A DNA stretch of 64,000 nt from assembly GCA_025358925.1 (NCBI GenBank), contig JANYHT010000013.1:1-64000 (forward strand). Direction: 5' to 3'. Position numbers and translations under genes: made by a program. Source of the stretch: Gemmatimonadaceae bacterium (GTDB lineage: Bacteria; Gemmatimonadota; Gemmatimonadetes; Gemmatimonadales; Gemmatimonadaceae). Below, one piece after another: positions 1 to 64,000 of this stretch. Below the pieces are notes generated by a model that did not search any database, was not told the DNA's origin, and saw only the letters and a program-made list of their open reading frames with translations. Numbering within the stretch: position 1 is the stretch's first letter; the number at the start of each line of letters is the position of its first letter.

Positions 1-11
1 TTGGGGAGCGC

Positions 12-27
12 CCGGTTATCCAACCGG
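12..27. other. Short perfect inverted repeat at the window edge
   Basis: CCGGTT and AACCGG pair across a 4-nt loop. It could be the tail hairpin of a gene left of the window or an operator for the next ORF. There is no T-run, so a terminator call is weak. Confidence 0.3.
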
Positions 28-46
28 CCCATGACCTCTCTCCCGA

Positions 47-460
47 TTGATCTCCATGCGACACGCACTTTTGTACGTTGGCGGTTTCGAGCGCAACTTT
101 GATAAGCTGACCACCGCTTCCACCTCGTTCGAAGGCAGCGATGGACAGTCGCACGCGTACGCACCGTGGCCGTCCAGTGCAAACGGGTTGCGCATCAGTT
201 ACATGGAAAAATCCGGCAAGAAGTTTGTTGCCGTGCGCGTTGGCGATGGCACGAGTGATGTGGTGCTCGCGAATGAGCTCGTCTTGGTACCAGGCGAACA
301 TTTCGGCTTCGGTACGCGACTGAGCGGCGAGCCCACGCTGGTTGAGGACAACATCGCGATGATGAAAATGCTTGAAGACATCATCAAGAAAAACATCGAT
401 CACAGCGCCGAGCTGCTCCAGATTCGCACGCGATTCAAGGCGGCCGCAAGTTCGAAGTAG
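47..460 (+). CDS. Uncharacterised 134-137 aa protein
   Basis: No family was recognised. The ORF opens with TTG at 47; the ATG at 56 (MRHALLYVGGFE) is an equally likely start, and an in-frame stop at 32-34 rules out a longer N-terminus. The protein has no signal peptide or membrane segment. The N-terminal 90 residues look like a small beta-rich fold, and the last 40 (from VEDNIAMMKMLEDI) look helical and charged. No strong Shine-Dalgarno sequence is visible. It converges on the gene ending at 539. Codon use resembles its neighbours, so it is probably real, but no function can be given. Confidence 0.55.
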   Translation: MISMRHALLYVGGFERNFDKLTTASTSFEGSDGQSHAYAPWPSSANGLRISYMEKSGKKFVAVRVGDGTSDVVLANELVLVPGEHFGFGTRLSGEPTLVEDNIAMMKMLEDIIKKNIDHSAELLQIRTRFKAAASSK

Positions 461-538
461 AGCGCTCGTCGTTGTTACCGCATCAAGCGTGCGTGCTTGG
501 TGCGGGCGGCCTTCACGCAGTGCTATTCAGCCCCTCAC

Positions 539-1945
539 CTACTTCGTTGACGGTTTGAGTCGGCGGCTGTTTACGCTATATAAAAATCCCGTGTACTGCA
601 TCTCCTCCCACGTCTGATCGCCCCACTTTACGTCTTTGGTGGCATCGGGATTGTTTTTGTTGCTGGCGGAATTGTCGTACCACGCCATCGACTTGAGCTT
701 GCTGCCAGCCGGGAGTTCGAGGGGCGTGGCGAAAAAGTAGTACGTCTGCCAATTGAAATCGTAACGCGGTACATCGAGGATCACATCCGACGTGCCATCT
801 GGTTTTTCCAGCGTGTACTTCCAGCGCGTGCCGCGCAGGTGTGTGTGCGGGAGGAGCCCCCAGATGCGAATTGCTTCAGTAGGCTCAAGCTCTGACGCTA
901 CCGCGACGTCCTTCTCGCCAGCTGGCAACGTGAAGGCGCCGTTGATGAACGCACTCATGCGAATTTCTTCGTCAGGCGCAGCGGTAGCGAAACGAAAGCC
1001 GACGGCGGTGCGGTCGTGCATTTCATGTCCACGTGCCGTGTAGTGCATCTGGAACGTGAGCACGGTGCCTGCGCGCAAACGCAGCGCTGTACCCGTGGGA
1101 AACTTCATCACGTTCGTACCCGGTGCCGTTCCACCAATCAGGGTACCCAACTGCCGTGGAGGCGGATGCAACGAGTCGAGGCGTGGCGGATCTTCGGGCG
1201 AATCAAACTGCGGTTTGCGCACGAACAGTGGACGTGGTGCCGGCGCTCCTGCGGCGCGAGGAACGGGGGCGACGGTTAACGACGCGTTGGCGGACGGCGG
1301 CACCTTCGCATACACCAACACGTGATGCACTACTTCGCGCGCGCCCGGCATAAACTCGATTGCTTGCACCCACTTGTCTTCGGTAAAGTTGGTCGGAATT
1401 TCGAAATACTGATATTCCACGGTTCCTTTCGCGGGCACCGTAAAATCGTCGGGCATTTTCACGATGGCGTCAGGCTCACCAATCTCCCAACTGGTGGGAT
1501 ACACCGGTGCCATCGGCAGTGCTTTCAGATTGCCCTTCTTCGCACCGGCGTCGATCCAGCGCAAAATCGTTTGTTTTTCGACATCGGACAAACGTCGATC
1601 ATTGAGGAAGGTGCCGTGCGGTCCTTCGGCGTGCCACGGCGGCATAAAGCCTGTCTTTACCGCATCGCGAATATCGTCGACATTTTTTTTCGCCGTGTCG
1701 TAATTCAGCAACGAAAATGGACCAAGACCACCAGGGCGATGACACGTGGTGCAATTCTTATACAAGATGGGGGCGACGTCTTTCGCATAGGTTGGTGCTG
1801 CATCTTGCGCACCCAACGGTTCACCACGACGCGCCATGACGACAGCGAGCGCTGTGACAGCGACAACGCCCAAAAGCTGCAAGGCCCGCGTGCGGCCGGA
1901 CCGTGCGGCGCGGTGTCGATTGCGAGGAGAGTCTGAGCTATTCAT
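539..1945 (-). CDS. Membrane-anchored c-type cytochrome fused to a copper type II monooxygenase-like domain
   Basis: A 468-aa exported redox protein. Residues about 21-38 form an uncleaved signal or anchor helix. A mono-haem motif CTTCH lies at 65-69 with a conserved downstream MPPWH near 101-105, as in cytochrome domains of this architecture. The C-terminal half carries histidine pairs typical of ascorbate-dependent (PHM/DBH-like) copper monooxygenases: HH at 207-208, MHYT near 300, and HTH at 367-369. The likely role is periplasmic oxidation of an organic substrate, with the haem domain as electron relay; the substrate is unknown. Its ATG overlaps the stop region of the upstream M49-like gene by 8 bp, so the two are probably co-transcribed and coupled. 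The domain calls come from motifs. Confidence 0.8.
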   Translation of the reverse strand: MNSSDSPRNRHRAARSGRTRALQLLGVVAVTALAVVMARRGEPLGAQDAAPTYAKDVAPILYKNCTTCHRPGGLGPFSLLNYDTAKKNVDDIRDAVKTGFMPPWHAEGPHGTFLNDRRLSDVEKQTILRWIDAGAKKGNLKALPMAPVYPTSWEIGEPDAIVKMPDDFTVPAKGTVEYQYFEIPTNFTEDKWVQAIEFMPGAREVVHHVLVYAKVPPSANASLTVAPVPRAAGAPAPRPLFVRKPQFDSPEDPPRLDSLHPPPRQLGTLIGGTAPGTNVMKFPTGTALRLRAGTVLTFQMHYTARGHEMHDRTAVGFRFATAAPDEEIRMSAFINGAFTLPAGEKDVAVASELEPTEAIRIWGLLPHTHLRGTRWKYTLEKPDGTSDVILDVPRYDFNWQTYYFFATPLELPAGSKLKSMAWYDNSASNKNNPDATKDVKWGDQTWEEMQYTGFLYSVNSRRLKPSTK

Positions 1946-3641
1946 GGGAAGCCGTTTCGGAGGAGAAATTAAAGATCACATCGACTGGTATGCCCTTGGT
2001 TTTCAGTCGGGCAAGATCCTGCTGAAGTTCTGCTGATATGGTGCCAAACGTTTGTTGAAACGCACCGACACCGTCGTAGTCACCGTTGCCTTGCAACGTG
2101 AGAATCTTTTCGGCGAGTGCGTTCATCCCCGTCTGAAATGTTGCCACATTCACGCGGTATTTGCCAGTCGTTGCATCACGCGAGAATGCTCCCGCCTGTT
2201 GCAAAAAATTGAACGCTGCAATGTTGGCGCGTCCATGCGCATCACCGCCGCCAAACCGCACAGAACGAAAGAGGCTGGCGAGAAAACTCACGTAGTTTCC
2301 GCGAACGTCCTCGCCCTTCAGTTCGCCCTGCGCGTTGAGCGTTTGCACCATATACAGACCGAGGATATCCGCCTTGCCCTCTTCCAGCGCACTGTATCGC
2401 TCCTTGAGTGCCGTACGTACCAGTCCTTTGCCGTTGATCGTGTTCTTGATGCCAAGTCCGTGCGCAACTTCATGAAACATCGTGTTGTCAAAAAACGCGT
2501 CGAACGTGAGCATCGATAGCTGGTCGGCATCGAGTAATTCCTTCGCGACAGGCAGCAAAATCTTGTCGAACTTGGCTTGGATGACGTTCTTCAGTTGGAG
2601 ACGCCGCGTTCCCTTTTTGAGTTGGACGTCCTCATCATTCGGTAAATTGATCGCAATGGTCTTCGCCCCGGCATTGGCCTGCCCTGCATAAAAGACCGCA
2701 TCGTACGCGTTGAGGTCAGAGTCGGTGCCCGGCGTCTCGCGTTTGTATTGTGGCGCGACCGGAATGCCCTGCTGCAACGACGGCAACATCGACGCGTATC
2801 GTGAAAGACGCTGGCTCCACGCTTTATCTTTGATCAGCACGTACGCCTCATTCGCCGCCTTGTACCCAAACAGTGCGTCTTCGTACGTCTCGATGGGGCC
2901 GATTACAACATCGATCGTGTTGTGCTTCATATCCATCCACGCGAGATCGCTGGCCTGATATTCATCGGACAACAACGCACTGGCGCGCAGCTCAAGATAT
3001 TTCTTGAGTCCGGCATCCTCAGCGAGCACCGCTGCCTCACGTAACTTCGCGGCGGCGATCGCGTTCTGCGCCTCAAATGCGACGTGATAGGGCATCGCAA
3101 TTAGGGTGCGGTCCGCCGCACGGCGAACCAGCGTGTACAGATGTTTCAACGAATCCGCATGTGCCGGTGTTGCTTTGGCCAGTGCAGCCGCAAACTCCGC
3201 TTTCGTCAAGTCCGCCGGATACAGATTTGCGCCCGGCAAGCGCGCGGTCACGGTTGCTACGAATGCGACATTGTTGTCAAGACGGTCGTATGGACCATAA
3301 TTGATGTCGATAAACTTTCGCACCACACTATCGTTGACAGTTGCCAACAACGAATCGCGCGATCCGTACGTTTGCTGCCAAAAGATCGGATCCATGGCGC
3401 GCGCCGCGTCGATGAGCAGCGGGAGCATCCGGCGTTCATTCGGCGACAGCGACGCAGTGTCGGCGACCAAATGCACCGTGGTGTAGTCGGCCATCCGTCG
3501 CCGGACATCAGGGCTCGCCGCCGCGACCGCATTTGATGTATCAGCAGCGTTCGGCGAACGAGACTCGCAGGCGGTGACCGCGAGCGTCGATGCAATGAGC
3601 AGTGTCGTGATCGCCGCTTTCGCGAGGTGATGGTCGGTCAT
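1938..3641 (-). CDS. M49 (dipeptidyl-peptidase III)-like zinc metallopeptidase, lipoprotein
   Basis: The 567-aa start is set by ATG at 3641, preceded by TTAGGAG at good spacing; the open frame continues upstream but is antisense to the dehydrogenase gene. A lipoprotein signal ends at Cys25 (LAVTAC). Zinc-site motifs are HEVAH at 390-394 and the downstream EEGKAD near 420-425. These match the two-motif layout of peptidase family M49, although classical DPP III has the longer HEXXGH. It likely cleaves peptides at the cell surface. First gene of a two-gene operon with the cytochrome/monooxygenase-like protein. It could instead be a distant M49 relative without dipeptidyl-peptidase activity. Confidence 0.75.
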   Translation of the reverse strand: MTDHHLAKAAITTLLIASTLAVTACESRSPNAADTSNAVAAASPDVRRRMADYTTVHLVADTASLSPNERRMLPLLIDAARAMDPIFWQQTYGSRDSLLATVNDSVVRKFIDINYGPYDRLDNNVAFVATVTARLPGANLYPADLTKAEFAAALAKATPAHADSLKHLYTLVRRAADRTLIAMPYHVAFEAQNAIAAAKLREAAVLAEDAGLKKYLELRASALLSDEYQASDLAWMDMKHNTIDVVIGPIETYEDALFGYKAANEAYVLIKDKAWSQRLSRYASMLPSLQQGIPVAPQYKRETPGTDSDLNAYDAVFYAGQANAGAKTIAINLPNDEDVQLKKGTRRLQLKNVIQAKFDKILLPVAKELLDADQLSMLTFDAFFDNTMFHEVAHGLGIKNTINGKGLVRTALKERYSALEEGKADILGLYMVQTLNAQGELKGEDVRGNYVSFLASLFRSVRFGGGDAHGRANIAAFNFLQQAGAFSRDATTGKYRVNVATFQTGMNALAEKILTLQGNGDYDGVGAFQQTFGTISAELQQDLARLKTKGIPVDVIFNFSSETASHE

Positions 3642-3744
3642 AGATACTCCTAAGAACGGATCGGGTGACACGCGGAAAGCGCAGACACTACGCGGCGAGA
3701 CGCGGGATGGCCAGACCCGGCCGCACAGCATACAATCGCGGCAG

Positions 3745-4728
3745 TTAATACCCCGCCGCCAAATCGACCACGTTCTGCAACGACTCGCCCCGCTGGTGTC
3801 GTCGAAGATTGTCACTAAATAGTGCGGCCACGTCGTCCCAGTGCGATTGGCGAAAGCCCGAACAATGCGGAGTGATGACGACGTTGGGCGTCGTCCAAAG
3901 CGCATCCATCGCGTCAAGCGGTTCGCGGTCGAACACGTCCAGCATCGCCCCGCCAAGCTGACCACTGCCGAGTGCAGCGCGCATGGCCGCATCGTCGACA
4001 ATCCCAGCGCGCGCGACATTCACCAACAACGCGCCGCGATTCAGCAACGAAAACTGCTCGGCGCCTATCATTCGATGTGTCGACGACACGCCGGGTGCCG
4101 ACAGGACGAGGACATCGCAATCCTGCAACACATCGTCTAGCTGAGCCGGCCCCACCACGCGATCGACGAACGGCACCATCGGCTGATCGAGCGTACGACG
4201 CACGCCGGTCACGTGCATGCCGAATGCATGCGCACGTCTCGCAATCTCCGTACCGATCGTGCCGAGTCCAACAATCGTCATGCGCTGACCGTGGAGCAGC
4301 CGCGGCCAATCTTTGGTCAATGCGTTCTGAATCCATTGCCGTTCGCGCTGCGCGGTCAACGTGTGGTGCAATTTTCGCGACAGCACGAGTAACCCACCCA
4401 TCACATGTTCGGCAATCGGGATCGCCTGCACCCCCTTGGAGTTCGTCACCAGCACACCATGTGTCGCAAGCACGGAAAGCGGAAGCAATCCTTCCACCGC
4501 TGCAGCCGGTGAATGCACCCATCGAAGCTTCGCTGCGGAGACAATCATCTCCGCCGTCAGGACGGGGGTGAAGCACGCATCAACGTCGACGACGGCCCTC
4601 GCCGCGCTCTCCATGTTGAACGCACGCACAAACTCAATCTCCGGGAACGCCACAATGAGCGCGGCCACGTGAGCATCAGGGATGGACCACGCCTTCACCG
4701 GCCACTGGATGTGAATCAGTACTTTCAT
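3745..4728 (-). CDS. D-isomer-specific 2-hydroxyacid dehydrogenase
   Basis: A 327-aa cytosolic NAD(P)-dependent enzyme that interconverts a 2-hydroxyacid and a 2-oxoacid. The Rossmann motif GLGTIG lies at 154-159. The family's catalytic trio is visible in order: Arg in NVARAGIVDD, Glu in FDREPLD and His in ITPHCSGFR. The substrate (glyoxylate/hydroxypyruvate type or other) cannot be read from sequence. ATG 4728 is preferred over GTG 4731: there is no Shine-Dalgarno, but TAGCTT lies 6 nt before it, as in a leaderless promoter. Monocistronic between spaced minus-strand genes. Confidence 0.88.
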   Translation of the reverse strand: MKVLIHIQWPVKAWSIPDAHVAALIVAFPEIEFVRAFNMESAARAVVDVDACFTPVLTAEMIVSAAKLRWVHSPAAAVEGLLPLSVLATHGVLVTNSKGVQAIPIAEHVMGGLLVLSRKLHHTLTAQRERQWIQNALTKDWPRLLHGQRMTIVGLGTIGTEIARRAHAFGMHVTGVRRTLDQPMVPFVDRVVGPAQLDDVLQDCDVLVLSAPGVSSTHRMIGAEQFSLLNRGALLVNVARAGIVDDAAMRAALGSGQLGGAMLDVFDREPLDAMDALWTTPNVVITPHCSGFRQSHWDDVAALFSDNLRRHQRGESLQNVVDLAAGY

Positions 4729-4734
4729 CACGGC

Positions 4735-4740
4735 AAGCTA
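4735..4740 (-). promoter_or_regulatory. Candidate -10 element (TAGCTT) for a leaderless dehydrogenase mRNA
   Basis: TAGCTT on the minus strand sits 6 nt before ATG 4728 and no Shine-Dalgarno is present. GCGACA, about 19 nt further upstream, is a poor -35. Inference only. Confidence 0.35.
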
Positions 4741-4748
4741 CATCCGTT

Positions 4749-4788
4749 CGCCACTCAGTTGTCGCACCCACACGGCGAGGCGCCTAAA
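4749..4788 (+). repeat. 40-bp dispersed repeat, copy 1
   Basis: Matches 6804-6843 at 35 of 40 positions without gaps by hand alignment. The conserved core is AGTTGTCGCAC, five variable bases, then CGGCGAGGCGCCTAAA, which includes the palindrome GGCGCC. Here it lies between two minus-strand genes, upstream of the 2-hydroxyacid dehydrogenase and downstream of DUF488. Confidence 0.7.
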
Positions 4789-4804
4789 CGACCAACTGCC
4801 CAAT

Positions 4805-5368
4805 CTATAATCTTTCTTTAGGTGCATCGGGCGCGGGATAGACGAGCGACGCACCGTCCGCGCGCGCCATTGGATTCAGCTTGGCGGCATCGACTCGCGC
4901 GGTTCCCATCAGATGGAAGACCTCTCTCCCGTCGTGAAGGAGATAATCGGCGACGAACCGCCGATGGCAACGCCACCAGACAGATTCCGAACACATGATC
5001 GCGCACCGTCGCTCCCGGCTCACTTCCTTGAGGCGCGACAAGCCGACCTGAAACTCGACTGACAACGCGTAATCGGCATAATTGTGGAAGCTCTGGTTGA
5101 TCCAAAAGCCGTTGACCTCGGGTGGAACGGTCTTCGACTTTTTTCTTCTGCCACCGAGCTCGAGGATCTGCATATGCTCGATCCGCCACGCGGCCAGCGC
5201 GTGCGGGAGCGCATCGAGGTTGAACTGTGGATTGGTCCGCGATCGCGGAATACTTCGGATATCGGCGACCAATTCGACCCTGCCGGCTCTCAGCAATTCG
5301 ACGAACTCGACGATGCTCCGCGTTGAATGGCCGATCGTATAAACGGGAGGACGTTCTGCGGGCGTCAT
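4805..5368 (-). CDS. DUF488 family protein
   Basis: A 187-aa cytosolic protein that begins almost directly with the family signature YTIGHSTRSIVEFVELL and continues with VADIRSIPRSR, a conserved NQSFHNYADY segment and CSE-WWRCHRRFVADYL. DUF488 proteins have no firmly established reaction; they often sit near DNA-repair or stress genes. ATG 5368 was chosen because homology starts about 10 residues later; the open frame extends upstream to 5443 without family similarity. The start overlaps the last codon of the broken uracil-DNA glycosylase gene, so the two were probably once translationally coupled. Confidence 0.85.
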   Translation of the reverse strand: MTPAERPPVYTIGHSTRSIVEFVELLRAGRVELVADIRSIPRSRTNPQFNLDALPHALAAWRIEHMQILELGGRRKKSKTVPPEVNGFWINQSFHNYADYALSVEFQVGLSRLKEVSRERRCAIMCSESVWWRCHRRFVADYLLHDGREVFHLMGTARVDAAKLNPMARADGASLVYPAPDAPKERL

Positions 5369-5863
5369 GCGAGCGCTCGTTGGACCGCGATACGCAATGC
5401 CGGAAGCACGTCCGACTCGAACCACAGGTTCTTCGCCGCCCAATGCCGTGAGCGCCAGGATGGGTGCGGCAATGGGAACACGCTTGGCAAGTGCTCCCGG
5501 TAAGCCATGACCCGCTCGGCCATCTTACCGCGTCCGAGCGCGTGGACTTGGGCATGGGTGCCAACCAGCAAAGTCAATCGCAGGTCGGGCATATGCGCCA
5601 GCAGCCGTTTACGCCACAACGGCGACCCTGCTCACGTCGTAGAATTCCTCAGACGAAACGCCCATCCATTCGCGCAGGCGATCCCCAGAAGCATCGGAGA
5701 AGGGGATGCCGCTATCGTGCACCTTGGTGCCTGGCGCCTGGCTGGCGATCAGGAGGCGTGCCGTTGCCGATACCTGAACGACGGGGCGCGGTCCGAACGG
5801 CAAGACATCGGCGCACGCGCGACAAGCGCGCACCTCCGCCAGCAAGGCATCGAGTGACTTCAC
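5365..5863 (-). pseudogene. Uracil-DNA glycosylase family protein, broken by internal deletion and frameshift
   Basis: The N-terminal half (from GTG 5863: SLDALLAEVRACRACADVLPFG, then LLIASQAPGTKVHDSGIPFSDASGDRLREWMG and EEFYDVSRVAVVA) ends at TAA near 5609. The C-terminal half (WRKRLLAHMPDLRLTLLVG through PLPHPSWRSRHWAAKNLWFE) continues in another frame to 5365. In intact members of this COG1573-type family about 25 residues, including a conserved MGFCYPG-like segment, lie between these parts. They are missing here, so the lesion is a deletion as well as a frameshift. Both halves keep recognisable motifs, so the decay looks recent. Upstream in-frame starts reach 5923. A sequencing error cannot explain the lost segment. 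Confidence 0.8.
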
Positions 5864-5934
5864 GCGCCTAAAATGGATCCGTAAGATCCGCTTGGGAATG
5901 GTTAAGCGGATTCCCGCCAACAAGGAGAACGCAG

Positions 5935-6150
5935 GTGGCTGAATCGTTCAAGATCGGAGATCGGGTCAGATGGAACTCGGAAGCCGGACACGTCAGCGGC
6001 ACGATCATCTGGGTCCATATCCAAGATTTCAACTACAAGGGACACACCCACCGCGCGAGTCCTGAGGCGCCACAATACGAGATCAAGAGCAACAAGACCG
6101 ATCACATCGCAGTGCACAAGGGCTCGGCGCTCTCAAAGCTGAGCGGCTGA
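5935..6150 (+). CDS. DUF2945 / hypervirulence-associated TUDOR-domain small protein
   Basis: A 71-aa cytosolic protein with a GTG start at 5935, preceded by AAGGAG at good spacing. It matches the small HVA1/TUDOR-like family: FKIGDRVRWNSEAGHVSGTI at the N-terminus and PQYEIKSNKTDHIAVHKGSAL at the C-terminus, typical length about 70. The biochemical role is unknown; members are SH3-like barrels. A GGGAAT/ATTCCC inverted repeat at 5894-5915 lies between the divergent glycosylase remnant and this ribosome-binding site and could be an operator. Confidence 0.88.
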   Translation: MAESFKIGDRVRWNSEAGHVSGTIIWVHIQDFNYKGHTHRASPEAPQYEIKSNKTDHIAVHKGSALSKLSG

Positions 6151-6207
6151 CGCACCCGAGAGGGTTCGTTCATCCGGGAGCAAATTGACCTTAATGTGGG
6201 ACGAGAC

Positions 6208-6560
6208 ATGCGAATCCTTTCCATTGCTGTGGTCGCGACAGTCGGCGTTCTCGTTGCGGCGGGACTGGGATACGCGCAGCAAACACGGCGATTGAGCGCG
6301 AAGCCTACACTGGTCATCGCCGGCGAAGCTGCACTCACGTTTGGTCGTATTGGTGGAGCGGTGCGACTGTCGACCGGGGCCGTGGTGATAGCAGATCAGC
6401 AAGCGTCTGAGATCCGTTTTTTTACAGCAGACGGTCGCATCGCAAAGTGTTAGGTCGCACAGGTAGCGGACCGGGTGAATTCCGAACGATTCGGTCACTG
6501 CACCGATGTGCGGGCGATACGGTCGTAGTTTACGATCCATCTGCGGTGCGCCAGCGTACG
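6208..6560 (+). pseudogene. Remnant of an exported six-bladed beta-propeller protein
   Basis: From ATG 6208 the frame encodes a signal peptide (MRILSIAVVATVGVLVAAGLGYAQQ) and the first propeller blade, then stops at 6451-6453. Similarity continues in another frame from about 6446 (KVLGRTGSGPGEFRTI, then GDTVVVYDPS). These GPGEF and VYDP motifs are typical of NHL-like six-bladed propellers common in Gemmatimonadota and Bacteroidetes. Recognisable similarity is lost after about 6560, and a MITE-like repeat starts at 6638. Only about a third of the usual 350-400 residues remains. Confidence 0.7.
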
Positions 6561-6637
6561 AAATCGCATGCAACGCGAGAAGCCGATTCACAACGCTCGC
6601 GGTTGCTTTCCAATACCACCTTGTCGGGAACAGCAGG

Positions 6638-6773
6638 TTTCACACGGAGACGCGGAAGACGCGGAGAACAGCATAGGCAACACAAATACAACAACAAAAC
6701 ATGAAATGGGGATTCGCCCTACCTTAGGATATCTGCGCGCTGTTCACCGCGTTCTCCGCGTCTCCGCGTGAAC
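6638..6773 (-). repeat. MITE-like repeat with inverted ends, copy A
   Basis: The outer end TTTCACACGGAGACGCGGAA is matched in inverse at the other end (TCTCCGCGTCTCCGCGTGAA). The interior, read on the minus strand, contains GGCGAATCCCCATTTCAT followed by a TTTTGTTGTTG-like tract. The same interior occurs on the plus strand at 29761-29888 (copy B). It has no coding capacity and could be a non-autonomous transposable element. It lies between the propeller remnant and argG. Confidence 0.75.
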
Positions 6774-6781
6774 GCCGTTGA

Positions 6782-8200
<1,419 letters not shown>

Positions 8201-8236
8201 CAGCACGTAGAAAACAACATTCCAACCGACGCCGAC

Positions 8237-10876
8237 ATGGTGGTGCGCGCGACACAGCTGCCAGCGCTCCTGCGCGACCGCTACCGCATCGAGCGCGAAA
8301 TTGGCGCTGGCGGGATGGCGACCGTGTACCTCGCGCACGACCTGAAACATGATCGCGACGTCGCCATAAAAGTCCTCAAGCCCGAACTCGGTGCTGTGCT
8401 CGGCGCCGAACGTTTTTTAAGCGAAATAAAAGTCACTGCCAATTTGCAGCACCCCAATTTGTTGCCACTGTTTGATTCTGGCGAAGCCGATGGACTGTTG
8501 TACTATGTGATGCCGTATCTCGAAGGCGAGACGCTACGTGCGCGGTTGGACCGCGAGAAGCAGCTACCAATCGACGAAACATTGCGTCTTGTGACGTTGA
8601 TGGCGGGCGCATTGGACTTCGCGCACGCACGTGGCGTGATTCATCGAGATCTCAAGCCCGAGAACATTCTGCTGCAAGCCGGACAACCGGTGATCGCCGA
8701 TTTCGGCATCGCGCTCGCGATTGTCCAGGTCGGCGGAACGCGCATGACGGAAACAGGATTGTCGGTGGGTACGCCCCACTACATGAGCCCTGAACAAGCG
8801 GCGGGTGATCGTGCCGTCGATGCGCGAAGTGATCAGTACGCGCTGGGAGCGCTCACGTACGAAATGTTAACCGGAGAGCCACCGCTCACGGGTGCAACGG
8901 CGCAAGTGATTTTCGCGCGAGTGATGACAGAAACACCGCGCAGTGTTCGCAGTGCGAGACCGGCGGTATTGGCCGGCCCCGATGCGGCCGTGCAGCGCGC
9001 GCTGTCCAAGTCACCAGCAGATCGATTCGCCACATGCGAGGACTTTGCACGTGCTCTGATGGCATCCGATACGCGCGTTCTCACGACTCCTGCGACGCGT
9101 CGTGTCCGCGTAAAAGTCGTTGGCGTCGCCGTCATTGGTCTTGCGCTCATCGCGAGTCTTATGGTCATCGTGTTCCAGCGCCGCACAGCCGACCGGTCGC
9201 TCCCCGTCATCGGTCGCACAACGCAAGTCACGCGCGATCCTGGCCTCGAGATTGATCCCGCGCTGTCACCCGACGGTATGATGGTCGCGTATGCACAAGG
9301 CGCGACCACGCATATGCAGATCTTTGTGCAGCAGGTGACGGGAGGTCGACGCGCCGCACTGACAAACGATTCGAAAGACAACTTTCGGTCGCCACAGTGG
9401 TCTCCCGACGGCACACAGGTCGCGTATCAAGGAAACGACGGGATCTTTGTTGTCGCGAGTCTCGGTGGGCCGCCACGACGCATAGTACGGATCGACACGG
9501 CTGCGATGGATTTGGGTTCGGCATCATACACACCACTGACCGGCATCACGTGGTCACGCGATGGAAAACATCTCGCGTACACGCGCGTCGGCGGTGGTCT
9601 ATTTGTCGTTCCAGTAGCGGGCGGCGAATCCGTTCGTGTCGCCGCGCCTACCGAGCCTGCATCGTCGGCGTGGTCACCGGATGGGTCGCATGTGGCGCTC
9701 AGCTCAGGCAACGCCATTTTTGCATTTGGTACCGGATACTTCGGCAACGTCGGTAACTCGTCGATTTGGATTGTGCCAATTAACGGCACACCAGCCATTC
9801 GTGTCACCGATGGCGCTTCCCTCAACACGAGCCCGCAGTGGTCGACTGACGGACGCACGTTGTATTGGGTGTCAGACCGCGGTGGCAGCCGTGATATTTA
9901 CCAAGTGCGTCTCGATCGTGGATACAAGCCCGTTGGAGCGCCGCAGCGACTGACAACAGGTCTCGAAGCGCACAGTATCAGTGTTTCGGCAAACGGCGCG
10001 CATCTGGCGTACTCGAGTTTTAAAACGCTCTCGAACATCTGGGCGATCAACGTGCCGACCAATGCTCCCGTATCCGCATCGACAGCGCGCGCCATCACCA
10101 CTGGCTATCAAACCATTGAGGGTGTTGACCTCTCGGCCGATGGCCAAACATTGGTCTTCGATTCTGATCGTGGTGGTAATCCTGACATATATCGCATGTC
10201 GGCAGCGGGCGGTGACGCCAGCAAGCTCACGTCCGACTCCGCTGGTGATTACAGCGCCGCTTGGTCGCGAGACGGAACGCAGATTGCGTTTCACTCAACG
10301 CGTGGTGGAAATCGCAACATCTACACGATGAATGCCGACGGAACAGGAGTGATCCAGCGTACATCCGGCCCGGCGCAAGAGCTGGATCCCGTGTGGTCTC
10401 CCGATGGATCGACCTTGGCCTATGAAGTGTTCGTGGACAGCGGCTCAAGTTTTCATGTGCTTCCATTGGCACAGGGAGAAGGGGCCGTGCGAATGATCGC
10501 CGCAAAAGGAGATTTCTTGTCGTGGTCACCTGTTGATGATGTGTTAGCATTTCACGCAACCGACGGTCTTCGCATCATGCCATCGGCGGGTACGCCGAGT
10601 CGACTGCTCGTCGACAACACGAAGGACGGCGGTGAAGCGTTTTTGTCCAGATGGTCGCCGGATGGTCGTACGCTCTATTATCTGTCGCGACGTTCGGCGG
10701 GTTGGTCCATTCGGTCGGTGCCATTCACAGGCGGGCCGACTCGCGCGCTCGTGAATTTCGACGACCCATCACGTCAGCCGACACGCTACGGATTCACCAC
10801 CGACGGTCGAATGTTCTACTTCACAATCGGCAGCAACGAGAGTGATGTGTGGGTGATGACGTTAGGGCGGCGGTGA
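8237..10876 (+). CDS. Transmembrane Ser/Thr protein kinase with extracytoplasmic PD40 beta-propeller
   Basis: An 879-aa PknB-like signalling kinase. The glycine loop GAGGMATVY begins at 23. The ATP lysine is Lys45, HRDLKPEN is at 136-143, DFG at 155-157, and MSPEQAAG in the activation segment. A single membrane helix lies at about 293-314. Residues from about 330 form WD40-like/PD40 blades, recognisable by repeated WSPDG or WSRDG turns, a TolB-like propeller that probably faces the periplasm. All catalytic residues are present. The ligand and targets are unknown. It may be co-transcribed with argG, but it has no obvious Shine-Dalgarno. This architecture is common and expanded in Gemmatimonadota. 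Confidence 0.93.
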   Translation: MVVRATQLPALLRDRYRIEREIGAGGMATVYLAHDLKHDRDVAIKVLKPELGAVLGAERFLSEIKVTANLQHPNLLPLFDSGEADGLLYYVMPYLEGETLRARLDREKQLPIDETLRLVTLMAGALDFAHARGVIHRDLKPENILLQAGQPVIADFGIALAIVQVGGTRMTETGLSVGTPHYMSPEQAAGDRAVDARSDQYALGALTYEMLTGEPPLTGATAQVIFARVMTETPRSVRSARPAVLAGPDAAVQRALSKSPADRFATCEDFARALMASDTRVLTTPATRRVRVKVVGVAVIGLALIASLMVIVFQRRTADRSLPVIGRTTQVTRDPGLEIDPALSPDGMMVAYAQGATTHMQIFVQQVTGGRRAALTNDSKDNFRSPQWSPDGTQVAYQGNDGIFVVASLGGPPRRIVRIDTAAMDLGSASYTPLTGITWSRDGKHLAYTRVGGGLFVVPVAGGESVRVAAPTEPASSAWSPDGSHVALSSGNAIFAFGTGYFGNVGNSSIWIVPINGTPAIRVTDGASLNTSPQWSTDGRTLYWVSDRGGSRDIYQVRLDRGYKPVGAPQRLTTGLEAHSISVSANGAHLAYSSFKTLSNIWAINVPTNAPVSASTARAITTGYQTIEGVDLSADGQTLVFDSDRGGNPDIYRMSAAGGDASKLTSDSAGDYSAAWSRDGTQIAFHSTRGGNRNIYTMNADGTGVIQRTSGPAQELDPVWSPDGSTLAYEVFVDSGSSFHVLPLAQGEGAVRMIAAKGDFLSWSPVDDVLAFHATDGLRIMPSAGTPSRLLVDNTKDGGEAFLSRWSPDGRTLYYLSRRSAGWSIRSVPFTGGPTRALVNFDDPSRQPTRYGFTTDGRMFYFTIGSNESDVWVMTLGRR

Positions 10877-10961
10877 CCGTGACACGTCGCGCATGAGTGA
10901 GTCGCTCAATGACGTTGCCGAACTGGATACTTTCGTTCGATACCGTGGTGGCGTTACTTGA
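10871..10961 (+). pseudogene. Fragment duplicating the 5' end of the SDR gene at 11715
   Basis: Bases 10871-10920 match 11693-11742 at 42 of 50 positions with no gap. The match covers upstream DNA, the ATG and codons for MSESLND. Here the frame starts at ATG 10893, gives MSESLNDVAELDTF and stops at 10959-10961 after 22 codons. The match also includes the stop codon of the kinase gene. It is best read as a leftover of an old duplication or recombination. Confidence 0.6.
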
Positions 10962-10979
10962 TGGTGCGCATGCAACGAA

Positions 10980-11540
10980 TTACGGCACCCACGTCGTGAA
11001 GGTCGACGCACCCTCGCGACGGCTCATGTCGGGGACGTCGGCCGGAACGCCGATGTTGACCAACGCCACCACGCGTTCGCCGTCGCGTGCACCAATCGAC
11101 GCGCGTGCCACGGGGTCGGCCATCACCGCGCCCGTTTTGATGTGCGTGCCGAGTCCAAGCTCAACCGCCACCAGCGACAAATTTTGCAGCGCCATCATGA
11201 CCGACGCATAATCTTCTTCGCGAATTTCTTCGTTTTCGTTTTGCACCACTGCGACGGCAATCATCGCCGGCAATGCACGATGTTCTTTCGCAACGTTTTC
11301 CCGTGTCGTGCGCGCTTTTTCCTGATCTTCAATTTTTCGCGCTTTGCGATTACCCAATGCCAGTCCGAAGGCATAGCGTGCGTCGGGGCCCAGCACGTAG
11401 AAGCGCCACGGTTGCGTGAGCCGATGGTTTGGCGCGAGCGTCGCCGCACCCAGCAACGCTTCGATGTTGTCGCGCGAAACGGGTAGATCGCGAAAGCGCT
11501 TGATGGAACGGCGCTGGGTTATTGCTTCTGATACACGCAT
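10980..11540 (-). CDS. Nitroreductase family FMN-dependent oxidoreductase
   Basis: A 186-aa flavoprotein. The N-terminus RVSEAITQRRSIKRF is the classic FMN-binding start (RRS), followed by ATLAPNHRLTQPWRFYV. The C-terminal region VELGLGTHIKTG occupies the usual second FMN-contact position. The closest subtype is the YdjA/NfnB-like putative NAD(P)H nitroreductases, which reduce nitro or quinone compounds in the cytosol. It is divergent from the SDR gene across a 174-bp region that probably carries both promoters. No Shine-Dalgarno is seen. Confidence 0.88.
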   Translation of the reverse strand: MRVSEAITQRRSIKRFRDLPVSRDNIEALLGAATLAPNHRLTQPWRFYVLGPDARYAFGLALGNRKARKIEDQEKARTTRENVAKEHRALPAMIAVAVVQNENEEIREEDYASVMMALQNLSLVAVELGLGTHIKTGAVMADPVARASIGARDGERVVALVNIGVPADVPDMSRREGASTFTTWVP

Positions 11541-11714
11541 GATTTTTGTGAAGGCGGGTTTGGTTGCCGACCGGTCTCCTCAAACTTACTATTGCGCATC
11601 GCATGTGCGCTCGCACGACTCCCTTCCCCGCCATGTCAGCCAGCAAACCAAATTACGGTCTCGATGCGCCTCACGTAGTGCGCAATGGGCGCCGGTGACC
11701 GAGACATATCACGT

Positions 11715-12470
11715 ATGAGCGAATCGCTCAATGACTTTGCCGGTCGCGTCGCCATCGTGACTGGCGCTGCACGCGGACTCGGTCGCGCAGCGATCGAGCG
11801 TTTGCACGAGCGAGGCGCGTGTGTCGTCATCAACGCGCGTGATCAAGCGCGGGCGCAGGCCATCGCCGATGTGCTGGGCGAACGTGCATTCGCGGTTGCT
11901 GGCGACATCACGCACTCGGGTGTCCCAGAAGCAATCGTGCGACAGACGCTCGAACGTTTTGGTCGCGTCGATATTCTCGTCAACAATGCTGCACTGGCAA
12001 TGTCAACGCGATTCGACGCATTATCTATAGACGAATGGCGCGCTGCGCTTGAAGTGAATCTCACGGCACCATTTGTGTTCACGAAAGCCGTGTTGCCGTC
12101 CATGAAAGCGCAGCAGTACGGACGCATAGTAAATATTTCGTCGACCGGCGGGCGGATGGTGAGTACACTCGGCGGCGCGCATTATACAGCCTCGAAAACT
12201 GGGCTGCTTGGGTTGACGCGTGCGGCCGCTAAAGAGTTGGGGCGATTCGGCATCACCGTTAATGCCGTCTGCCCTGGAATGATTGATACCGAACTGACGC
12301 GCGAGTACGCGTCGTCCGAAATGCTGCAGCAATTGGCATCCGGCTTTCCGGTACCGCGACTCGGCACGGCGCGCGAAGTCGCGGATGTGATTTGTTTCGC
12401 GGCATCCGAAGCCGCGGGCTACATTAGCGGCGCCGCGTTTGACATCAACGGCGGCGATTTGATGATGTAG
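11715..12470 (+). CDS. SDR family NAD(P)-dependent oxidoreductase
   Basis: A 251-aa short-chain dehydrogenase of the FabG-like classical type. The cofactor motif TGAARGLG is near residues 15-22, the NNAA motif follows, then Ser in NISSTGG and the active-site Tyr/Lys pair in YTASKTG. The C-terminus SGAAFDINGGDLM fits FabG-like enzymes. The ATG at 11715 aligns with the family N-terminus; an upstream in-frame ATG at 11685 is less likely. A DAACS-type symporter follows after 45 bp on the same strand, so the enzyme may act on an imported organic acid, which is inference. Confidence 0.9.
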   Translation: MSESLNDFAGRVAIVTGAARGLGRAAIERLHERGACVVINARDQARAQAIADVLGERAFAVAGDITHSGVPEAIVRQTLERFGRVDILVNNAALAMSTRFDALSIDEWRAALEVNLTAPFVFTKAVLPSMKAQQYGRIVNISSTGGRMVSTLGGAHYTASKTGLLGLTRAAAKELGRFGITVNAVCPGMIDTELTREYASSEMLQQLASGFPVPRLGTAREVADVICFAASEAAGYISGAAFDINGGDLMM

Positions 12471-12515
12471 CGTGTTGCCCGCGATGCGCAGTCACCCATT
12501 TCACGGAGTACCGTT

Positions 12516-13754
12516 TTGAAAGAAGCCGATCGTGTGTTGCTTGCGCTCGGCGTCGCCCTCGCTGGTGGCATGGTGATCGGTGCGACGGACAATGCAGCAC
12601 TACTTCGCGCCGCCGATGCGATTGCTCCGCTCGGGACGTTGTGGGTGAACGCGATTCGCATGACCGTCATTCCGCTCGTGGTCTCGTTGATCATCACCGG
12701 CGTTGCGTCTGCGGCCGACGTGAAATCGACTGGTCGCATCGGTGCGCGCACGCTCGTGGTTTTTATCGCGTTGCTGACCGCCACTGCGGCCATCATCATT
12801 CCACTCGTAGGCGTGCTCTTTGCAACATTGCCGTCAACGCAGGGCGTTCGACCGCCGCTACCCGCCGGTGCGGCCGAGGCGGCGAGTCAGCTTGCGGCTG
12901 GCGGTCAGGTGCAAACCGCAGGGTCGTTTCTTGTGTCGCTCATTCCGGCAAACCCTGTCGCGGCGGCGGCGAGCGGCGCGATGATGCCGCTGGTATTGTT
13001 TGCGCTGCTGCTGGCGATCGCAATTGCGCAAAGCCCCACACGCGAACGCGAAACACTGGTGGGAGTTTTTCGCGCGCTTGCCGACGCAATGCTGCGAATT
13101 GTGCGATGGGTCGTGCTCGCAGCGCCCATTGGCGTGTTTGCGTTGGTGTTGCCGCTGGCGGCGCATTTGGGAGCGAGTGTCGCGGGCGCGATTGGTGTGT
13201 ACATCTTGGCGTATTCGCTCGGATCGGTCGTGATCGCGCTGCTGCTCTATCCAACGGTTGCCGTTTTTGGTGGCGTTCCCATTCGACAATTCGCGCGCGC
13301 CGTTCTGCCCTCCCAGTTGATCGCGTTTAGTTCCAGTTCGTCCGTCGCGTCATTGCCGGCGCTCATTGAGAGCGCAGAACGCGGGCTTGGCATACCAAAT
13401 CGGGTCAGTGGTTTTGTGGTTCCGCTCGCGGTGTCGACGTTCAAAATCGGGGGGCCGGTCAGTTGGACTATCGGCGCATTTTTTATTGGATGGTTTTACG
13501 GTGTGCCGTTGCATGCGCGCGAACTGGCCACCATTGCCTTCGCCGCCGTGTTTCTGTCATTCGCCGCACCCGGTGTCCCACGCGGTGCCTTCATCATGCT
13601 CACTCCGCTCTTTGTGGCCATTGGACTTCCAGCGGAAGGCATCGGCATTCTCATTGCGGTCGACGCCATTCCTGACACGTTTGCGACGGTGCTGAACGTC
13701 ACGGGCGATCTCGCCGCAACAGCACTCGTCGCGCATCGCGAGCGCAATGACTGA
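12516..13754 (+). CDS. Dicarboxylate/amino acid:cation symporter (DAACS family)
   Basis: A 412-aa inner-membrane protein with about eight to ten hydrophobic segments. Family landmarks are the N-terminal GGMVIGATD region, the SSSSVASLPALIESAE serine-rich reentrant loop and GLPAEGIGILIAVDAIPDTFATVLNVTGDLAAT near the C-terminus, which corresponds to the substrate and sodium binding region. Likely substrates are glutamate/aspartate or C4-dicarboxylates. The start is TTG at 12516 with CGGAG about 8 nt upstream. Its stop overlaps the first codons of the truncated serine hydrolase. Confidence 0.9.
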   Translation: MKEADRVLLALGVALAGGMVIGATDNAALLRAADAIAPLGTLWVNAIRMTVIPLVVSLIITGVASAADVKSTGRIGARTLVVFIALLTATAAIIIPLVGVLFATLPSTQGVRPPLPAGAAEAASQLAAGGQVQTAGSFLVSLIPANPVAAAASGAMMPLVLFALLLAIAIAQSPTRERETLVGVFRALADAMLRIVRWVVLAAPIGVFALVLPLAAHLGASVAGAIGVYILAYSLGSVVIALLLYPTVAVFGGVPIRQFARAVLPSQLIAFSSSSSVASLPALIESAERGLGIPNRVSGFVVPLAVSTFKIGGPVSWTIGAFFIGWFYGVPLHARELATIAFAAVFLSFAAPGVPRGAFIMLTPLFVAIGLPAEGIGILIAVDAIPDTFATVLNVTGDLAATALVAHRERND

Positions 13755-14436
13755 CCGCTCCCCGTCGCTGCGACATATTCACTTTTCATCGCACCTCGCT
13801 ATGCGTTTACTGTACGCCGCGCTTGTTGTAACGGCATTATGCTGTGTGCAACTCAATGCGCAAACGGCGCCCACCGATTCTGTTGTGCATCGCATCCTTC
13901 GCGAGCGAGTTGACGCAGGGCGCTTCGCCGGCATCGTTGCTGGTCTCGTGTCACGCGCGGATGCGCGACGCGTGATTGCGTATGGCCCGAGCGCGGGTGT
14001 GCAGCCGTTCGATGGCAACACGGCATTTGAAATAGGTTCGATTACGAAAACCTTCACTGCGTCAATTCTCGCCGACATGGTGCGCACGCACGAAGTCGCT
14101 TTGGACGATGCAGTGTCAGGCCTCCTGCCAGCCGGGACGGTGGTGCCAGAACGTAACGGCCGGAAGATCACGCTACTTGACCTCGCAACGCAGAGTTCAG
14201 GGTTGCCGAGCTTGCCCGACAACTTCAAACCGAACGACAACGAAAATCCGTACGCCGACTACACAATACAGCAGCTCTATACATTTCTTGGCGCCTATCA
14301 ACTGCTGCGCGATATCGGCTCGAAGTACGAGTACTCCAACATGGGCGTTGGACTGCTTGGACAAGCGCTCGCCAACCGCGCGCGGATGGACTACGAAGCG
14401 CTGGTGACCGCTGTCGCCGTAGCATCGGTGAGGTAA
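13747..14436 (+). pseudogene. C-terminally truncated serine hydrolase (class C beta-lactamase fold)
   Basis: 229 aa (211 from the alternative ATG 13801, which starts directly at the signal peptide MRLLYAALVVTALC). The SxxK nucleophile motif SITK and the YSN motif (KYEYSNMGVGLLG) are present, so the first two catalytic boxes are intact. The protein then ends in an unrelated tail, VTAVAVASVR, well before the third box (HTG/KTG). Family members usually have 380-600 residues. About 100 bp later a convergent kinase gene ends. This looks like a 3' deletion. Confidence 0.7.
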
Positions 14437-14533
14437 AGCGCCATTTGACGGTCGTCATCGACAACATGATGTGAATAGTGCAAAAGAAAATTAGAGAAAC
14501 CATACTGCTGTGAGTGCCGACTTGCAGTCGCGT

Positions 14534-17398
14534 TTAGGGTTTCACCTTGATGGTCGGCACAATCGGCTCGCCCGACACCCGCGCAAGTTTGTCTTGTGCC
14601 ACGCGCACCTGAGCAGCCATCAACGGGTCGGCGTCCTTAAACAGCTCGACATATTTGGTGAAATAACTCGCCGCTTTCGCGCGATCGCCTCGCGACTCGT
14701 AAATGTCACCCAACTGTTGCAAAGCCTGAGCGTACCACGCCGTTTCATACACAAATCCACCCCCCAACGACGGCGTGTCCAACGCGCGCTCCAACAACAC
14801 GCGCGACGAATCTGTCTTCCCTAACCTTGCAAGCGCAGTCGCCGCCTCGGGAAGTCCGCGGCTGTAGAGATGGGTTGACGACGGCATTGGCGAAGAATTC
14901 CACGCGAGGAATGCAGTGGCCGCTCGATCCCATTCACCATGCGCCGCAGCGATGGCACCAGCGGCGCCCGCCGAGTCGGCGCGGAAAGAGAGCGCCGTTG
15001 CCTTCGTTCGTGCGCGCCACTCGTCGAGTAGCTGTTGCGCTTCGCGAATTTTCCCGACATCTGCCAACAGCGCAATCACCGTACCATACTCGTCCACACT
15101 GCGATTGTCCGGCGTCGACGCGAGAAAGGCTGCATAGCCTAGGCGCGCACGTGCTGTGTCGCCACTCATGCGGAATTCTGCGAGCGCAAAGATCGCCCGC
15201 ACATTGGGCAAGAAATTTTTGCAGTGCGTAAATGCACGCAGTTGTCCACGGTATAGGTTGAGGCCGCACCGAAAAAATGGGCGTTCCTCGCCCAGTTTGA
15301 TGCCAGACGGCGACTCGAGATAGGCTGCGGTAGCAGCGAAGTCGCGTCTACCGAAAAATATTCCCGCTTCCGAAACTAACGTGAGCACGGCGTCTGGTAC
15401 GCGCTCCTTCATCCGAGTGACCGTCGATTCTGCCGCAACAAACTTTTGCTGCGCCATCTGCGCTTCGACCAAATTGAAATAGCCGACGGCCTTTTTCGGC
15501 TCGGCCTCGACGCCACGCCGTTGCATAGCTTCCGCATCCACAAAACGCCGTCGCGAAAGCAAGAAATTTGCGTAGTTGGTTTGCTCGCGATCCATCGTTG
15601 CCAGTCGCGACCACGCCGCTTCTTGTTCGGCATCCTCACCGCGGGTGTCGTGGTAGCGCGCACTCGTGACCAACGCGGCGGCTTCTGACAGACGATCACG
15701 CAGCGCATAGGCATGAGTGGCCGCATCGCTGGCCAATTGCATTTGTCCTGAATTTGCGTACGCGACATAGAGCGCGCTCCACGCGCTGGCAAATGTGGTA
15801 TCAAGCACGAGGGCCTGCTTGGCGAGCGTGATGGAGAGTGTCGCATCGCCACTATTGCCCGCCCGTGCCGCGGCCGAGTAGAGGCGCAAGGCTGGCAACG
15901 AGGCTGTGGTGACCTGCGACAGTGTCGGCGCGTTGCTGACACTGCGCAACGATTCACCAATGCCCTTGCGCAACGAACGCCCTAGCGCTTCCACGGCTCC
16001 GATCAACTTCGATTCGTCTGCGGCGGTGGCGCGCGCAGTTAGTGCTTCGCCGCCGCTCGCGGTCGCGAGCACGCGCGCAGTGATTTGGTATCCGCCGCCC
16101 AAACGCGCTATGTCGCCAACGATGAATGCCTTCGCGCCTTCCCGTTCCGAGAGCGCATGCACCAGCGAGTCGGGGAGCACGCCACCGGCGAGAAGTCCCA
16201 TGCGCTTAATGCCCGCGAACATCGCTGACTGTGTCATCACTTTTACAACGTGTGATTGCTGCAGCTCTACGCGAACGGCGTCGGTGACTGTACTGGCGAG
16301 CGACGAGTCGGTGGTGCGATTTTGAAAATCCGCGACGAGCACGAGGTCATTCGCGGCCAAAATGTCGTTGCCGATCAACGTCCCCGCACGACCGTCTTTG
16401 CCAAACCAAAGTATTCCGCCGAGCCCTAGTGCGAGCGTTGCACCTACGCCAACACTCACGGCGGTTCGCCTGCGTGCCGACCATCCAGGTGCGTTCACAA
16501 CGCTCGGCGACGTCATCTGTCCGCGGCTCGTCGCCGTGGTCACTGCACCTGTGCTCCCCGCACTTGCGGCGTCCAAAGCGACGAGCACGTCGCTGGCACT
16601 CTGCCATCGGTCTGCGGGATTCTTGGAGAGACAGCGCATAATGATTGCTTCGAGCGCTGGCGGGACCGTCTCGCGGTATATCGACAGAGGCTCCGGCGCT
16701 CTCGACAGATGTGCCGCGATGATCTGCTGCGCATTTGCGCCCGTGAACGGCGTGCGCCCAGCAATCAGTTCGTACGCCATTACACCAAGCGCATAGATAT
16801 CCACGCGATGATCCAGTGTTGGCTCGGCCGTGATCTGCTCGGGCGCCATGTAACTGGGCGTGCCCATCGCCATCCCCGCCGACGTGAGCGGGCTCGTGCC
16901 CTGCGCTTCGGTGATCGCCTTGGCGATACCGAAATCGGTGACGAGTGCATGCGCGCCGCTGAGGAGAATATTTTCCGGCTTGATGTCGCGATGGACTACG
17001 CCGCGCGCGTGGGAGTACGCCAGCGCATCCACGACCTCGCGCACAATGCGGGTGGCGTCGGCGATCGGCAACGCCCCCGATTTATCTATCCGATCGCGCA
17101 ACGATTGACCGTCAACGAATGGCATGACATAGAACAACACACCGTTGTCGCCACCGGAGTCGTACAGCGGCAAAATATTCGGATGCTGCAATCCCGCCGC
17201 GATTTCGATTTCTCGCAGGAAACGATCCGCGCCCACGCTGACCGCGAGCTCCGGGCGAAGCATTTTTACGGCAACTTGGCGATGGTGCTTCGCGTCGTCC
17301 GCGAGATACACCGTCGCCATGCCGCCAGCCCCGATTTCGCGGATCACGCGATATCGACCGGTGAGCGCCGAAGCGAGGGCGGCTAGCGGGTCAGTCAT
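14534..17398 (-). CDS. Transmembrane Ser/Thr protein kinase with C-terminal TPR-like sensor
   Basis: 954 aa. The kinase domain has GAGGMATVY at 23-31, Lys45, HRDIKPEN near 136-143, DFG near 155-157 and MAPEQIT in the activation loop. A membrane helix lies at about 312-333. The next part (about 340-490) resembles the FlgO/TolB-like region of such kinases (VLVADFQNRTTDSSLASTVTDAVRVELQQ), and residues about 500-930 are alpha-helical TPR-like repeats. It probably senses a periplasmic cue. The last gene of a minus-strand set of four that begins with another kinase at 21019. All catalytic residues are intact. Confidence 0.92.
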   Translation of the reverse strand: MTDPLAALASALTGRYRVIREIGAGGMATVYLADDAKHHRQVAVKMLRPELAVSVGADRFLREIEIAAGLQHPNILPLYDSGGDNGVLFYVMPFVDGQSLRDRIDKSGALPIADATRIVREVVDALAYSHARGVVHRDIKPENILLSGAHALVTDFGIAKAITEAQGTSPLTSAGMAMGTPSYMAPEQITAEPTLDHRVDIYALGVMAYELIAGRTPFTGANAQQIIAAHLSRAPEPLSIYRETVPPALEAIIMRCLSKNPADRWQSASDVLVALDAASAGSTGAVTTATSRGQMTSPSVVNAPGWSARRRTAVSVGVGATLALGLGGILWFGKDGRAGTLIGNDILAANDLVLVADFQNRTTDSSLASTVTDAVRVELQQSHVVKVMTQSAMFAGIKRMGLLAGGVLPDSLVHALSEREGAKAFIVGDIARLGGGYQITARVLATASGGEALTARATAADESKLIGAVEALGRSLRKGIGESLRSVSNAPTLSQVTTASLPALRLYSAAARAGNSGDATLSITLAKQALVLDTTFASAWSALYVAYANSGQMQLASDAATHAYALRDRLSEAAALVTSARYHDTRGEDAEQEAAWSRLATMDREQTNYANFLLSRRRFVDAEAMQRRGVEAEPKKAVGYFNLVEAQMAQQKFVAAESTVTRMKERVPDAVLTLVSEAGIFFGRRDFAATAAYLESPSGIKLGEERPFFRCGLNLYRGQLRAFTHCKNFLPNVRAIFALAEFRMSGDTARARLGYAAFLASTPDNRSVDEYGTVIALLADVGKIREAQQLLDEWRARTKATALSFRADSAGAAGAIAAAHGEWDRAATAFLAWNSSPMPSSTHLYSRGLPEAATALARLGKTDSSRVLLERALDTPSLGGGFVYETAWYAQALQQLGDIYESRGDRAKAASYFTKYVELFKDADPLMAAQVRVAQDKLARVSGEPIVPTIKVKP

Positions 17399-17513
17399 TC
17401 AGCGCGGGTCGTCCGGTGTTTTTCAATCGCGATTCTCCGAAGTGTGTGGCGCTCGTGAGCATCAAAAGTACGAACCAGCACGCAATGCCGCAAACGCGAT
17501 CTCGCGCGCGTTC

Positions 17514-18110
17514 CTAAAACGAAATGCGTGGCGACGGCACCGCCGGATCCACCCACACCTGACTCGGCTTGTACGACACCACCAGCACGCGCTGAAATTC
17601 CATGGGAAATCGCGCCGTCATTGCGGCAATCGGCAGCGATGCATTTGCATCGACGTGAATTTCCTTTGGTGGTTGATGCGCGTGATCTTCCGGCGCGACG
17701 ACAGCCTGCATCATTTGCTGCTGCAGCATGTCTCGCACGGCCGCTGCATCTGGCCAGCTCCAATTGCGCAACACAACGTCACCGCCCGACGCCGACGCCA
17801 GTCGCAACTGGGCAATAAATCGCGTCTGCGCTTTTTGCAGCCCGACCCGAAGGGCCGGGCGCGGCATTGTCGAATACGCCACAACGAATTCTGTCATGGT
17901 GCGCTGCGGCGCGAGCACCCGATGCAATGCATCCGTGTAGTTGAGATACATCGTCACTGACACGTGCGTTTGATCGCGCAGCACCAAGGTCGCGCGGTTA
18001 TCCGTGAGCTCGTGAAACGCTCCGATGTCGGAACGCGCATCGAGAGCAACAGATCGCGACAACACAGCGCCAAGCGCAAATGCCGCAGCGAGCGCAAATC
18101 GAGTGTGCAT
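17514..18110 (-). CDS. Uncharacterised exported 198-aa protein
   Basis: Signal peptide at 1-22 (MHTRFALAAAFALGAVLSRSVA). The mature part starts with a beta-rich segment (NRATLVLRDQTHVSVTMYLNYTDALHRVL) that resembles periplasmic beta-sandwich proteins, followed by HAHQPPKEIHVDA. No family was recognised with confidence. ATG 18110 is preceded by TTAGGA at good spacing. It lies 8 bp after the YHYH-domain gene and 115 bp before a kinase gene, all on the minus strand, so the products probably work together in the envelope. Confidence 0.7.
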   Translation of the reverse strand: MHTRFALAAAFALGAVLSRSVALDARSDIGAFHELTDNRATLVLRDQTHVSVTMYLNYTDALHRVLAPQRTMTEFVVAYSTMPRPALRVGLQKAQTRFIAQLRLASASGGDVVLRNWSWPDAAAVRDMLQQQMMQAVVAPEDHAHQPPKEIHVDANASLPIAAMTARFPMEFQRVLVVSYKPSQVWVDPAVPSPRISF

Positions 18111-18118
18111 CTATCGTC

Positions 18119-19906
18119 CTAACGGCAGTAAGAGATCGTGGGCTGCGTGGTTGCACCGGCGCTGTTCACGAATTGAAAATTCCAGCACGCCGATTTTCCG
18201 GTTTTCGCATTTTGCGCTAATAACGTCACGAGTGCAGAACCGACAATCGCTTTGTAGCGAATCTTGTAAGTACCCGCTGCATTCACGTAGCTATCCGCAC
18301 CGGTTTCCCTTGTTGTAAAAGTGCGGGCGGACGTAATTTGCAGCACTTGATATCCATCCGTGGCGTCCGTGACAAGCGTCATGGCGGAATTTGGAAATGG
18401 CGTAACGGGTGGTTGACGCATCGGCCGATATTTGCCCCCCTGCCCCGCGAGATCGGGACTTGGTGTGCCGCGCAAACAGGCAAGCACAGAGGGCATCATG
18501 TTTGTCACATGATAGCTGTAGCCCGTTGGCGCATTCTGCACCGCGTTCGTGTTGCCACCGCACATATTATCACGGGTCGCGACAGTGCCATCCGTGTTGT
18601 TGAATCCAAAAATGGCGTATCCATCAAGTGCCCATCCCAACGGATGCGTGTCCCAATAGTTCGCGGCGCGCGTGAACATCAAACACAACGGTGCGGCGTG
18701 ATAGTGATAATCATCGACACGACCGGCATGTCCGTTACAATCGTCCAATTCGCCAAGTACTTTCGTATCACCGTTTTGACATCCGCCTTGTTTGCATGGA
18801 TTAGAAATTCGGACGTCGTTCACTGCGATACCGATCGGCCCGTCGTCCACCGAGGTAGTGCTCGCCGCAATGGCTGGCGTGAGCGGACTTCTCCATGCGT
18901 TCGCACCAATGAAGGCCTGCGAGTGGGGGACTTGCAGATTGGTGGCGACGATACCGTTCATCATCACATGCGCGGCCAGTCCGTCTGTATTGAGGTACGC
19001 GTTTACGCTATCGCAGCCGACGGAGGTGACACCGGTTGTTGCGATCATGATCGAGCCGCGAACAAAGCCACAATTTGCCGCAGTAGTAAACGTCGGTCGC
19101 GTTGAGGTGACGCTGAACGACGTCGCTGCCAATGTCAGTGATGCAATGGCCGATGTCAGTGCTTGTCCCGTGACCTGATTGGCCGTTGCGGACACCGTCG
19201 GCGACGCGGAAAGCGCATACAGCGTGTACGTGTACACTTTGGCCCCGGGCCCTTGCGAACAGGGTGGATTGTACGCGAGCGCGGGACCGTCGCTGCCTAC
19301 GCCGAGTGTGCCGACACCGTAGCTGTCTTTGACAAGACTCGCGGTCGTGGACGGAATGCCGTACAACACCCAATTCCACTTCGTGGTACCGTCACCTGGG
19401 AGCGTCGTCATCAACAACGCAAACTCTGTCGTGCCGAGCGGGGCGTTGGCCCATTGTAACGCGAGTGTTGAGGCTGTGTCGTCGCACGTGTATGTGGAGG
19501 GCAAGGTGCCGCCATTCGGAACCGTTGCGCTGGCTAACGTGAACACCGTACCGCTCCCGCCGGCACTCGGCTTCACGACCACGCTGGCTGATGCGGCGCC
19601 AATCCCTTTTGCGTTGCTCGCGGCAACGGTGCACGAATACGAGGTTTCGTTCACCAAACCTGTCACCATAATCGGGCTTCTCGTATCAATCCCGGATTTT
19701 GCAATGCCTGCCGCCGTGCACGTTGCCGTGTAGGCCAGAATGGTTGATCCACCGGTCGATGATGGCACCGCGAACGCAATGCTCGCGGTGCTGTTGCCAG
19801 CGGTTGCAATGACGCTGGTCGGCGTGCCGGGTACGGTGCTACTCGGCGTGACGGGCGTCATCGTGGTGTCGCCGCGTGGGCACGCGAACAGAGCCGCCAT
19901 TAACAC
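18119..19906 (-). CDS. YHYH-domain lipoprotein with FN3 and PEBP-like domains
   Basis: 595 aa. The start is GTG 19906 or ATG 19900; the N-terminus is a short lipoprotein signal ending LFAC. Domains in order: a fibronectin type III-like domain at about 25-110, a PEBP (YbhB/YbcL-like) region at about 115-270 (TCDDTASTLALQWANAPLGTTEFALLM), and a YHYH domain at about 290-520. The last has DDYHYHAAPLC, a metal-site-like HPLGWALDGYAIFG and Cys-rich loops. A C-terminal beta segment follows. The reaction is unknown; YHYH proteins are surface or periplasmic, and the histidines suggest metal binding. Upstream is a kinase gene, downstream an exported unknown. Confidence 0.82.
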   Translation of the reverse strand: MLMAALFACPRGDTTMTPVTPSSTVPGTPTSVIATAGNSTASIAFAVPSSTGGSTILAYTATCTAAGIAKSGIDTRSPIMVTGLVNETSYSCTVAASNAKGIGAASASVVVKPSAGGSGTVFTLASATVPNGGTLPSTYTCDDTASTLALQWANAPLGTTEFALLMTTLPGDGTTKWNWVLYGIPSTTASLVKDSYGVGTLGVGSDGPALAYNPPCSQGPGAKVYTYTLYALSASPTVSATANQVTGQALTSAIASLTLAATSFSVTSTRPTFTTAANCGFVRGSIMIATTGVTSVGCDSVNAYLNTDGLAAHVMMNGIVATNLQVPHSQAFIGANAWRSPLTPAIAASTTSVDDGPIGIAVNDVRISNPCKQGGCQNGDTKVLGELDDCNGHAGRVDDYHYHAAPLCLMFTRAANYWDTHPLGWALDGYAIFGFNNTDGTVATRDNMCGGNTNAVQNAPTGYSYHVTNMMPSVLACLRGTPSPDLAGQGGKYRPMRQPPVTPFPNSAMTLVTDATDGYQVLQITSARTFTTRETGADSYVNAAGTYKIRYKAIVGSALVTLLAQNAKTGKSACWNFQFVNSAGATTQPTISYCR

Positions 19907-20026
19907 GCACGACAGGAAGCGGCTATGGCGCGGCGAAAGAACCGAAGTGTGGTCTATCGGAAGCGCGAAGGGTGATCATACGTTTCGTGAAGCGCACGCG
20001 AGCATCATCGCCTCCCCGACACACTT

Positions 20027-21019
20027 TTAGCGCGCACGGAGAGCAAAAAGTATAGCCAGTATCACGGCAGCCACAGTCGAAACGCCGGCGATCAGCCACG
20101 GTATCCAACTTGGAATACCGGCGATTCTTCTCGTCCACGCGCTGTCAATATTGCCAGACGCGGATGGCGTCGCGCTCAACGCGCGCACAATCTCGGAGCC
20201 GCTACGCGGTCGATCATCCGGCCGCTTCGCGAGACACTGCATCACGATCGCGTTAAGTCGTGCTGGTACGCCTGAACGACGCGCATCGATGGCATCAGGA
20301 GTGCGCGTAGCGTGCGCTTCAAACACCGCTTGCGGCGTACGACCGCTGAACGGCGGATGACCGGTGATCATCTCGTACGCAACGACACCGAGCGCATACA
20401 AGTCAGCGCGGTGATCAAGATTGGGGTCGCCTGCCGCTTGCTCAGGCGCAACGTATGTGGGTGTGCCGAGGCTCATGCCGACTTGCGTGATGCGCAAGAC
20501 TTCGGTTTCTGATGTCGACGCACTCACGAGCGCCTTCCCAATGCCAAAATCAAGCACAACCGCTTGGCCTCGAAAGAACATCACATTCTCGGGCTTGATG
20601 TCGCGGTGCACGATGCCTTCGTCGTGTGCATACGACAGCGCACCGGCCACCTCTTCGACGATGCCCGCAATATCAGCCATGGCCATCGGTCGTTCACGCG
20701 TCATGCGTTCGCGCAGCGATTCGCCGTCCACGAGGGGCATCGTGTAGTACAAATGCTCCCCGGCAAGTCCAGCGCTGAGCAACGGTACAATGTGCGGATG
20801 TTGCAAGCGCGCTGCCAACGTAATCTCGCGTTTGAATCGTTCGGCGGACAACGTGGCGGCGAGGTCGGGCGACAGTACCTTGATCACGACGGGACGTCGC
20901 AGGGCGTTGTCCATGGCGACAAACACGCGTGACATGCCGCCGCGTGGCAATTCGCGTTCGAGCGTGTACTGCGCGCCGAGCGCGCCTTGAATTTCCGCCT
21001 GCAGGTTGTCGTCAACCAT
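20027..21019 (-). CDS. Short transmembrane Ser/Thr protein kinase without an external sensor
   Basis: 330 aa from ATG 21019, preceded by GGGAGG at 8-nt spacing; the longer open frame upstream overlaps the opposite-strand oxidoreductase gene. The kinase domain covers about 18-275: glycine loop LPRGGMSRVF (first loop glycine replaced by proline), Lys47, HRDIKPEN at 138-145, DFG at 157-159, VAPEQAAG. A C-terminal helix at about 304-326 anchors it, with nothing beyond the membrane, so any signal must come through the helix or a partner. It is followed by the YHYH lipoprotein gene on the same strand. Confidence 0.9.
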   Translation of the reverse strand: MVDDNLQAEIQGALGAQYTLERELPRGGMSRVFVAMDNALRRPVVIKVLSPDLAATLSAERFKREITLAARLQHPHIVPLLSAGLAGEHLYYTMPLVDGESLRERMTRERPMAMADIAGIVEEVAGALSYAHDEGIVHRDIKPENVMFFRGQAVVLDFGIGKALVSASTSETEVLRITQVGMSLGTPTYVAPEQAAGDPNLDHRADLYALGVVAYEMITGHPPFSGRTPQAVFEAHATRTPDAIDARRSGVPARLNAIVMQCLAKRPDDRPRSGSEIVRALSATPSASGNIDSAWTRRIAGIPSWIPWLIAGVSTVAAVILAILFALRAR

Positions 21020-21087
21020 CGCCTGTCCTCCCAAGGTGCCGGACGTCGCTTCATGATGAATGTACGCGAACGTGCGGCCACACGCGC

Positions 21088-21093
21088 TACCTT
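21088..21093 (+). promoter_or_regulatory. Candidate -10 element (TACCTT), leaderless start
   Basis: TACCTT lies 5 nt before ATG 21099, and no Shine-Dalgarno is visible. It lies between the divergent kinase gene and the oxidoreductase gene. No good -35 is seen. Confidence 0.3.
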
Positions 21094-21098
21094 GCATC

Positions 21099-21728
21099 AT
21101 GCCTACTCTCGCTGTCTTTGGCGCATCGGGCCGAACCGGCTGGCGCGTCTGCCAACACGCGCGCGCTGCTGGATACACGCTGAGGATTCTCGCGCGAAAT
21201 CCCACCCGTCTCGGTGAGGCGCATGCCGGTGCGTGTGTCATCACCGGCGATGTGCTGGACGCGGCGACCGTGAGCGCTGTGGTACATGGCGCCGACGCCA
21301 TCATCAGCACGCTCGGCGCTGACGATTTCCGGTCGCCGGGTGATGTGTTATCGCGCGGTATGGCCAATATTGTGGCTGCTGCGCAGCGTCACAGTGTGCA
21401 GCGCATTCTTGCGGTCGCTGGCGGTGGTGTCTTGGACGCCGCAGCGGGCGGACTCCGCAGCGAACGGCCCACATTTCCTGCGGCGTTCGCGATCATTACA
21501 CGGCAGCATCAAGGAACGTGGCACGCGCTGCGGGAGAGTGGGCTGGCGTGGACGTTGGCGTGCACGCCAGATCTTACCGAGGACATGCGCACAGGCATCT
21601 TTCGCGCAGTGGCCAACGTGATGCCGGACAGCGGACGTCGAATTGCACGAGATGAGCTCGCGCATTGGCTCGTGGCGCAGATTGACCGTACCACATTTGT
21701 AAACACGCGAGTCGGACTCGCCACCTGA
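21099..21728 (+). CDS. NAD(P)-binding oxidoreductase, atypical SDR (NmrA/NAD(P)H-binding like)
   Basis: 209 aa. The N-terminus is a Rossmann dinucleotide motif (LAVFGASGRTGWRVC) followed by LRILARNP and GDVLDAATVSAVVHGADAIISTLG, typical of atypical SDRs that bind NADP but often lack the catalytic Tyr/Lys pair. The ATG at 21099 was chosen because it starts directly at the motif; an in-frame ATG at 21060 adds a stretch without similarity. The substrate is unknown. It is divergent from the short kinase gene. Confidence 0.85.
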   Translation: MPTLAVFGASGRTGWRVCQHARAAGYTLRILARNPTRLGEAHAGACVITGDVLDAATVSAVVHGADAIISTLGADDFRSPGDVLSRGMANIVAAAQRHSVQRILAVAGGGVLDAAAGGLRSERPTFPAAFAIITRQHQGTWHALRESGLAWTLACTPDLTEDMRTGIFRAVANVMPDSGRRIARDELAHWLVAQIDRTTFVNTRVGLAT

Positions 21729-21756
21729 ATCGAATTTCCTTTTACGCAGACAGATC

Positions 21757-22701
21757 ATGCGCTTGCTTCGCGTTTCACTGGTGTTGCTCGTGGTACTCGT
21801 TGTCGCGGGTGTGGGATACTCTACGGTGAGAAATCCGGAGACCGATACGCTCGACGTGCGGGCCCGCACCAATGTGCCGGGGCAGTTTGGCGGACTGGTA
21901 AATGGCGTCACGCACTTTGATATTGGCGGGCCGGATAGCGCACGCACCGTGGTGTTGGTGCACGGCTTTTCGGTGCCGCTGTATATCTGGGATTCTACGT
22001 TCTTCGCTTTGCGCAACGATGGATACCAAGTCATTCGCTATGACTTGTACGGTCGCGGCTTATCTGATCGACCCGATGTGGCGTACGACGGCGCACTGTT
22101 TGATGCGCAGTTGGATGGACTCCTCGATTCATTGCATGTAAGTGGCCCCATTGACTTGATCGGGCTGTCGTTTGGCGGGTATGTCACCGCCCATTATGTA
22201 AGCACGCATGCCAAACGCGTGCGTACACTCACCTTGATTGATCCGGTGGCGTCAAGCGGACCGCTACCGTGGTTCCTTCGCGTGCCGATCGTTGGGCCGT
22301 GGATCTGGCAGGTAACCCAAGTGCCGGGCATGGCGGACAATCAGACGTCGGACTTCTTACACCCCGAGCACTTTCCGGGATGGGCAGAAAAGTATCGCCC
22401 GCAGATGCGCTTTCCGGGATTTGGTCGCGCGCTCTTGCGGACCCGGCAAACGATGGCGGCCACCGACTTCGATGCACTCTACGCTTCCGTCGGCAAGGCG
22501 AACGTGCCCGTCTTGCTCCTCTGGGGCAAGCAAGATCACACCGTTCCTATCGAAAAGGCGACGGTAATTACGCGCAATATTCCATCGGTCGAGTTCGTGC
22601 CCGTTGATTCCGCTGGGCATTTGCCACACATGGAGCAAGCGACACTTGTGAACGCACGCATATTGGCCTTCCTCTCAGCGCATCCCGTCGTCAAGCCGTA
22701 A
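21757..22701 (+). CDS. Alpha/beta hydrolase, membrane-anchored or exported
   Basis: 314 aa. An N-terminal hydrophobic helix at 6-21 anchors or exports the enzyme. The hydrolase core has VVLVHGFSVPLYIW (oxyanion hole), the nucleophile elbow GLSFG with Ser138, an acid in LLLWGKQDHTVP and His in DSAGHLPHMEQ. This is a complete Ser-Asp-His triad. The substrate is unknown; the sequence resembles esterases and 2-hydroxymuconate-type C-C hydrolases. It follows the oxidoreductase after 28 bp and precedes the amidohydrolase on the same strand. Confidence 0.88.
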   Translation: MRLLRVSLVLLVVLVVAGVGYSTVRNPETDTLDVRARTNVPGQFGGLVNGVTHFDIGGPDSARTVVLVHGFSVPLYIWDSTFFALRNDGYQVIRYDLYGRGLSDRPDVAYDGALFDAQLDGLLDSLHVSGPIDLIGLSFGGYVTAHYVSTHAKRVRTLTLIDPVASSGPLPWFLRVPIVGPWIWQVTQVPGMADNQTSDFLHPEHFPGWAEKYRPQMRFPGFGRALLRTRQTMAATDFDALYASVGKANVPVLLLWGKQDHTVPIEKATVITRNIPSVEFVPVDSAGHLPHMEQATLVNARILAFLSAHPVVKP

Positions 22702-22772
22702 CCGTTCGCGTTCGCTTCGTCCACCAACGCGGCCGACACGGTGCCGTCGCGCGTCTGTCTCCAGGAGTGTGT

Positions 22773-24002
22773 ATGCCCCGTCGTTCCGTGGTTGTCCACG
22801 TGCGCATGCTGATCACGTGCAGTACAATTGCCGTTTCCACACTTGGAGCACAACAGCCACCGGCTGGACGCGGGGGCATGCGGAACGCCACGAGCATTCA
22901 ACCGGGCGAATCATGTCCCGCGGGGATGACGGAAGTGCGACCGCGTAGTTGCATGGCGCCTGACAACGCGCCGCCAAGCATTGTCGACTACCGACCGCAT
23001 TCGACGCTCATCTCCACCTCGCACGTGACGAGGACCTCAAAATATCCGGCAATTGATTTTCACGGACACCCATCGGGACTGCTCGGCACGACGGAAGGTC
23101 TCGCAAGGCTTGGCGCCGCACTTGATAGCCTGAACGTACGTCTGATGGTATCGGCGGACAACATGTCTGGTGATCGCCTGAAAACGACGATCACCACCAT
23201 TCGCGCGTCGTCGATGAAAGATCGCGTGCGCGTACTCGCGGGCATCAATTTCTCAAACGTTGGTCCGGGCTGGGCAGCGAAGGCCGTCGCCCAGCTCGAG
23301 TCCGATGTGGCGAACGGCGCGGTCGGCGTTGGCGAAATTCCGAAGAGCTTTGGGTTGTCGGTGAAGAAATCGGATGGGTCTCGCTTGCACATTGACGATG
23401 TTGAGTTGAATCCGATTTGGGAGGCGTGTGCACGCCTCAAGTTACCGGTATTTATTCATACCGCCGATCCGCAAGAATTTTTTCAACCGATCGATTACTC
23501 GAATGAACGCTGGCTTGAGATGTCGCTCTTTAGTGATCGCCGGTATCCCTCGGATCGCTATCCATCGTTCGAGCAATTGATGACCGAGCGCGACAGTCTC
23601 TTTCGGCATCACCCGAAGACCATTTTTGTCGCCGCGCACATGGGTTGGCACGCCAATGACCTGACGCGACTTGGTCGAATGTTTGCTTCCATGCCGAACG
23701 TTTACACCGAGATCGGCGCCGTGCTGTACGATATTGGACGGCAGCCGCGCGCGATGCGCGACTTTTTCGTGCAGTATCAGGATCGCATTCTCTTTGGCAA
23801 GGATTCATTCCAGCCGGAGGAGTATCCATATTATTGGCGCGTATTGGAAACGCGAGATGACTACTTCGATTATTACCGCGGCTATCACGCGTTCTGGAAG
23901 TTGTACGGCATTGATTTGCCCGACGCGGTGTTGAAAAAAGTCTATTTCCAAAACGCGCTGAAATTGACGTCAGGTCTTCCGCAAACGGGCTGGCCACGTT
24001 GA
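22773..24002 (+). CDS. Exported amidohydrolase-2 family protein
   Basis: 409 aa from ATG 22773, with CCAGGAG just upstream. Signal peptide MPRRSVVVHVRMLITCSTIAVSTLGAQQ. The core resembles amidohydrolase-2 TIM-barrel enzymes: IDFHGHPSG is the first metal-binding strand, then FIHTADPQEFF, FVAAHMGWHAND and FGKDSFQPEEYPYYWRVLE at the barrel end. These supply the usual His and Asp metal ligands. A decarboxylase or hydrolase role is possible; the substrate is unknown. Its stop codon overlaps the TTG start of the next gene, so translation is coupled. Confidence 0.85.
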   Translation: MPRRSVVVHVRMLITCSTIAVSTLGAQQPPAGRGGMRNATSIQPGESCPAGMTEVRPRSCMAPDNAPPSIVDYRPHSTLISTSHVTRTSKYPAIDFHGHPSGLLGTTEGLARLGAALDSLNVRLMVSADNMSGDRLKTTITTIRASSMKDRVRVLAGINFSNVGPGWAAKAVAQLESDVANGAVGVGEIPKSFGLSVKKSDGSRLHIDDVELNPIWEACARLKLPVFIHTADPQEFFQPIDYSNERWLEMSLFSDRRYPSDRYPSFEQLMTERDSLFRHHPKTIFVAAHMGWHANDLTRLGRMFASMPNVYTEIGAVLYDIGRQPRAMRDFFVQYQDRILFGKDSFQPEEYPYYWRVLETRDDYFDYYRGYHAFWKLYGIDLPDAVLKKVYFQNALKLTSGLPQTGWPR

Positions 24003-26260
24003 GCGTGCGGCGCTTCGCGCGCGTTGCCCTGTCCGTCGGCATTCTTTCAGCGACACCGGCGCTGCGACTGTGGGCGCAAGAGTTGGCTCCAACACGAATT
24101 GCAATTGCTTCAAACGTGGCGCGCAAAGGAACGGCACACGTCATCAGCAAAGCGCCAATCATCGACGGTAAGCTCGACGAAGACGTTTGGAAAGAGGGAG
24201 TGCTTTTCGACGGTTTCGTACAGCGTGAATCCCGCGAAGGCGAGCCCGCAACAGAACGTACGGAAGTGCGGTTACTCACCGACGGTGAGGCGTTGTACAT
24301 CGGTGCGTGGATGTATGATCGCGAACCGCAGGGCATCGTTCCCGGCGAAAAAGTGCGCGATGTGCTGCTCACGAACAGCGATTATTTCGCAATTATTCTG
24401 GACACGTATCTCGACCGGCAGAATGGATTTGTGTTTGCCACCACGCCGGCGGGCGTCGAGTACGATGGACAGGTTGTGCGTGAAGGTGAAGGCGGTGCCG
24501 TCGCACAAACCGGACAGTCACGCGCCCAATCCGGCTCCATGGGCGGATTTAATCTGAATTGGGATGGCAGTTGGAAGGTCGCGACATCGATCGACGCGAA
24601 CGGCTGGTACGCCGAATTTCGGATCCCATTTTCGACACTGCGGTACGGCGGGGCCGCGCACCAAACGTGGGGCATGAACATAGCGCGCAGTATCCGCCGA
24701 AAAAATGAGGAATCTCTGTGGTCCTTCGTGCCTCGTCAGTTTTCGCTGTATCGCCTTTCACGTGCCGGTACGCTCGAGGATATAGCGGTGCCCGTTCGTC
24801 GCGTCGCGACCGTGACGCCGTATGCGCTCAGCTCAAACACGCGCGACTTTGCCAAGGACGCGCATTTTCGACACCCGACGGAGTTTGGTGGAGATGCCAA
24901 GTACGGATTGACACCGAGTCTCACACTTGATCTCACGTATAACACGGACTTTGCGCAAGTCGAAGTTGATGAACAGCGAAGCAATCTGACTCGCTTTCCG
25001 CTCTTCTTCCCCGAGAAGCGCACCTTTTTTCTCGAGAACGCGGGTGTGTTTTCTGCGGGCACACCCCAAGCGGCGGACCTCTTTTTCTCTCGACGCATCG
25101 GCATCGACACGCTCGGCAACCCGGTACCGATTCGGGGGGGCGGTCGCATCACGGGACGCGTTGGTGGGACCACCATTGGATTGCTGCAGATTTTCACCGA
25201 AGACGTTGGCGCAACAAGCGGAAACTCGTACTCGGTCGCACGAGCGACCCGTGAACTTGGAAAGCGCTCTCGGCTGGGCGCGATCGCGGTGCAGCGACTT
25301 GGCTTGGGTAGTGATCGGTCCGACCTGAATCGCACGTATGGCATCGATGGTCGCATTGGAGTGAACGATGCACTCACCATCGATTGGTGGAGTGGGCTCA
25401 CCAAGTCACCGCGACGCGGTACCGATGCGTTGGCCGTTGGATCGTTGGCCACCTATCAAACACGTGACTGGAACAACACAGTGCGGTTTATCCAAACCGG
25501 TCGTGACTTTAATCCTGAGGTGGGATTCTTGAATCGGGCCGGTGGGTACTCGCTTGCGGAAGTGCAACTGATGCGCTTCGTGCGCAAGGCGTCGTGGACG
25601 CACGTGCGGCAGTGGAATCCACATACCACACTGCGTGGCTACTATGGTCGTGATGGTTACTTCCAGAGTGGGCAAGCACACATCGACTTGACGGAAGTCA
25701 CGTTTGCGAACGGTGGAAAGTTTGGTCCGGAACTCAACATTTTTCACGAGGGGCTACAGCAGCCGTTCCAGATTGCAAAAGGCGTGACGCTGCCGGTCGG
25801 ATCGTATACGTATCCGGTGTATGGAGTGGATTGGGAAACCGATCCGAGTCGGTCGCTCTCCGTGCTGGTGCGCGGCGATGTGGGCCCGTTTTACAACGGC
25901 ACTCGCAACGGTGGTCGAGCCACTTTTACCTACCGGCGCGGCGCGGCGATCACGTCATCGTTCGTGTTTGACTACAACGACGTGCATCTCGATCAGGGTA
26001 ACTTCGTGCGCACCGTCATTGGTACGCGCGTTGGCTACAACTTTACACCGCACGTGTTCGTGAATTCACTCGTGCAGTACAGCAACGCCGCGCGCGCATG
26101 GACGGCGAACGCGCGTTTGGGGTGGCTCACCACGGCCGGTACTGGGCTGTACGTCGTATACAACGAAGGCGAAGAGGCGGATTCGTTTTTCCGTTGGGTC
26201 CGTCCGCAATCGCGCTCGTTGGTGCTCAAATACACACGGCAAATCGGCACAGGTTCGTAA
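23999..26260 (+). CDS. DUF5916 outer-membrane protein with CBM9-like N-terminal domain
   Basis: 753 aa. The TTG at 23999 overlaps the upstream TGA. A signal peptide ends near LRLWAQ. The family-9 carbohydrate-binding-like domain is at about 45-240 (KAPIIDGKLDEDVWKEG, ALYIGAWMYDREP, GWYAEFRIPFSTLRYG). The DUF5916 part follows from about 265 and is a beta-barrel by appearance, with LDLTYNTDFAQVEVDEQRSNLTRFPLFFPEKRTFFLENAGVF as its hallmark (quoted in parts) and an aromatic C-terminal strand ending RQIGTGS. The function is unknown; it probably binds or passes a glycan-like ligand. Coupling to the amidohydrolase suggests a shared substrate. A G7 run lies at 25134-25140. Confidence 0.9.
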   Translation: MSVRRFARVALSVGILSATPALRLWAQELAPTRIAIASNVARKGTAHVISKAPIIDGKLDEDVWKEGVLFDGFVQRESREGEPATERTEVRLLTDGEALYIGAWMYDREPQGIVPGEKVRDVLLTNSDYFAIILDTYLDRQNGFVFATTPAGVEYDGQVVREGEGGAVAQTGQSRAQSGSMGGFNLNWDGSWKVATSIDANGWYAEFRIPFSTLRYGGAAHQTWGMNIARSIRRKNEESLWSFVPRQFSLYRLSRAGTLEDIAVPVRRVATVTPYALSSNTRDFAKDAHFRHPTEFGGDAKYGLTPSLTLDLTYNTDFAQVEVDEQRSNLTRFPLFFPEKRTFFLENAGVFSAGTPQAADLFFSRRIGIDTLGNPVPIRGGGRITGRVGGTTIGLLQIFTEDVGATSGNSYSVARATRELGKRSRLGAIAVQRLGLGSDRSDLNRTYGIDGRIGVNDALTIDWWSGLTKSPRRGTDALAVGSLATYQTRDWNNTVRFIQTGRDFNPEVGFLNRAGGYSLAEVQLMRFVRKASWTHVRQWNPHTTLRGYYGRDGYFQSGQAHIDLTEVTFANGGKFGPELNIFHEGLQQPFQIAKGVTLPVGSYTYPVYGVDWETDPSRSLSVLVRGDVGPFYNGTRNGGRATFTYRRGAAITSSFVFDYNDVHLDQGNFVRTVIGTRVGYNFTPHVFVNSLVQYSNAARAWTANARLGWLTTAGTGLYVVYNEGEEADSFFRWVRPQSRSLVLKYTRQIGTGS

Positions 26261-26396
26261 CAGCGGTGCCAGAAACGCAACGGTGCACGTGGGTGTTTGT
26301 CGGCCGCTGCTGGCGTGGCACGTAACGCAGTCGCAAACTCAAGCGTCTCAGCGCCATTCACCGGTCCCACGTACTCGGGTTGAGGAACTCACGGTC

Positions 26397-26924
26397 ATGC
26401 TCAAGATCATCGGTACCATCGTTGTCATTGCCATTGTCGTTGTGCTCGGCCTCGCCGTCACAAAACCGGACACATTTAGTCTGCAACGCGCGACCACTAT
26501 TCACGCACCGCCTGAGAAGATCTTTGGGTATATCAACGATTTCCATCAATGGAGTGCATGGTCGCCGTGGGAAAAGATCGATCCCAATATGCAGCGCACC
26601 TACAGCGGTGCGCCGAACGGCGTCGGTGCGGTGTATGCGTGGAGTGGTAACAGTAAGGCGGGCGCGGGACGCATGGAAATAAAAAATGTCGCGTCACCGC
26701 TCAATGCGCAGATTGCGCTGGATTTCACAAAACCATTCGAGACGAACAACGTGATCGAATTTATGCTCGAGCCGAAGGGCGATTCCACGGGGGTGACGTG
26801 GGTGATGCGCGGCCCGTTGCCGTTCGTGTCGAAAGTAATGACGGTGTTTGTGAGCATGGATGCCCTTGTCGGCAAGGATTTCGAAGCTGGACTGGCCAAT
26901 CTTAAGGCTGCTGCCGAAAAGTGA
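26397..26924 (+). CDS. SRPBCC-superfamily protein, membrane-anchored
   Basis: 175 aa from ATG 26397, with TTGAGGA upstream. An N-terminal helix (LKIIGTIVVIAIVVVLGLAV) anchors the protein. The START/Bet v1-like fold is recognisable from TTIHAPPEKIFGYINDFHQWSAWSPWEKIDPNM and the C-terminal KDFEAGLANLKAAAEK. Such proteins bind hydrophobic ligands or act as polyketide cyclase-like proteins. GTGA overlap with the following MATE gene. Confidence 0.87.
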   Translation: MLKIIGTIVVIAIVVVLGLAVTKPDTFSLQRATTIHAPPEKIFGYINDFHQWSAWSPWEKIDPNMQRTYSGAPNGVGAVYAWSGNSKAGAGRMEIKNVASPLNAQIALDFTKPFETNNVIEFMLEPKGDSTGVTWVMRGPLPFVSKVMTVFVSMDALVGKDFEAGLANLKAAAEK

Positions 26925-28324
26925 ACCTTCCGACAAATCGGTATGATCGATCCATTGTAGAGGGACCGCTTCAGAATGCTGTCTGGAAAATCGCACTGCC
27001 CACCATGTTTGCGAACATCATTGGTGGGCTGCAGGGCCTCGTCGATCACGTCATGGTGGGTCACTACGTCGGATTCACTGGGAACGCCGCCATCGGCGTG
27101 TCGTGGCAAATTTTTCTCGTCGTGATCGTTTTCATTTCGTCGCTGTTCACGGGCATGAGTGTGCTTGTGGCACGGTTTGCGGGCGCAGGTGATGAAGCGA
27201 AGGTCGATCGTACGGTGTATCAAGCGTTCCTCACCGCGATTGGTATGTCATTGTTTATTCTGGCTCCGCTTGGCTACGTGCTCGCGCCAATCCTTCTGGA
27301 TTTTGTTAACGCAGCGCCGACGGTGAAGGCTGAGGCGCTTCCGTTTCTTCGTATCATGTTTGTTTACAGCAGCGGCATGCTTGTGTTCTTCATGTTGGGA
27401 GGCGCGCTTCGGTCGGCCGGTGATGCGCGCACACCGATGAAGCTCGGCCTCGCCATGACGGCTTTAAACATCGCATTCAATGTTGTGCTCATTCGTGGTG
27501 CTGGTCCAATTCCAGCGTTTGGTGTGCGTGGTGCGGCGATGGGAACGGTGAGTGCGTCAGGCCTTGTCGCGCTTTATTCGTTGTGGCGGTTGTGGCGTGG
27601 CGGATGGGTGATCTCGTTTCCGCGCGGTGGCAGTCGCGCACCAGATTGGTCAATTATCGGATCGCTCTTCAAGTTTGGCTTGCCAACTGGCATTCAGGGT
27701 ATCGCAATGAATATCGGTGGCGTCTTAATGCTGTCATTTATCGGATCGCTCGCACAAAGTGCAGCCGCGCAAGCGGCGTTCACCGTATCGTACTCGCAGC
27801 TCTTTTCGTTCGTGACGTGGACGTCCGTTGGTTTGATGGGTGCAGCCGCAGCAGTCGCTGGACAAAATCTTGGTGCCGGACAGCCGGATCGTGCGCGCGA
27901 TGCCGTGCATGTGGCAGCCCGTATTGGTGTAGTTGGCGCGGCATTTCTCGGGCTCTTCTACTTCTTTATCCCCACGCAGTTACTCGGTGTCTTTGGACTG
28001 CATGAACCTGCGGTGATCGCCATCGGCACGCAGCTTTTGCGAGTGCTGAGTGTGTCCGGACTTTTCATCGCTGCGGCATTGACGTATACCGGCGGGCTGC
28101 AGGGCACCGGCGATACGAAGAGTCCGCTCTACATCTCGATCATTTCGCAGGTCGTCATTCCGCTCAGTATCTGCTTCGTTATTCGCGCTACTGGAACACT
28201 CGCGCCGATTCACATCTGGCTCGCTATTCTTGCCGGACACATCACGCGGTGTTTACTCAGCGTGTGGCGCTTCAATCAAGGTAAGTGGCGTGGGATCGCC
28301 GTTGACATCTCCGCACATGCATGA
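26921..28324 (+). CDS. MATE family multidrug/metabolite efflux transporter
   Basis: 467 aa with about 12 membrane helices. Typical sequence includes VWKIALPTMFANIIGGLQGLVDHVMVGHYVG at the start, LVARFAGAGDE and VAGQNLGAGQPDRARDAVH in the middle. These are MATE landmarks for a sodium- or proton-driven exporter of cationic or planar compounds. The GTG start at 26921 overlaps the SRPBCC stop, and its own stop overlaps the next ATG, so the three genes form a tight cassette. Confidence 0.92.
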   Translation: MNLPTNRYDRSIVEGPLQNAVWKIALPTMFANIIGGLQGLVDHVMVGHYVGFTGNAAIGVSWQIFLVVIVFISSLFTGMSVLVARFAGAGDEAKVDRTVYQAFLTAIGMSLFILAPLGYVLAPILLDFVNAAPTVKAEALPFLRIMFVYSSGMLVFFMLGGALRSAGDARTPMKLGLAMTALNIAFNVVLIRGAGPIPAFGVRGAAMGTVSASGLVALYSLWRLWRGGWVISFPRGGSRAPDWSIIGSLFKFGLPTGIQGIAMNIGGVLMLSFIGSLAQSAAAQAAFTVSYSQLFSFVTWTSVGLMGAAAAVAGQNLGAGQPDRARDAVHVAARIGVVGAAFLGLFYFFIPTQLLGVFGLHEPAVIAIGTQLLRVLSVSGLFIAAALTYTGGLQGTGDTKSPLYISIISQVVIPLSICFVIRATGTLAPIHIWLAILAGHITRCLLSVWRFNQGKWRGIAVDISAHA

Positions 28325-29709
28325 GTGATACAGCGGATGTGGTGATCTGCGGTGCTGGAATTGCGGGTGTCGCTGCGGCGCACGCGTTGGCCGTGGGACA
28401 CGGTGTCCGCAACGTGGTGCTTGTCGACGAACGGGCTCCATTGACACTCACCAGCGACAAGTCGACCGAAGCGTATCGGAATTGGTGGCCGAGTGTGGAT
28501 GACGCGATGATTTGTTTCATGAATCGATCGATTGACTTGCTTGAACAGCATGCGGATGCAAGCGACAATCGTTTTTTGTTGAACCGTCGTGGCTATGTGT
28601 ACGCGACCGCCGACACGCAAAGGGCTGCGTTATTTCTCGCTGATGCGCGGCTCGCGGAGCGACAAGGTGCGGGAGAAGTGCGTGTCTATCGCAGCCGTGA
28701 TGATGCGGTGCAATACCTGCCCAGTGCGCATACGGGTTTTCGGCATCATCCCCTTGGTTCCGATCTGTTCCTTGACCAGAACGCCATTCGCGACTACTTC
28801 CCATTTTTGGCCGACGGCATTGTCGCCGTTTTGCACGCACGGCGATGTGGTTGGCTCAGCGGACAGCAGTTAGGCGCGTATTTGCTTGACGAAGCGAAGG
28901 CGGCGGGGGTGACGCTTGTGGCAGGTCGTGTCGATGCGGTGCACGTCTCGCGGCAACGAGTCATTGGCGTGCAAGTCGCGAACGCGCGTGGTGCGAGCCA
29001 CACGATCAGCACGAATACGTTTGTGAACGCCGCTGGTCCGTTTGCCAAACACGTTGCGGCGATGCTTGCTGTTGACCTGCCCGTGTTTTCTGAGCTGCAC
29101 TTGAAGGTCGCATTTGAGGACGCACTTGGTGTGGTGCATCGCGACACCGGGTTGGTTATTCTCGATGATGCGCAGACGCTTGAGTGGTGCGACGAGATGC
29201 GGTTGGCGTTGGCTGCGAGTGACGAAACGCGATGGATGACTGAACGAATGCCGGCCGGTGTGCATCTGCGCCCCGAGGGTTACCATCAAAGCAAAACGGT
29301 GCTGATGCTTTGGGACTATCACAGCGCGCACCGATATGAGGATGCGGTGTTTCCGCTTCCAGACGATCCGTTGTATCCCGAACTTGCGATGCGCGGCATG
29401 GTGCGGCTTGTGCCAGGGTTGCAGCAGTATGTTGATCGGCTGCCGCACAGCTTTGTTGACGGCGGCTATTACACAAAAACCGAGGAAAATCGTCCACTGA
29501 TTGGACCGCTCGGAATTGATGGTGCGTTCGTGTGCGCGGCATTTTCTGGATTTGGATTAATGGCCGCACCTGCGGCGGGAGAATTGCTCGCGGCACACAT
29601 CACGCGGAGTGCGCTGCCCGAATACGCGACGTCCTTTTCACTCGCGCGGTATGAGGATGCTTCATATCGAATGCGGTTTAAACAATGGCGTTCGACGGGT
29701 CAGCTCTAG
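28321..29709 (+). CDS. FAD-dependent oxidoreductase, DAO (glycine/D-amino-acid oxidase) family
   Basis: 462 aa. The N-terminal FAD motif DVVICGAGIAGVAAAHALA is followed by the DAO-type strand NVVLVDERAPL. A second FAD-contact motif TFVNAAGPFAKHVA is in the middle, and the C-terminal GLM segment (FVCAAFSGFGLMAAPAAGELLA) is the expected flavin-closing motif. It probably oxidises a secondary or primary amine or a D-amino acid; the substrate is unknown. The ATG overlaps the upstream stop (ATGA). Last gene of the SRPBCC-MATE-oxidoreductase cassette; a MITE-like repeat begins 51 bp later. Confidence 0.88.
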   Translation: MSDTADVVICGAGIAGVAAAHALAVGHGVRNVVLVDERAPLTLTSDKSTEAYRNWWPSVDDAMICFMNRSIDLLEQHADASDNRFLLNRRGYVYATADTQRAALFLADARLAERQGAGEVRVYRSRDDAVQYLPSAHTGFRHHPLGSDLFLDQNAIRDYFPFLADGIVAVLHARRCGWLSGQQLGAYLLDEAKAAGVTLVAGRVDAVHVSRQRVIGVQVANARGASHTISTNTFVNAAGPFAKHVAAMLAVDLPVFSELHLKVAFEDALGVVHRDTGLVILDDAQTLEWCDEMRLALAASDETRWMTERMPAGVHLRPEGYHQSKTVLMLWDYHSAHRYEDAVFPLPDDPLYPELAMRGMVRLVPGLQQYVDRLPHSFVDGGYYTKTEENRPLIGPLGIDGAFVCAAFSGFGLMAAPAAGELLAAHITRSALPEYATSFSLARYEDASYRMRFKQWRSTGQL

Positions 29710-29760
29710 CGATGCTGCTAGAACGACAGGTTTCAGACACGCTGGTGTTTGAACAACTGA

Positions 29761-29888
29761 GTGCACACGGAGACGCGGGGAACGTGGAGTACCGCGCACA
29801 GATAGCAGCGGATGAGGCGAATCCCCATTCCATTTTTTGCTGTTGCGTTTGTGCTGTGCTCCGCGCCCTCTGCGCCTCCGCGTGAAAC
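29761..29888 (+). repeat. MITE-like repeat with inverted ends, copy B
   Basis: It starts GTGCACACGGAGACGCGG and ends CGCCTCCGCGTGAAA. The interior GGCGAATCCCCATTCCAT followed by TTTTTTGCTGTTGCGTTTG is the same as in copy A (6638-6773) on the opposite strand. It lies between the FAD oxidoreductase and the convergent S9 peptidase gene and may also act as a hairpin at their 3' ends. Confidence 0.75.
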
Positions 29889-29918
29889 CCGCTGCTCCAG
29901 ACAGCAGGCCCACCTATC

Positions 29919-32735
29919 TCACGGTTTATGCGAATTGAAGTCCGCACTCATCCGGAAACTGCGATCGCCCAGTAGAAACTCCGCAAAATACTCGGCCTGT
30001 AACTGGAACGCATACGGAGCCATTGGCCCATACGCGTGCGGTTGCCCAGGATACACCATAAAATCAAAACGCTTCTTGCTTTGAATGAGCGCATTGATGA
30101 GACGAATCGTGTTACTTGGGCTGACGTTGTTGTCTTCATCGCCCGTCTCGAGCAGCAACTTGCCCTTCAGGTTGTTCGCGATATCGATATTGGTGGGCAC
30201 ATAAATCCAAAACACGCTGTCTGGCGCCGCCGCAGGAGCGGAGGTCGGCGTTGCGGCCGGCACCGCCGTCGTTGCTCCGGCACCACCACGACCACCGCGC
30301 CCACCCGCACCGCCGCCATTCACACCACCGCGGCCCGTGCGTCCACCAAACTCCGTCGTCGCGATCGCCGCGCCCGCGATAAAATCGGCACTCCGACCCT
30401 TGGATCGTGCTTCGGCCGTCAAGCGCGCCGTATCAGACGCCGCCACCCACTTGAGCCCATGATACTGCTCGGCCCAATTGTTGTTGTAGATGTTGTTGTC
30501 GTGATTGCCCGATTCAGACACGCCAACCTTGAAGAACTCGTTGAATGGCGGAAGTAGCAGCGCTGCTGCGGTGAGAAAGCCACCGCCTGAATGTCCAAAA
30601 ATGCCAACGCGATCAATGTCGATCCACTTGTGGCGCGACGCGAGTTGCTCGATGCCCGTTTTCTTATCCGCAAGCGCGTAGTCGCGCATATCGAAATAGC
30701 TAAAATCCTGATACGCGGCGGATCGCGCTGGCGTGCCACCACGGTTGCCAATCTGAACGACGATGAACCCCAGCTGCGCGAGCTGCTGCGGTCCCGCCGT
30801 CGCCGCAAATCCACCGGTGACTGATTCGGTCTGCGGGCCCGGATACACGTTCGCAATGATCGGATATTTCTTCGTGGAATCAAAATCGAACGGTTTCCAC
30901 ATGTTGCCGTAAATCGGCGTGACACCGTCAGCAGCGAGTGTCTGAAACGTTTGCGGAAACTTCCAACCCGCTTCTTTGAGCTTCGATAAGTCCATCGTTT
31001 CCAAATCCATCACCAACTTGCCGGTGAGTCCGTCGCGAAGCTGCACGCGAGGCACGGTATCAACGCGAGACGACAAGTCGACAATGAACTTCTGATTCTT
31101 CGACACACTCGACGTGTGATTCGCGTTGCCGACATCCAGCAACGACATACTCGCATCGGCTAAGTTCACTCGATACAAGTGTTGGTTGTACAAATTCTCT
31201 CCCGCTTCGCGTCCCTCACCTCGAATCCACGCAATGCCTTTAATGCTGTCGACCGAGAGGATGGCATCCGATCGCCATTCGCCCGACGTGAGTTGTCGCT
31301 TCAGCTTCCCATCGTAGCTGTAGAGGTAGTAGTGTCCCCACCCATCTCGTTCGGAAAACCAAATAAAGTCACCTCCGCTCTTCACATAAATCGGCGCCTG
31401 CGGTTCGAGTGAACCCGACTCACCCTTGGTATCGCTGAGCAACACGGTGCTCTTGCCCGTCGTGATATCGAGTTCAACAAATTCGATATTACGCTGCAAG
31501 CGGTCCCGACGCACGACGCGCATCACAGTGCCGGTTTTCCCCATCCAATAGCCTTGACCCACCGGAAGTCCAAAGGCTGCGCCACCACCGCCGACACCAC
31601 CGCGACCGCCGCCAACACCCACCTGCCCTGACGCCACAATGCGTTGATCTTTCCAATGATCCAACGGCGCCTTCAGCGCGGCCTTGTCGCCGCGCACGTA
31701 CGTCCAAATTTCCGGTTTCGGGATGCTGTCCTCACCCGGCATCGGATAAGAATATTGCATGAGCGTCGGCCGAGGCTCCGTGAGCGAGCGCACTAAGTAC
31801 ATGTCTTTCACGCCGCGTGTGTCGGTACGCGTGATGTGAAACGCTTTCGAATCGAGTGACCATGAAAGCGTGGGACGTGAGGGACGCAGTGCCGCTGCGC
31901 CACGATCATTTTGATCGTCTTGTTGTTGTTGCTGCTGCCCTTGCGTGGTGTCTTGCTGACCACCCGCACCACCACGCCCGCCATTGGCAAAACTGAATTT
32001 TTCGATACCCTCTTTGGTAATTTGCACCGTGTCACCTTTTGCCTTGTCTACCAAGAACAAATTATGACTTTTCGCGAAGACGAAGACCGTGCTGTCGGGC
32101 GACCAATTGCGCACCTCCGGCGGCGTCGCACCACGACCACCAACCGGAGGCACCGCACCCCGGCCTCCGCCTCCCGCGCCACGACCGACGGCCAGCGTGG
32201 CGTCCACTTCCTCATCCTTCGTCATCAACGAGTCTTGCGCGCCGCGATATCGCCCAAGACTGCTCAGTGTTTCGGTCGCGAGCACCCAATCATAACGCGT
32301 ACTATCGATCGCGAAACGTAAGTGCTTATGATCTTTCGTGATGTTGACGAGAGTGAATTGGTCGTTGAGCGCGTAGGCTTCAATGGCTTTCTTTCGCATC
32401 ACGGATAGCTGTGCGGCCATTTTTCCGTGATCGAACAACGGCTTCTTGATGCGCATCGCCGCGTTCACCAACCACCAATGTTCACCGGTGTGATCGCGCC
32501 AACTGTAAAACAACGAATCGGTCTCGCCAATCCAACGCGGTGTGATGGTTGAGCTAAAGGTCATGCCACGCATGTTGGCCGCGCTAAACTTGTCGTAGAG
32601 CGCCCAATTGGCTTTGGGGGCAAGCGGATGCGGCTCCAGCACCTGTGCGCGCGCGATGGACGCCGTCAGCACCAGGGTCGCGAACGCACTACCGATGCGG
32701 CGGGCAACGGTCGCACGATGCGCCGTGTATGACAT
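29919..32735 (-). CDS. Exported S9 (prolyl oligopeptidase/DPP IV-like) peptidase
   Basis: 938 aa from ATG 32735, preceded by GGAG; signal peptide MSYTAHRATVARRIGSAFATLVLTASIARAQ in parts. The N-terminal two thirds form a propeller-like region, the last third the hydrolase. The Ser nucleophile lies in GHSGGGF, in place of the more common GWSYGG. The acid is in ETGDEDNNV and the His in GQPHAYG. Several Gly/Arg-rich low-complexity inserts occur, for instance GGRGGVGGGG near the middle and a 40-residue Gly/Ala/Pro stretch shortly before the acid residue. A dipeptidyl- or oligopeptidase at the cell surface is likely. Confidence 0.9.
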   Translation of the reverse strand: MSYTAHRATVARRIGSAFATLVLTASIARAQVLEPHPLAPKANWALYDKFSAANMRGMTFSSTITPRWIGETDSLFYSWRDHTGEHWWLVNAAMRIKKPLFDHGKMAAQLSVMRKKAIEAYALNDQFTLVNITKDHKHLRFAIDSTRYDWVLATETLSSLGRYRGAQDSLMTKDEEVDATLAVGRGAGGGGRGAVPPVGGRGATPPEVRNWSPDSTVFVFAKSHNLFLVDKAKGDTVQITKEGIEKFSFANGGRGGAGGQQDTTQGQQQQQQDDQNDRGAAALRPSRPTLSWSLDSKAFHITRTDTRGVKDMYLVRSLTEPRPTLMQYSYPMPGEDSIPKPEIWTYVRGDKAALKAPLDHWKDQRIVASGQVGVGGGRGGVGGGGAAFGLPVGQGYWMGKTGTVMRVVRRDRLQRNIEFVELDITTGKSTVLLSDTKGESGSLEPQAPIYVKSGGDFIWFSERDGWGHYYLYSYDGKLKRQLTSGEWRSDAILSVDSIKGIAWIRGEGREAGENLYNQHLYRVNLADASMSLLDVGNANHTSSVSKNQKFIVDLSSRVDTVPRVQLRDGLTGKLVMDLETMDLSKLKEAGWKFPQTFQTLAADGVTPIYGNMWKPFDFDSTKKYPIIANVYPGPQTESVTGGFAATAGPQQLAQLGFIVVQIGNRGGTPARSAAYQDFSYFDMRDYALADKKTGIEQLASRHKWIDIDRVGIFGHSGGGFLTAAALLLPPFNEFFKVGVSESGNHDNNIYNNNWAEQYHGLKWVAASDTARLTAEARSKGRSADFIAGAAIATTEFGGRTGRGGVNGGGAGGRGGRGGAGATTAVPAATPTSAPAAAPDSVFWIYVPTNIDIANNLKGKLLLETGDEDNNVSPSNTIRLINALIQSKKRFDFMVYPGQPHAYGPMAPYAFQLQAEYFAEFLLGDRSFRMSADFNSHKP

Positions 32736-32913
32736 TCTGCAAACTCCAAGGAAGGAAGACCGATGTGGCCGGCACTCAACACGACCATCGGAGCTAAAAC
32801 GCACCAGCTGGGTGAGGTGTTGGCGACCGGCGCGACGCTGCATGTTCATGACATCGCTCCTGTCGTCCATTCCCGCTCGACACAGACCGTCGTCCCCCAA
32901 CCACGAGCGTCCT

Positions 32914-33354
32914 ATGCGCCTTCGCTTCGCTTTCGCACTGCTTGCCGCATTCCCAACACTCGTCGTCGCGCAACAGCCACAGTTTCTTCAGCCCTACGGA
33001 CCGACCACGTATCCGTTCTCACCTGCTGTCCGAGTCGGCAACATGCTTTATCTCGCGGGTCAGATGGGCACGAGCAGCGACGCAAAGGGTGGCCTTGTGC
33101 CGGGCGGTATTACGGCCGAAACCACGGCGGCAATGAACAACATTAAAGACGTGCTGCAAAAATCTGGCTCCGACATGGCGCATGTGGTTAAGTGCACCGT
33201 CTTCCTCGCTGACATGAAGGAATGGCCGGCGATGAACGACGTCTACAAAACGTATTTCGCGAATGGAAAATATCCTGCGCGGAGTGCGTTTGGTGCGAAT
33301 GGACTCGCCCAGAACGGACGCATCGAAATTGAGTGCCTTGCGGTGGTCAAGTAA
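32914..33354 (+). CDS. RidA-family protein with a signal peptide
   Basis: 146 aa from ATG 32914. Residues 1-20 (MRLRFAFALLAAFPTLVVAQ) form a signal peptide. The remainder is a complete RidA/YER057c/UK114 fold: YPFSPAVRVGNMLYLAGQ, TAAMNNIKDVLQKSGSDMAHVVKCTVFLADM, MNDVYKTYF and the C-terminal PARSAFGANGLAQNGRIEIECLAV. The conserved Arg of RidA deaminases lies in PARSAFG. Canonical RidA hydrolyses reactive enamines or imines in the cytosol; this one seems to be exported. Divergent from the S9 peptidase gene. Confidence 0.9.
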   Translation: MRLRFAFALLAAFPTLVVAQQPQFLQPYGPTTYPFSPAVRVGNMLYLAGQMGTSSDAKGGLVPGGITAETTAAMNNIKDVLQKSGSDMAHVVKCTVFLADMKEWPAMNDVYKTYFANGKYPARSAFGANGLAQNGRIEIECLAVVK

Positions 33355-33375
33355 GCACGTTCGACACGCATGCAA

Positions 33376-33413
33376 AACGCTCCGGACACCGCGGGTGCGA
33401 TGTCCGGAGCGTT
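33376..33413. terminator. Bidirectional terminator hairpin between convergent genes
   Basis: The 13-bp arms AACGCTCCGGACA and TGTCCGGAGCGTT are perfect inverses across a 12-nt loop. They are placed between the ridA-like stop (33354) and the stop of the convergent gene (33439). Confidence 0.8.
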
Positions 33414-33438
33414 ACGGCGAACAGTCCGTCGCTGAACC

Positions 33439-34146
33439 CTAGTTTTTCGTGACGGTCAAACCAGTGACGGTCGCTTCCGTGTTGTGCGCGAAGCGAATGC
33501 CGAACAGGCCATCGGTCGACTTCAACTTGCCGGCCGTGACGAGCGTGGCCTTGTCGTACGATCCGACGACAGTGCCGTTAATGGCGCACTCCACTTTATC
33601 GCCCTTCACCGAGACCGCGATTTCCTGCGTGACCGGAGCGCCCTTGCCAGACGCGATGTGCACGGCCGCATTGGCTTCGCCACGTCCGTTGACCTGAAAC
33701 GGCGCTGGACCCATACCGCGCACGATAAAGTTGCCGTTGCCGTACGCCGCGCAATACAAATAGCTCTGGTTGTCGGTGCCCAGATTGTTCCCGCCAATCA
33801 CGATGCCGTACGGATGTGGATGGTCGTTGAGACCCATGTACTCCTTTTCATTGAAGGTCGCCTTCACGGTATAGTTGCCGCTGGCCTTGTTGGCGGGGTT
33901 CCAATACGTCACGGCCGGACCCGTCGTGACCTTCAACACCTTGCCGTCCATCGACAGCTTCGAATTCGTGAGCACTTGCCCGGCCTTCTCTTCTTTGGCA
34001 TCGATCTTTCCCGCCCAACCAGCAGCCGTAATGCCACCGCCCGCAACCTTGCGCGACGATTCCTGATCCATCACCTGCGCAGACGACAAATTGGGCAGGA
34101 CCAGCATGGCAGCGACCGCAACGGCAGCCGCGTGGGAGTAGCGCAT
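33439..34146 (-). CDS. Exported jelly-roll (DUF1080/concanavalin-like) protein
   Basis: 235 aa from ATG 34146, with GAGAGGG upstream; signal peptide at 1-24 (up to SSAQ). The rest is beta-rich: YWNPANKASGNYTVKATFNEKEYMG, PYGIVIGGNNLGTDNQSYLYC, and a last strand TEATVTGLTVTKN. This resembles single-domain concanavalin A-like folds (3-keto-disaccharide hydrolase DUF1080 type) without recognisable catalytic residues. Probably a ligand-binding protein outside the cytosol. The family call is by fold impression only. Confidence 0.65.
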   Translation of the reverse strand: MRYSHAAAVAVAAMLVLPNLSSAQVMDQESSRKVAGGGITAAGWAGKIDAKEEKAGQVLTNSKLSMDGKVLKVTTGPAVTYWNPANKASGNYTVKATFNEKEYMGLNDHPHPYGIVIGGNNLGTDNQSYLYCAAYGNGNFIVRGMGPAPFQVNGRGEANAAVHIASGKGAPVTQEIAVSVKGDKVECAINGTVVGSYDKATLVTAGKLKSTDGLFGIRFAHNTEATVTGLTVTKN

Positions 34147-34290
34147 AGCAAACCCTCTCTGTGAAGTAAGTTGCATAACGATGACGGTAGGAATCCGACC
34201 CCGGGGCACGAACTGCACCCATAATATGCGTGTGGTGCCGCCGTCTGCTATCCCACAGCGCGCGCCACTGCTCCTTAAAACACCACACTC

Positions 34291-34995
34291 GTGAAGAAAT
34301 TCCAACGGCTCGATGAAGCCACCGCTCCAGACGGCACGGTGCTCACGCTATTCGAGCATGACGGCGCGTATGTGATTCGCGTGAATGGCGTGGAGCTCAT
34401 GTCCACGCGTCGACATCATTCGGAAGACGCTTTAGCGCTGGCCGTGTGCGAGCCCCTCGCCACGACGCATGACGCCCGTGTGCTCATCGGCGGACTCGGC
34501 TTAGGCTTCACGTTGAAGGCGGCGTTGCAGACGCTGGCGCCTGACGCGCGCGTGGTGGTAGCAGAAATTGTGGCGAAGGTCATTGAGTGGAATCGGAACA
34601 CGGACTACGCGTTGGCCGCCGACGCATTGCGTGATCCGCGCGTCGACATGCGCCACGTTGATGTGTGGCGTGTGTTGCGTGAACACCCGAATACGTTTGA
34701 CGCGATTGTTTTGGATGTTGACAACGGCGCTGAATCACTCACGACGAAAGGCAATGCCAAGTTGTACCGGACGACAGGCATTCACTTTGCTATTGCGGCG
34801 CTTCGTCCTGGTGGCCGCATCGCGTATTGGTCGGCGACGGATGACATTGCGTTTGAAACCTCGTTGCGTCATGCGGGCCTCGACGTGACGGTCACTCGGG
34901 TGCGCGCGCATGCAACGTCGGGCGCGTGGCATACGCTGTTTATCGGGCAGACGAGCGCGGAGCGGAGTGCGGGGTCGCGGGTGAGTCGGGAGTAG
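34291..34995 (+). CDS. Spermidine synthase-like methyltransferase-fold protein
   Basis: 234 aa from GTG 34291. The Rossmann-type motif VLIGGLGLGFTLKAALQ (GGLGLG) is at about residue 67, followed by VVVAEIVAKVIEWNR and the acidic loop DAIVLDVDNGAE. This matches the spermidine/spermine synthase family. The short length (polyamine aminopropyltransferases have about 280-300 residues) and the missing N-terminal beta-domain leave polyamine synthesis uncertain; a SAM-dependent methyltransferase role is possible. Cytosolic. Divergent from the jelly-roll protein gene. Confidence 0.82.
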   Translation: MKKFQRLDEATAPDGTVLTLFEHDGAYVIRVNGVELMSTRRHHSEDALALAVCEPLATTHDARVLIGGLGLGFTLKAALQTLAPDARVVVAEIVAKVIEWNRNTDYALAADALRDPRVDMRHVDVWRVLREHPNTFDAIVLDVDNGAESLTTKGNAKLYRTTGIHFAIAALRPGGRIAYWSATDDIAFETSLRHAGLDVTVTRVRAHATSGAWHTLFIGQTSAERSAGSRVSRE

Positions 34996-35121
34996 AGGTG
35001 CGGAACTGCGGTTTCACGCGGAGGCGCGGAGGCGCGGGGAACAGCAAAGAGGAACTAAAAGAGAGAACAACAAACAACATTCAAAATCAAAAAATGAACA
35101 TTAAACAGCCAGAAAAAATAG

Positions 35122-35165
35122 AACTGCAACAGCATTTGACAATGAATCAAAAACTGCAACAGCAT
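35122..35165 (+). repeat. Direct repeat AACTGCAACAGCAT, two copies 30 bp apart
   Basis: Copies at 35122-35135 and 35152-35165 within the A-rich arm of element C. No gene overlaps them. Confidence 0.6.
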
Positions 35166-35177
35166 CCGCGAATACAC

Positions 35178-35624
35178 TGTCCAGTCCTAAGAAATGTCTA
35201 CACAAGTGGTGTCGCCGAGTTGGTCCACGACAAAAATGGCACGCGGTGGCACACCACCGCTTTTAAAAGTCCGTCCGGTAGCGTTTGTTCGCCTGTGCGA
35301 TCAGTTCCTCATGCGCGCGCAGCTGCAAGTGCGCGTCCGCCAACGCCGTCCCCAACGCGGCGATGTTGTCCTGTTCGCGCTTCATCACCACCTCCACGAC
35401 ATCCCGTTCCGGTTTGACGCGGCCATATTCCTCCATCCACTTCTGCACGATCGCCACATTCGTCTGCGCGTCCCGCGCGGCCGCCCGCAGCGACAGCTGT
35501 CCGCGCTCAATCTCTTCGACCATCCGCTGCTTCAACTCCGCACTATACCGATGCTGCGCTCGTTCCATGCGATCACGTCTCCTCGTTTCCCGCGTGACGT
35601 GTAGACGCTAATCAGGACGACACA
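35178..35624 (-). mobile_element. 447-bp IS3-like remnant with only orfA
   Basis: Imperfect inverted ends both start TGT and share GTCCT and GTCTACAC at the same offsets, 18 nt before GTCTACAC. A single ORF inside encodes an OrfA-type transposase subunit. There is no OrfB integrase. No target-site duplication is evident. It could be a deletion derivative moved by a complete relative elsewhere. Confidence 0.65.
35263..35568 (-). CDS. IS3-family transposase OrfA (helix-turn-helix subunit)
   Basis: 101 aa. The N-terminal YSAELKQRMVEEIERGQLSLRAAARDAQTNVAIVQKW is a helix-turn-helix as in IS3/IS911 OrfA, followed by a leucine/glutamate-rich coiled-coil region (PERDVVEVVMKREQDNIAALGTALADAHLQLRAHEELI). 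A catalytic partner OrfB is absent, so it cannot support transposition alone. It lies inside a pair of IS-like ends and inside the MITE-like element C. Confidence 0.75.
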   Translation of the reverse strand: MERAQHRYSAELKQRMVEEIERGQLSLRAAARDAQTNVAIVQKWMEEYGRVKPERDVVEVVMKREQDNIAALGTALADAHLQLRAHEELIAQANKRYRTDF

Positions 35625-35699
35625 GCGTGTTGTTCTCTCTGCGGCGCTGCTCCCCGCGCCTCCGCGTGAAACCGCCGTTGCCAATGTCGCCAAAGCACA

Positions 35700-35727
35700 C
35701 GGGGCCGGAGAACAATCCCCGGCCCCG
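35700..35727 (-). terminator. GC-rich hairpin after the susD gene
   Basis: CGGGGCCGG and CCGGCCCCG form a perfect 9-bp stem with a 10-nt loop. It lies 31 bp beyond the stop of the minus-strand susC-susD operon. There is no clear T-run on the minus strand. Confidence 0.55.
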
Positions 35728-35758
35728 CAGTCCTACAATCATTCCGCGTCCTCGTGTC

Positions 35759-37321
35759 TCAGGGTGGCGTTGAATTTGCCGGACCTGTCCCACCCCACGT
35801 GTACAACGCTTCGCCCTTCACGCCCAATTCTTTCGCGGGCACTGGCATGTCGCGCGGTGTACCGGCGATCAGGCCATCGGTGCGCCGACGCCAGTAATAG
35901 GGCGCCGCACCAAGACCGAGCAACTCAATTTCCATCTCATAGGCCAACTTGTCCGTCAGGCCGGCAGTGCCATCGCCCGCCGATGCCGGTGCCAGCCCGC
36001 CACGCGTGACCCGCGTTTTGTTAATCAGGGTCGCTGCCGTACCAAGCGCACCGCCGCTGCGAATGAGCGCTTCCGCCCACAACAAATCGCTCTGGCCGGC
36101 CGAAACCACCGGCGCCGGACCGAAGCCACCGTAAATACCGCCCGGATCCTGATTTTTGCTCAGGTCGTAACGTACGTGACCGATGTTACTTTGATGATAG
36201 GAGCCGCGACTTGGACGGAAAATTTCGTCGCGCGACCACAGAAAGTCGCTGCCGCTATTCGAGGTTTTGGGAATCGTGCCAAATCCATCGATGATCGACG
36301 CGTCACCAAATGATCCGTCGCCCAAACGCTTGTCCGGGGAATTTGGGCGCGAATTGCCGCCCGCTGGATACGGTGTTTTTTGCGTCACGGGATCCAGCAT
36401 GTTGGCGACACGCGTATGCACACGACCGCCGTCGACACCGTCAAACCATACCAGTATCTCGTGACACCATGCCACGCAGCCGTCGCCAACAAACACAAAG
36501 TCGACGGGCGTACCACTCGACATGCCCGCCTGCGTAAACGTGAGCACTTGTCCCCAGTTGACGGCCGCATTTTCTGCGGCAGTGCGCGCATAGTAGGCCA
36601 ACGTCATCGCCGAGAGTGTGTTGGCAATCTGCGCGATTTGCACGTTGGTGTACGTCACGCCGTTGGTCCACGCGGCAGGCGTCGTAAACGTGTTCGCCTT
36701 GGCCATCGTTGCGGCGTCTTGCAACTTGGCCACCGCTGCATCGCGTATTGCCTTGCGATTTGAATACGTGAGTGTAGCGGGATCGGCATTCTCGTCGACG
36801 ATGTAACCCTTATCGTAGTTGAGCGCGATGTAGCTTAGTCCTGCACCAAGCATAAGCTGCGAAATGGTTTCGGAACGCTTCGTGTCAGACGTGTTGTTGA
36901 TGACCTGCTTATTGATGCGAATGGCCTTCAGCACATCAGTGGCCGACGAGATGGCGGAGTACATGCCCACCCACGGCACTTCGACACTGGTCCGACCCGC
37001 AGCGGCGGGATCGTTCTGCCACGGTCGCGTGAGGCGTTTTCCATCGGCGTCGATACTGGAATAAAAATTCATATTCCAGTTATTCCACGAGGCGGAAAAC
37101 GTTTGCGCTTGCGTTGATAAAACGCAGTTGCCTTCGCAACCGTCGTACGTGTTGAACCACGTCCGGAGCGTGCCGCCGGCGACCGCCTCAAGTGCGGTCG
37201 GGTCGGAGAGCGCGCGCTTCGCGTCTGGCGCGTTGGGATTTGCAACGTCGAGCGAGCCACATCCTGCAACGGCAACTGCCGCCAGGACGCCGACTGCTCG
37301 CAAAAATCGCGGTGTATGCAT
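35759..37321 (-). CDS. RagB/SusD-family nutrient-binding outer-membrane lipoprotein
   Basis: 520 aa. A lipoprotein signal ends at Cys21 (VAVAGCGSLDVANPN). The SusD-like helical architecture is seen in PTALEAVAGGTLRTWFNTY, MYSAISSATDVLKAI and a C-terminal region with LAYEMEIELLGLG and the YYWRRRTDG motif. It would bind a glycan or peptide ligand and deliver it to the SusC channel encoded 27 bp upstream. No glycoside hydrolase gene accompanies the pair, so the substrate is open. Confidence 0.92.
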   Translation of the reverse strand: MHTPRFLRAVGVLAAVAVAGCGSLDVANPNAPDAKRALSDPTALEAVAGGTLRTWFNTYDGCEGNCVLSTQAQTFSASWNNWNMNFYSSIDADGKRLTRPWQNDPAAAGRTSVEVPWVGMYSAISSATDVLKAIRINKQVINNTSDTKRSETISQLMLGAGLSYIALNYDKGYIVDENADPATLTYSNRKAIRDAAVAKLQDAATMAKANTFTTPAAWTNGVTYTNVQIAQIANTLSAMTLAYYARTAAENAAVNWGQVLTFTQAGMSSGTPVDFVFVGDGCVAWCHEILVWFDGVDGGRVHTRVANMLDPVTQKTPYPAGGNSRPNSPDKRLGDGSFGDASIIDGFGTIPKTSNSGSDFLWSRDEIFRPSRGSYHQSNIGHVRYDLSKNQDPGGIYGGFGPAPVVSAGQSDLLWAEALIRSGGALGTAATLINKTRVTRGGLAPASAGDGTAGLTDKLAYEMEIELLGLGAAPYYWRRRTDGLIAGTPRDMPVPAKELGVKGEALYTWGGTGPANSTPP

Positions 37322-37348
37322 CGGGTTTTATCCTGTGTGGGCGAGTAG

Positions 37349-40300
37349 TCAGTAGCCGAGTTCGAACAAGACGGTGAACGTCCGGTATGCGGGGTAGGTG
37401 AAGTAATCCACCTTGTACGCAAACGGGTTGCCGCCGGGTCCGGACACATCCGGATCGTAGCCCGAGTACTTCGTGGAGGTCCACAAGTTGCGGCCAACGA
37501 TTCCGATTTTGGCCGTTTCGAATGACGAGAGTTTGGCGATGCGCACCAACGATTTTGGCAACTGATAGTTGAGTGCCAGCTCTTTGAGTCGCACGTACCC
37601 ACCGTTTTCCACGAAGCGCGTGTTCGGATCAAAGTTATTGTAGAACGCTTGGAAGAATCCCTGCGGTTTCTTCACACCGGCGGCCACGTTACGCTGATCG
37701 AAGTCCACATCGCGCAGTTCGTTGTACGGCCACTGGCGGGTGTAGTTGTAAATGTTGCCACCCTTTTGCCATGTAAACACGCTGTTCAACGACAGCCCTT
37801 TGTAATGCCACGTGGAGTTGAGTCCGAGGTTGAGGTCAGGGTTCACGTCACCGATGGCTTGTAGTGACGCGCCATCTTTGTTGAAATACTTGATCGGACG
37901 TTCCAGCGGCGTGCCGTACGCGGTCTTTGCGACGTAGTACCCAAGCTCGTTGAGCTTGTAATCGGCGGCCGTGCCCGTGAGCTTGCCGTTGGTGATGTTG
38001 GTGGCAAGCTGTGCGTCAGTTCTGATCCAGTCGGAGCCGTAGATCACACCGAATGTTTGTCCTTCTGCAATGCGAAAAATTCTCGTGTTGCCGCCGCCGC
38101 CGTCGGGGCCGATGAGAAACGGACCAACGTTCAACTTCGTAATCTTCGAGCGCGTCCGGTCAGCCGTGATGTTCACGCGCCAGAAGAAATCTTTATTCGA
38201 CGCGAGCACGGCGCCGAGTGCGAGTTCGTGCGTGTTACCCTTGAGCGTTGCCGCGTTGACCCACGTGTTGCGATACCCTGTTGCCGCAGATGTCGGCACC
38301 TGCAGAATCTGGTCGCTCGTGGTTTTGTCGGAGTAGCTGTACTCCAACGTGTAGTTCTTGAAGAAGTTGATATTGAAACCCGCTTCCGTTTCTTTGGAGA
38401 GCGCAGGTTTCAGATTCGGGTTGCCGAGCGTGACTTTGGACGGGCTGCCGCCAGCCACGGAAAACACTTCGTATTGCGCTTCAAACGGCGGACGTAAACC
38501 GGCCGTTCCGTACGAGACACGGAGCTTGCCTTCATCGATGCCCGGAATGTGAAAGTCTTCGCTAAAGCGCCATGCCGCCGATGCGCGCTCGTATGTTGCT
38601 TTCCGTTGCTTCGCACCGAACAAGGACGACTCATCCTGTCGCACCAACGCGTCGATGATGTAGCGGTCTTTGATATCAAACGTCGTAATAGCGAAGAGAT
38701 TGCGATTGCGGATCGTGATGGTAGTGGACCCTGGTAACGTGGGCGCATTAGGATCCTGCGCAGCGGCACCAAACTCCGTCACACCTGTCACCGACAGCTT
38801 CTGCGCGGTCACGTCGAGAAAGTTGTTGCTTTGATCTTCGTATACCATCGCCAACTTGGTCGTGTTGGTCAGCCAATTGCCCACCCGTCGTACTGACGTG
38901 AGCGTCGCGCCAGTGTTGAAGGAGCGATTGCTGCCGATGTTCTGATCGAGCGCGCCTGGTCCTTTGGTACCGGTTGAACCGAGAAACCCAATCGGCGTAA
39001 ACGACTTGTTGTTACCCGTGGACTGGTCGTAATTGAAATTGCCCTCCGCTGTGAGCCAATCCAGCGGCCGATAATTCAGCTTGATCACGCCGGTGAAGCG
39101 ATCACGATCGTTCGTGACTTGCTGGTTGTTCAGGCGATAGAGCGGGTTGGACACGTTACCAGACGACGGGGGCTGACGAATGACCGCGTTGTAGGGCGAA
39201 CCATCCTTGTTTTTGGCGAGGATGTCGATATTCGGTTCAAGAAAGCGAAGTCCGAAAAACAACGAGCCTTCATTTGTTTGATCCGCGTGCGAGCGTCCGT
39301 AAAACATGCCCGTCGACAGATTCATTTTTTCGTTTACCGCTTGATCCACATTGATACGGAAGTTCTGACGATTGTACCCCTGCAACAACGTCAATACACC
39401 CGTTTCACGGATGTTCTGAATGGATGCGTTGAAGTTTGTTGCACCCTTCCGATGACCGATGGACAGGTAGTTGCTCATCGTGGCGCCGGGCTTGAACACG
39501 GCGTCAAGTGCATCGAACAGTTTCGGATAGGTGTTATCGGAGAGGTCGTCCGTTCTCGAAATGCGCTGTCCATTGGCGTCGAGCTTGAATCCGGACGTGG
39601 TGGTCGGGTCCAGTTGAAAGGCGGTCGACGTATTCAATCCAACTTTCTTGGGCAGATAACTTTGCCCATACTCGTTACGAAACGTGAAATTCGTCTGCCC
39701 TTCGGCGAGGTTTGCGCCACGCTTCGTGAAGATCTGGATCACGCCATTCGCCGCGTCTGAGCCGTATAGCGAACTCGCGGCGGCGCCTTTAATAATTTCG
39801 ACGCGATCAATGTCTTCCGAGTTGACGTCGGCCAAGCCCAAACGGGTGATCGTACCGTCGACAATCACCAGTGGATCTTGTTTGCCGGTGAGTGACGTTG
39901 CCGACCGCAACCGAATCGCTGGTTCGGAACCCGGCGAACCCGATGTGACAGTGACGGAGGCGCCGGCCACCTTGCCGGCTAAGCTGCCCAATGGTGAGCT
40001 CGAGGGGGCTTCTTTGATCTGGCTCGCGTCAACAACGCTCACAGCGAATGCTGTTTTCTTTTGCGATGTGGCATCAGAAACTCCGGTGACGACGACCTGT
40101 TCGAGATTCAGAATGTCTTTCTCGAGATCGTAGTCTTTGTCGACGCGACCGGTGGCAATGATGATCGGCAAGCGTTTCGGCTTGTAGCCGATAAAACGCA
40201 CCACGAGGTTGACGGAGCGACCGCTGTACTTCGAAACGTCCACCGTAAAACTGTACTTGCCATCAGGAGTGGTTATGGTACCCGCGCCAATCTCAGGGAT

Positions 40301-40450
40301 GCCTACGCTGGCGCCGCCCAGCGGTTGCCCCGATGACGAGACCTTACCGGCGAAGATCTCGGTTTGCGCCTGCGCCGTACTCGCCCATACCGTGGCGGCG
40401 GCAAGCGCAATCGCTATCCGGAGTGACCTTCGAATCAAGACACCTTCCAT
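37349..40450 (-). CDS. SusC/RagA-family TonB-linked outer-membrane transporter
   Basis: 1033 aa from ATG 40450, preceded by GAGG; the open frame runs further upstream to 40570 but the signal peptide (LRIAIALAAATVWASTAQAQ) starts here. Order: a carboxypeptidase-regulatory-like beta domain (about 30-115), plug with VVVTGVS and GSLAGKVAGASV, IRGxxS-type segment IRLRSATSLTG, and the barrel ending in a C-terminal aromatic strand FTVLFELGY. It imports ligand with TonB energy, together with the downstream SusD. The divergent intergenic region holds a G-rich heptamer repeat. Confidence 0.94.
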   Translation of the reverse strand: MEGVLIRRSLRIAIALAAATVWASTAQAQTEIFAGKVSSSGQPLGGASVGIPEIGAGTITTPDGKYSFTVDVSKYSGRSVNLVVRFIGYKPKRLPIIIATGRVDKDYDLEKDILNLEQVVVTGVSDATSQKKTAFAVSVVDASQIKEAPSSSPLGSLAGKVAGASVTVTSGSPGSEPAIRLRSATSLTGKQDPLVIVDGTITRLGLADVNSEDIDRVEIIKGAAASSLYGSDAANGVIQIFTKRGANLAEGQTNFTFRNEYGQSYLPKKVGLNTSTAFQLDPTTTSGFKLDANGQRISRTDDLSDNTYPKLFDALDAVFKPGATMSNYLSIGHRKGATNFNASIQNIRETGVLTLLQGYNRQNFRINVDQAVNEKMNLSTGMFYGRSHADQTNEGSLFFGLRFLEPNIDILAKNKDGSPYNAVIRQPPSSGNVSNPLYRLNNQQVTNDRDRFTGVIKLNYRPLDWLTAEGNFNYDQSTGNNKSFTPIGFLGSTGTKGPGALDQNIGSNRSFNTGATLTSVRRVGNWLTNTTKLAMVYEDQSNNFLDVTAQKLSVTGVTEFGAAAQDPNAPTLPGSTTITIRNRNLFAITTFDIKDRYIIDALVRQDESSLFGAKQRKATYERASAAWRFSEDFHIPGIDEGKLRVSYGTAGLRPPFEAQYEVFSVAGGSPSKVTLGNPNLKPALSKETEAGFNINFFKNYTLEYSYSDKTTSDQILQVPTSAATGYRNTWVNAATLKGNTHELALGAVLASNKDFFWRVNITADRTRSKITKLNVGPFLIGPDGGGGNTRIFRIAEGQTFGVIYGSDWIRTDAQLATNITNGKLTGTAADYKLNELGYYVAKTAYGTPLERPIKYFNKDGASLQAIGDVNPDLNLGLNSTWHYKGLSLNSVFTWQKGGNIYNYTRQWPYNELRDVDFDQRNVAAGVKKPQGFFQAFYNNFDPNTRFVENGGYVRLKELALNYQLPKSLVRIAKLSSFETAKIGIVGRNLWTSTKYSGYDPDVSGPGGNPFAYKVDYFTYPAYRTFTVLFELGY

Positions 40451-40620
40451 TCGTGACCTCGTGCGGTGAGGAGGGAACTTTCGAACCAGTGCCGAGCGGA
40501 CGGTTGGGACTTGCAGGGCTCGCCTGAGCAGCATCTGTAAACGCTTGGTCACAGTATGCAGACGTTTCATCCCATGTCAATCAGCAACAATTCGAGTTCT
40601 GCTAGAAGTCACCGTATGGA

Positions 40621-40655
40621 TTAGGGATTAGGGATTAGGGATTAGGGATTAGGGA
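40621..40655 (+). repeat. Tandem heptamer (TTAGGGA)x5, G-quadruplex motif
   Basis: Five exact TTAGGGA units preceded by a partial GGA. The five GGG runs are separated by 4-nt loops, which meets the common G3N1-7 rule for an intramolecular G-quadruplex. It lies in the 293-bp region between the divergent susC and plug-domain genes. Confidence 0.9.
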
Positions 40656-40700
40656 TGGTCGAAAATGGTTGAGCTCGCTCGTCAAACTTTCGGCCCCAAC

Positions 40701-40721
40701 CCCTATTCCCTATTCCCTATT
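40701..40721 (+). repeat. Tandem heptamer (CCCTATT)x3, near-inverse of the upstream array
   Basis: Three CCCTATT units. The reverse complement AATAGGG differs from ATTAGGG by one base per unit, so the two arrays could form an imperfect hairpin. It ends 23 bp before the plug-domain ATG. Confidence 0.85.
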
Positions 40722-40729
40722 CGGGGCTG

Positions 40730-40735
40730 TAACAT
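40730..40735 (+). promoter_or_regulatory. Candidate -10 element (TAACAT) of the plug-domain gene
   Basis: TAACAT lies 8 nt before ATG 40744, and no Shine-Dalgarno is visible. The CCCTATT array occupies the space where a -35 would be. Confidence 0.3.
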
Positions 40736-40743
40736 CTCACTCC

Positions 40744-41538
40744 ATGACTGTCTTACGCCGTCTGCTCGCGGTCCTCTGTCTGGCCGCTCCGTGCATCGTC
40801 CATGCGCAACGTGGGAGCGGTCGACTCGTGGGACTCATCGTCGACACGCACACCGGAACCGGCGTGCCACAGGCCGTCATCGTGCAACTCGGTGACAATC
40901 GCGTCGCGACTGCAGACTCAACAGGTTTGTTCAAATTTGACAGTTTGCCCGCTGGCATCGTGCGCTTCATGGTACGCGCGCCCGGGTTTCCGTCGGCGCG
41001 ATTGGTGGTTGCGCTCACAGTCGGCGAATACATGGAGCGACGGGTCGATCTCGATTCGACGGCGGCCACGGCAGCGCTACTTAAGGCTGCCGCACCAACG
41101 CGAGGCGCAGGCGGACAGCCGCTGCCGCTGGTGAGCGTTGAGGCGAAAGCAAGCCTTGGTCCACGCTTTGCGAATTTTGAACGCCGTCGTGCAACGGGCG
41201 CGGGCCACTACATCACGCGCGACGAAATTGAAAAGGGACAGTTCTCGTCACTGCAAGACATCGCCCGTATCGTGCGTGGCGTGAACGTTGAATGTGGTGG
41301 CGGCGCAGGCTGCGCCATTCGCATGGCACGCGCACCAATGCGGTGTTCACCCGAGTATGTGGTGGATGACAATGTCGACAATATTTTTGGTCCGACTGTG
41401 CCTGTGCGCGACATCGAAGCGCTCGAGTTTTACACCGGGCCTGCCGATGTGCCCGGTGAGTACGCCGGTCGCAACGCAGGCTGCGGCGTGATTGTGATTT
41501 GGACCAGATCGGGTCCGCCTAAGCGGCATAAGAAATAA
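40744..41538 (+). CDS. Exported carboxypeptidase-regulatory plus TonB-plug-like protein without barrel
   Basis: 264 aa from ATG 40744; signal peptide at 1-21 (MTVLRRLLAVLCLAAPCIVHA). Residues about 25-100 form a CarboxypepD_reg-like domain (RLVGLIVDTHTGTGVPQAVIVQL, FDSLPAGIVRFMVRAPGF). Residues about 150-255 look like a TonB receptor plug (YITRDEIEKGQFSSLQDIARIVRGVNVEC, VVDDNVDNIFGPTVPVRDIEALEFYTGPADVP). A full receptor would need about 600 further barrel residues, and these are absent. Four cysteines near 200-216 may form disulfides. Common in Gemmatimonadota; function unknown. It converges on the next gene with 3 bp between the stops. Confidence 0.82.
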   Translation: MTVLRRLLAVLCLAAPCIVHAQRGSGRLVGLIVDTHTGTGVPQAVIVQLGDNRVATADSTGLFKFDSLPAGIVRFMVRAPGFPSARLVVALTVGEYMERRVDLDSTAATAALLKAAAPTRGAGGQPLPLVSVEAKASLGPRFANFERRRATGAGHYITRDEIEKGQFSSLQDIARIVRGVNVECGGGAGCAIRMARAPMRCSPEYVVDDNVDNIFGPTVPVRDIEALEFYTGPADVPGEYAGRNAGCGVIVIWTRSGPPKRHKK

Positions 41539-41541
41539 CAG

Positions 41542-44500
41542 TTACGGCGGCATCGTCAGCGAGACCGCGTGTTGCCCGTCAACAACCGACAGCGTTTGCT
41601 CACGTCCGTTAGGCCAGCGCACCCAGAGCGCTGTCGCACCGATGGGGAGTGCGAGCACAGTCGTTGCTGCGTCCATAGACCAGTAGCCGCTGCCCGCGTG
41701 CAGTTCACGCACCGGTCCTCGGGTGCCGTTGCTCACGACACGCATCATTGCACCAATGGCCAGTGGATTGTTCGCGGTTCCTCGCAGGCGCACGCGAAGT
41801 CCGGGCCGTGCCGCGACGTTGTGCCACAACGTCATCGCCGCGCCATTTTGCGAAACGGCAAGATCGGTGCGCGCATCGCCATCGTAGTCCGCCGCCGCAG
41901 CACCACGTTGATCACCCAGCACGCTGATCCCACTCTGCTGCACCGTCTGCGCGTTGAACCCTCCATGCCCATCGCCAAGCAAGAGTAGTCCTGCACCGGC
42001 GTCAAAACGCATGGTGTTGATTTCGGTGGGGAAGAAATTTTGCGCAAGAAACAGATCTTCCTTGCCATCCCCGTCGAAATCCGCGACAACCACGCCAAAC
42101 GCCGGCGCGAGTTGCGCGGCTGTAGGCAGTGCATGCGTTTCGAAGTGTGCGCCACGATTCAGAAAAACGGTGTGTGCGAACGTGGTTGCACCGACACGCA
42201 CCGCGTGCGCGGCATTTGGTCCAAGCAGCGCGTCCACATCGGCTTTCGCAAACATTGCAAACGTCGCAAAGCGCTCCTTCAAATCCGGAATGGCGGCACC
42301 AAGTCGTGAAAACGGATCAAGTGGCATTTCGCGTGACGTGAGCGAGTCGGCGCGCGCAAAGATCAGCGCGAGGCCCGATTTTGGCACGTTTGCGACCACG
42401 AGTTCGTGCGGTCGCGACATCGACGCGGTCCAAGGAATATTGCGCCCCCAACTCGTCGCGACGATATCAAGTCGACCGTCGCCGTCGAAGTCGCCAACCG
42501 TGACGCCATTCCATCGGCTTGTCAGATCGGACATACCCCACACTTTTGTCACGTCTCGCAGTCGTCCGGCATCATTGTGCAGCACGCGTATTGGTCCCCA
42601 CTCCGTCGCGAGAATTAGCTCGGGCCGTCCATCACCGTCGAGATCCGCAAAAACAGCACTGGACACGAGCCCCACCTTGGAAAGCGCGACGGCGTTTGTC
42701 GTATCAAGAGTGAATGAACCGTCACGCGCGCCCAAGTACAGTCGCGAGCGCGCTGGTAACGGCCATGCACCGGGAATGACGCGCGCACCGACAAACACAT
42801 CCAACACACCGTCACCGTTGACATCGGCCATCGCCAGCACACCGACACTCGCGGTATCACCGTCAATAAATGCCGTTGGTGCTGCCGTGTGCGTTGCGCG
42901 CGCGGTGAGCGAATATTGCACCACCGATGCGAGATGCAGCGCGTCGTTCGCCGTCGTTGCTTCGTAACTGGATTGTCCGACAAGCAGCGAGATTGCACCG
43001 CGTGCATCAAACCGCGGAAGCGTCGTCGTGAGATCGTACTTTTGCGCCACCATCGATCCGGTGACCGGCGTGAATCCATCACCGCCATTGTGTAAGACGT
43101 TCAGCGTGCCGCCGCGGCCGCTGGTGAACACGAGATCGTCGCGTCCATCACCATCGATATCAATCCAGCTGACACCCGGTCCGAGTTGACTGAGTCGCGA
43201 TGGTAGCAATGGTTGCCGACGAAAATCGGCATACACCGAGTCGATGTGTGTCGCACCGTGCAACAGGTCCGATACGTTCGTAAAGAGCGGCGTCGGATTC
43301 GCTGAGTGTGCGATGGACGCCACCGTCGGTGTCAGTGCAGCCGACGCTTCGTCGATTTCGTACAATCGATTTGCGCGGGCGTTAACGACGCTATGTGACC
43401 CGTTCCGCCAACGCACGTCGAGCACGCCGCCACTATCCGCGTTCAGAGCAAACGTGAGTTGCGCATCGCTGCCCGACAAGTAATAGCCGCCCGACGTCAT
43501 TTCGCGCGACTGGTCCGGCAGTCCGCGTGACCGCACAGTGACCACCGCACCAATGCCCTGCGTGTTGGGCCGAACGCCGCGCAGCCGTACGCTGACCCGT
43601 GGAGCGCCGCTGGTGTTGCGAAAAATTACGGCAGGTGCATCAAGACGCGTGACCACGACATCCAGTGCGCCGTCCCCATCGAGGTCGGCGAGAGCTATCC
43701 CCTGCGAAATGGCACTGTCCACGCCAAATCCCCACGTACGACTCTCGTCGTGAAACATCAGATCACGTCCGTTGCGCAACGCAACACTCGGCGTCGCGAG
43801 TCGCGGGAATTCTTTTGACTCACGATTCCATGGCACGCGCGGAAAGCTGTTACGAATCCGTTCGTACGGATCGGCCTCGCGCACGTCATAACGGTGACCA
43901 TTGACGGCCAGCAGATCCTCGTAACCATCCAGATCGACGTCGAGAAATGCTGAGCCCCATGTCCAGTCGGTCGCGGTGACACCCGCAAAGTCGCCGATCT
44001 GCGCCCACGTCCCGTCGCCCCGCGACAGATGCAGCATATTACGCATCCACTGTGTGCGCTCCGGCGACAACCCAACCGGCTTTGGCAGCGGCGTATGCGT
44101 GGGAATCTGCTGTTGTTGTGCGGCGAGGGTGGGCGCCAACATATCGGAGGTAAAAATATCGACGTGCCCATCGCGATTGATGTCCGCGAAGTCCACCGAC
44201 ATGCACGTATTGCTGGTGACGCGCAACGCCATTTGTGGCGCCAACTGCAAGTTGCCTTTCCCGTCGTTGAGCCAGAACTGATCCGGATCCTCAAGGTCGT
44301 TGCATACATAAAGATCTGGTGCGCCGTCGCCGTTGACGTCGTAAAATCTCGCCGCGAGGGTGAAGTAGTCGGCGTCGGTTGTGATCGGATTTCCATGCTC
44401 ATCGCGAAAACGCGGGCCCCTCACCGGTGTGCGCGTAAAGTGCCCCTTGCCGTCGTTCAAGAAAAAGAGATCGGGCTCCGCACGTTGGGAGCGCATGAAT

Positions 44501-45249
44501 CCGCCGAGGTCCGGGCGCGCCTCAACGCGATACTCCTTTTTCCATTCGTCGACGACCGTGACACTATCGCCGACTTTCCTGAGCACTTGGTCAAAGGCGC
44601 GCGCCTGCGGTGGATAGACATCGAGCGCGTTGTGTGTTTTATAGGTGGCCACATACAAATCGAGCGAGCCGTTTCCATCGATGTCGGCCAGCGTCATGGT
44701 GGTGGCCATATAACCACCAGAAAGTCCACTGCTCGTGGTGGCATTCGTGAAGTGTCCATGCCCGTCATTCGTAAAGAGCAGAACAGGACCACCAAACGTG
44801 CCCACAATGAGGTCAAGGTCTCCATCGCCGTCAACGTCCGCCAACACCGCACTTGTTGTGGCGACACCGCGAAAATCGAGCCCGCTTGTCGTGGTGACGT
44901 CGGTGAAGTGCATGCCACCGTCATTGTGGTAAAGCGCCGCCGGCGTTTCTTCTGATGCAAGAAAAATATCTGGACGTCCATCGCCATCCACATCACCGAG
45001 TGCGACACCCGCCCCATCCAACAATCCGCGATTGGCTAAGCCATGCTCGTCATCAATATCGTTGCGGTGTGCGAGCCCGGTCTCTGATGCAGTGAGCATG
45101 CGGAAACCAGCATGACCTCCAGCCACGATGTCCAGTGCGCGCCAACGTGCGCCGGACTCTTGATACCAACTCACATCAACGGGTGTTCTTTTGCAGCCAG
45201 CGGCGAACGCGAGCGGGAGCAGTACGAACACGGCACGCGAAACTTTCAC
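41542..45249 (-). CDS. FG-GAP/VCBS-repeat and ASPIC/UnbV (CRTAC1-like) lipoprotein
   Basis: 1235 aa from GTG 45249, which overlaps the upstream stop (GTGA). A lipoprotein signal ends at Cys19 (PLAFAAGC). Many calcium-binding FG-GAP turns of the form DVDGDGRPDIFL or DIDGNGSLDLYV repeat along the chain, building two beta-propellers. An ASPIC/UnbV domain follows each: ISVRLRGVRPNTQGIGAVVTVRSRG in the middle and RVRLRGTANNPLAIGAMMRVVSNG with VRWPNGREQTL at the end. The likely role is surface binding or adhesion. Cotranscribed with a vanadium haloperoxidase. Confidence 0.9.
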   Translation of the reverse strand: MKVSRAVFVLLPLAFAAGCKRTPVDVSWYQESGARWRALDIVAGGHAGFRMLTASETGLAHRNDIDDEHGLANRGLLDGAGVALGDVDGDGRPDIFLASEETPAALYHNDGGMHFTDVTTTSGLDFRGVATTSAVLADVDGDGDLDLIVGTFGGPVLLFTNDGHGHFTNATTSSGLSGGYMATTMTLADIDGNGSLDLYVATYKTHNALDVYPPQARAFDQVLRKVGDSVTVVDEWKKEYRVEARPDLGGFMRSQRAEPDLFFLNDGKGHFTRTPVRGPRFRDEHGNPITTDADYFTLAARFYDVNGDGAPDLYVCNDLEDPDQFWLNDGKGNLQLAPQMALRVTSNTCMSVDFADINRDGHVDIFTSDMLAPTLAAQQQQIPTHTPLPKPVGLSPERTQWMRNMLHLSRGDGTWAQIGDFAGVTATDWTWGSAFLDVDLDGYEDLLAVNGHRYDVREADPYERIRNSFPRVPWNRESKEFPRLATPSVALRNGRDLMFHDESRTWGFGVDSAISQGIALADLDGDGALDVVVTRLDAPAVIFRNTSGAPRVSVRLRGVRPNTQGIGAVVTVRSRGLPDQSREMTSGGYYLSGSDAQLTFALNADSGGVLDVRWRNGSHSVVNARANRLYEIDEASAALTPTVASIAHSANPTPLFTNVSDLLHGATHIDSVYADFRRQPLLPSRLSQLGPGVSWIDIDGDGRDDLVFTSGRGGTLNVLHNGGDGFTPVTGSMVAQKYDLTTTLPRFDARGAISLLVGQSSYEATTANDALHLASVVQYSLTARATHTAAPTAFIDGDTASVGVLAMADVNGDGVLDVFVGARVIPGAWPLPARSRLYLGARDGSFTLDTTNAVALSKVGLVSSAVFADLDGDGRPELILATEWGPIRVLHNDAGRLRDVTKVWGMSDLTSRWNGVTVGDFDGDGRLDIVATSWGRNIPWTASMSRPHELVVANVPKSGLALIFARADSLTSREMPLDPFSRLGAAIPDLKERFATFAMFAKADVDALLGPNAAHAVRVGATTFAHTVFLNRGAHFETHALPTAAQLAPAFGVVVADFDGDGKEDLFLAQNFFPTEINTMRFDAGAGLLLLGDGHGGFNAQTVQQSGISVLGDQRGAAAADYDGDARTDLAVSQNGAAMTLWHNVAARPGLRVRLRGTANNPLAIGAMMRVVSNGTRGPVRELHAGSGYWSMDAATTVLALPIGATALWVRWPNGREQTLSVVDGQHAVSLTMPP

Positions 45250-46733
45250 GCCGCTTTTCTGGTGACTAACTTGCGTCGAACCGTACGACCAATGCATTGG
45301 CCTTGCTGCATTCCCAGCACAACAGCCGGAAAATAGTGAACGCCTGCATACACGCGCGAGATCGCGACTTCGGTGAGTGCCGCGTGCAGTGAAGTGAATG
45401 GCCGCGGCGGTTGCCCAATATCCACTTGCGTAGAGTCGATGAACGACATCGTATCGCCGAGCAGCGCCGTGAGTATTTCAACGGCGGCGGCCGATTGCAC
45501 CGAATGTCCCGATGTAAATTCTGGAAACGGTGGCGTGGGAATGACGGTTTGAAAGTTTTTGTTGAATACGCGCTGCACATATGTCACGGGGCGAACCACA
45601 TTAGAACGATACTTCTCCCGCCAACATCCGATAAACGCGTCAGCGATCGCGAGTGAAGTGAGCGCGTAGGTCTCAACCGCTTGCTCCGCAGTCAACTGCT
45701 TGCGCGCTACCATCAGATTGACCACGCTAATCCAATGAAAGCCCGGTGTCCCTGTGGCGACGGGATTGTCTGCCCAGAAAAGCGCGATTGCCTTCTGTGC
45801 GGGTGTGAGTGCGCTGACCGTATCATAGAACTGCCTGCCCATCAGCCAAAACGCAGAACCCGGCGCTTCGGAATACTGTGGCGGGGGGGGTGGTGCGCAC
45901 GCATCGCTCTCCGACAACACAAACGTGCGAAGCTGCCCCCAATAGGGCTCCGTTGGCTTGATCGGATTAAACGACGGTAATGTGGTGCTGCCCTCTGGTT
46001 TCGGTCGATTGACAAACGTGCTTTTGCTCGTGGCGCGCTCGACGTCGTCATGCACATTCGGGTTCGCAAACTGCACGAAATCTGATTGTCCAGACAGTGT
46101 CTGCGGCACGAATTGTGAAATGTTTGCCGTGTTGCTCCACTGTTCCCGTTGATCGCCTATCGCGTACGGCCGGCCGCGCGTCGCGAAAAAACTGTCGGTG
46201 GCTGCCCACGCAAGAATGGCGCGACCGAGTGCGCGACCATGTTCGATCGAACGATCACGCTCCGCGGCCTGTACACCGGCCAATTCACGCGCGCTCACCT
46301 GAGCCGTCGCTAAAGAGTCGATCGTCCGACGAGTACTGGGCAACCCGTCGCGAAAGAGAGAGTCGGCCACCAGGCGCTCCGCCTCAGCAGCAACGGTCGC
46401 GCCATCCACCGCACCGGACGCTTGTGGGAGTGCGGTTAACCCGTTGAGCTGTCCGGCCAACGAACGAAGTGGTGATCGCGAATCCGCTGCGTATCCTTCG
46501 TATAACGCGATCGCACTGTACGCGGACGTGCGAGTCGCCACTGGGGGACCGAGACGTTCGCTCCGCACAAATGCGAGCGATGTCCGCAACCATTGGGCGA
46601 CGAGTTGCGGATCGGCCGGAGTGGCGACGCGCGAACATGCTGTCAGCCAAGACAACAACCATATCACGCCAACCGCACGCGGCCATCGCAGCTTCGCGCG
46701 GCGCACGTGTCGCCCTCCGGTGCTCACGGACAT
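45246..46733 (-). CDS. Vanadium-dependent haloperoxidase (PAP2-like) lipoprotein
   Basis: 495 aa. A lipoprotein signal ends at Cys33 (LLSWLTAC). The vanadate-site motifs are present: KYRSNVVRPVTY (Lys/Arg), FPEFTSGHSVQSAAA (Ser-Gly-His) and EVAISRVYAGVHYFPA (Arg...His). It probably oxidises halides with hydrogen peroxide at the cell surface; a phosphatase role within the same fold cannot be excluded. A C8 run (G8 on the plus strand, 45883-45890) encodes prolines in the chain. Start ATG 46733 has GAGGAG upstream. The FG-GAP/ASPIC gene follows in the same operon. Confidence 0.88.
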   Translation of the reverse strand: MSVSTGGRHVRRAKLRWPRAVGVIWLLSWLTACSRVATPADPQLVAQWLRTSLAFVRSERLGPPVATRTSAYSAIALYEGYAADSRSPLRSLAGQLNGLTALPQASGAVDGATVAAEAERLVADSLFRDGLPSTRRTIDSLATAQVSARELAGVQAAERDRSIEHGRALGRAILAWAATDSFFATRGRPYAIGDQREQWSNTANISQFVPQTLSGQSDFVQFANPNVHDDVERATSKSTFVNRPKPEGSTTLPSFNPIKPTEPYWGQLRTFVLSESDACAPPPPPQYSEAPGSAFWLMGRQFYDTVSALTPAQKAIALFWADNPVATGTPGFHWISVVNLMVARKQLTAEQAVETYALTSLAIADAFIGCWREKYRSNVVRPVTYVQRVFNKNFQTVIPTPPFPEFTSGHSVQSAAAVEILTALLGDTMSFIDSTQVDIGQPPRPFTSLHAALTEVAISRVYAGVHYFPAVVLGMQQGQCIGRTVRRKLVTRKAA

Positions 46734-46738
46734 ATTTT
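46733..46738 (+). promoter_or_regulatory. Candidate -10 element (TATTTT) of the DsbA-like gene
   Basis: TATTTT lies 6 nt before ATG 46745 and overlaps the first bases of the divergent haloperoxidase gene. The plus strand has no Shine-Dalgarno here; the CTCCTC is the complement of the haloperoxidase ribosome-binding site. Confidence 0.35.
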
Positions 46739-46744
46739 CTCCTC

Positions 46745-47440
46745 ATGCATCGTTTTATCGCACTACTCACGCTGTCCGTATTTGCGCTTGCGTGCGGCGA
46801 TCGTCGCGCCGGTACCAACCCGCGTACATCGGCTGCCATCGTGTCTGACAGTGATGTGCGTCGCCTGCCTCCAGAACGCAAGGCCACCGTGCCGGATGTC
46901 ATGCTATCGGCCGCAGATCGCGGACGAATGCTCGGCGCCGACAGCGCGCGCGTGCAGATGTACATCATCAGCGATCTCCAATGCGCCGCGTGCAAACGTT
47001 GGCATACGGATGTGTGGCCCAGCATTCGCGCAACGTACGTCGATCAAGGCCTCGTGCGCGTCACGTTTGTCCACTATCCGCTGCGAGACCACGCCAACGC
47101 CGTTCTGGCGGCCAATGCGGCACAATGCGCGTCTGCACAAGGTCAGTTTTGGTCGGCGATCAATAAACTGTTTGAGACGCAACTGTTGTGGGCGTCCGTA
47201 TCAGCACCCACTGTGTTGCTCGATTCCCTTGCCGCAGTGCCCGGCGTTGATATCACAACGCTACGTAATTGCACGGCGAGCCATCGCGTGTTCCGACAAA
47301 TTCGTGCTGATATCAATTGGGCCGATAACGCGAAACTGGGGGTGCCACCAATGATTTTAGTTGGCACACGCCATGTCTCGGTAACGGCGCCGTTAGCCGC
47401 CATTCGTGCTGTGATCGATTCAGCATTGGCTGGCAAGTAG
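46745..47440 (+). CDS. DsbA-like thioredoxin-fold lipoprotein
   Basis: 231 aa from ATG 46745. A lipoprotein signal ends at Cys17 (VFALACGD). The active-site CxxC is Cys80-Ala-Ala-Cys83 in ISDLQCAACKRWHTD. The downstream cis-proline element appears as GVPPMILVG, and an insertion of helices with VLAANAAQCASAQGQFW matches bacterial DsbA/DsbG-like proteins (thioredoxin_4 type). It probably makes or isomerises disulfides or reduces a partner at the cell surface. It is divergent from the haloperoxidase gene, with 11 bp between the two start codons. Confidence 0.88.
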   Translation: MHRFIALLTLSVFALACGDRRAGTNPRTSAAIVSDSDVRRLPPERKATVPDVMLSAADRGRMLGADSARVQMYIISDLQCAACKRWHTDVWPSIRATYVDQGLVRVTFVHYPLRDHANAVLAANAAQCASAQGQFWSAINKLFETQLLWASVSAPTVLLDSLAAVPGVDITTLRNCTASHRVFRQIRADINWADNAKLGVPPMILVGTRHVSVTAPLAAIRAVIDSALAGK

Positions 47441-48050
47441 AAAGATTTCCAGCAATTTCGTTGGAATTTTCGACACCGAATTGAATGTAGGTCGGAAATG
47501 TGCTCGACGAGGACGAGTCGACCATGCGCGGCGCCATCGCGAGACGCGCGAAGTGTTGTCACTAGCGTTGAACAAAGCGGAAATCACGACGCAAGGGATG
47601 GCTCGCGACGACGCAGTGCGCAGGACATGTTGCGAATAGCGTAAAACACGCCGTGGCAATTTGAACAAAGTGCGTCACCGACGCATCAGCAGTCGTTCCA
47701 TTGCGCGTCATTTCGCCACTAAAAGGCGCGTGAGAAAGTGCTTTTCGACGATCAAATTCATTCAATAATGTGAAAATAAAGAATTACGGGGCTGCAGCGT
47801 AACGCTTCTCGGTGCAAATGTGAAAGGAAATGCAAGTCATTTGCCAGAATAAGTGGCCTTTCGAGCGAAGCGGATGACATCGCAGTGACGGGTTGCTCAC
47901 ACCATGCGCGCTCATCGCTGGTCGTCTTTCACTTTCATCGGACATCGACAATGCGCAACAGTCGTAGCACTGGCAGGAATTATGCGGGGGGGGTCGTGTG
48001 TAACGCGTAGTGGAATACTGGGCCAATGGCGAAATGCAGGAGCGCGTACC
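47441..48050. other. 610-bp intergenic region, no gene seen
   Basis: Between the DsbA-like gene and the lipoprotein gene. The ORFs here lack ribosome-binding sites and codon bias. It is more AT-rich than its surroundings around 47750-47850. A G8 run lies at 47986-47993, 57 bp before the next start codon. It probably carries the promoter of the lipoprotein gene; no clear -35/-10 pair was found. Confidence 0.5.
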
Positions 48051-48776
48051 GTGCGCTTTTTTGGTCGTCTACTTGCAATCTTGGTACTTGTCGGGGCTCC
48101 AGTAATCATTGCCGCTTGCGCGGATTCACCAACCGCCCCGAAAGTAGCCACCAGTTCACCGAGTGCGCGGAAAGGCTTTTATGTTTGCCCGTGGGGATTC
48201 GACGGTAGCGGACAGTGCACCAGCCCTGAGTACTGCATGGACGCAACAGCTTCGTCGGGTGCGTTCTGCGGTAGCCAATTACCCTGCGACATCGGCTGTG
48301 GCGGCGGAGGCGGAGGTGGAGGATACGTGCCAACGATACACTACGATCCGATCACAACGGTTGGCGAAGACTTTCCCGGATACGACGCTGACTTTTACGC
48401 ACCCGAACGAATCAACGAATTTGGCTACATTTTGAAGAACGTGTACAAGCATAGCCCGGTATTCACCATCAATTACACCTGCCAGTTTGGCGATACTCAC
48501 TTCTTCTATATCTCAGATGGCTACTACAATCGCAACAACTGGGGCGTCACTAATCTTGGCGCTACGGGGTGGCGCGGCAACTATGCTCTTAACGTTCAAC
48601 CTTTTGTCACCCATATTCGAGGGGCAACACCGGGCGAGACGCTCAACTGGGTCAGTCGCATCCCAATCACGCTCCGCCTTAAACCAATCGTCGGAAACGC
48701 CAACGAAGTTGTCAGCTTCGGATTTGAGCAAAGCGGTAAGGTTCAAGGCAGTTTCATCGGAATTCACTATCGCTGA
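48051..48776 (+). CDS. Cys/Gly-rich lipoprotein of unknown function
   Basis: 241 aa from GTG 48051, chosen because AGGAG lies 8 nt upstream and the signal (LLAILVLVGAPVIIAAC) then starts at the N-terminus; the open frame runs back to 47904 but that part is not signal-like. Cys23 is the lipidation site. A Cys-rich segment (VCPWGFDGSGQCTSP, YCMD, FCGSQLPCDIGC) and an 8-glycine linker follow, then an aromatic beta-rich domain (TCQFGDTHFFYISDGYYNRNNWG) that ends GSFIGIHYR. No family was recognised. Its last 12 codons lie within the 456-bp direct repeat, and ORF X begins in an overlapping frame. Confidence 0.72.
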   Translation: MRFFGRLLAILVLVGAPVIIAACADSPTAPKVATSSPSARKGFYVCPWGFDGSGQCTSPEYCMDATASSGAFCGSQLPCDIGCGGGGGGGGYVPTIHYDPITTVGEDFPGYDADFYAPERINEFGYILKNVYKHSPVFTINYTCQFGDTHFFYISDGYYNRNNWGVTNLGATGWRGNYALNVQPFVTHIRGATPGETLNWVSRIPITLRLKPIVGNANEVVSFGFEQSGKVQGSFIGIHYR

Positions 48777-49173
48777 CACCTATTACTTCACAGTCGACGA
48801 TCTCGCTCGCGCTTTCACACCCATTGTGGGCGCTTCGAGAGCGAAAGCATTAGCGCTCGCGTGGTCGGAACTGTACGCCGACTGTATTGTGGATGGTCGG
48901 GTCGTGGCGTTCCCCGAAACGTTTGAGGTGCCACGACTCGACAAGCGCACGCAAGCCTGCAACGCGAGCGTCGAAATTAAACATGCGCACGAGTTGAGTA
49001 CGCTACACGGAAGTCGGCTTGTGAACTTCTCTCCGGGTACACTTACTTTCTTGGCCGCTGCAAACCCCGACGTGCGGAAGCGCTTTGATCGCCTCAAGAT
49101 TCAATACGGGCATCGTACGATCGATGACCCCGTCAAATGGAAACAGTTGATCGAGTTTCTAAAAAACCCGTAG
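48724..49173 (+). CDS. ORF X copy 1, unrecognised protein
   Basis: Up to 149 aa from TTG 48724; GTG 48826 would give the 115-aa core shared with copy 2. The start is uncertain because there is no Shine-Dalgarno. It is soluble, with no signal or membrane segment. Sequence landmarks: YYFTVDDLARAFTPIVGASR, ALAWSELYADCIVDGR, FPETFEVPRLDKR and the C-terminus RKRFDRLKIQYGHRTIDDP, KQLIEFLKNP. It overlaps the lipoprotein 3' end in another frame. Against copy 2 no indel breaks this frame, and about 16 codons differ silently while about 15 are replacements, which supports real coding. The IS3 element cuts its 3' hairpin. Confidence 0.55.
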   Translation: MSKAVRFKAVSSEFTIADTYYFTVDDLARAFTPIVGASRAKALALAWSELYADCIVDGRVVAFPETFEVPRLDKRTQACNASVEIKHAHELSTLHGSRLVNFSPGTLTFLAAANPDVRKRFDRLKIQYGHRTIDDPVKWKQLIEFLKNP

Positions 49174-49195
49174 CATAAATCCCACCGGCGCACAC
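48740..49195 (+). repeat. 456-bp direct repeat, copy 1
   Basis: Matches 50496-50951 without gaps at roughly 90 percent by hand. The first 87 or so bases are identical and the last 120 nearly so, and most differences lie in the middle. The IS3 element begins at the next base. The unit contains the lipoprotein 3' end, ORF X and the left half of a terminator. Confidence 0.85.
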
Positions 49196-49256
49196 TGGGC
49201 GTGACCAGATTTCGTGGACACCGCACGACCCCTAACATTGGGGGTGGAGGTATCCG

Positions 49257-49584
49257 ATGAAACGAATGGAGCAGAAGAAATCCATCGCACCGCAGACGCG
49301 TCGCCACTTGAGCGACGAGTTCAAAGCGGAAGCCGTGCGGATGATGCAGGAGCGTCGGGCCGGCGTGTCGCTCGCGCACATCGCCGCGCGAGCTCGCGGT
49401 GACCGCGGAGCAGTTGCGTGTGTGGGCCCGCGCCTAGCGCGACGCGCGCGGCGATGGCGGACGAGTGCCTGGGGAGACGCTGGAGCAAGGGAATCGGCGC
49501 TTGCGACGCGAGAATGACAGCTTGCGGCAGGAGCAGGCGTTCGCAAAAAAAGTGGCGGTGTACTTCGCGAAAGAATCGCGATGA
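49257..49584 (+). pseudogene. IS3 transposase OrfA, frameshifted with a stop codon
   Basis: It starts at ATG 49257 with GGAGG at good spacing. RRHLSDEFKAEAVRMMQER and SLAHIA form the helix-turn-helix. Near 49388 the frame shifts: the true continuation ELAVTAEQLRVWARA is in another frame and meets a TAG, after which RRLRRENDSLRQEQAFAKKVAVYFAKESR (quoted in parts) runs to the TGA at 49582. So at least two lesions are present. Without OrfA or the OrfAB fusion the element should be immobile by itself. Confidence 0.8.
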
Positions 49585-50456
49585 GGTACGCCGTGATCAC
49601 GCGCCATCGCGACGAATGTCCGGTGCGACTGATGTGCCGGGTGCTCGAGGTCACCCCGTCGGGGTTTTATGCGTCGCGGAAACGGCCGACCAGTTGGCAC
49701 GCCGTGATGGACGACGTGTTGCTGGCCCAGGTGCGCATTGCGTTTGCGACGAGCGGCGACACGTACGGCGCGCCGCGCATCCAGAAAGACCTCATGGCGG
49801 AAAGCCTGGCGACGAGAACGAAACGCGTCGCGCGCTTGATGCGCGACGACGGCGTGGTCGCGCGACCGCGGAAGGCGTTTCGCGTGCAGACGACGGATGC
49901 GCATCATGCGGACCCCATCGCGCCGAATCTGCTTGCGCAGCAGTTCGACGTGCACGGCGTGCACCTGAATCACGTGTGGGTGTCGGACATCACGTATTTG
50001 CCGACGCGCGAAGGCCTGTTGTATCTCGCGACCGTGCTGGATCTCGCCTCGCGCCGCTGTGTCGGGTGGGCGATGCGCGACTCGTTGGAAAGCGAAATCA
50101 CGGTGCGCGCGGTGGAGATGGCCATTCTCGCACGCCGTCCGGCGGCAGGTCTGAGTGTGCATTCCGATCGCGGCAGTCAATACGCGGCCCATGCCTTCCG
50201 TGACGTGTTGCTGCAGCACGGCATGGTCCAGAGCATGAGTGGCACGGGCAATTGTTACGACAACGCCGTCGCCGAGAGCTTCTTCTCCACGCTCGAATTC
50301 GAACTCGTGATGCGACAGGACTGGCACACGCGCGAAGACGCGAAACGCGCCGTCTTTCAGTACATTGAAACGCGGTACAATCGCAAACGACGCCATTCCA
50401 CGCTCGGCTATGTCAGTCCGATGGAGTACGAATTGCAGATGCAACACGCCGCGTAG
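49581..50456 (+). CDS. IS3-family transposase OrfB (DDE integrase core)
   Basis: 291 aa, intact. An HTH_21-type region GDTYGAPRIQKDL precedes the rve core. The DDE triad is Asp136 (WVSDITYL), Asp196 (HSDRGSQY) and Glu232 (NAVAESFF), with 35 residues between the last two. The C-terminus YNRKRRHSTLGYVSP is the classic IS3 end. It would make a transposase only when fused to OrfA by frameshifting, and OrfA is broken here. Confidence 0.93.
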   Translation: MRYAVITRHRDECPVRLMCRVLEVTPSGFYASRKRPTSWHAVMDDVLLAQVRIAFATSGDTYGAPRIQKDLMAESLATRTKRVARLMRDDGVVARPRKAFRVQTTDAHHADPIAPNLLAQQFDVHGVHLNHVWVSDITYLPTREGLLYLATVLDLASRRCVGWAMRDSLESEITVRAVEMAILARRPAAGLSVHSDRGSQYAAHAFRDVLLQHGMVQSMSGTGNCYDNAVAESFFSTLEFELVMRQDWHTREDAKRAVFQYIETRYNRKRRHSTLGYVSPMEYELQMQHAA

Positions 50457-50495
50457 CACCCATAACCCAGTGTCCATCAAATCGGGGCAAGCTCA

Positions 50496-50951
50496 GGTTC
50501 AAGGCAGTTTCATCGGAATTCACTATCGCTGACACCTATTACTTCACAGTCGACGATCTCGCTCGCGGCTTCACACCCATTGTGGGCGAATCGAGAGCGA
50601 AAGCATTAGCGCTCGCGTGGTCGGAACTGTACGCTGACTGTATTGTGGACGGTCGGGTCGTGGCGTTCCCCGAAACGTTTGATGTGCCACGACTCGATAA
50701 GCGCACGGAAGCGTGCGACGCGAGCGGTGAGATCAAACATGCCGAAGAATTGAGGACGCTGCATGGACCTCGGCTTGTGAGGTTCGCTCCTGGCACGCTT
50801 TGCCTCATTGCCGCAGCAAATCCCGACGTGCGGAAGCGCTTTGATCGCCTCAAGATTCAATACGGGCATCGTACGATCGATGACCCTATCAAATGGAAAC
50901 AGTTGATCGAGTTTCTAAAAAACCCGTAGCACAAATCCCACCGGCGCACAC
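50496..50951 (+). repeat. 456-bp direct repeat, copy 2
   Basis: Partner of 48740-49195. It begins at the first base after the IS3 right end and continues past the homologous end into the complete terminator hairpin. The lipoprotein gene that should precede this copy is missing. Confidence 0.85.
50582..50929 (+). CDS. ORF X copy 2, 5'-truncated by the IS element
   Basis: 115 aa from GTG 50582; the frame is open back into the IS end but without ATG or a ribosome-binding site. It aligns along its entire length with copy 1 without indels. Replacements cluster at LDKRTEACDASGEIKHAEELR and FAPGTLCLIAAA, while the C-terminal 40 residues are almost identical. It may be expressed from the IS, or it may be silent. 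It retains its own terminator. Confidence 0.5.
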   Translation: MGESRAKALALAWSELYADCIVDGRVVAFPETFDVPRLDKRTEACDASGEIKHAEELRTLHGPRLVRFAPGTLCLIAAANPDVRKRFDRLKIQYGHRTIDDPIKWKQLIEFLKNP

Positions 50952-50965
50952 TGCCGGTGGGATTT
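50933..50965 (+). terminator. Intrinsic terminator after ORF X copy 2
   Basis: AAATCCCACCGGC and GCCGGTGGGATTT are perfect 13-bp arms with a 7-nt loop (GCACACT), and the stem ends in T-rich sequence. At copy 1 only the left arm remains, where the IS begins. Confidence 0.85.
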
Positions 50966-51010
50966 TGCGTAACCATTGCAAATTCCGTCGCGTTTCGGCG
51001 CGGACTTGCT

Positions 51011-52309
51011 TCACGAGAAGTCTTCTACATCGCGCGAAGTTGCAACCTGTGCAGGCAAGTAGTACTGCGCGAACACCGCACCAACGAACATCGACGCCGC
51101 GAGCACGTACAACCCAATCGTTGCACTACCCGTGGCATCGGCAATGGCTCCAACAATGTACGGACTTAAAAAACCACTGAGATTGCCGAGTGAGTTGATG
51201 ATAGCAATACCGGCGGCAGCGGATGCTCCGCTTAGAAACGCAGTGGGCAGCGTCCAGAATAACGGAAACGTGCTGAGCACACCGGTGGTGCCGAGTGTGA
51301 GCGCCAGCATGCCTAACAACGTGTGCTGCCCGGCCAGGCCAGCGAGCGCCAACCCAACGCCACCGCAAAGCGCGCTCGCGGCGAGATATCGCCGACGCTC
51401 GCCCGTGTGATCGGATCGCCGGGCGACAAGTACCATCGTGATTGCGGCAACGCCGTAGGGGATTGCGCTCAACAATCCAACGTCGAGCAAACTCTTGACG
51501 CCCATATTCTTAATGATTTGCGGTAACCAAAAGCCAACGCCATATAATCCCATCGTGAACGTGAAGTACAGCGCGGCAAACGATAGAACACGGCGATTAC
51601 GAAATGTGTTGGCGATGGAGAGAGTCTGCTTCTTTTCCTCATCGCGTTCGAGATTGCGATGCAATACCAATTTCTCGGAATCGTTGAGCCACCGTGCACG
51701 GTCGATCGAATCGTCGAGATAGAAGAACACGGCGACGCCCATGACGACCGATGGGATGCCCTCGATAAGGAATAACCATTGCCAACCAGCCAAACCGTTC
51801 ACCCCGGCCATCGCACGTAAGATCCAGCCCGACAGGGGACCGCCAATGACACCAGAAATGGCCACGGCCGTCATGAATAACGCGATGATGCGCGCGCGCA
51901 TCATGCTCGGAAACCATTGGGTGAGATACAGAACGATGCCGGGAAAGAAACCAGCTTCCGCAAGCCCGAGTGCGAAGCGAATTCCGTAGAACGCTGACGC
52001 GCTCGTCACGAACATCGTGAGCGCGGACAGCACGCCCCAGCTGATCATGATACGCGCAATCCAGACGCGCGCGCCCACGCGGTACAAAAGCAGATTGCTC
52101 GGCACCTCAAACAAAAAGTAGCCGATAAAAAAGATACCGGCACCAAATCCGTAGGCAGTGTCGCTCAACTTCAGGTCCGCCAGCATTTGCAGTTTTGCAA
52201 ACCCGACGTTGACGCGATCAAGATATGCGGCGACGTAACAACAGAAGAGAAATGGGAGCAATCGCCACGTGATGCGGCGATAAAGTGCCGTTTCGCTATT
52301 TAAGTGCAC
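51011..52309 (-). CDS. MFS transporter, anion:cation symporter (ACS) family
   Basis: 432 aa from GTG 52309, which overlaps the upstream gene's end by 14 bp. About 12 membrane helices. ACS-type signatures are FLFCCYVAAYLDRVNVGFAKLQM in helix 1, FGAGIFFIGYFLFEVPSNLLLYRVGARVWIARIM, and GLAEAGFFPGIVLYLTQWFPS. Such transporters import hexuronates, phthalate, tartrate or related organic anions. It is the second gene of a minus-strand pair; no catabolic enzyme is nearby to specify a substrate. Confidence 0.92.
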   Translation of the reverse strand: MHLNSETALYRRITWRLLPFLFCCYVAAYLDRVNVGFAKLQMLADLKLSDTAYGFGAGIFFIGYFLFEVPSNLLLYRVGARVWIARIMISWGVLSALTMFVTSASAFYGIRFALGLAEAGFFPGIVLYLTQWFPSMMRARIIALFMTAVAISGVIGGPLSGWILRAMAGVNGLAGWQWLFLIEGIPSVVMGVAVFFYLDDSIDRARWLNDSEKLVLHRNLERDEEKKQTLSIANTFRNRRVLSFAALYFTFTMGLYGVGFWLPQIIKNMGVKSLLDVGLLSAIPYGVAAITMVLVARRSDHTGERRRYLAASALCGGVGLALAGLAGQHTLLGMLALTLGTTGVLSTFPLFWTLPTAFLSGASAAAGIAIINSLGNLSGFLSPYIVGAIADATGSATIGLYVLAASMFVGAVFAQYYLPAQVATSRDVEDFS

Positions 52310-52835
52310 TGACAAAATTGATGTAGGCTTCGCGTTGTGCGTCCACTGCGGCGCTAGGGCCAAATAGCTGGAAAGTGATGGTGCCTTTCGGCGTTTCCAC
52401 AATCGCCGCGATCAAGACGTGATTGGGCAACGCGGCGTCCGGCGCTGATCCCGCTCCGATGCCGCGCGCGTACGTCCCACGATATTCGGCGATCGTAATT
52501 TTGAACGCGGACGGTTGTGGTGTGAGCAGCTTTTGCTCAACAGGTTGGCCATTGGGGTTTGAAAACTGTGCGTGCCAACGCGCCAGGTTTGCTTCGACCG
52601 AACCACCTTGCCCTCCGCCGAAAAAATAGGCAATCACCTCGGCACCCTTCCCCGCGACTGCGGGGGTGGTGAACTCGGCGAGGCGCATGTTGGACGACGG
52701 GACACGCGACGCCCATCCGGTGGGTAGCGTGGTGTGATACTCGAGCAGGCCGACCGTCTGAGGCTGAGCGCTTACGACGCTCGGCGCCGCAATCGCGAGC
52801 GCGAGACAGATAACGAAAAAACGATGACGAGTCAT
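52296..52835 (-). CDS. Uncharacterised exported protein
   Basis: 179 aa from ATG 52835. Signal peptide at 1-23 (MTRHRFFVICLALAIAAPSVVSA). The mature part is alpha/beta with PTGWASRVPSSNMRLAEFTTP, AEVIAYFFGGGQGGSVEANLARWHAQF and AIVETPKGTITFQLFGPSAAVDAQREAYINFVSALK (quoted in parts). The pattern resembles small periplasmic proteins of the PsbP/DUF1795-like fold, but the link is weak. Its end overlaps the start of the MFS gene. No clear Shine-Dalgarno. Confidence 0.7.
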   Translation of the reverse strand: MTRHRFFVICLALAIAAPSVVSAQPQTVGLLEYHTTLPTGWASRVPSSNMRLAEFTTPAVAGKGAEVIAYFFGGGQGGSVEANLARWHAQFSNPNGQPVEQKLLTPQPSAFKITIAEYRGTYARGIGAGSAPDAALPNHVLIAAIVETPKGTITFQLFGPSAAVDAQREAYINFVSALK

Positions 52836-52966
52836 AAGTCGGTGGGAGCACGGGAAGATTTGCACGTACGCCGTTGCAAGGTGCCTTCGTACCCTGCGCG
52901 CGCAAGGGGCGCTCGCTCGTGTGCACCGGCGCATATTGTCGACGTCTCCTTCTATAAGGCTCTCTC

Positions 52967-53989
52967 ATGCTCCTTCGTTATTCAGTCGTCGTGCTCTGCG
53001 CGGGTCTGCTGGCATCGTCGCTTCGCGCGCAGTCCATCTCTGCCGCAACAACGACGGCAGTACCGCTCATCGGCTTGATCACGAAAACGGCCACCAATCC
53101 GTTTTTTGTCAAGATGAAAGAGGGCGCGCAACTGGCCGTGGTAGCGAACGGCGCCAAGCTCTTGTCCGGCGCCGGAAAATCAGACGGTGACAACGCGGGG
53201 CAAGTTACGGCCATGGAAAATATGATCGCGGCGGGTGCGAAGGTCATCCTCATCACCGTGAGTGATGCGAAAGCGATCGTGCCCACGATCAAGAAGGCCC
53301 GCGCCAAAGGCGTGTTGGTAATCGCACTCGACAGCCCAACCGATCCACAAGACGCGACCGACGCGCTCTTCGCGACCGACAACTACAAAGCGGGTGAGTT
53401 GATCGGGCAATATGCGAAGCATGCGTTGGGTACAAAGTTGCCGCAGATCGCAACGCTTGATCTCTTGCCGGGACATCCGGTGGGTGCACGGCGACACAAC
53501 GGATTTCTCAAGGGCTTTGGGCTTCTCGCGCCCGACGCCAACAGCAACACGTTGGGCCAACCACCAGCCGTGGTGTGCATGGCCGATAGTTATGGTGATC
53601 AGGGCAAGGGCCAGACCGGCATGGAAAACTGCTTACAAAAAAATCCGGGTATCAACGTGGTGTTCACGATAAACGAGCCAACCGCGGCCGGAGCGTACAA
53701 GGCGCTCAAAGCCGCAGGCAAGGAAAAAGCGGTCGTCATTGTTTCCGTTGATGGTGGATGTCAGGGCATACGCGACGTTGGCACGGGGGCGATTGCGGCT
53801 ACAGCACAACAGTATCCGATGTTGATGGCGAAACTTGGCGTTGAGGCGGGCGTCGCGTTTGTGCGCACAGGAAAACGTCCGAGCGGCGACACAGATACCG
53901 GGGTGCGACTGATTGCGCGCACCGCGTTACCGGGCGTGAAGAGTGACGATGTAAAGACAGGGTTGGATCTCTGTTTCGGAACGAAATAG
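52967..53989 (+). CDS. Sugar ABC transporter, periplasmic substrate-binding protein
   Basis: 340 aa with a signal peptide at 1-22. The fold is the ribose/galactose-binding type 1 periplasmic protein: PLIGLITKTATNPFFVKMKEGAQLAV, DGDNAGQVTAMENMIAAGAKVILI, LFATDNYKAGELIGQYA and a hinge segment VVIVSVDGGCQGIRDV. The closest subtype by sequence is FrcB, the fructose-binding protein, with homologous order FrcB-FrcC-FrcA downstream. It captures a sugar for the permease. Starts at ATG 52967, 15 bp before the permease by its stop. Confidence 0.92.
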   Translation: MLLRYSVVVLCAGLLASSLRAQSISAATTTAVPLIGLITKTATNPFFVKMKEGAQLAVVANGAKLLSGAGKSDGDNAGQVTAMENMIAAGAKVILITVSDAKAIVPTIKKARAKGVLVIALDSPTDPQDATDALFATDNYKAGELIGQYAKHALGTKLPQIATLDLLPGHPVGARRHNGFLKGFGLLAPDANSNTLGQPPAVVCMADSYGDQGKGQTGMENCLQKNPGINVVFTINEPTAAGAYKALKAAGKEKAVVIVSVDGGCQGIRDVGTGAIAATAQQYPMLMAKLGVEAGVAFVRTGKRPSGDTDTGVRLIARTALPGVKSDDVKTGLDLCFGTK

Positions 53990-54003
53990 TCGAGGGCGAC
54001 GCG

Positions 54004-54966
54004 ATGTCGTGGCGGGCGCGCGTACCGTCGGTCGCCACACTTGGTCCTGTTGTCGCGCTGCTCGTCGCAGGCGTGTTTTTCGCGTTACAGAGCGACCGCT
54101 TTCTGACGACCGACAACGTGGCGTTGGTGCTGCAGCAAGTAATGGTCGTAGGCGTGATAGCGATCGGGCAGACACTTATTGTGCTCACGGCCGGCGTCGA
54201 TCTCTCGTGTGGCGCAGTCATGGCGCTCGGCGGCATCGTGATGACAAAACTTGCTACACTGAGCGGCATGCCCGTGCCGCTTGCGGTACTCAGTGGCATT
54301 GGTGTCAGCACCCTTTTTGGCACGCTCAACGGGGCGCTCGTTGCGGTGGTGCGCCTTCCGCCATTCATCGTCACGTTGGGTACGCTCAACATCGCGTTTG
54401 CTTTGACGCAACTGTATTCGGGCGCGCAGACAGTCACCGACATTCCGCCTGCGCTCGAAGCGTTGGGTCGCACGTTCAGTGTCGTGAGCACGCCCATCGA
54501 GTACGGCGTTTTGCTCATGTTCGCGATGTACGGTGTCGCATGGTTTGCCCTAGGCCAGACGGCGTGGGGGCGACATGTGTACGCCATCGGCGACAATCTC
54601 GAAGCCACCCGTCTAGCCGGAATTCCCACCACGCGCATTTTGCTGAGCGTGTATGCAGTGGCTGGCGTGTGCTACGGTTTCGCTGCGCTGTTGGCGGTTG
54701 CGCGCACTGGTGTCGGCGATCCGAATGCGGGACAGACAGAGAATCTCGACGCGGTGACCGCCGTTGTGATTGGCGGGACGTCGTTGTTTGGTGGTCGCGG
54801 CGTTGTACTCAGTTCGCTCATTGGTGCGTTAATCGTTGGTGTGTTCCGCAATGGACTGACGTTAATGGGCGTGTCGTCCGTATATCAGATACTCGTCACG
54901 GGCGTGCTGGTGATTCTCGCCGTCACAGCGGATCGACTATCAAGACGCCACGCGGGCGCGCGATGA
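54004..54966 (+). CDS. Sugar ABC transporter permease (RbsC/FrcC family)
   Basis: 320 aa, about eight to ten membrane helices. GVIAIGQTLIVLTAGVDLSCGAVMALGG is the classic RbsC-family motif, then RLPPFIVTLGTLNI and a late NLDAVTAVVIGGTSLFGGRG with the EAA-like loop. GAGGGCGA lies ahead of ATG 54004. The next gene overlaps by ATGA. It forms the channel of the importer with the half-size ATPase. Confidence 0.93.
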   Translation: MSWRARVPSVATLGPVVALLVAGVFFALQSDRFLTTDNVALVLQQVMVVGVIAIGQTLIVLTAGVDLSCGAVMALGGIVMTKLATLSGMPVPLAVLSGIGVSTLFGTLNGALVAVVRLPPFIVTLGTLNIAFALTQLYSGAQTVTDIPPALEALGRTFSVVSTPIEYGVLLMFAMYGVAWFALGQTAWGRHVYAIGDNLEATRLAGIPTTRILLSVYAVAGVCYGFAALLAVARTGVGDPNAGQTENLDAVTAVVIGGTSLFGGRGVVLSSLIGALIVGVFRNGLTLMGVSSVYQILVTGVLVILAVTADRLSRRHAGAR

Positions 54967-55751
54967 ACGCCGAAACGTTGGTGATGGAAGCACGCGGGCT
55001 GGTAAAACGGTACGGCCACGTCACAGCGCTTGATGGTTGTGATTTCGATTTGCGCGCTAATGAAATACTCGCGGTGATCGGTGACAATGGTGCTGGCAAG
55101 TCATCGCTTATTAAAGCGCTGTCCGGTGCACTCATTCCCGACACCGGCGAAATGTGGTTGGATGGACAACGCGTGCATTTTCATTGCCCACTCGATGCGC
55201 GATGTGCTGGTATTGAAACTGTTTATCAAGAGTTGGCGGTCGCACCAGCGCTGAGCATTGCCGAAAATCTGTTTCTTGGCCGTGAACTGCGACGGCCGGG
55301 TCTCCTCGGCGCAGCACTTCGCATGCTCGACAAACAGCGTATGCACGACGAAAGTATGCAGCAGTTGCAACAGCTCGGCGTCGCCTTGGGATCCATGCGA
55401 CAAACAGTGGAGACGCTCTCGGGTGGACAACGACAGGCAGTGGCCGTTGCCCGTAGCGCACATTTCGCGCGTCACGTTGTCATCATGGACGAGCCAACCG
55501 CCGCGCTCGGCGTGCGCGAGAGTGGCATGGTGGTCGACCTCATTCGCCGCGTGCGCGATCGCGGGCTGGCCGTAGTACTGATCTCGCACAATATGCCGTT
55601 AGTATTTTCGTTAGCGGATCGCATCCACGTGGCGCGCCTTGGCAAACGCGTCGCCGTACTCGATCCGTCGCTCGTGACGATGAGTGATGCCGTAGCAGTG
55701 ATGACCGGTGCGATCGACGCTCCTGTTACCAGTCGTCCCACCCCACCTTGA
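54963..55751 (+). CDS. Sugar ABC transporter ATP-binding protein, single-domain
   Basis: 262 aa. Walker A GDNGAGKSS at 40-48, Q-loop in ETVYQELAVAP, signature LSGGQRQ at 152-158, Walker B VIMDEP at 173-178, and H-loop SHN. Only one nucleotide-binding domain, like FrcA, whereas RbsA-type ATPases carry two; it should dimerise. A C-terminal tail of 30 residues (MTGAIDAPVTSRPTPP) follows. Start ATG overlaps the permease stop. Confidence 0.92.
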   Translation: MNAETLVMEARGLVKRYGHVTALDGCDFDLRANEILAVIGDNGAGKSSLIKALSGALIPDTGEMWLDGQRVHFHCPLDARCAGIETVYQELAVAPALSIAENLFLGRELRRPGLLGAALRMLDKQRMHDESMQQLQQLGVALGSMRQTVETLSGGQRQAVAVARSAHFARHVVIMDEPTAALGVRESGMVVDLIRRVRDRGLAVVLISHNMPLVFSLADRIHVARLGKRVAVLDPSLVTMSDAVAVMTGAIDAPVTSRPTPP

Positions 55752-55802
55752 CGCACGGCGCCCGCTAGGCGAGGCTCCGCATTCATACATAACGGAGATC
55801 TG

Positions 55803-56285
55803 ATGGGCTTGCTCGACGGTGTCTTAGGAAACGCCTTGAATTCGGTACTCGGCGGCGCTGGCGGTCCGGCCAATCTCCAGGGCATGCTCGGTAGTTTGCT
55901 GAGCCGGCTCGGTGGGCCTGAGCAATCACAGGTGCTGCTCACGACCGCGATCAACATGGTACAGCAAAACGGCGGACTTGAAGGCATACTCGCGAAGTTT
56001 CGCGCGCAAGGCCACGGCAACGCCGTTGATTCGTGGATAGGAACGGGTGATAATCACGTCATTTCTGCACAGCATGTCGAGCAAGTGCTTGGCACGTCAA
56101 CGGTGAATGAGGTCGCAACGCAAATGGGGATGACACCAGCGCAAGCGAGCGGATCGCTTGCTTCAGTGTTGCCGGAATTGATCAACTCACTGACGCCAAA
56201 CGGTCACGTCCCGGCGGACAGCAACGACCTCATTGCGCAGGCCGTCGCGCTGCTGAAGTCCAAACTTGGAGCATCGCATGGTTGA
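55803..56285 (+). CDS. YidB family (DUF937) protein
   Basis: 160 aa. GLLDGVLGNALNSVLGG at the start, LSRLGGPEQSQ, and the conserved C-terminal SWIGTGDNHVISAQHVEQVLG are hallmarks of the small YidB-type family, whose function is unknown. CGGAGATCTG precedes ATG 55803. It is soluble, with alternating helices. The next gene begins inside its 3' end. Confidence 0.9.
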   Translation: MGLLDGVLGNALNSVLGGAGGPANLQGMLGSLLSRLGGPEQSQVLLTTAINMVQQNGGLEGILAKFRAQGHGNAVDSWIGTGDNHVISAQHVEQVLGTSTVNEVATQMGMTPAQASGSLASVLPELINSLTPNGHVPADSNDLIAQAVALLKSKLGASHG

Positions 56286-57186
56286 ACTTGGCAGCGCGAA
56301 AACCATCCTGCTTCTCGCGCTCGGTGTTGTAGGAATCGCGTATGTTGCTGTGCTGTTGCTCGGCATCAAACGTCGTCGCGCGGAAAGACCAGACGTGCCG
56401 ACGGCGCCAACGGCCGGTGGTGTAGCCACGGGGTTCGTCACCAACTTTTTTGACACGTTAGGCATCGGCTCGTACGCGCCGACCACGTCAATTTTTCGTG
56501 CGTGGAAAATGGTACCGGACGAACAGATTCCAGGCACGCTGAATGTTGGACACACCCTGCCGACCATTATTCAAGCGATCATCTTTACACGCGCCGTTCC
56601 CGTCGAGGCGACGACGCTGATTGTCTTGATTGCGTCTGCATCGCTCGGCGCGTGGCTTGGTGCAGGCTTCGTCTCGTCGTGGTCGCGTCGCACGGTGCAA
56701 TTAGGCATGGGCTTCGCGCTACTCGGCGCGGCGTCCCTGTTGCTGCTCAATCTGTTTAAGCTCGTACCAGCTGGTGGCGAAGCACTTGGGTTAAGCGGCG
56801 GAACACTTGTGTTTGCGGCAGTCGCCAACTTTGGACTTGGTGCGCTCATGACCATTGGCATCGGCCTTTACGGACCGTGTTTGATCCTCGTGTCTATGCT
56901 GGGTATGAGTCCGATTACGGCCTTCCCGATCATGATGGGCTCATGCGCGTTTCTCATGCCTGTTGCGTCTGTGCGGTTCATTCGTGAAAACCGTTTCAAC
57001 GTACGTGCGGCACTCGGCCTGCTCATTGGTGGAATCCCTGCGGTGTTGATCGCCGCATTCATCGTGAAGTCACTCGACGTAACCGTCGTGCGATGGCTCG
57101 TCGTCGTGGTCGTGCTGTATACCGCATTCGGATTACTCCGCACGGCGTTTAAGGAGCGCAACACCGCGCGACCAGTGACCGCCTAG
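56278..57186 (+). CDS. Sulfite exporter TauE/SafE-like membrane protein
   Basis: 302 aa from ATG 56278, overlapping the yidB-like stop by 8 bp. Eight or nine hydrophobic helices. TGFVTNFFDTLGIGSYAPTTSIFRAW is the first TauE-repeat element and its second copy is FGLGALMTIGIGLYGPCLILVSMLGMSPITAFPIMMGSC (quoted in parts). The family moves sulfite, sulfoacetate or related anions; the substrate is not defined here. Confidence 0.85.
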   Translation: MVELGSAKTILLLALGVVGIAYVAVLLLGIKRRRAERPDVPTAPTAGGVATGFVTNFFDTLGIGSYAPTTSIFRAWKMVPDEQIPGTLNVGHTLPTIIQAIIFTRAVPVEATTLIVLIASASLGAWLGAGFVSSWSRRTVQLGMGFALLGAASLLLLNLFKLVPAGGEALGLSGGTLVFAAVANFGLGALMTIGIGLYGPCLILVSMLGMSPITAFPIMMGSCAFLMPVASVRFIRENRFNVRAALGLLIGGIPAVLIAAFIVKSLDVTVVRWLVVVVVLYTAFGLLRTAFKERNTARPVTA

Positions 57187-57197
57187 TTCTTTGTTCG

Positions 57198-57230
57198 GCG
57201 GTGAGCGACGCGACGTTGCGCGCTTACCGC
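57198..57230. terminator. Candidate convergent terminator hairpin
   Basis: GCGGTGAGCG and CGCTTACCGC pair with one G-T wobble over a 13-nt loop. It lies between the TauE-like stop (57186) and the convergent D-aminoacylase stop (57224), overlapping the latter. Confidence 0.45.
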
Positions 57231-58948
57231 GGTATGTTCCAGCCGCTCCAACCGGGACCACGCACCACTTGTCCCGGCTTAGCGCCGGTGTGGACGCCAT
57301 CGCGCAGCACCTCCACGCCGTTCACCAACACGTACTGCATGCCAACAGACAATTGATGCGGCTGTTCAAATGTTGCTTTGTCCGCGATGGTGTTTGGATC
57401 AAATACAATCACATCGGCGCGCATGCCTTCTTTGAGCACACCACGATCATGCAGTGAGAGTCGTGTCGCAACAGCCGACGACGCTTTCCGCACTGCGTCT
57501 TCGAGTGGAATGACATGCTCCTCCCGAACATACTTTCCGAGGAGACGCGTGAAATTTCCGTAGGTGCGCGGATGCACGAGACCTTTGGCTGTGGCCGGAT
57601 CGTTCGCGCCCGCATCGGTGCCAAACTTCATCCACGGTTGTGCGATTTGTAATTTCACATTGGCCTCTGTCATGCGAAACAGCATTTCACTGAGCTTGTC
57701 TGGTTCGGCGAGATTGAGATCGATAATGACATCGGCCCAATCTTTTTTCATCATGACGGCAATCTCCGACAATCGTTTGCCGTCGTATTGCTTGAGCTCA
57801 GGCTTAGTGAAGCCAACCACCATTACGTTTTGCGGTGCTTCGCGACAACTGTTTTCGAAACCTTCAATGTCGCGATGCAGGTCCGCTTTGATACGTGCGC
57901 GCATCGCCGAGTCTTTCAAATTAGCTTGCAGTTTACCATCGGCCGAATATTTTGGCGCAATGCAACTGGCAAAACTATTTCCGCCCGCGACGTACAAGTA
58001 CATGTCGGCTTGCACATCCTGCCCCGCTGCACGTGCCGAATCGATCTTCGCGATGGCCAACGGCATAGTGGGCCAGCTCTTCATCCCAGCCGCTTTGAGA
58101 TGATAGATCTCGGTCGGTACGCCACCGTCGTGCCCAATGCGAATCGCCTCGTCGATGGACGCCAGCAGATGATCGCCTTCGTTGCGCATGTGCGTGATAT
58201 ACACGCCGCCAAACGGCGCCATTGCTTGCGCCACTTCGATGAGGTCATCGGTGGTGTTGTAGTTGTCGGGCGGATACATCAACGCACTCGCGACGCCAAA
58301 TGCGCCGTCTTGCATCACGCGCTGCACCATGGCTCGCATCGTGTCACGTTCGACGGAAGTATACGGTGTCATTGCTCCGCCCTTCGCATAGGCGCGCACC
58401 GTGCCACTGCCGACAAACGACCCGACGTTTTGCGATACCCCGCGCGCGACCATAAAGTCGAGCCATTGGCCAAAGCCATGCGCGCCTGTGAACTGCGGAG
58501 CAAGTCGCTTCATGCTGGTGTCAGTGACCAACGCCAACGTGTGTTCATTGACCGGTGCGGGCGTGTCACCTTCGCCCAGTATCGCGGTCGTGATGCCTTG
58601 CGTGACCATGGACAGTGCTTTGCCGTCGCCGATCATGAAGTTGTCGTACGACTGCGCTTGAATGTCGATGAATCCCGGCGACACCACCAAGCCCTTCGCG
58701 TCAATACGTCGTGTCGCGGCCGCCTTCGCGAGCACACCGCGCGGCGCGATGCGCGCAACACGCCCGTTCTTGATCGCAAGATCGCCCCAATACCACGCAC
58801 TGCCCGTGCCATCGATGATGCGACCATTACTGATCACCACATCGTAGCCGACGGTTGCTGATGACGCGATGGTATCACTGCGACCGCTACACGCGATCGT
58901 TAGCAGGGCGACGGTGGTGGTGCCGCAGCGGATGGCGTTGCGTATCAT
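57224..58948 (-). CDS. N-acyl-D-amino-acid deacylase-like amidohydrolase, lipoprotein
   Basis: 574 aa from ATG 58948, 4 bp after the FabH-like stop. A lipoprotein signal ends at Cys20 (VALLTIAC). The amidohydrolase core begins with VISNGRIIDGTGSAWYWGDLAIKNGRVARIAPRG, then GFIDIQAQSYDNF in the first metal-site position, where D-aminoacylases have HxHxD (here QAQ replaces the His pair), YITHMRNEGDHL, EIYHLKAAG and HPRTYGNFTRLLGKYVRE. A zinc hydrolase at the envelope is likely, but the altered first site is odd. Confidence 0.85.
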   Translation of the reverse strand: MIRNAIRCGTTTVALLTIACSGRSDTIASSATVGYDVVISNGRIIDGTGSAWYWGDLAIKNGRVARIAPRGVLAKAAATRRIDAKGLVVSPGFIDIQAQSYDNFMIGDGKALSMVTQGITTAILGEGDTPAPVNEHTLALVTDTSMKRLAPQFTGAHGFGQWLDFMVARGVSQNVGSFVGSGTVRAYAKGGAMTPYTSVERDTMRAMVQRVMQDGAFGVASALMYPPDNYNTTDDLIEVAQAMAPFGGVYITHMRNEGDHLLASIDEAIRIGHDGGVPTEIYHLKAAGMKSWPTMPLAIAKIDSARAAGQDVQADMYLYVAGGNSFASCIAPKYSADGKLQANLKDSAMRARIKADLHRDIEGFENSCREAPQNVMVVGFTKPELKQYDGKRLSEIAVMMKKDWADVIIDLNLAEPDKLSEMLFRMTEANVKLQIAQPWMKFGTDAGANDPATAKGLVHPRTYGNFTRLLGKYVREEHVIPLEDAVRKASSAVATRLSLHDRGVLKEGMRADVIVFDPNTIADKATFEQPHQLSVGMQYVLVNGVEVLRDGVHTGAKPGQVVRGPGWSGWNIPR

Positions 58949-58952
58949 GATG

Positions 58953-60080
58953 CTAAACCAGTTGAGTTTCAGCAAACACGGGAGTCATAAGACCACGGAA
59001 TGAACGACCGTGAGGATCTTGTGTAGCACGCACGCGGTTGACCAGTTCGAGCGCGGTCTCTGTACACAGTGGTAACGCGCGAGTCGAAACGCCAACTGGT
59101 GTGATGCGTTCACCCCATTTCACAAGCAAAGAACAGTACGTAAGGCCGCCACCGAAGGCCGGCATCAGAATGGTGCTTCCCGGCCTGACGCGTCCTTCGT
59201 TGAGTGCTTCAACCAGCGCAACTGGCACGGTCGCCGCGCTCATGTTGCCGTACTTCTGCACCGTCACCATGACTTTCTCCAGCGGAATGCCCGTGTACTT
59301 CGCCACCGACTCGATAATGCGGAGATTTGCTTGATGCGGGATCACGAGATCGACGTCGTCCGCGGTCATGCTGTTCTGACGAAGCACGCGCGCTGACGCC
59401 TCGACCATGGCGTGCACCGCGCGCTTAAAAATCACCTGTCCGTCGAAATCCCACAGCGTATCACCAAAGGTGACGTTGAGGCCGGAATAGCTGCAACCGA
59501 AGCCGCGTACGCGCAAACTCTCACGCGCTTCAGCATCGCAGCCGAGTACGGTGCCGATGAGTCCTTCTTCGTTGTCGGAGGCTTGCACGACGACAGCGGC
59601 GGCACCATCTCCAAATAGTACCGCCACATTGCGATTGCTCCAGTCCATGTATCGACTGATCAATTCGACGCCAATCACGATGGCATTGCGGATCATGCCG
59701 CATTTAATCATGGCGGTCGCAGTGGCGAGTCCGTAGCAAAAGCTCGTGCAGGCCGTGTTCAAATCGATTGAGGCGGAGTTCTTGGCGCCCAGCGCGATCT
59801 GTACGCCGGATGCACTATTGGGAACCTGCTCGTCGTTGCTGACGCCGCCGTAAATTATCAAATCGACGTCATCTGCATCCAGACCAGCGCACGCCAGCGC
59901 ACGTGACGCGGCGACCGTGGACAGTTCGATGGCGCTGACGTGCGAGATGCGACGTTCCTGCATCCCTGTTCGCGAGCGAATCCATTCGTCGGAAGTCTCC
60001 AGAAATGTGGAGAGATCGTCGTTGGTCAGGATGGCCGGAGGCATGCAGGCGCCCCAACCGGTAATCGCGGCGTAGGTCAT
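58953..60080 (-). CDS. 3-oxoacyl-ACP synthase III (FabH-like)
   Basis: 375 aa from ATG 60080. The Cys-His-Asn triad is Cys111 (LNTACTSFCYG), His249 (VIPHQANLRI) and Asn279 (YGNMSAATVP). It condenses an acyl-CoA with malonyl-ACP. FabH usually ends near 320-335 residues after the VKW strand; here a 40-residue tail (ITPVGVSTRALPLCTETALELVNRVRA) follows, so a specialised KAS III rather than the housekeeping enzyme is possible. The downstream gene encodes an N-acyl-amino-acid deacylase-like enzyme. No Shine-Dalgarno; TACTCT lies 6 nt before the ATG. Confidence 0.9.
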   Translation of the reverse strand: MTYAAITGWGACMPPAILTNDDLSTFLETSDEWIRSRTGMQERRISHVSAIELSTVAASRALACAGLDADDVDLIIYGGVSNDEQVPNSASGVQIALGAKNSASIDLNTACTSFCYGLATATAMIKCGMIRNAIVIGVELISRYMDWSNRNVAVLFGDGAAAVVVQASDNEEGLIGTVLGCDAEARESLRVRGFGCSYSGLNVTFGDTLWDFDGQVIFKRAVHAMVEASARVLRQNSMTADDVDLVIPHQANLRIIESVAKYTGIPLEKVMVTVQKYGNMSAATVPVALVEALNEGRVRPGSTILMPAFGGGLTYCSLLVKWGERITPVGVSTRALPLCTETALELVNRVRATQDPHGRSFRGLMTPVFAETQLV

Positions 60081-60086
60081 GGTGGG

Positions 60087-60092
60087 AGAGTA
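60087..60092 (-). promoter_or_regulatory. Candidate -10 element (TACTCT) of the FabH-like gene
   Basis: TACTCT on the minus strand lies 6 nt before ATG 60080. The leader is pyrimidine-rich with no Shine-Dalgarno, consistent with a leaderless mRNA. Confidence 0.35.
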
Positions 60093-60132
60093 AGAGGGAT
60101 GATGACACCGAGAGTATGGCTCGCGACACACC

Positions 60133-60165
60133 TGTTGACGAGAGGGGTGCGCGACGGGCTACATT
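60133..60165 (+). promoter_or_regulatory. Candidate promoter (TTGACG, TACATT) of the DinB-like gene
   Basis: TTGACG at 60133-60138 and TACATT at 60160-60165 face the DinB-like gene. The spacer is 21 nt, longer than usual. TACATT lies 7 nt before ATG 60173. Confidence 0.35.
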
Positions 60166-60172
60166 CGCTCGT

Positions 60173-60715
60173 ATGACCTTCGATATCGGCGCCCGTTTTC
60201 TCGAACGCTCTCGACACTATTTGCACGTCGAGTACCCGGCAAAAATCCGGCTCGCGTTGCTGACCGTTCCGGCGGATCGACTGTGGTGGCGACCGAACGA
60301 GCGCGCGAATAGCGTTGGCAATCTCGTCCTGCACCTCAGCGGAAACGTCAGGCAGTGGATTGTGAGTGGCGTGGGCGGCGCGCCCGACGTGCGATTTCGG
60401 GATGGGGAATTTGCGGCGCGCGACGGTGCGGATCACGCCACGCTGTTGGCCACGCTCCAGCAGGCGTGTGACAACGTGGATATGGTATTGGCGCGACTAA
60501 CCACGAATTCGCTGAGTGAATCGCGGTTGATTCAGGGGCGCGAAACGACGGTATTTGCGGCGATCTATCATGTGGTGGAGCACTTTTCTGGACACACGGG
60601 CCAGATCATTCATATCGCAAAATGGCTCACGCCTGGTGCGGTGCAGTTTTATGACGACACGGATGGGTTGGCACGGCCGACGTTTTTGGAGGACGGACGG
60701 CAGGATGTGGACTAG
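60173..60715 (+). CDS. DinB-like (DUF1572/DfsB) protein
   Basis: 180 aa from ATG 60173. Four-helix bundle with the metal-ligand histidines of the DinB/YfiT-like superfamily: NLVLHLSGNVRQWI (first His), and IYHVVEHFSGHTGQIIHIAKWLTPGA (second and third). The role is unclear; relatives act as thiol-dependent transferases. Cytosolic. Divergent from the FabH-like gene. Confidence 0.87.
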   Translation: MTFDIGARFLERSRHYLHVEYPAKIRLALLTVPADRLWWRPNERANSVGNLVLHLSGNVRQWIVSGVGGAPDVRFRDGEFAARDGADHATLLATLQQACDNVDMVLARLTTNSLSESRLIQGRETTVFAAIYHVVEHFSGHTGQIIHIAKWLTPGAVQFYDDTDGLARPTFLEDGRQDVD

Positions 60716-60763
60716 CGGGTTCCGTGCGTGGTTCGCTCAATATCGCCACTGCAACAGCGGACC

Positions 60764-60788
60764 ACGAATTACGCGAATTACGCGAATT
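60764..60788 (+). repeat. Short tandem repeat ACGCGAATT
   Basis: ACGAATT, then ACGCGAATT twice, in the 175-bp gap between the DinB-like and M14 genes. Similar ACGAATTAC arrays occur in intergenic DNA of various bacteria; here only a short array remains. Confidence 0.5.
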
Positions 60789-60890
60789 TGTTCAGGCGCT
60801 GGGCGGAGATTTTTGCGACAGTCGGAGTTGGTAGTTTTTTGGTTGCACAACAACAAGCGCATTCTGAGCCGGAGCTACCGGAGCTATGAG

Positions 60891-63524
60891 ATGCACCGAA
60901 TTGTGAAGCTGTTTTTGGCACTGGTGTTCGCGTGTCCCATTACTGTGCCCGCTCAGCGGGCCATCCCGACCCCGGAGTCGTCACTTGGCTTCCCGGTCGG
61001 CGCGGATTTAAAGCTTGCGACGTACGACGAGTCGATGAAGTATTTCGTGCAACTCGCCACATCGAGTAGTCGCATCAAGCTCGTGGACGTTGGCAAGACG
61101 TCCTCGGGACACGCGTGGTCACTCGCGCTGATCTCGTCGCCAGAGAATTTGGCGAAGATTGAGCGGCTGAAAGAAATCGCACAACGGCTCGCCCATCCGG
61201 CAGGTCTGACTGACGACCAAGCGCGTGCGCTGGCGCACGAAGGAAAGGCGTTTGTCGACATTAGTGGGGGTTTGCATGCGTCGGAGATTGCGGGCTCGCA
61301 ACACACCATTCAGCTCGCGTACGATTTGCTGGCGCACGCCGACGACCCGGCGATCAAAACCATTCTCGACAACACGGTGCTTATTCTCTGGCCGTCGATC
61401 AATCCCGACGGACAAAACATTGTGGTGAATTGGTACCGCGAGGTAGTGGGGACGCCGTACGAGGTCAGCCCGCTGCACGAACTGTATCAAAAGTATATCG
61501 GGCACGACAATAATCGCGACGCGTACATGTTGAACGTGCCAGAGTCACGCGTGGTCGCGCGCACATGGCGCGAATGGGAACCGCAGATCATCTACGTGCA
61601 ACATCAAACGGCGCCCTTCCCCACCCGGATTTGGTTGCCACCATTTGCCGAACCAATCGCACCGCGCGTCGCGGGGTTGATGTCGCGCGAAGTGAACACC
61701 ATCGGTATGACCATTGCGCAACAGTTGGAGACGGAGGGCAAGGTTGGAGCGACGCACATGGGGACTGGATTCGACGCATGGTATCCGGGCTACATCGACT
61801 ACATGCCTATGCTGCAGAACATCGCCTCATTCTGGACTGAAACCGCACTGTACCAGTACGCAACACCGCACTTTTACACAACGCGCGAGTTCCCTCCAGA
61901 ATTTCAGGATCTACGTCCGCAATCACTCTACGCGAGTCCATGGCCTGGTGGCTGGTGGCGCATCAAGGACGCGATTGACTACATGCGCACCGCGTCGATG
62001 GCCGTGTTGGATTACGCGAGCAAATATCGCGAACAGTTATTGTGGAATCGGTATCAAGCGGGTCGTAACGCCATTGCGCGCTATACCAGCGGCCCGCCGT
62101 ACGCGTACATCATTCCGCAGCAGCAGCGCGACCCCGGAACGGCCGCCGAGATGTTGCGTCGACTGGCATTTAACGGTATTCGCGTTCAACAGCTCTCGCG
62201 CGATGCCGCGTACGAAAATGTGTCCTACGCGAAGGGCACGTGGGTCATTCCCATGAATCAGGAATTTGCGGAGCTCGTACGTCAGCTGTTTGACGTGCAG
62301 GAGTACCCAGATTTGCGCGAGTCCAAAGACGGACCTCCAGAGCCGCCGTACGATGCCGCCGGTTGGACATTGCCCTATCAGATGGACGTGCGGGTGGTCG
62401 AAGCGCGTGTGCCACTCTCGACAGATTTCGGCGGCGCCCTCACGACGCCACAAGGCACACCCGTTGATTGGCGCACGGCCGCTGATGCACCGCTCACCAC
62501 AAACGCCACAGTCGGGGGCATTACGCCGCCGCCCGCGCGCATCACGGGTGTTGGGGCCGCACTCGCAGTGGACCCTGCGCAGAACGACGCGTTCAAACTC
62601 ATCAACCGCGCGCTCGCGGCTGGCGGACACGTACAATTTGAAAGTGGACGCTACGTCGTCAGTGGCGTTGCCACGTCAAAATTGGACGCCTGGGTAAACG
62701 AGCTATCGCTACACGCAGAACGTCGCGCAGCGCGTGGTGCCAACGTTAAGCCACGCATTGCCCTCTTCAAACCTTACACTGCCAGCATGGATGAAGGCTG
62801 GACGGAGTGGTTGTTTGACCAATACGGCTTCAACTACACCATCATCACCAATGCCGATGTGCAGGCCGGTAACCTCGGCGAGCGATTTGACGTGATCTTG
62901 CTGACGTCAGAGTCATCGCGCACCATTACTGATGGCTTTGCGAAAGGCACCGTGCCCGCGAAGTATGAGGGCGGCATTGGTGACGCTGGCAGTCGCGCCC
63001 TCGACGCATTTGTGCGCGGCGGAGGCTCGTTGATTTGCGTCAATCAAAGCGCGTCGTTCGCGATTAGCGCACTTGCACTACCCGTAAAGGTCGTCACCGC
63101 CGGACTGCCGTCGAAAGACTTTTTCGCGAGCGGATCCATTCTCGAAGTGATCACCGATCCGTCGCATCCCATCATGTCGGGCATGCCAGAACGCGCAAAG
63201 GTTTTCGTAGATCGCAGTCCCGTATTCACGACGCTCGAAGGATTTGAAGGCCGCGCGTTGGCGAAGTACCAGATGTCCGGTTCACCCCGGGTGTCCGGGT
63301 ACCTCCTTGGCGAGAAATACCTTCAGGGGATGGCCGCCGCGCTCGACGTCAGACACGGCACGGGCCACGTGGTGCTCATCGGATTTCGCCCTCAATGGCG
63401 CGGACAACCGTTCGGGACGTTTCGCGTGATGTTCAACGCTGCGCTGTTTGGTCGGGAAACAGCGGCCGCATCGAAGACCGCGTCATCGTTTTGGGCGGCG
63501 CCGAAGGCAACGATAGCCCGGTAA
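60891..63524 (+). CDS. Exported M14-family zinc carboxypeptidase with C-terminal glutamine-amidotransferase-like domain
   Basis: 877 aa from ATG 60891, with GGAGCTATGAG upstream; signal peptide up to VPAQ at 22. The zinc ligands HASE are His129 and Glu132, and His238 (IYVQHQT) is the third. Conserved M14 elements are NPDG at 171-174 and HDNNRD near 205. From about 610 the chain is a separate alpha/beta domain (RIALFKPYTASMDEGWTEWLFDQYGFNYTI, FDVILLTSESSRT, GSLICVNQSASFAI) that resembles ThuA or class I amidotransferase folds without a nucleophilic Cys. A periplasmic peptidase is likely. Confidence 0.9.
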   Translation: MHRIVKLFLALVFACPITVPAQRAIPTPESSLGFPVGADLKLATYDESMKYFVQLATSSSRIKLVDVGKTSSGHAWSLALISSPENLAKIERLKEIAQRLAHPAGLTDDQARALAHEGKAFVDISGGLHASEIAGSQHTIQLAYDLLAHADDPAIKTILDNTVLILWPSINPDGQNIVVNWYREVVGTPYEVSPLHELYQKYIGHDNNRDAYMLNVPESRVVARTWREWEPQIIYVQHQTAPFPTRIWLPPFAEPIAPRVAGLMSREVNTIGMTIAQQLETEGKVGATHMGTGFDAWYPGYIDYMPMLQNIASFWTETALYQYATPHFYTTREFPPEFQDLRPQSLYASPWPGGWWRIKDAIDYMRTASMAVLDYASKYREQLLWNRYQAGRNAIARYTSGPPYAYIIPQQQRDPGTAAEMLRRLAFNGIRVQQLSRDAAYENVSYAKGTWVIPMNQEFAELVRQLFDVQEYPDLRESKDGPPEPPYDAAGWTLPYQMDVRVVEARVPLSTDFGGALTTPQGTPVDWRTAADAPLTTNATVGGITPPPARITGVGAALAVDPAQNDAFKLINRALAAGGHVQFESGRYVVSGVATSKLDAWVNELSLHAERRAARGANVKPRIALFKPYTASMDEGWTEWLFDQYGFNYTIITNADVQAGNLGERFDVILLTSESSRTITDGFAKGTVPAKYEGGIGDAGSRALDAFVRGGGSLICVNQSASFAISALALPVKVVTAGLPSKDFFASGSILEVITDPSHPIMSGMPERAKVFVDRSPVFTTLEGFEGRALAKYQMSGSPRVSGYLLGEKYLQGMAAALDVRHGTGHVVLIGFRPQWRGQPFGTFRVMFNAALFGRETAAASKTASSFWAAPKATIAR

Positions 63525-63529
63525 AATGA

Positions 63530-64000
63530 TTACTTCCATCGATAGATCGTAATCGTCGTCTCTTCAAAACGTCGGCGATCATCACCAAGCGGGAGCTCAT
63601 GCTCGCGGGAATGCTCAACCGCGAGCACACGTGAAAATTTCGTGGCGTGCCAACTCTCGAGCACCCGATCCAACATTTTCGAGTTGTAAGGTGGATCGGC
63701 GAACGCGAGATCGTAGCTGTCTTCTTTAAGCGCCGCCACCAACGGAATTGCGTCACGTTTAAAAATTCTTGTGTTCTTCAGCAATCGAAGCGCCGCGATA
63801 TTTGCCTTGAGCGCGTGTAAACTTGATGGGCGAATCTCGACAAAGTCTGCGTACTTTGCGCCGCGTGAAATGGCTTCAAGACCAAACGCCCCTGTACCGG
63901 CGAAGAGATCGAGCACTCGCGCGTCTGGTAAATCATCCTTCAGCATACGCAACATCTCGCCGCGCACTAACTCTGCAGTCGGGCGTACGCGAAAATCATT
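63530..64000 (-). CDS. rsmD: 16S rRNA (guanine(966)-N(2))-methyltransferase RsmD, 5' end beyond the window
   Basis: The frame is open through the right edge, so only the C-terminal 156 residues are seen. The start of the visible part (FRVRPTAELVRGEMLRML) matches the RxRPTxDxVREALF element of RsmD. SAM-binding motif VLDLFAGTGAFGLEAISRGA and the catalytic DPPY (LAFADPPYN) are both present, followed by the ending RFEETTITIYRWK. It methylates G966 of 16S rRNA. It is convergent with the M14 gene, 5 bp apart. Confidence 0.93.
   Translation of the reverse strand, partial: NDFRVRPTAELVRGEMLRMLKDDLPDARVLDLFAGTGAFGLEAISRGAKYADFVEIRPSSLHALKANIAALRLLKNTRIFKRDAIPLVAALKEDSYDLAFADPPYNSKMLDRVLESWHATKFSRVLAVEHSREHELPLGDDRRRFEETTITIYRWK

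Follow-up and report, generated by a model that had tools for sequence, protein, structure and literature searches.

Within a stretch of 64,000 nucleotides from the genome of a soil-type Gemmatimonadaceae bacterium (4.0 Mb, 72 contigs), here called the window, an IS3-family element lies exactly between two direct copies of a 456-bp unit that carries a small gene, ORF X. With slightly better than even confidence, we read the locus as a gene for a lipid-anchored toxin followed by its immunity gene ORF X, the latter having been duplicated around the IS through a rearrangement. The gene pair would probably represent an undescribed lipid-anchored toxin–immunity family that is absent from the libraries searched. 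The features of the locus, in window coordinates, are as follows.

48051–48776, forward: lipoprotein gene, probable lipid-anchored toxin (GTG start, 241 aa; lipobox VIIAAC, Cys-rich segment, poly-Gly linker, C-terminal domain)
48724–49173, forward: ORF X copy 1, probable immunity gene (third-position bias, codon usage, dN/dS 0.15 against the relative's contig L004, where it is single-copy)
48740–49195, forward: duplicated unit copy 1 (ORF X, preceded by the final 37 bases of the lipoprotein gene and followed by the terminator's first arm and loop)
49196–50495, forward: IS3-family element, 1300 bp (flanks CAC left and GGT right, no matching target duplication)
49196–49221, forward: left inverted repeat of the IS, from comparison with IS relatives
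49257–49580, forward: transposase OrfA, degenerate (frame change and in-frame TAG relative to L069)
49581–50456, forward: transposase OrfB (rve and HTH_21 domains; frame intact)
50470–50495, reverse: right inverted repeat of the IS, from comparison with IS relatives
50496–50951, forward: duplicated unit copy 2, running on into the intact terminator
50525–50929, forward: ORF X copy 2 (ATC at 50525 and GTG at 50582 kept, upstream TTG lost)
50696–50824, forward: divergent block in copy 2, probable recombination tract (dS 0.76, against 0.066 elsewhere)
50929–50968, forward: intact terminator hairpin after copy 2, shared with a convergent transporter gene (−28.5 kcal/mol, z −6.9)

Two copies of ORF X adjoin the ends of an IS3-family element

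The direct repeats 48740–49195 and 50496–50951 align in register over 456 bp with 41 differences and no indel (start-to-start spacing 1756), and this 91% identity is far beyond chance. As the original prediction had stated, the 1300-bp element fills the gap between them precisely, which is no coincidence because each copy is cut where an end of the IS cuts. In the whole genome, ORF X is present only in these two copies, and the IS only once. The ends of the IS were fixed by comparison with its relatives from genomes of the family, and consist of imperfect 26-bp terminal repeats (TGGGCGTGACCAGATTTCGTGGACAC and TGAGCTTGCCCCGATTTGATGGACAC). Its assignment to the IS3 family follows from an OrfB with a DDE rve domain and HTH_21, from the TG...CA ends, and from the 3-bp target duplications of its relatives (CTC in L073, ATC in L071, CAG in L082). 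The triplets that flank the element in the window, CAC and GGT, are unmatched, and as the relatives have 3-bp duplications, the two flanks must come from different target sites. The earlier argument that a simple IS insertion does not account for the locus thus holds and, judged by these flanks, the IS-bounded structure is the product of a rearrangement.

The left end of the IS is situated at the 3' end of the 5-base loop in the ORF X terminator hairpin, and this hairpin is consequently destroyed behind copy 1, present with −28.5 kcal/mol behind copy 2, and intact in L004. A search of positions 47400–51100 against Rfam gave no match, and a scan for sigma-70 promoters, which is uninformative for this phylum, found none.

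Across 30 genomes of the genus, 179 of the family, and 395 of the phylum, ORF X was found elsewhere in one congener only (G018). Its contig L004 carries the lipoprotein tail, a single ORF X, the intact terminator, and the transporter gene in collinear order and without the IS, and most simply this arrangement would be the ancestral one. A second contig of the same genome contains the upstream genes and stops just short of the lipoprotein. The assembly of this relative breaks in the lipoprotein region (at L004:1 and at a contig end corresponding to about window position 47990), with about 500 bp missing, and its full lipoprotein gene is therefore not seen. The dS relative to this genome amounts to 0.40–0.42 for the flanking genes on both sides, 0.05 for the lipoprotein tail, and 0.155 for ORF X, and since the flanking genes differ more than tail and ORF X, an exchange of the module between lineages is probable. 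Further downstream, window positions 53296–54169 are 100% identical to the end of L004 (to position 3869) over about 870 bp, with neighbouring DNA mostly at 85–92%, which may reflect either very recent recombination or strain mixing in the assembly. Collections of viral, phage, and plasmid sequences yielded no relatives.

ORF X is a coding gene whose copies differ mainly in one block

ORF X had been proposed to be a real gene of no known family, and this is borne out by the codon pattern, by the three available sequences, and by the library searches: in each of these (copy 1, copy 2, and L004) the sense frame has the better codon usage, and ORF X and the lipoprotein gave nothing usable against Pfam, NCBIfam, PHROGs, PADLOC, and PDB sequences. 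The AlphaFold2 models were too poor to use (pLDDT 38 and 36). Relative to L004, copy 1 has 23 differences, 15 of them at third positions (dN/dS 0.15), and copy 2 has 41, of which 27 are at third positions (dN/dS 0.19). Between the two copies, 40 of the 41 differences fall in the ORF X frame and one just past the stop, and the Nei–Gojobori method counts 19.5 silent and 20.5 replacement changes. The resulting dN/dS of 0.30, a value whose calculation had been proposed along with the prediction, comes with an unbroken frame, and the L004 copy is coding as well; there are 15 substitutions among the 144 residues of the two proteins, in agreement with the roughly 15 replacements counted before. An antisense ORF of 104 aa that is present in both copies was rejected, as it has the worse codon usage and stops inside the ORF X span and lies on the wrong side of the terminator; its dN/dS is similar because its wobble positions coincide with those of ORF X.

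The differences between the copies are unevenly distributed, with 31 of the 40 coding differences inside one 129-bp block (about codons 68–110). The frame is kept in this block, and its dN/dS is 0.24. Sites specific to copy 2 are clustered as well, as evidenced by 24 of 28 lying within 124 bp (permutation P 0.0013). This suggests that the divergence of the copies is mosaic, with the block as a recombination tract. Outside the block, the dS between copy 1 and copy 2 is 0.066, compared with 0.14–0.15 for either copy to L004, and this smaller distance is as expected if the duplication came after divergence from the allele of the relative. The original prediction further held that both copies had been under selection after duplication, and this part could not be upheld: about 4.5 silent and 4.5 replacement changes are left outside the block (Fisher p 0.04 or 0.22 depending on rounding), and because these are about nine changes, selection on both copies cannot be claimed. 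The divergence of the copies does not prove a continued use of copy 2.

The C-terminal domain of the lipoprotein has a distant match at the end of an RHS-repeat protein

The lipobox VIIAAC of the upstream gene, with an alanine at position +2, is by sequence a predicted outer-membrane lipoprotein signal. In a search of the 179 family genomes with this lipoprotein, a single match covered the C-terminal domain (E 3e-4), and the search-wide significance of this match alone is about 0.05. The matched region, about residues 110–234, corresponds to the C-terminus of an RHS-repeat protein of 2021 aa from another genus (G135, L104/L127), with a BLASTP value of 8e-8 and a score of 102 against a shuffle mean of 31.6; the next best score among 1,943 unselected frames was 48, half of the 102 reached by the RHS match. 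The alignment ends only a few residues short of the C-terminus in both proteins and includes the common motifs HFF, RIP, and GFxQxGxxxGSF, and the RHS core domain of the larger protein was recognized by TIGR03696 (1.3e-18). The domain is common to proteins with different delivery parts, as seen in one distant pair. The counterpart locus comprises two genes.

L127:87–6152: RHS-repeat protein gene, C-terminal domain shared with the window lipoprotein
L127:6159–6599: probable immunity gene, 146 aa, 6 bp downstream of the RHS gene

The 146-aa gene has the size of ORF X and the same position relative to the domain-bearing gene, and its protein resembles the N-terminal half of ORF X (FTVDDLARAFTPI.../FTESELATAFTLL...). 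Compared alone, as a check independent of the domain match, the two proteins reach a score of 56, which was attained by 4 of 20,000 shuffles, and the 146-aa gene is the top match to ORF X among 1,630 unselected frames, the next scoring 48. The hhalign comparison gave P 0.0019 with a probability of 14%, and BLASTP gave no match between the two proteins. A homology of ORF X to this neighbour is thus suggestive and not proven. A pair of genes that resembles a pair of neighbours in the same order is the pattern of a toxin domain with its immunity protein, and the earlier proposal that ORF X is a partner of the lipoprotein has become plausible with an RHS domain that is followed, 6 bp on, by an ORF X-like gene.

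Other matches were discarded. Those of ORF X to nucleotidyltransferase genes in L097 and L100 had E values of 0.018 and 0.044 in the 395-genome search, which is chance level, and the matches in L099 and L101 are low-complexity reading frames. The L097 and L100 genes (L097:1273–1752, L100:925–1743) are DUF6036/AbiEii-type nucleotidyltransferase-like genes that adjoin small DNA-binding-like genes, and they have in common with ORF X a stretch like FTxIxGxxRxxxLxLAWSxxYxD.

The N-terminus of the lipoprotein, with its lipobox, SPTAP, and Cys loop, resembles free-standing short lipoproteins of other genera (L102, L103, L107, L108). Such Gemmatimonad lipoproteins of about 70–90 aa (these four and L112) follow the pattern ACxxSPTAP...CRSGY...G..YC. 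The lipoprotein therefore looks like a lineage-specific anchor that is joined by a poly-Gly linker to a putative toxin domain.

Three starts are candidates in copy 1 of ORF X, namely TTG 48724 (149 aa), ATC 48769 (134 aa), and GTG 48826 (115 aa). The TTG lies upstream of the repeat and is absent from copy 2, and the ATC overlaps the lipoprotein stop codon as ATCGCTGA and is conserved in copy 2 at 50525. ATC is a rare and poor start codon. Alignment to the L127 partner would place the start at ATC 48769: the ATG of the partner and this ATC are at equal distance from the common FT motif, and ORF X contains no ATG, GTG, or TTG start that fits the homology.

Discussion

Duplications centred on a single IS, in which amplicon, IS, and amplicon follow each other and the outer IS copies are absent, have been described as "unflanked" (Yelin and Kishony 2026, PMC13423834) and as Dup-IS-Dup architecture (Ngan et al. 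2024, PMC11708052). They were observed directly without a larger tandem precursor, and successive sister-chromatid transpositions or an insertion in a break have been proposed as their origin (PMC13423834, PMC11708052). Our locus has the same composition: two direct copies enclose one IS, the target duplication is unmatched, the outer edges carry no IS, and the ends of the IS connect sites that in the ancestral sequence are separate, with outer junctions that are intact and ancestral as in L004. There are differences, as the published cases span tens of kb and involve IS1 or IS481, whereas the unit here has 456 bp and the element belongs to the IS3 family, and as the published duplications are fresh and unstable, whereas the present one is natural and old, with copies that are 9% diverged and a degenerate IS. 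To judge by its architecture, the duplication is a natural example of this recently described kind (2024–2026).

For the gene pair, the closest comparisons are the SitA/SitI systems of myxobacteria, in which lipobox-anchored polymorphic toxins have downstream immunity genes (PMC5562445), and the RHS polymorphic toxins. Lineage-specific lipobox leaders have been described, and so have series of immunity genes that follow polymorphic toxins (PMC3482391). The window locus has in common with SitA/SitI the type II signal with a lipobox, the separate C-terminal domain, and the small gene directly downstream. SitA/SitI systems are characterized by delivery through TraA/B outer-membrane exchange and by a SitB neighbour; the window locus differs from them in that it occurs in another phylum, lacks a recognized nuclease domain, and has a thioredoxin-like lipoprotein as upstream neighbour. 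The likeness to RHS toxins (PMC3482391) consists in the homologous C-terminal domain (G135, L104/L127) and the small downstream gene, extra immunity genes being typical there. Unlike in these toxins, a short lipoprotein leader replaces the RHS shell, and the domain and immunity families are missing from Pfam and NCBIfam.

The toxin and immunity functions, the order of events, and the expression of copy 2 are what we infer from these genes. The module would have consisted of two genes, for a secreted, lipid-anchored polymorphic-type toxin and for the cytoplasmic immunity protein ORF X, and the IS3-family element would have inserted in the terminator loop of this module. By another rearrangement, for which sister chromosomes or two alleles differing in the position of the IS are the simplest partners, the right end of the IS would then have been fused to the toxin gene some 12 codons short of its end. 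The resulting order would be toxin–immunity–IS–immunity, and neither outer edge would be damaged. Transcription that starts at the toxin promoter could traverse copy 1, with its broken terminator, and the IS into copy 2, which would supply the intact terminator. Later decay of the IS, with OrfA broken, would have fixed the arrangement, and copy 2 may have acquired a tract from a divergent allele.

The original prediction explained the same structure by two tandem lipoprotein–ORF X pairs, with an IS inserted after the first and an IS-adjacent deletion of the second lipoprotein. This history is possible as such, since it predicts the same final sequence including the missing target duplication, and IS-adjacent deletions are common, with 14 IS150 cases lacking target duplications (PMC11708052). 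However, it takes three events and is not needed, a remnant of a second lipoprotein was not found in this genome, and the sole relative with the locus is single-copy and without the IS; we regard it as unlikely. With one relative, the sister-chromatid, allele-recombination, and tandem-pair histories cannot be separated. It is quite improbable, in our view, that the locus was created by the assembly, through joining via the IS, in a metagenome-derived contig, of two strains with the element in the terminator and in the lipoprotein tail, respectively. The 9% difference between the copies, the 72 contigs, and the stretch of complete identity at 53296–54169, which makes strain mixing conceivable, would agree with such an artefact. 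Against it, the IS has a single copy in the assembly, so that within the genome there is no repeat to confuse an assembler, and, leaving the block aside, both copies are more distant from the relative than from one another.

Regarding function, the lipoprotein may instead serve as an accessory at the cell surface, with ORF X as a cytoplasmic partner in another role, and we take this as a real possibility that we lean against. Named toxin and immunity families gave no match, and the end of an RHS protein could also carry a non-toxic domain, but a domain at the variable end of an RHS protein, with a small gene directly behind it, is the hallmark of polymorphic toxins, that very gene is where ORF X finds its best match, and SitA is a precedent for a lipobox-anchored toxin with an immunity gene downstream (PMC5562445). 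The chance that copy 2 is a dead fossil, i.e., a passive long target duplication without a role, comes not far short of even. Copy 2 has lost the upstream TTG and the coupling to the lipoprotein, and its own changes outside the block are about 2 silent and 2 replacement ones; yet it contains neither stop nor frameshift, it keeps all signals from the ATC through the terminator, and the divergent tract has an intact frame with its low dN/dS.

Our preferred reading of a toxin–immunity module with a duplicated immunity gene has a wider implication, which we put forward tentatively and with more doubt than conviction: a natural, long-lived IS-centred duplication may have given rise to a second, independently diversifying immunity gene, within a new toxin–immunity family that is built on a Gemmatimonadota-specific lipoprotein leader. 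Duplications around a single IS have been recorded in laboratory evolution experiments and reportedly collapse with ease. A natural example whose copies have diverged would demonstrate that such structures can last and supply material for gene diversification. The comparison of the lipoprotein with the RHS protein points to a candidate toxin–immunity family outside the libraries searched. If our reading is true, single-IS duplication would be linked directly to the birth of spare immunity genes, and such a spare copy could protect against toxin variants.
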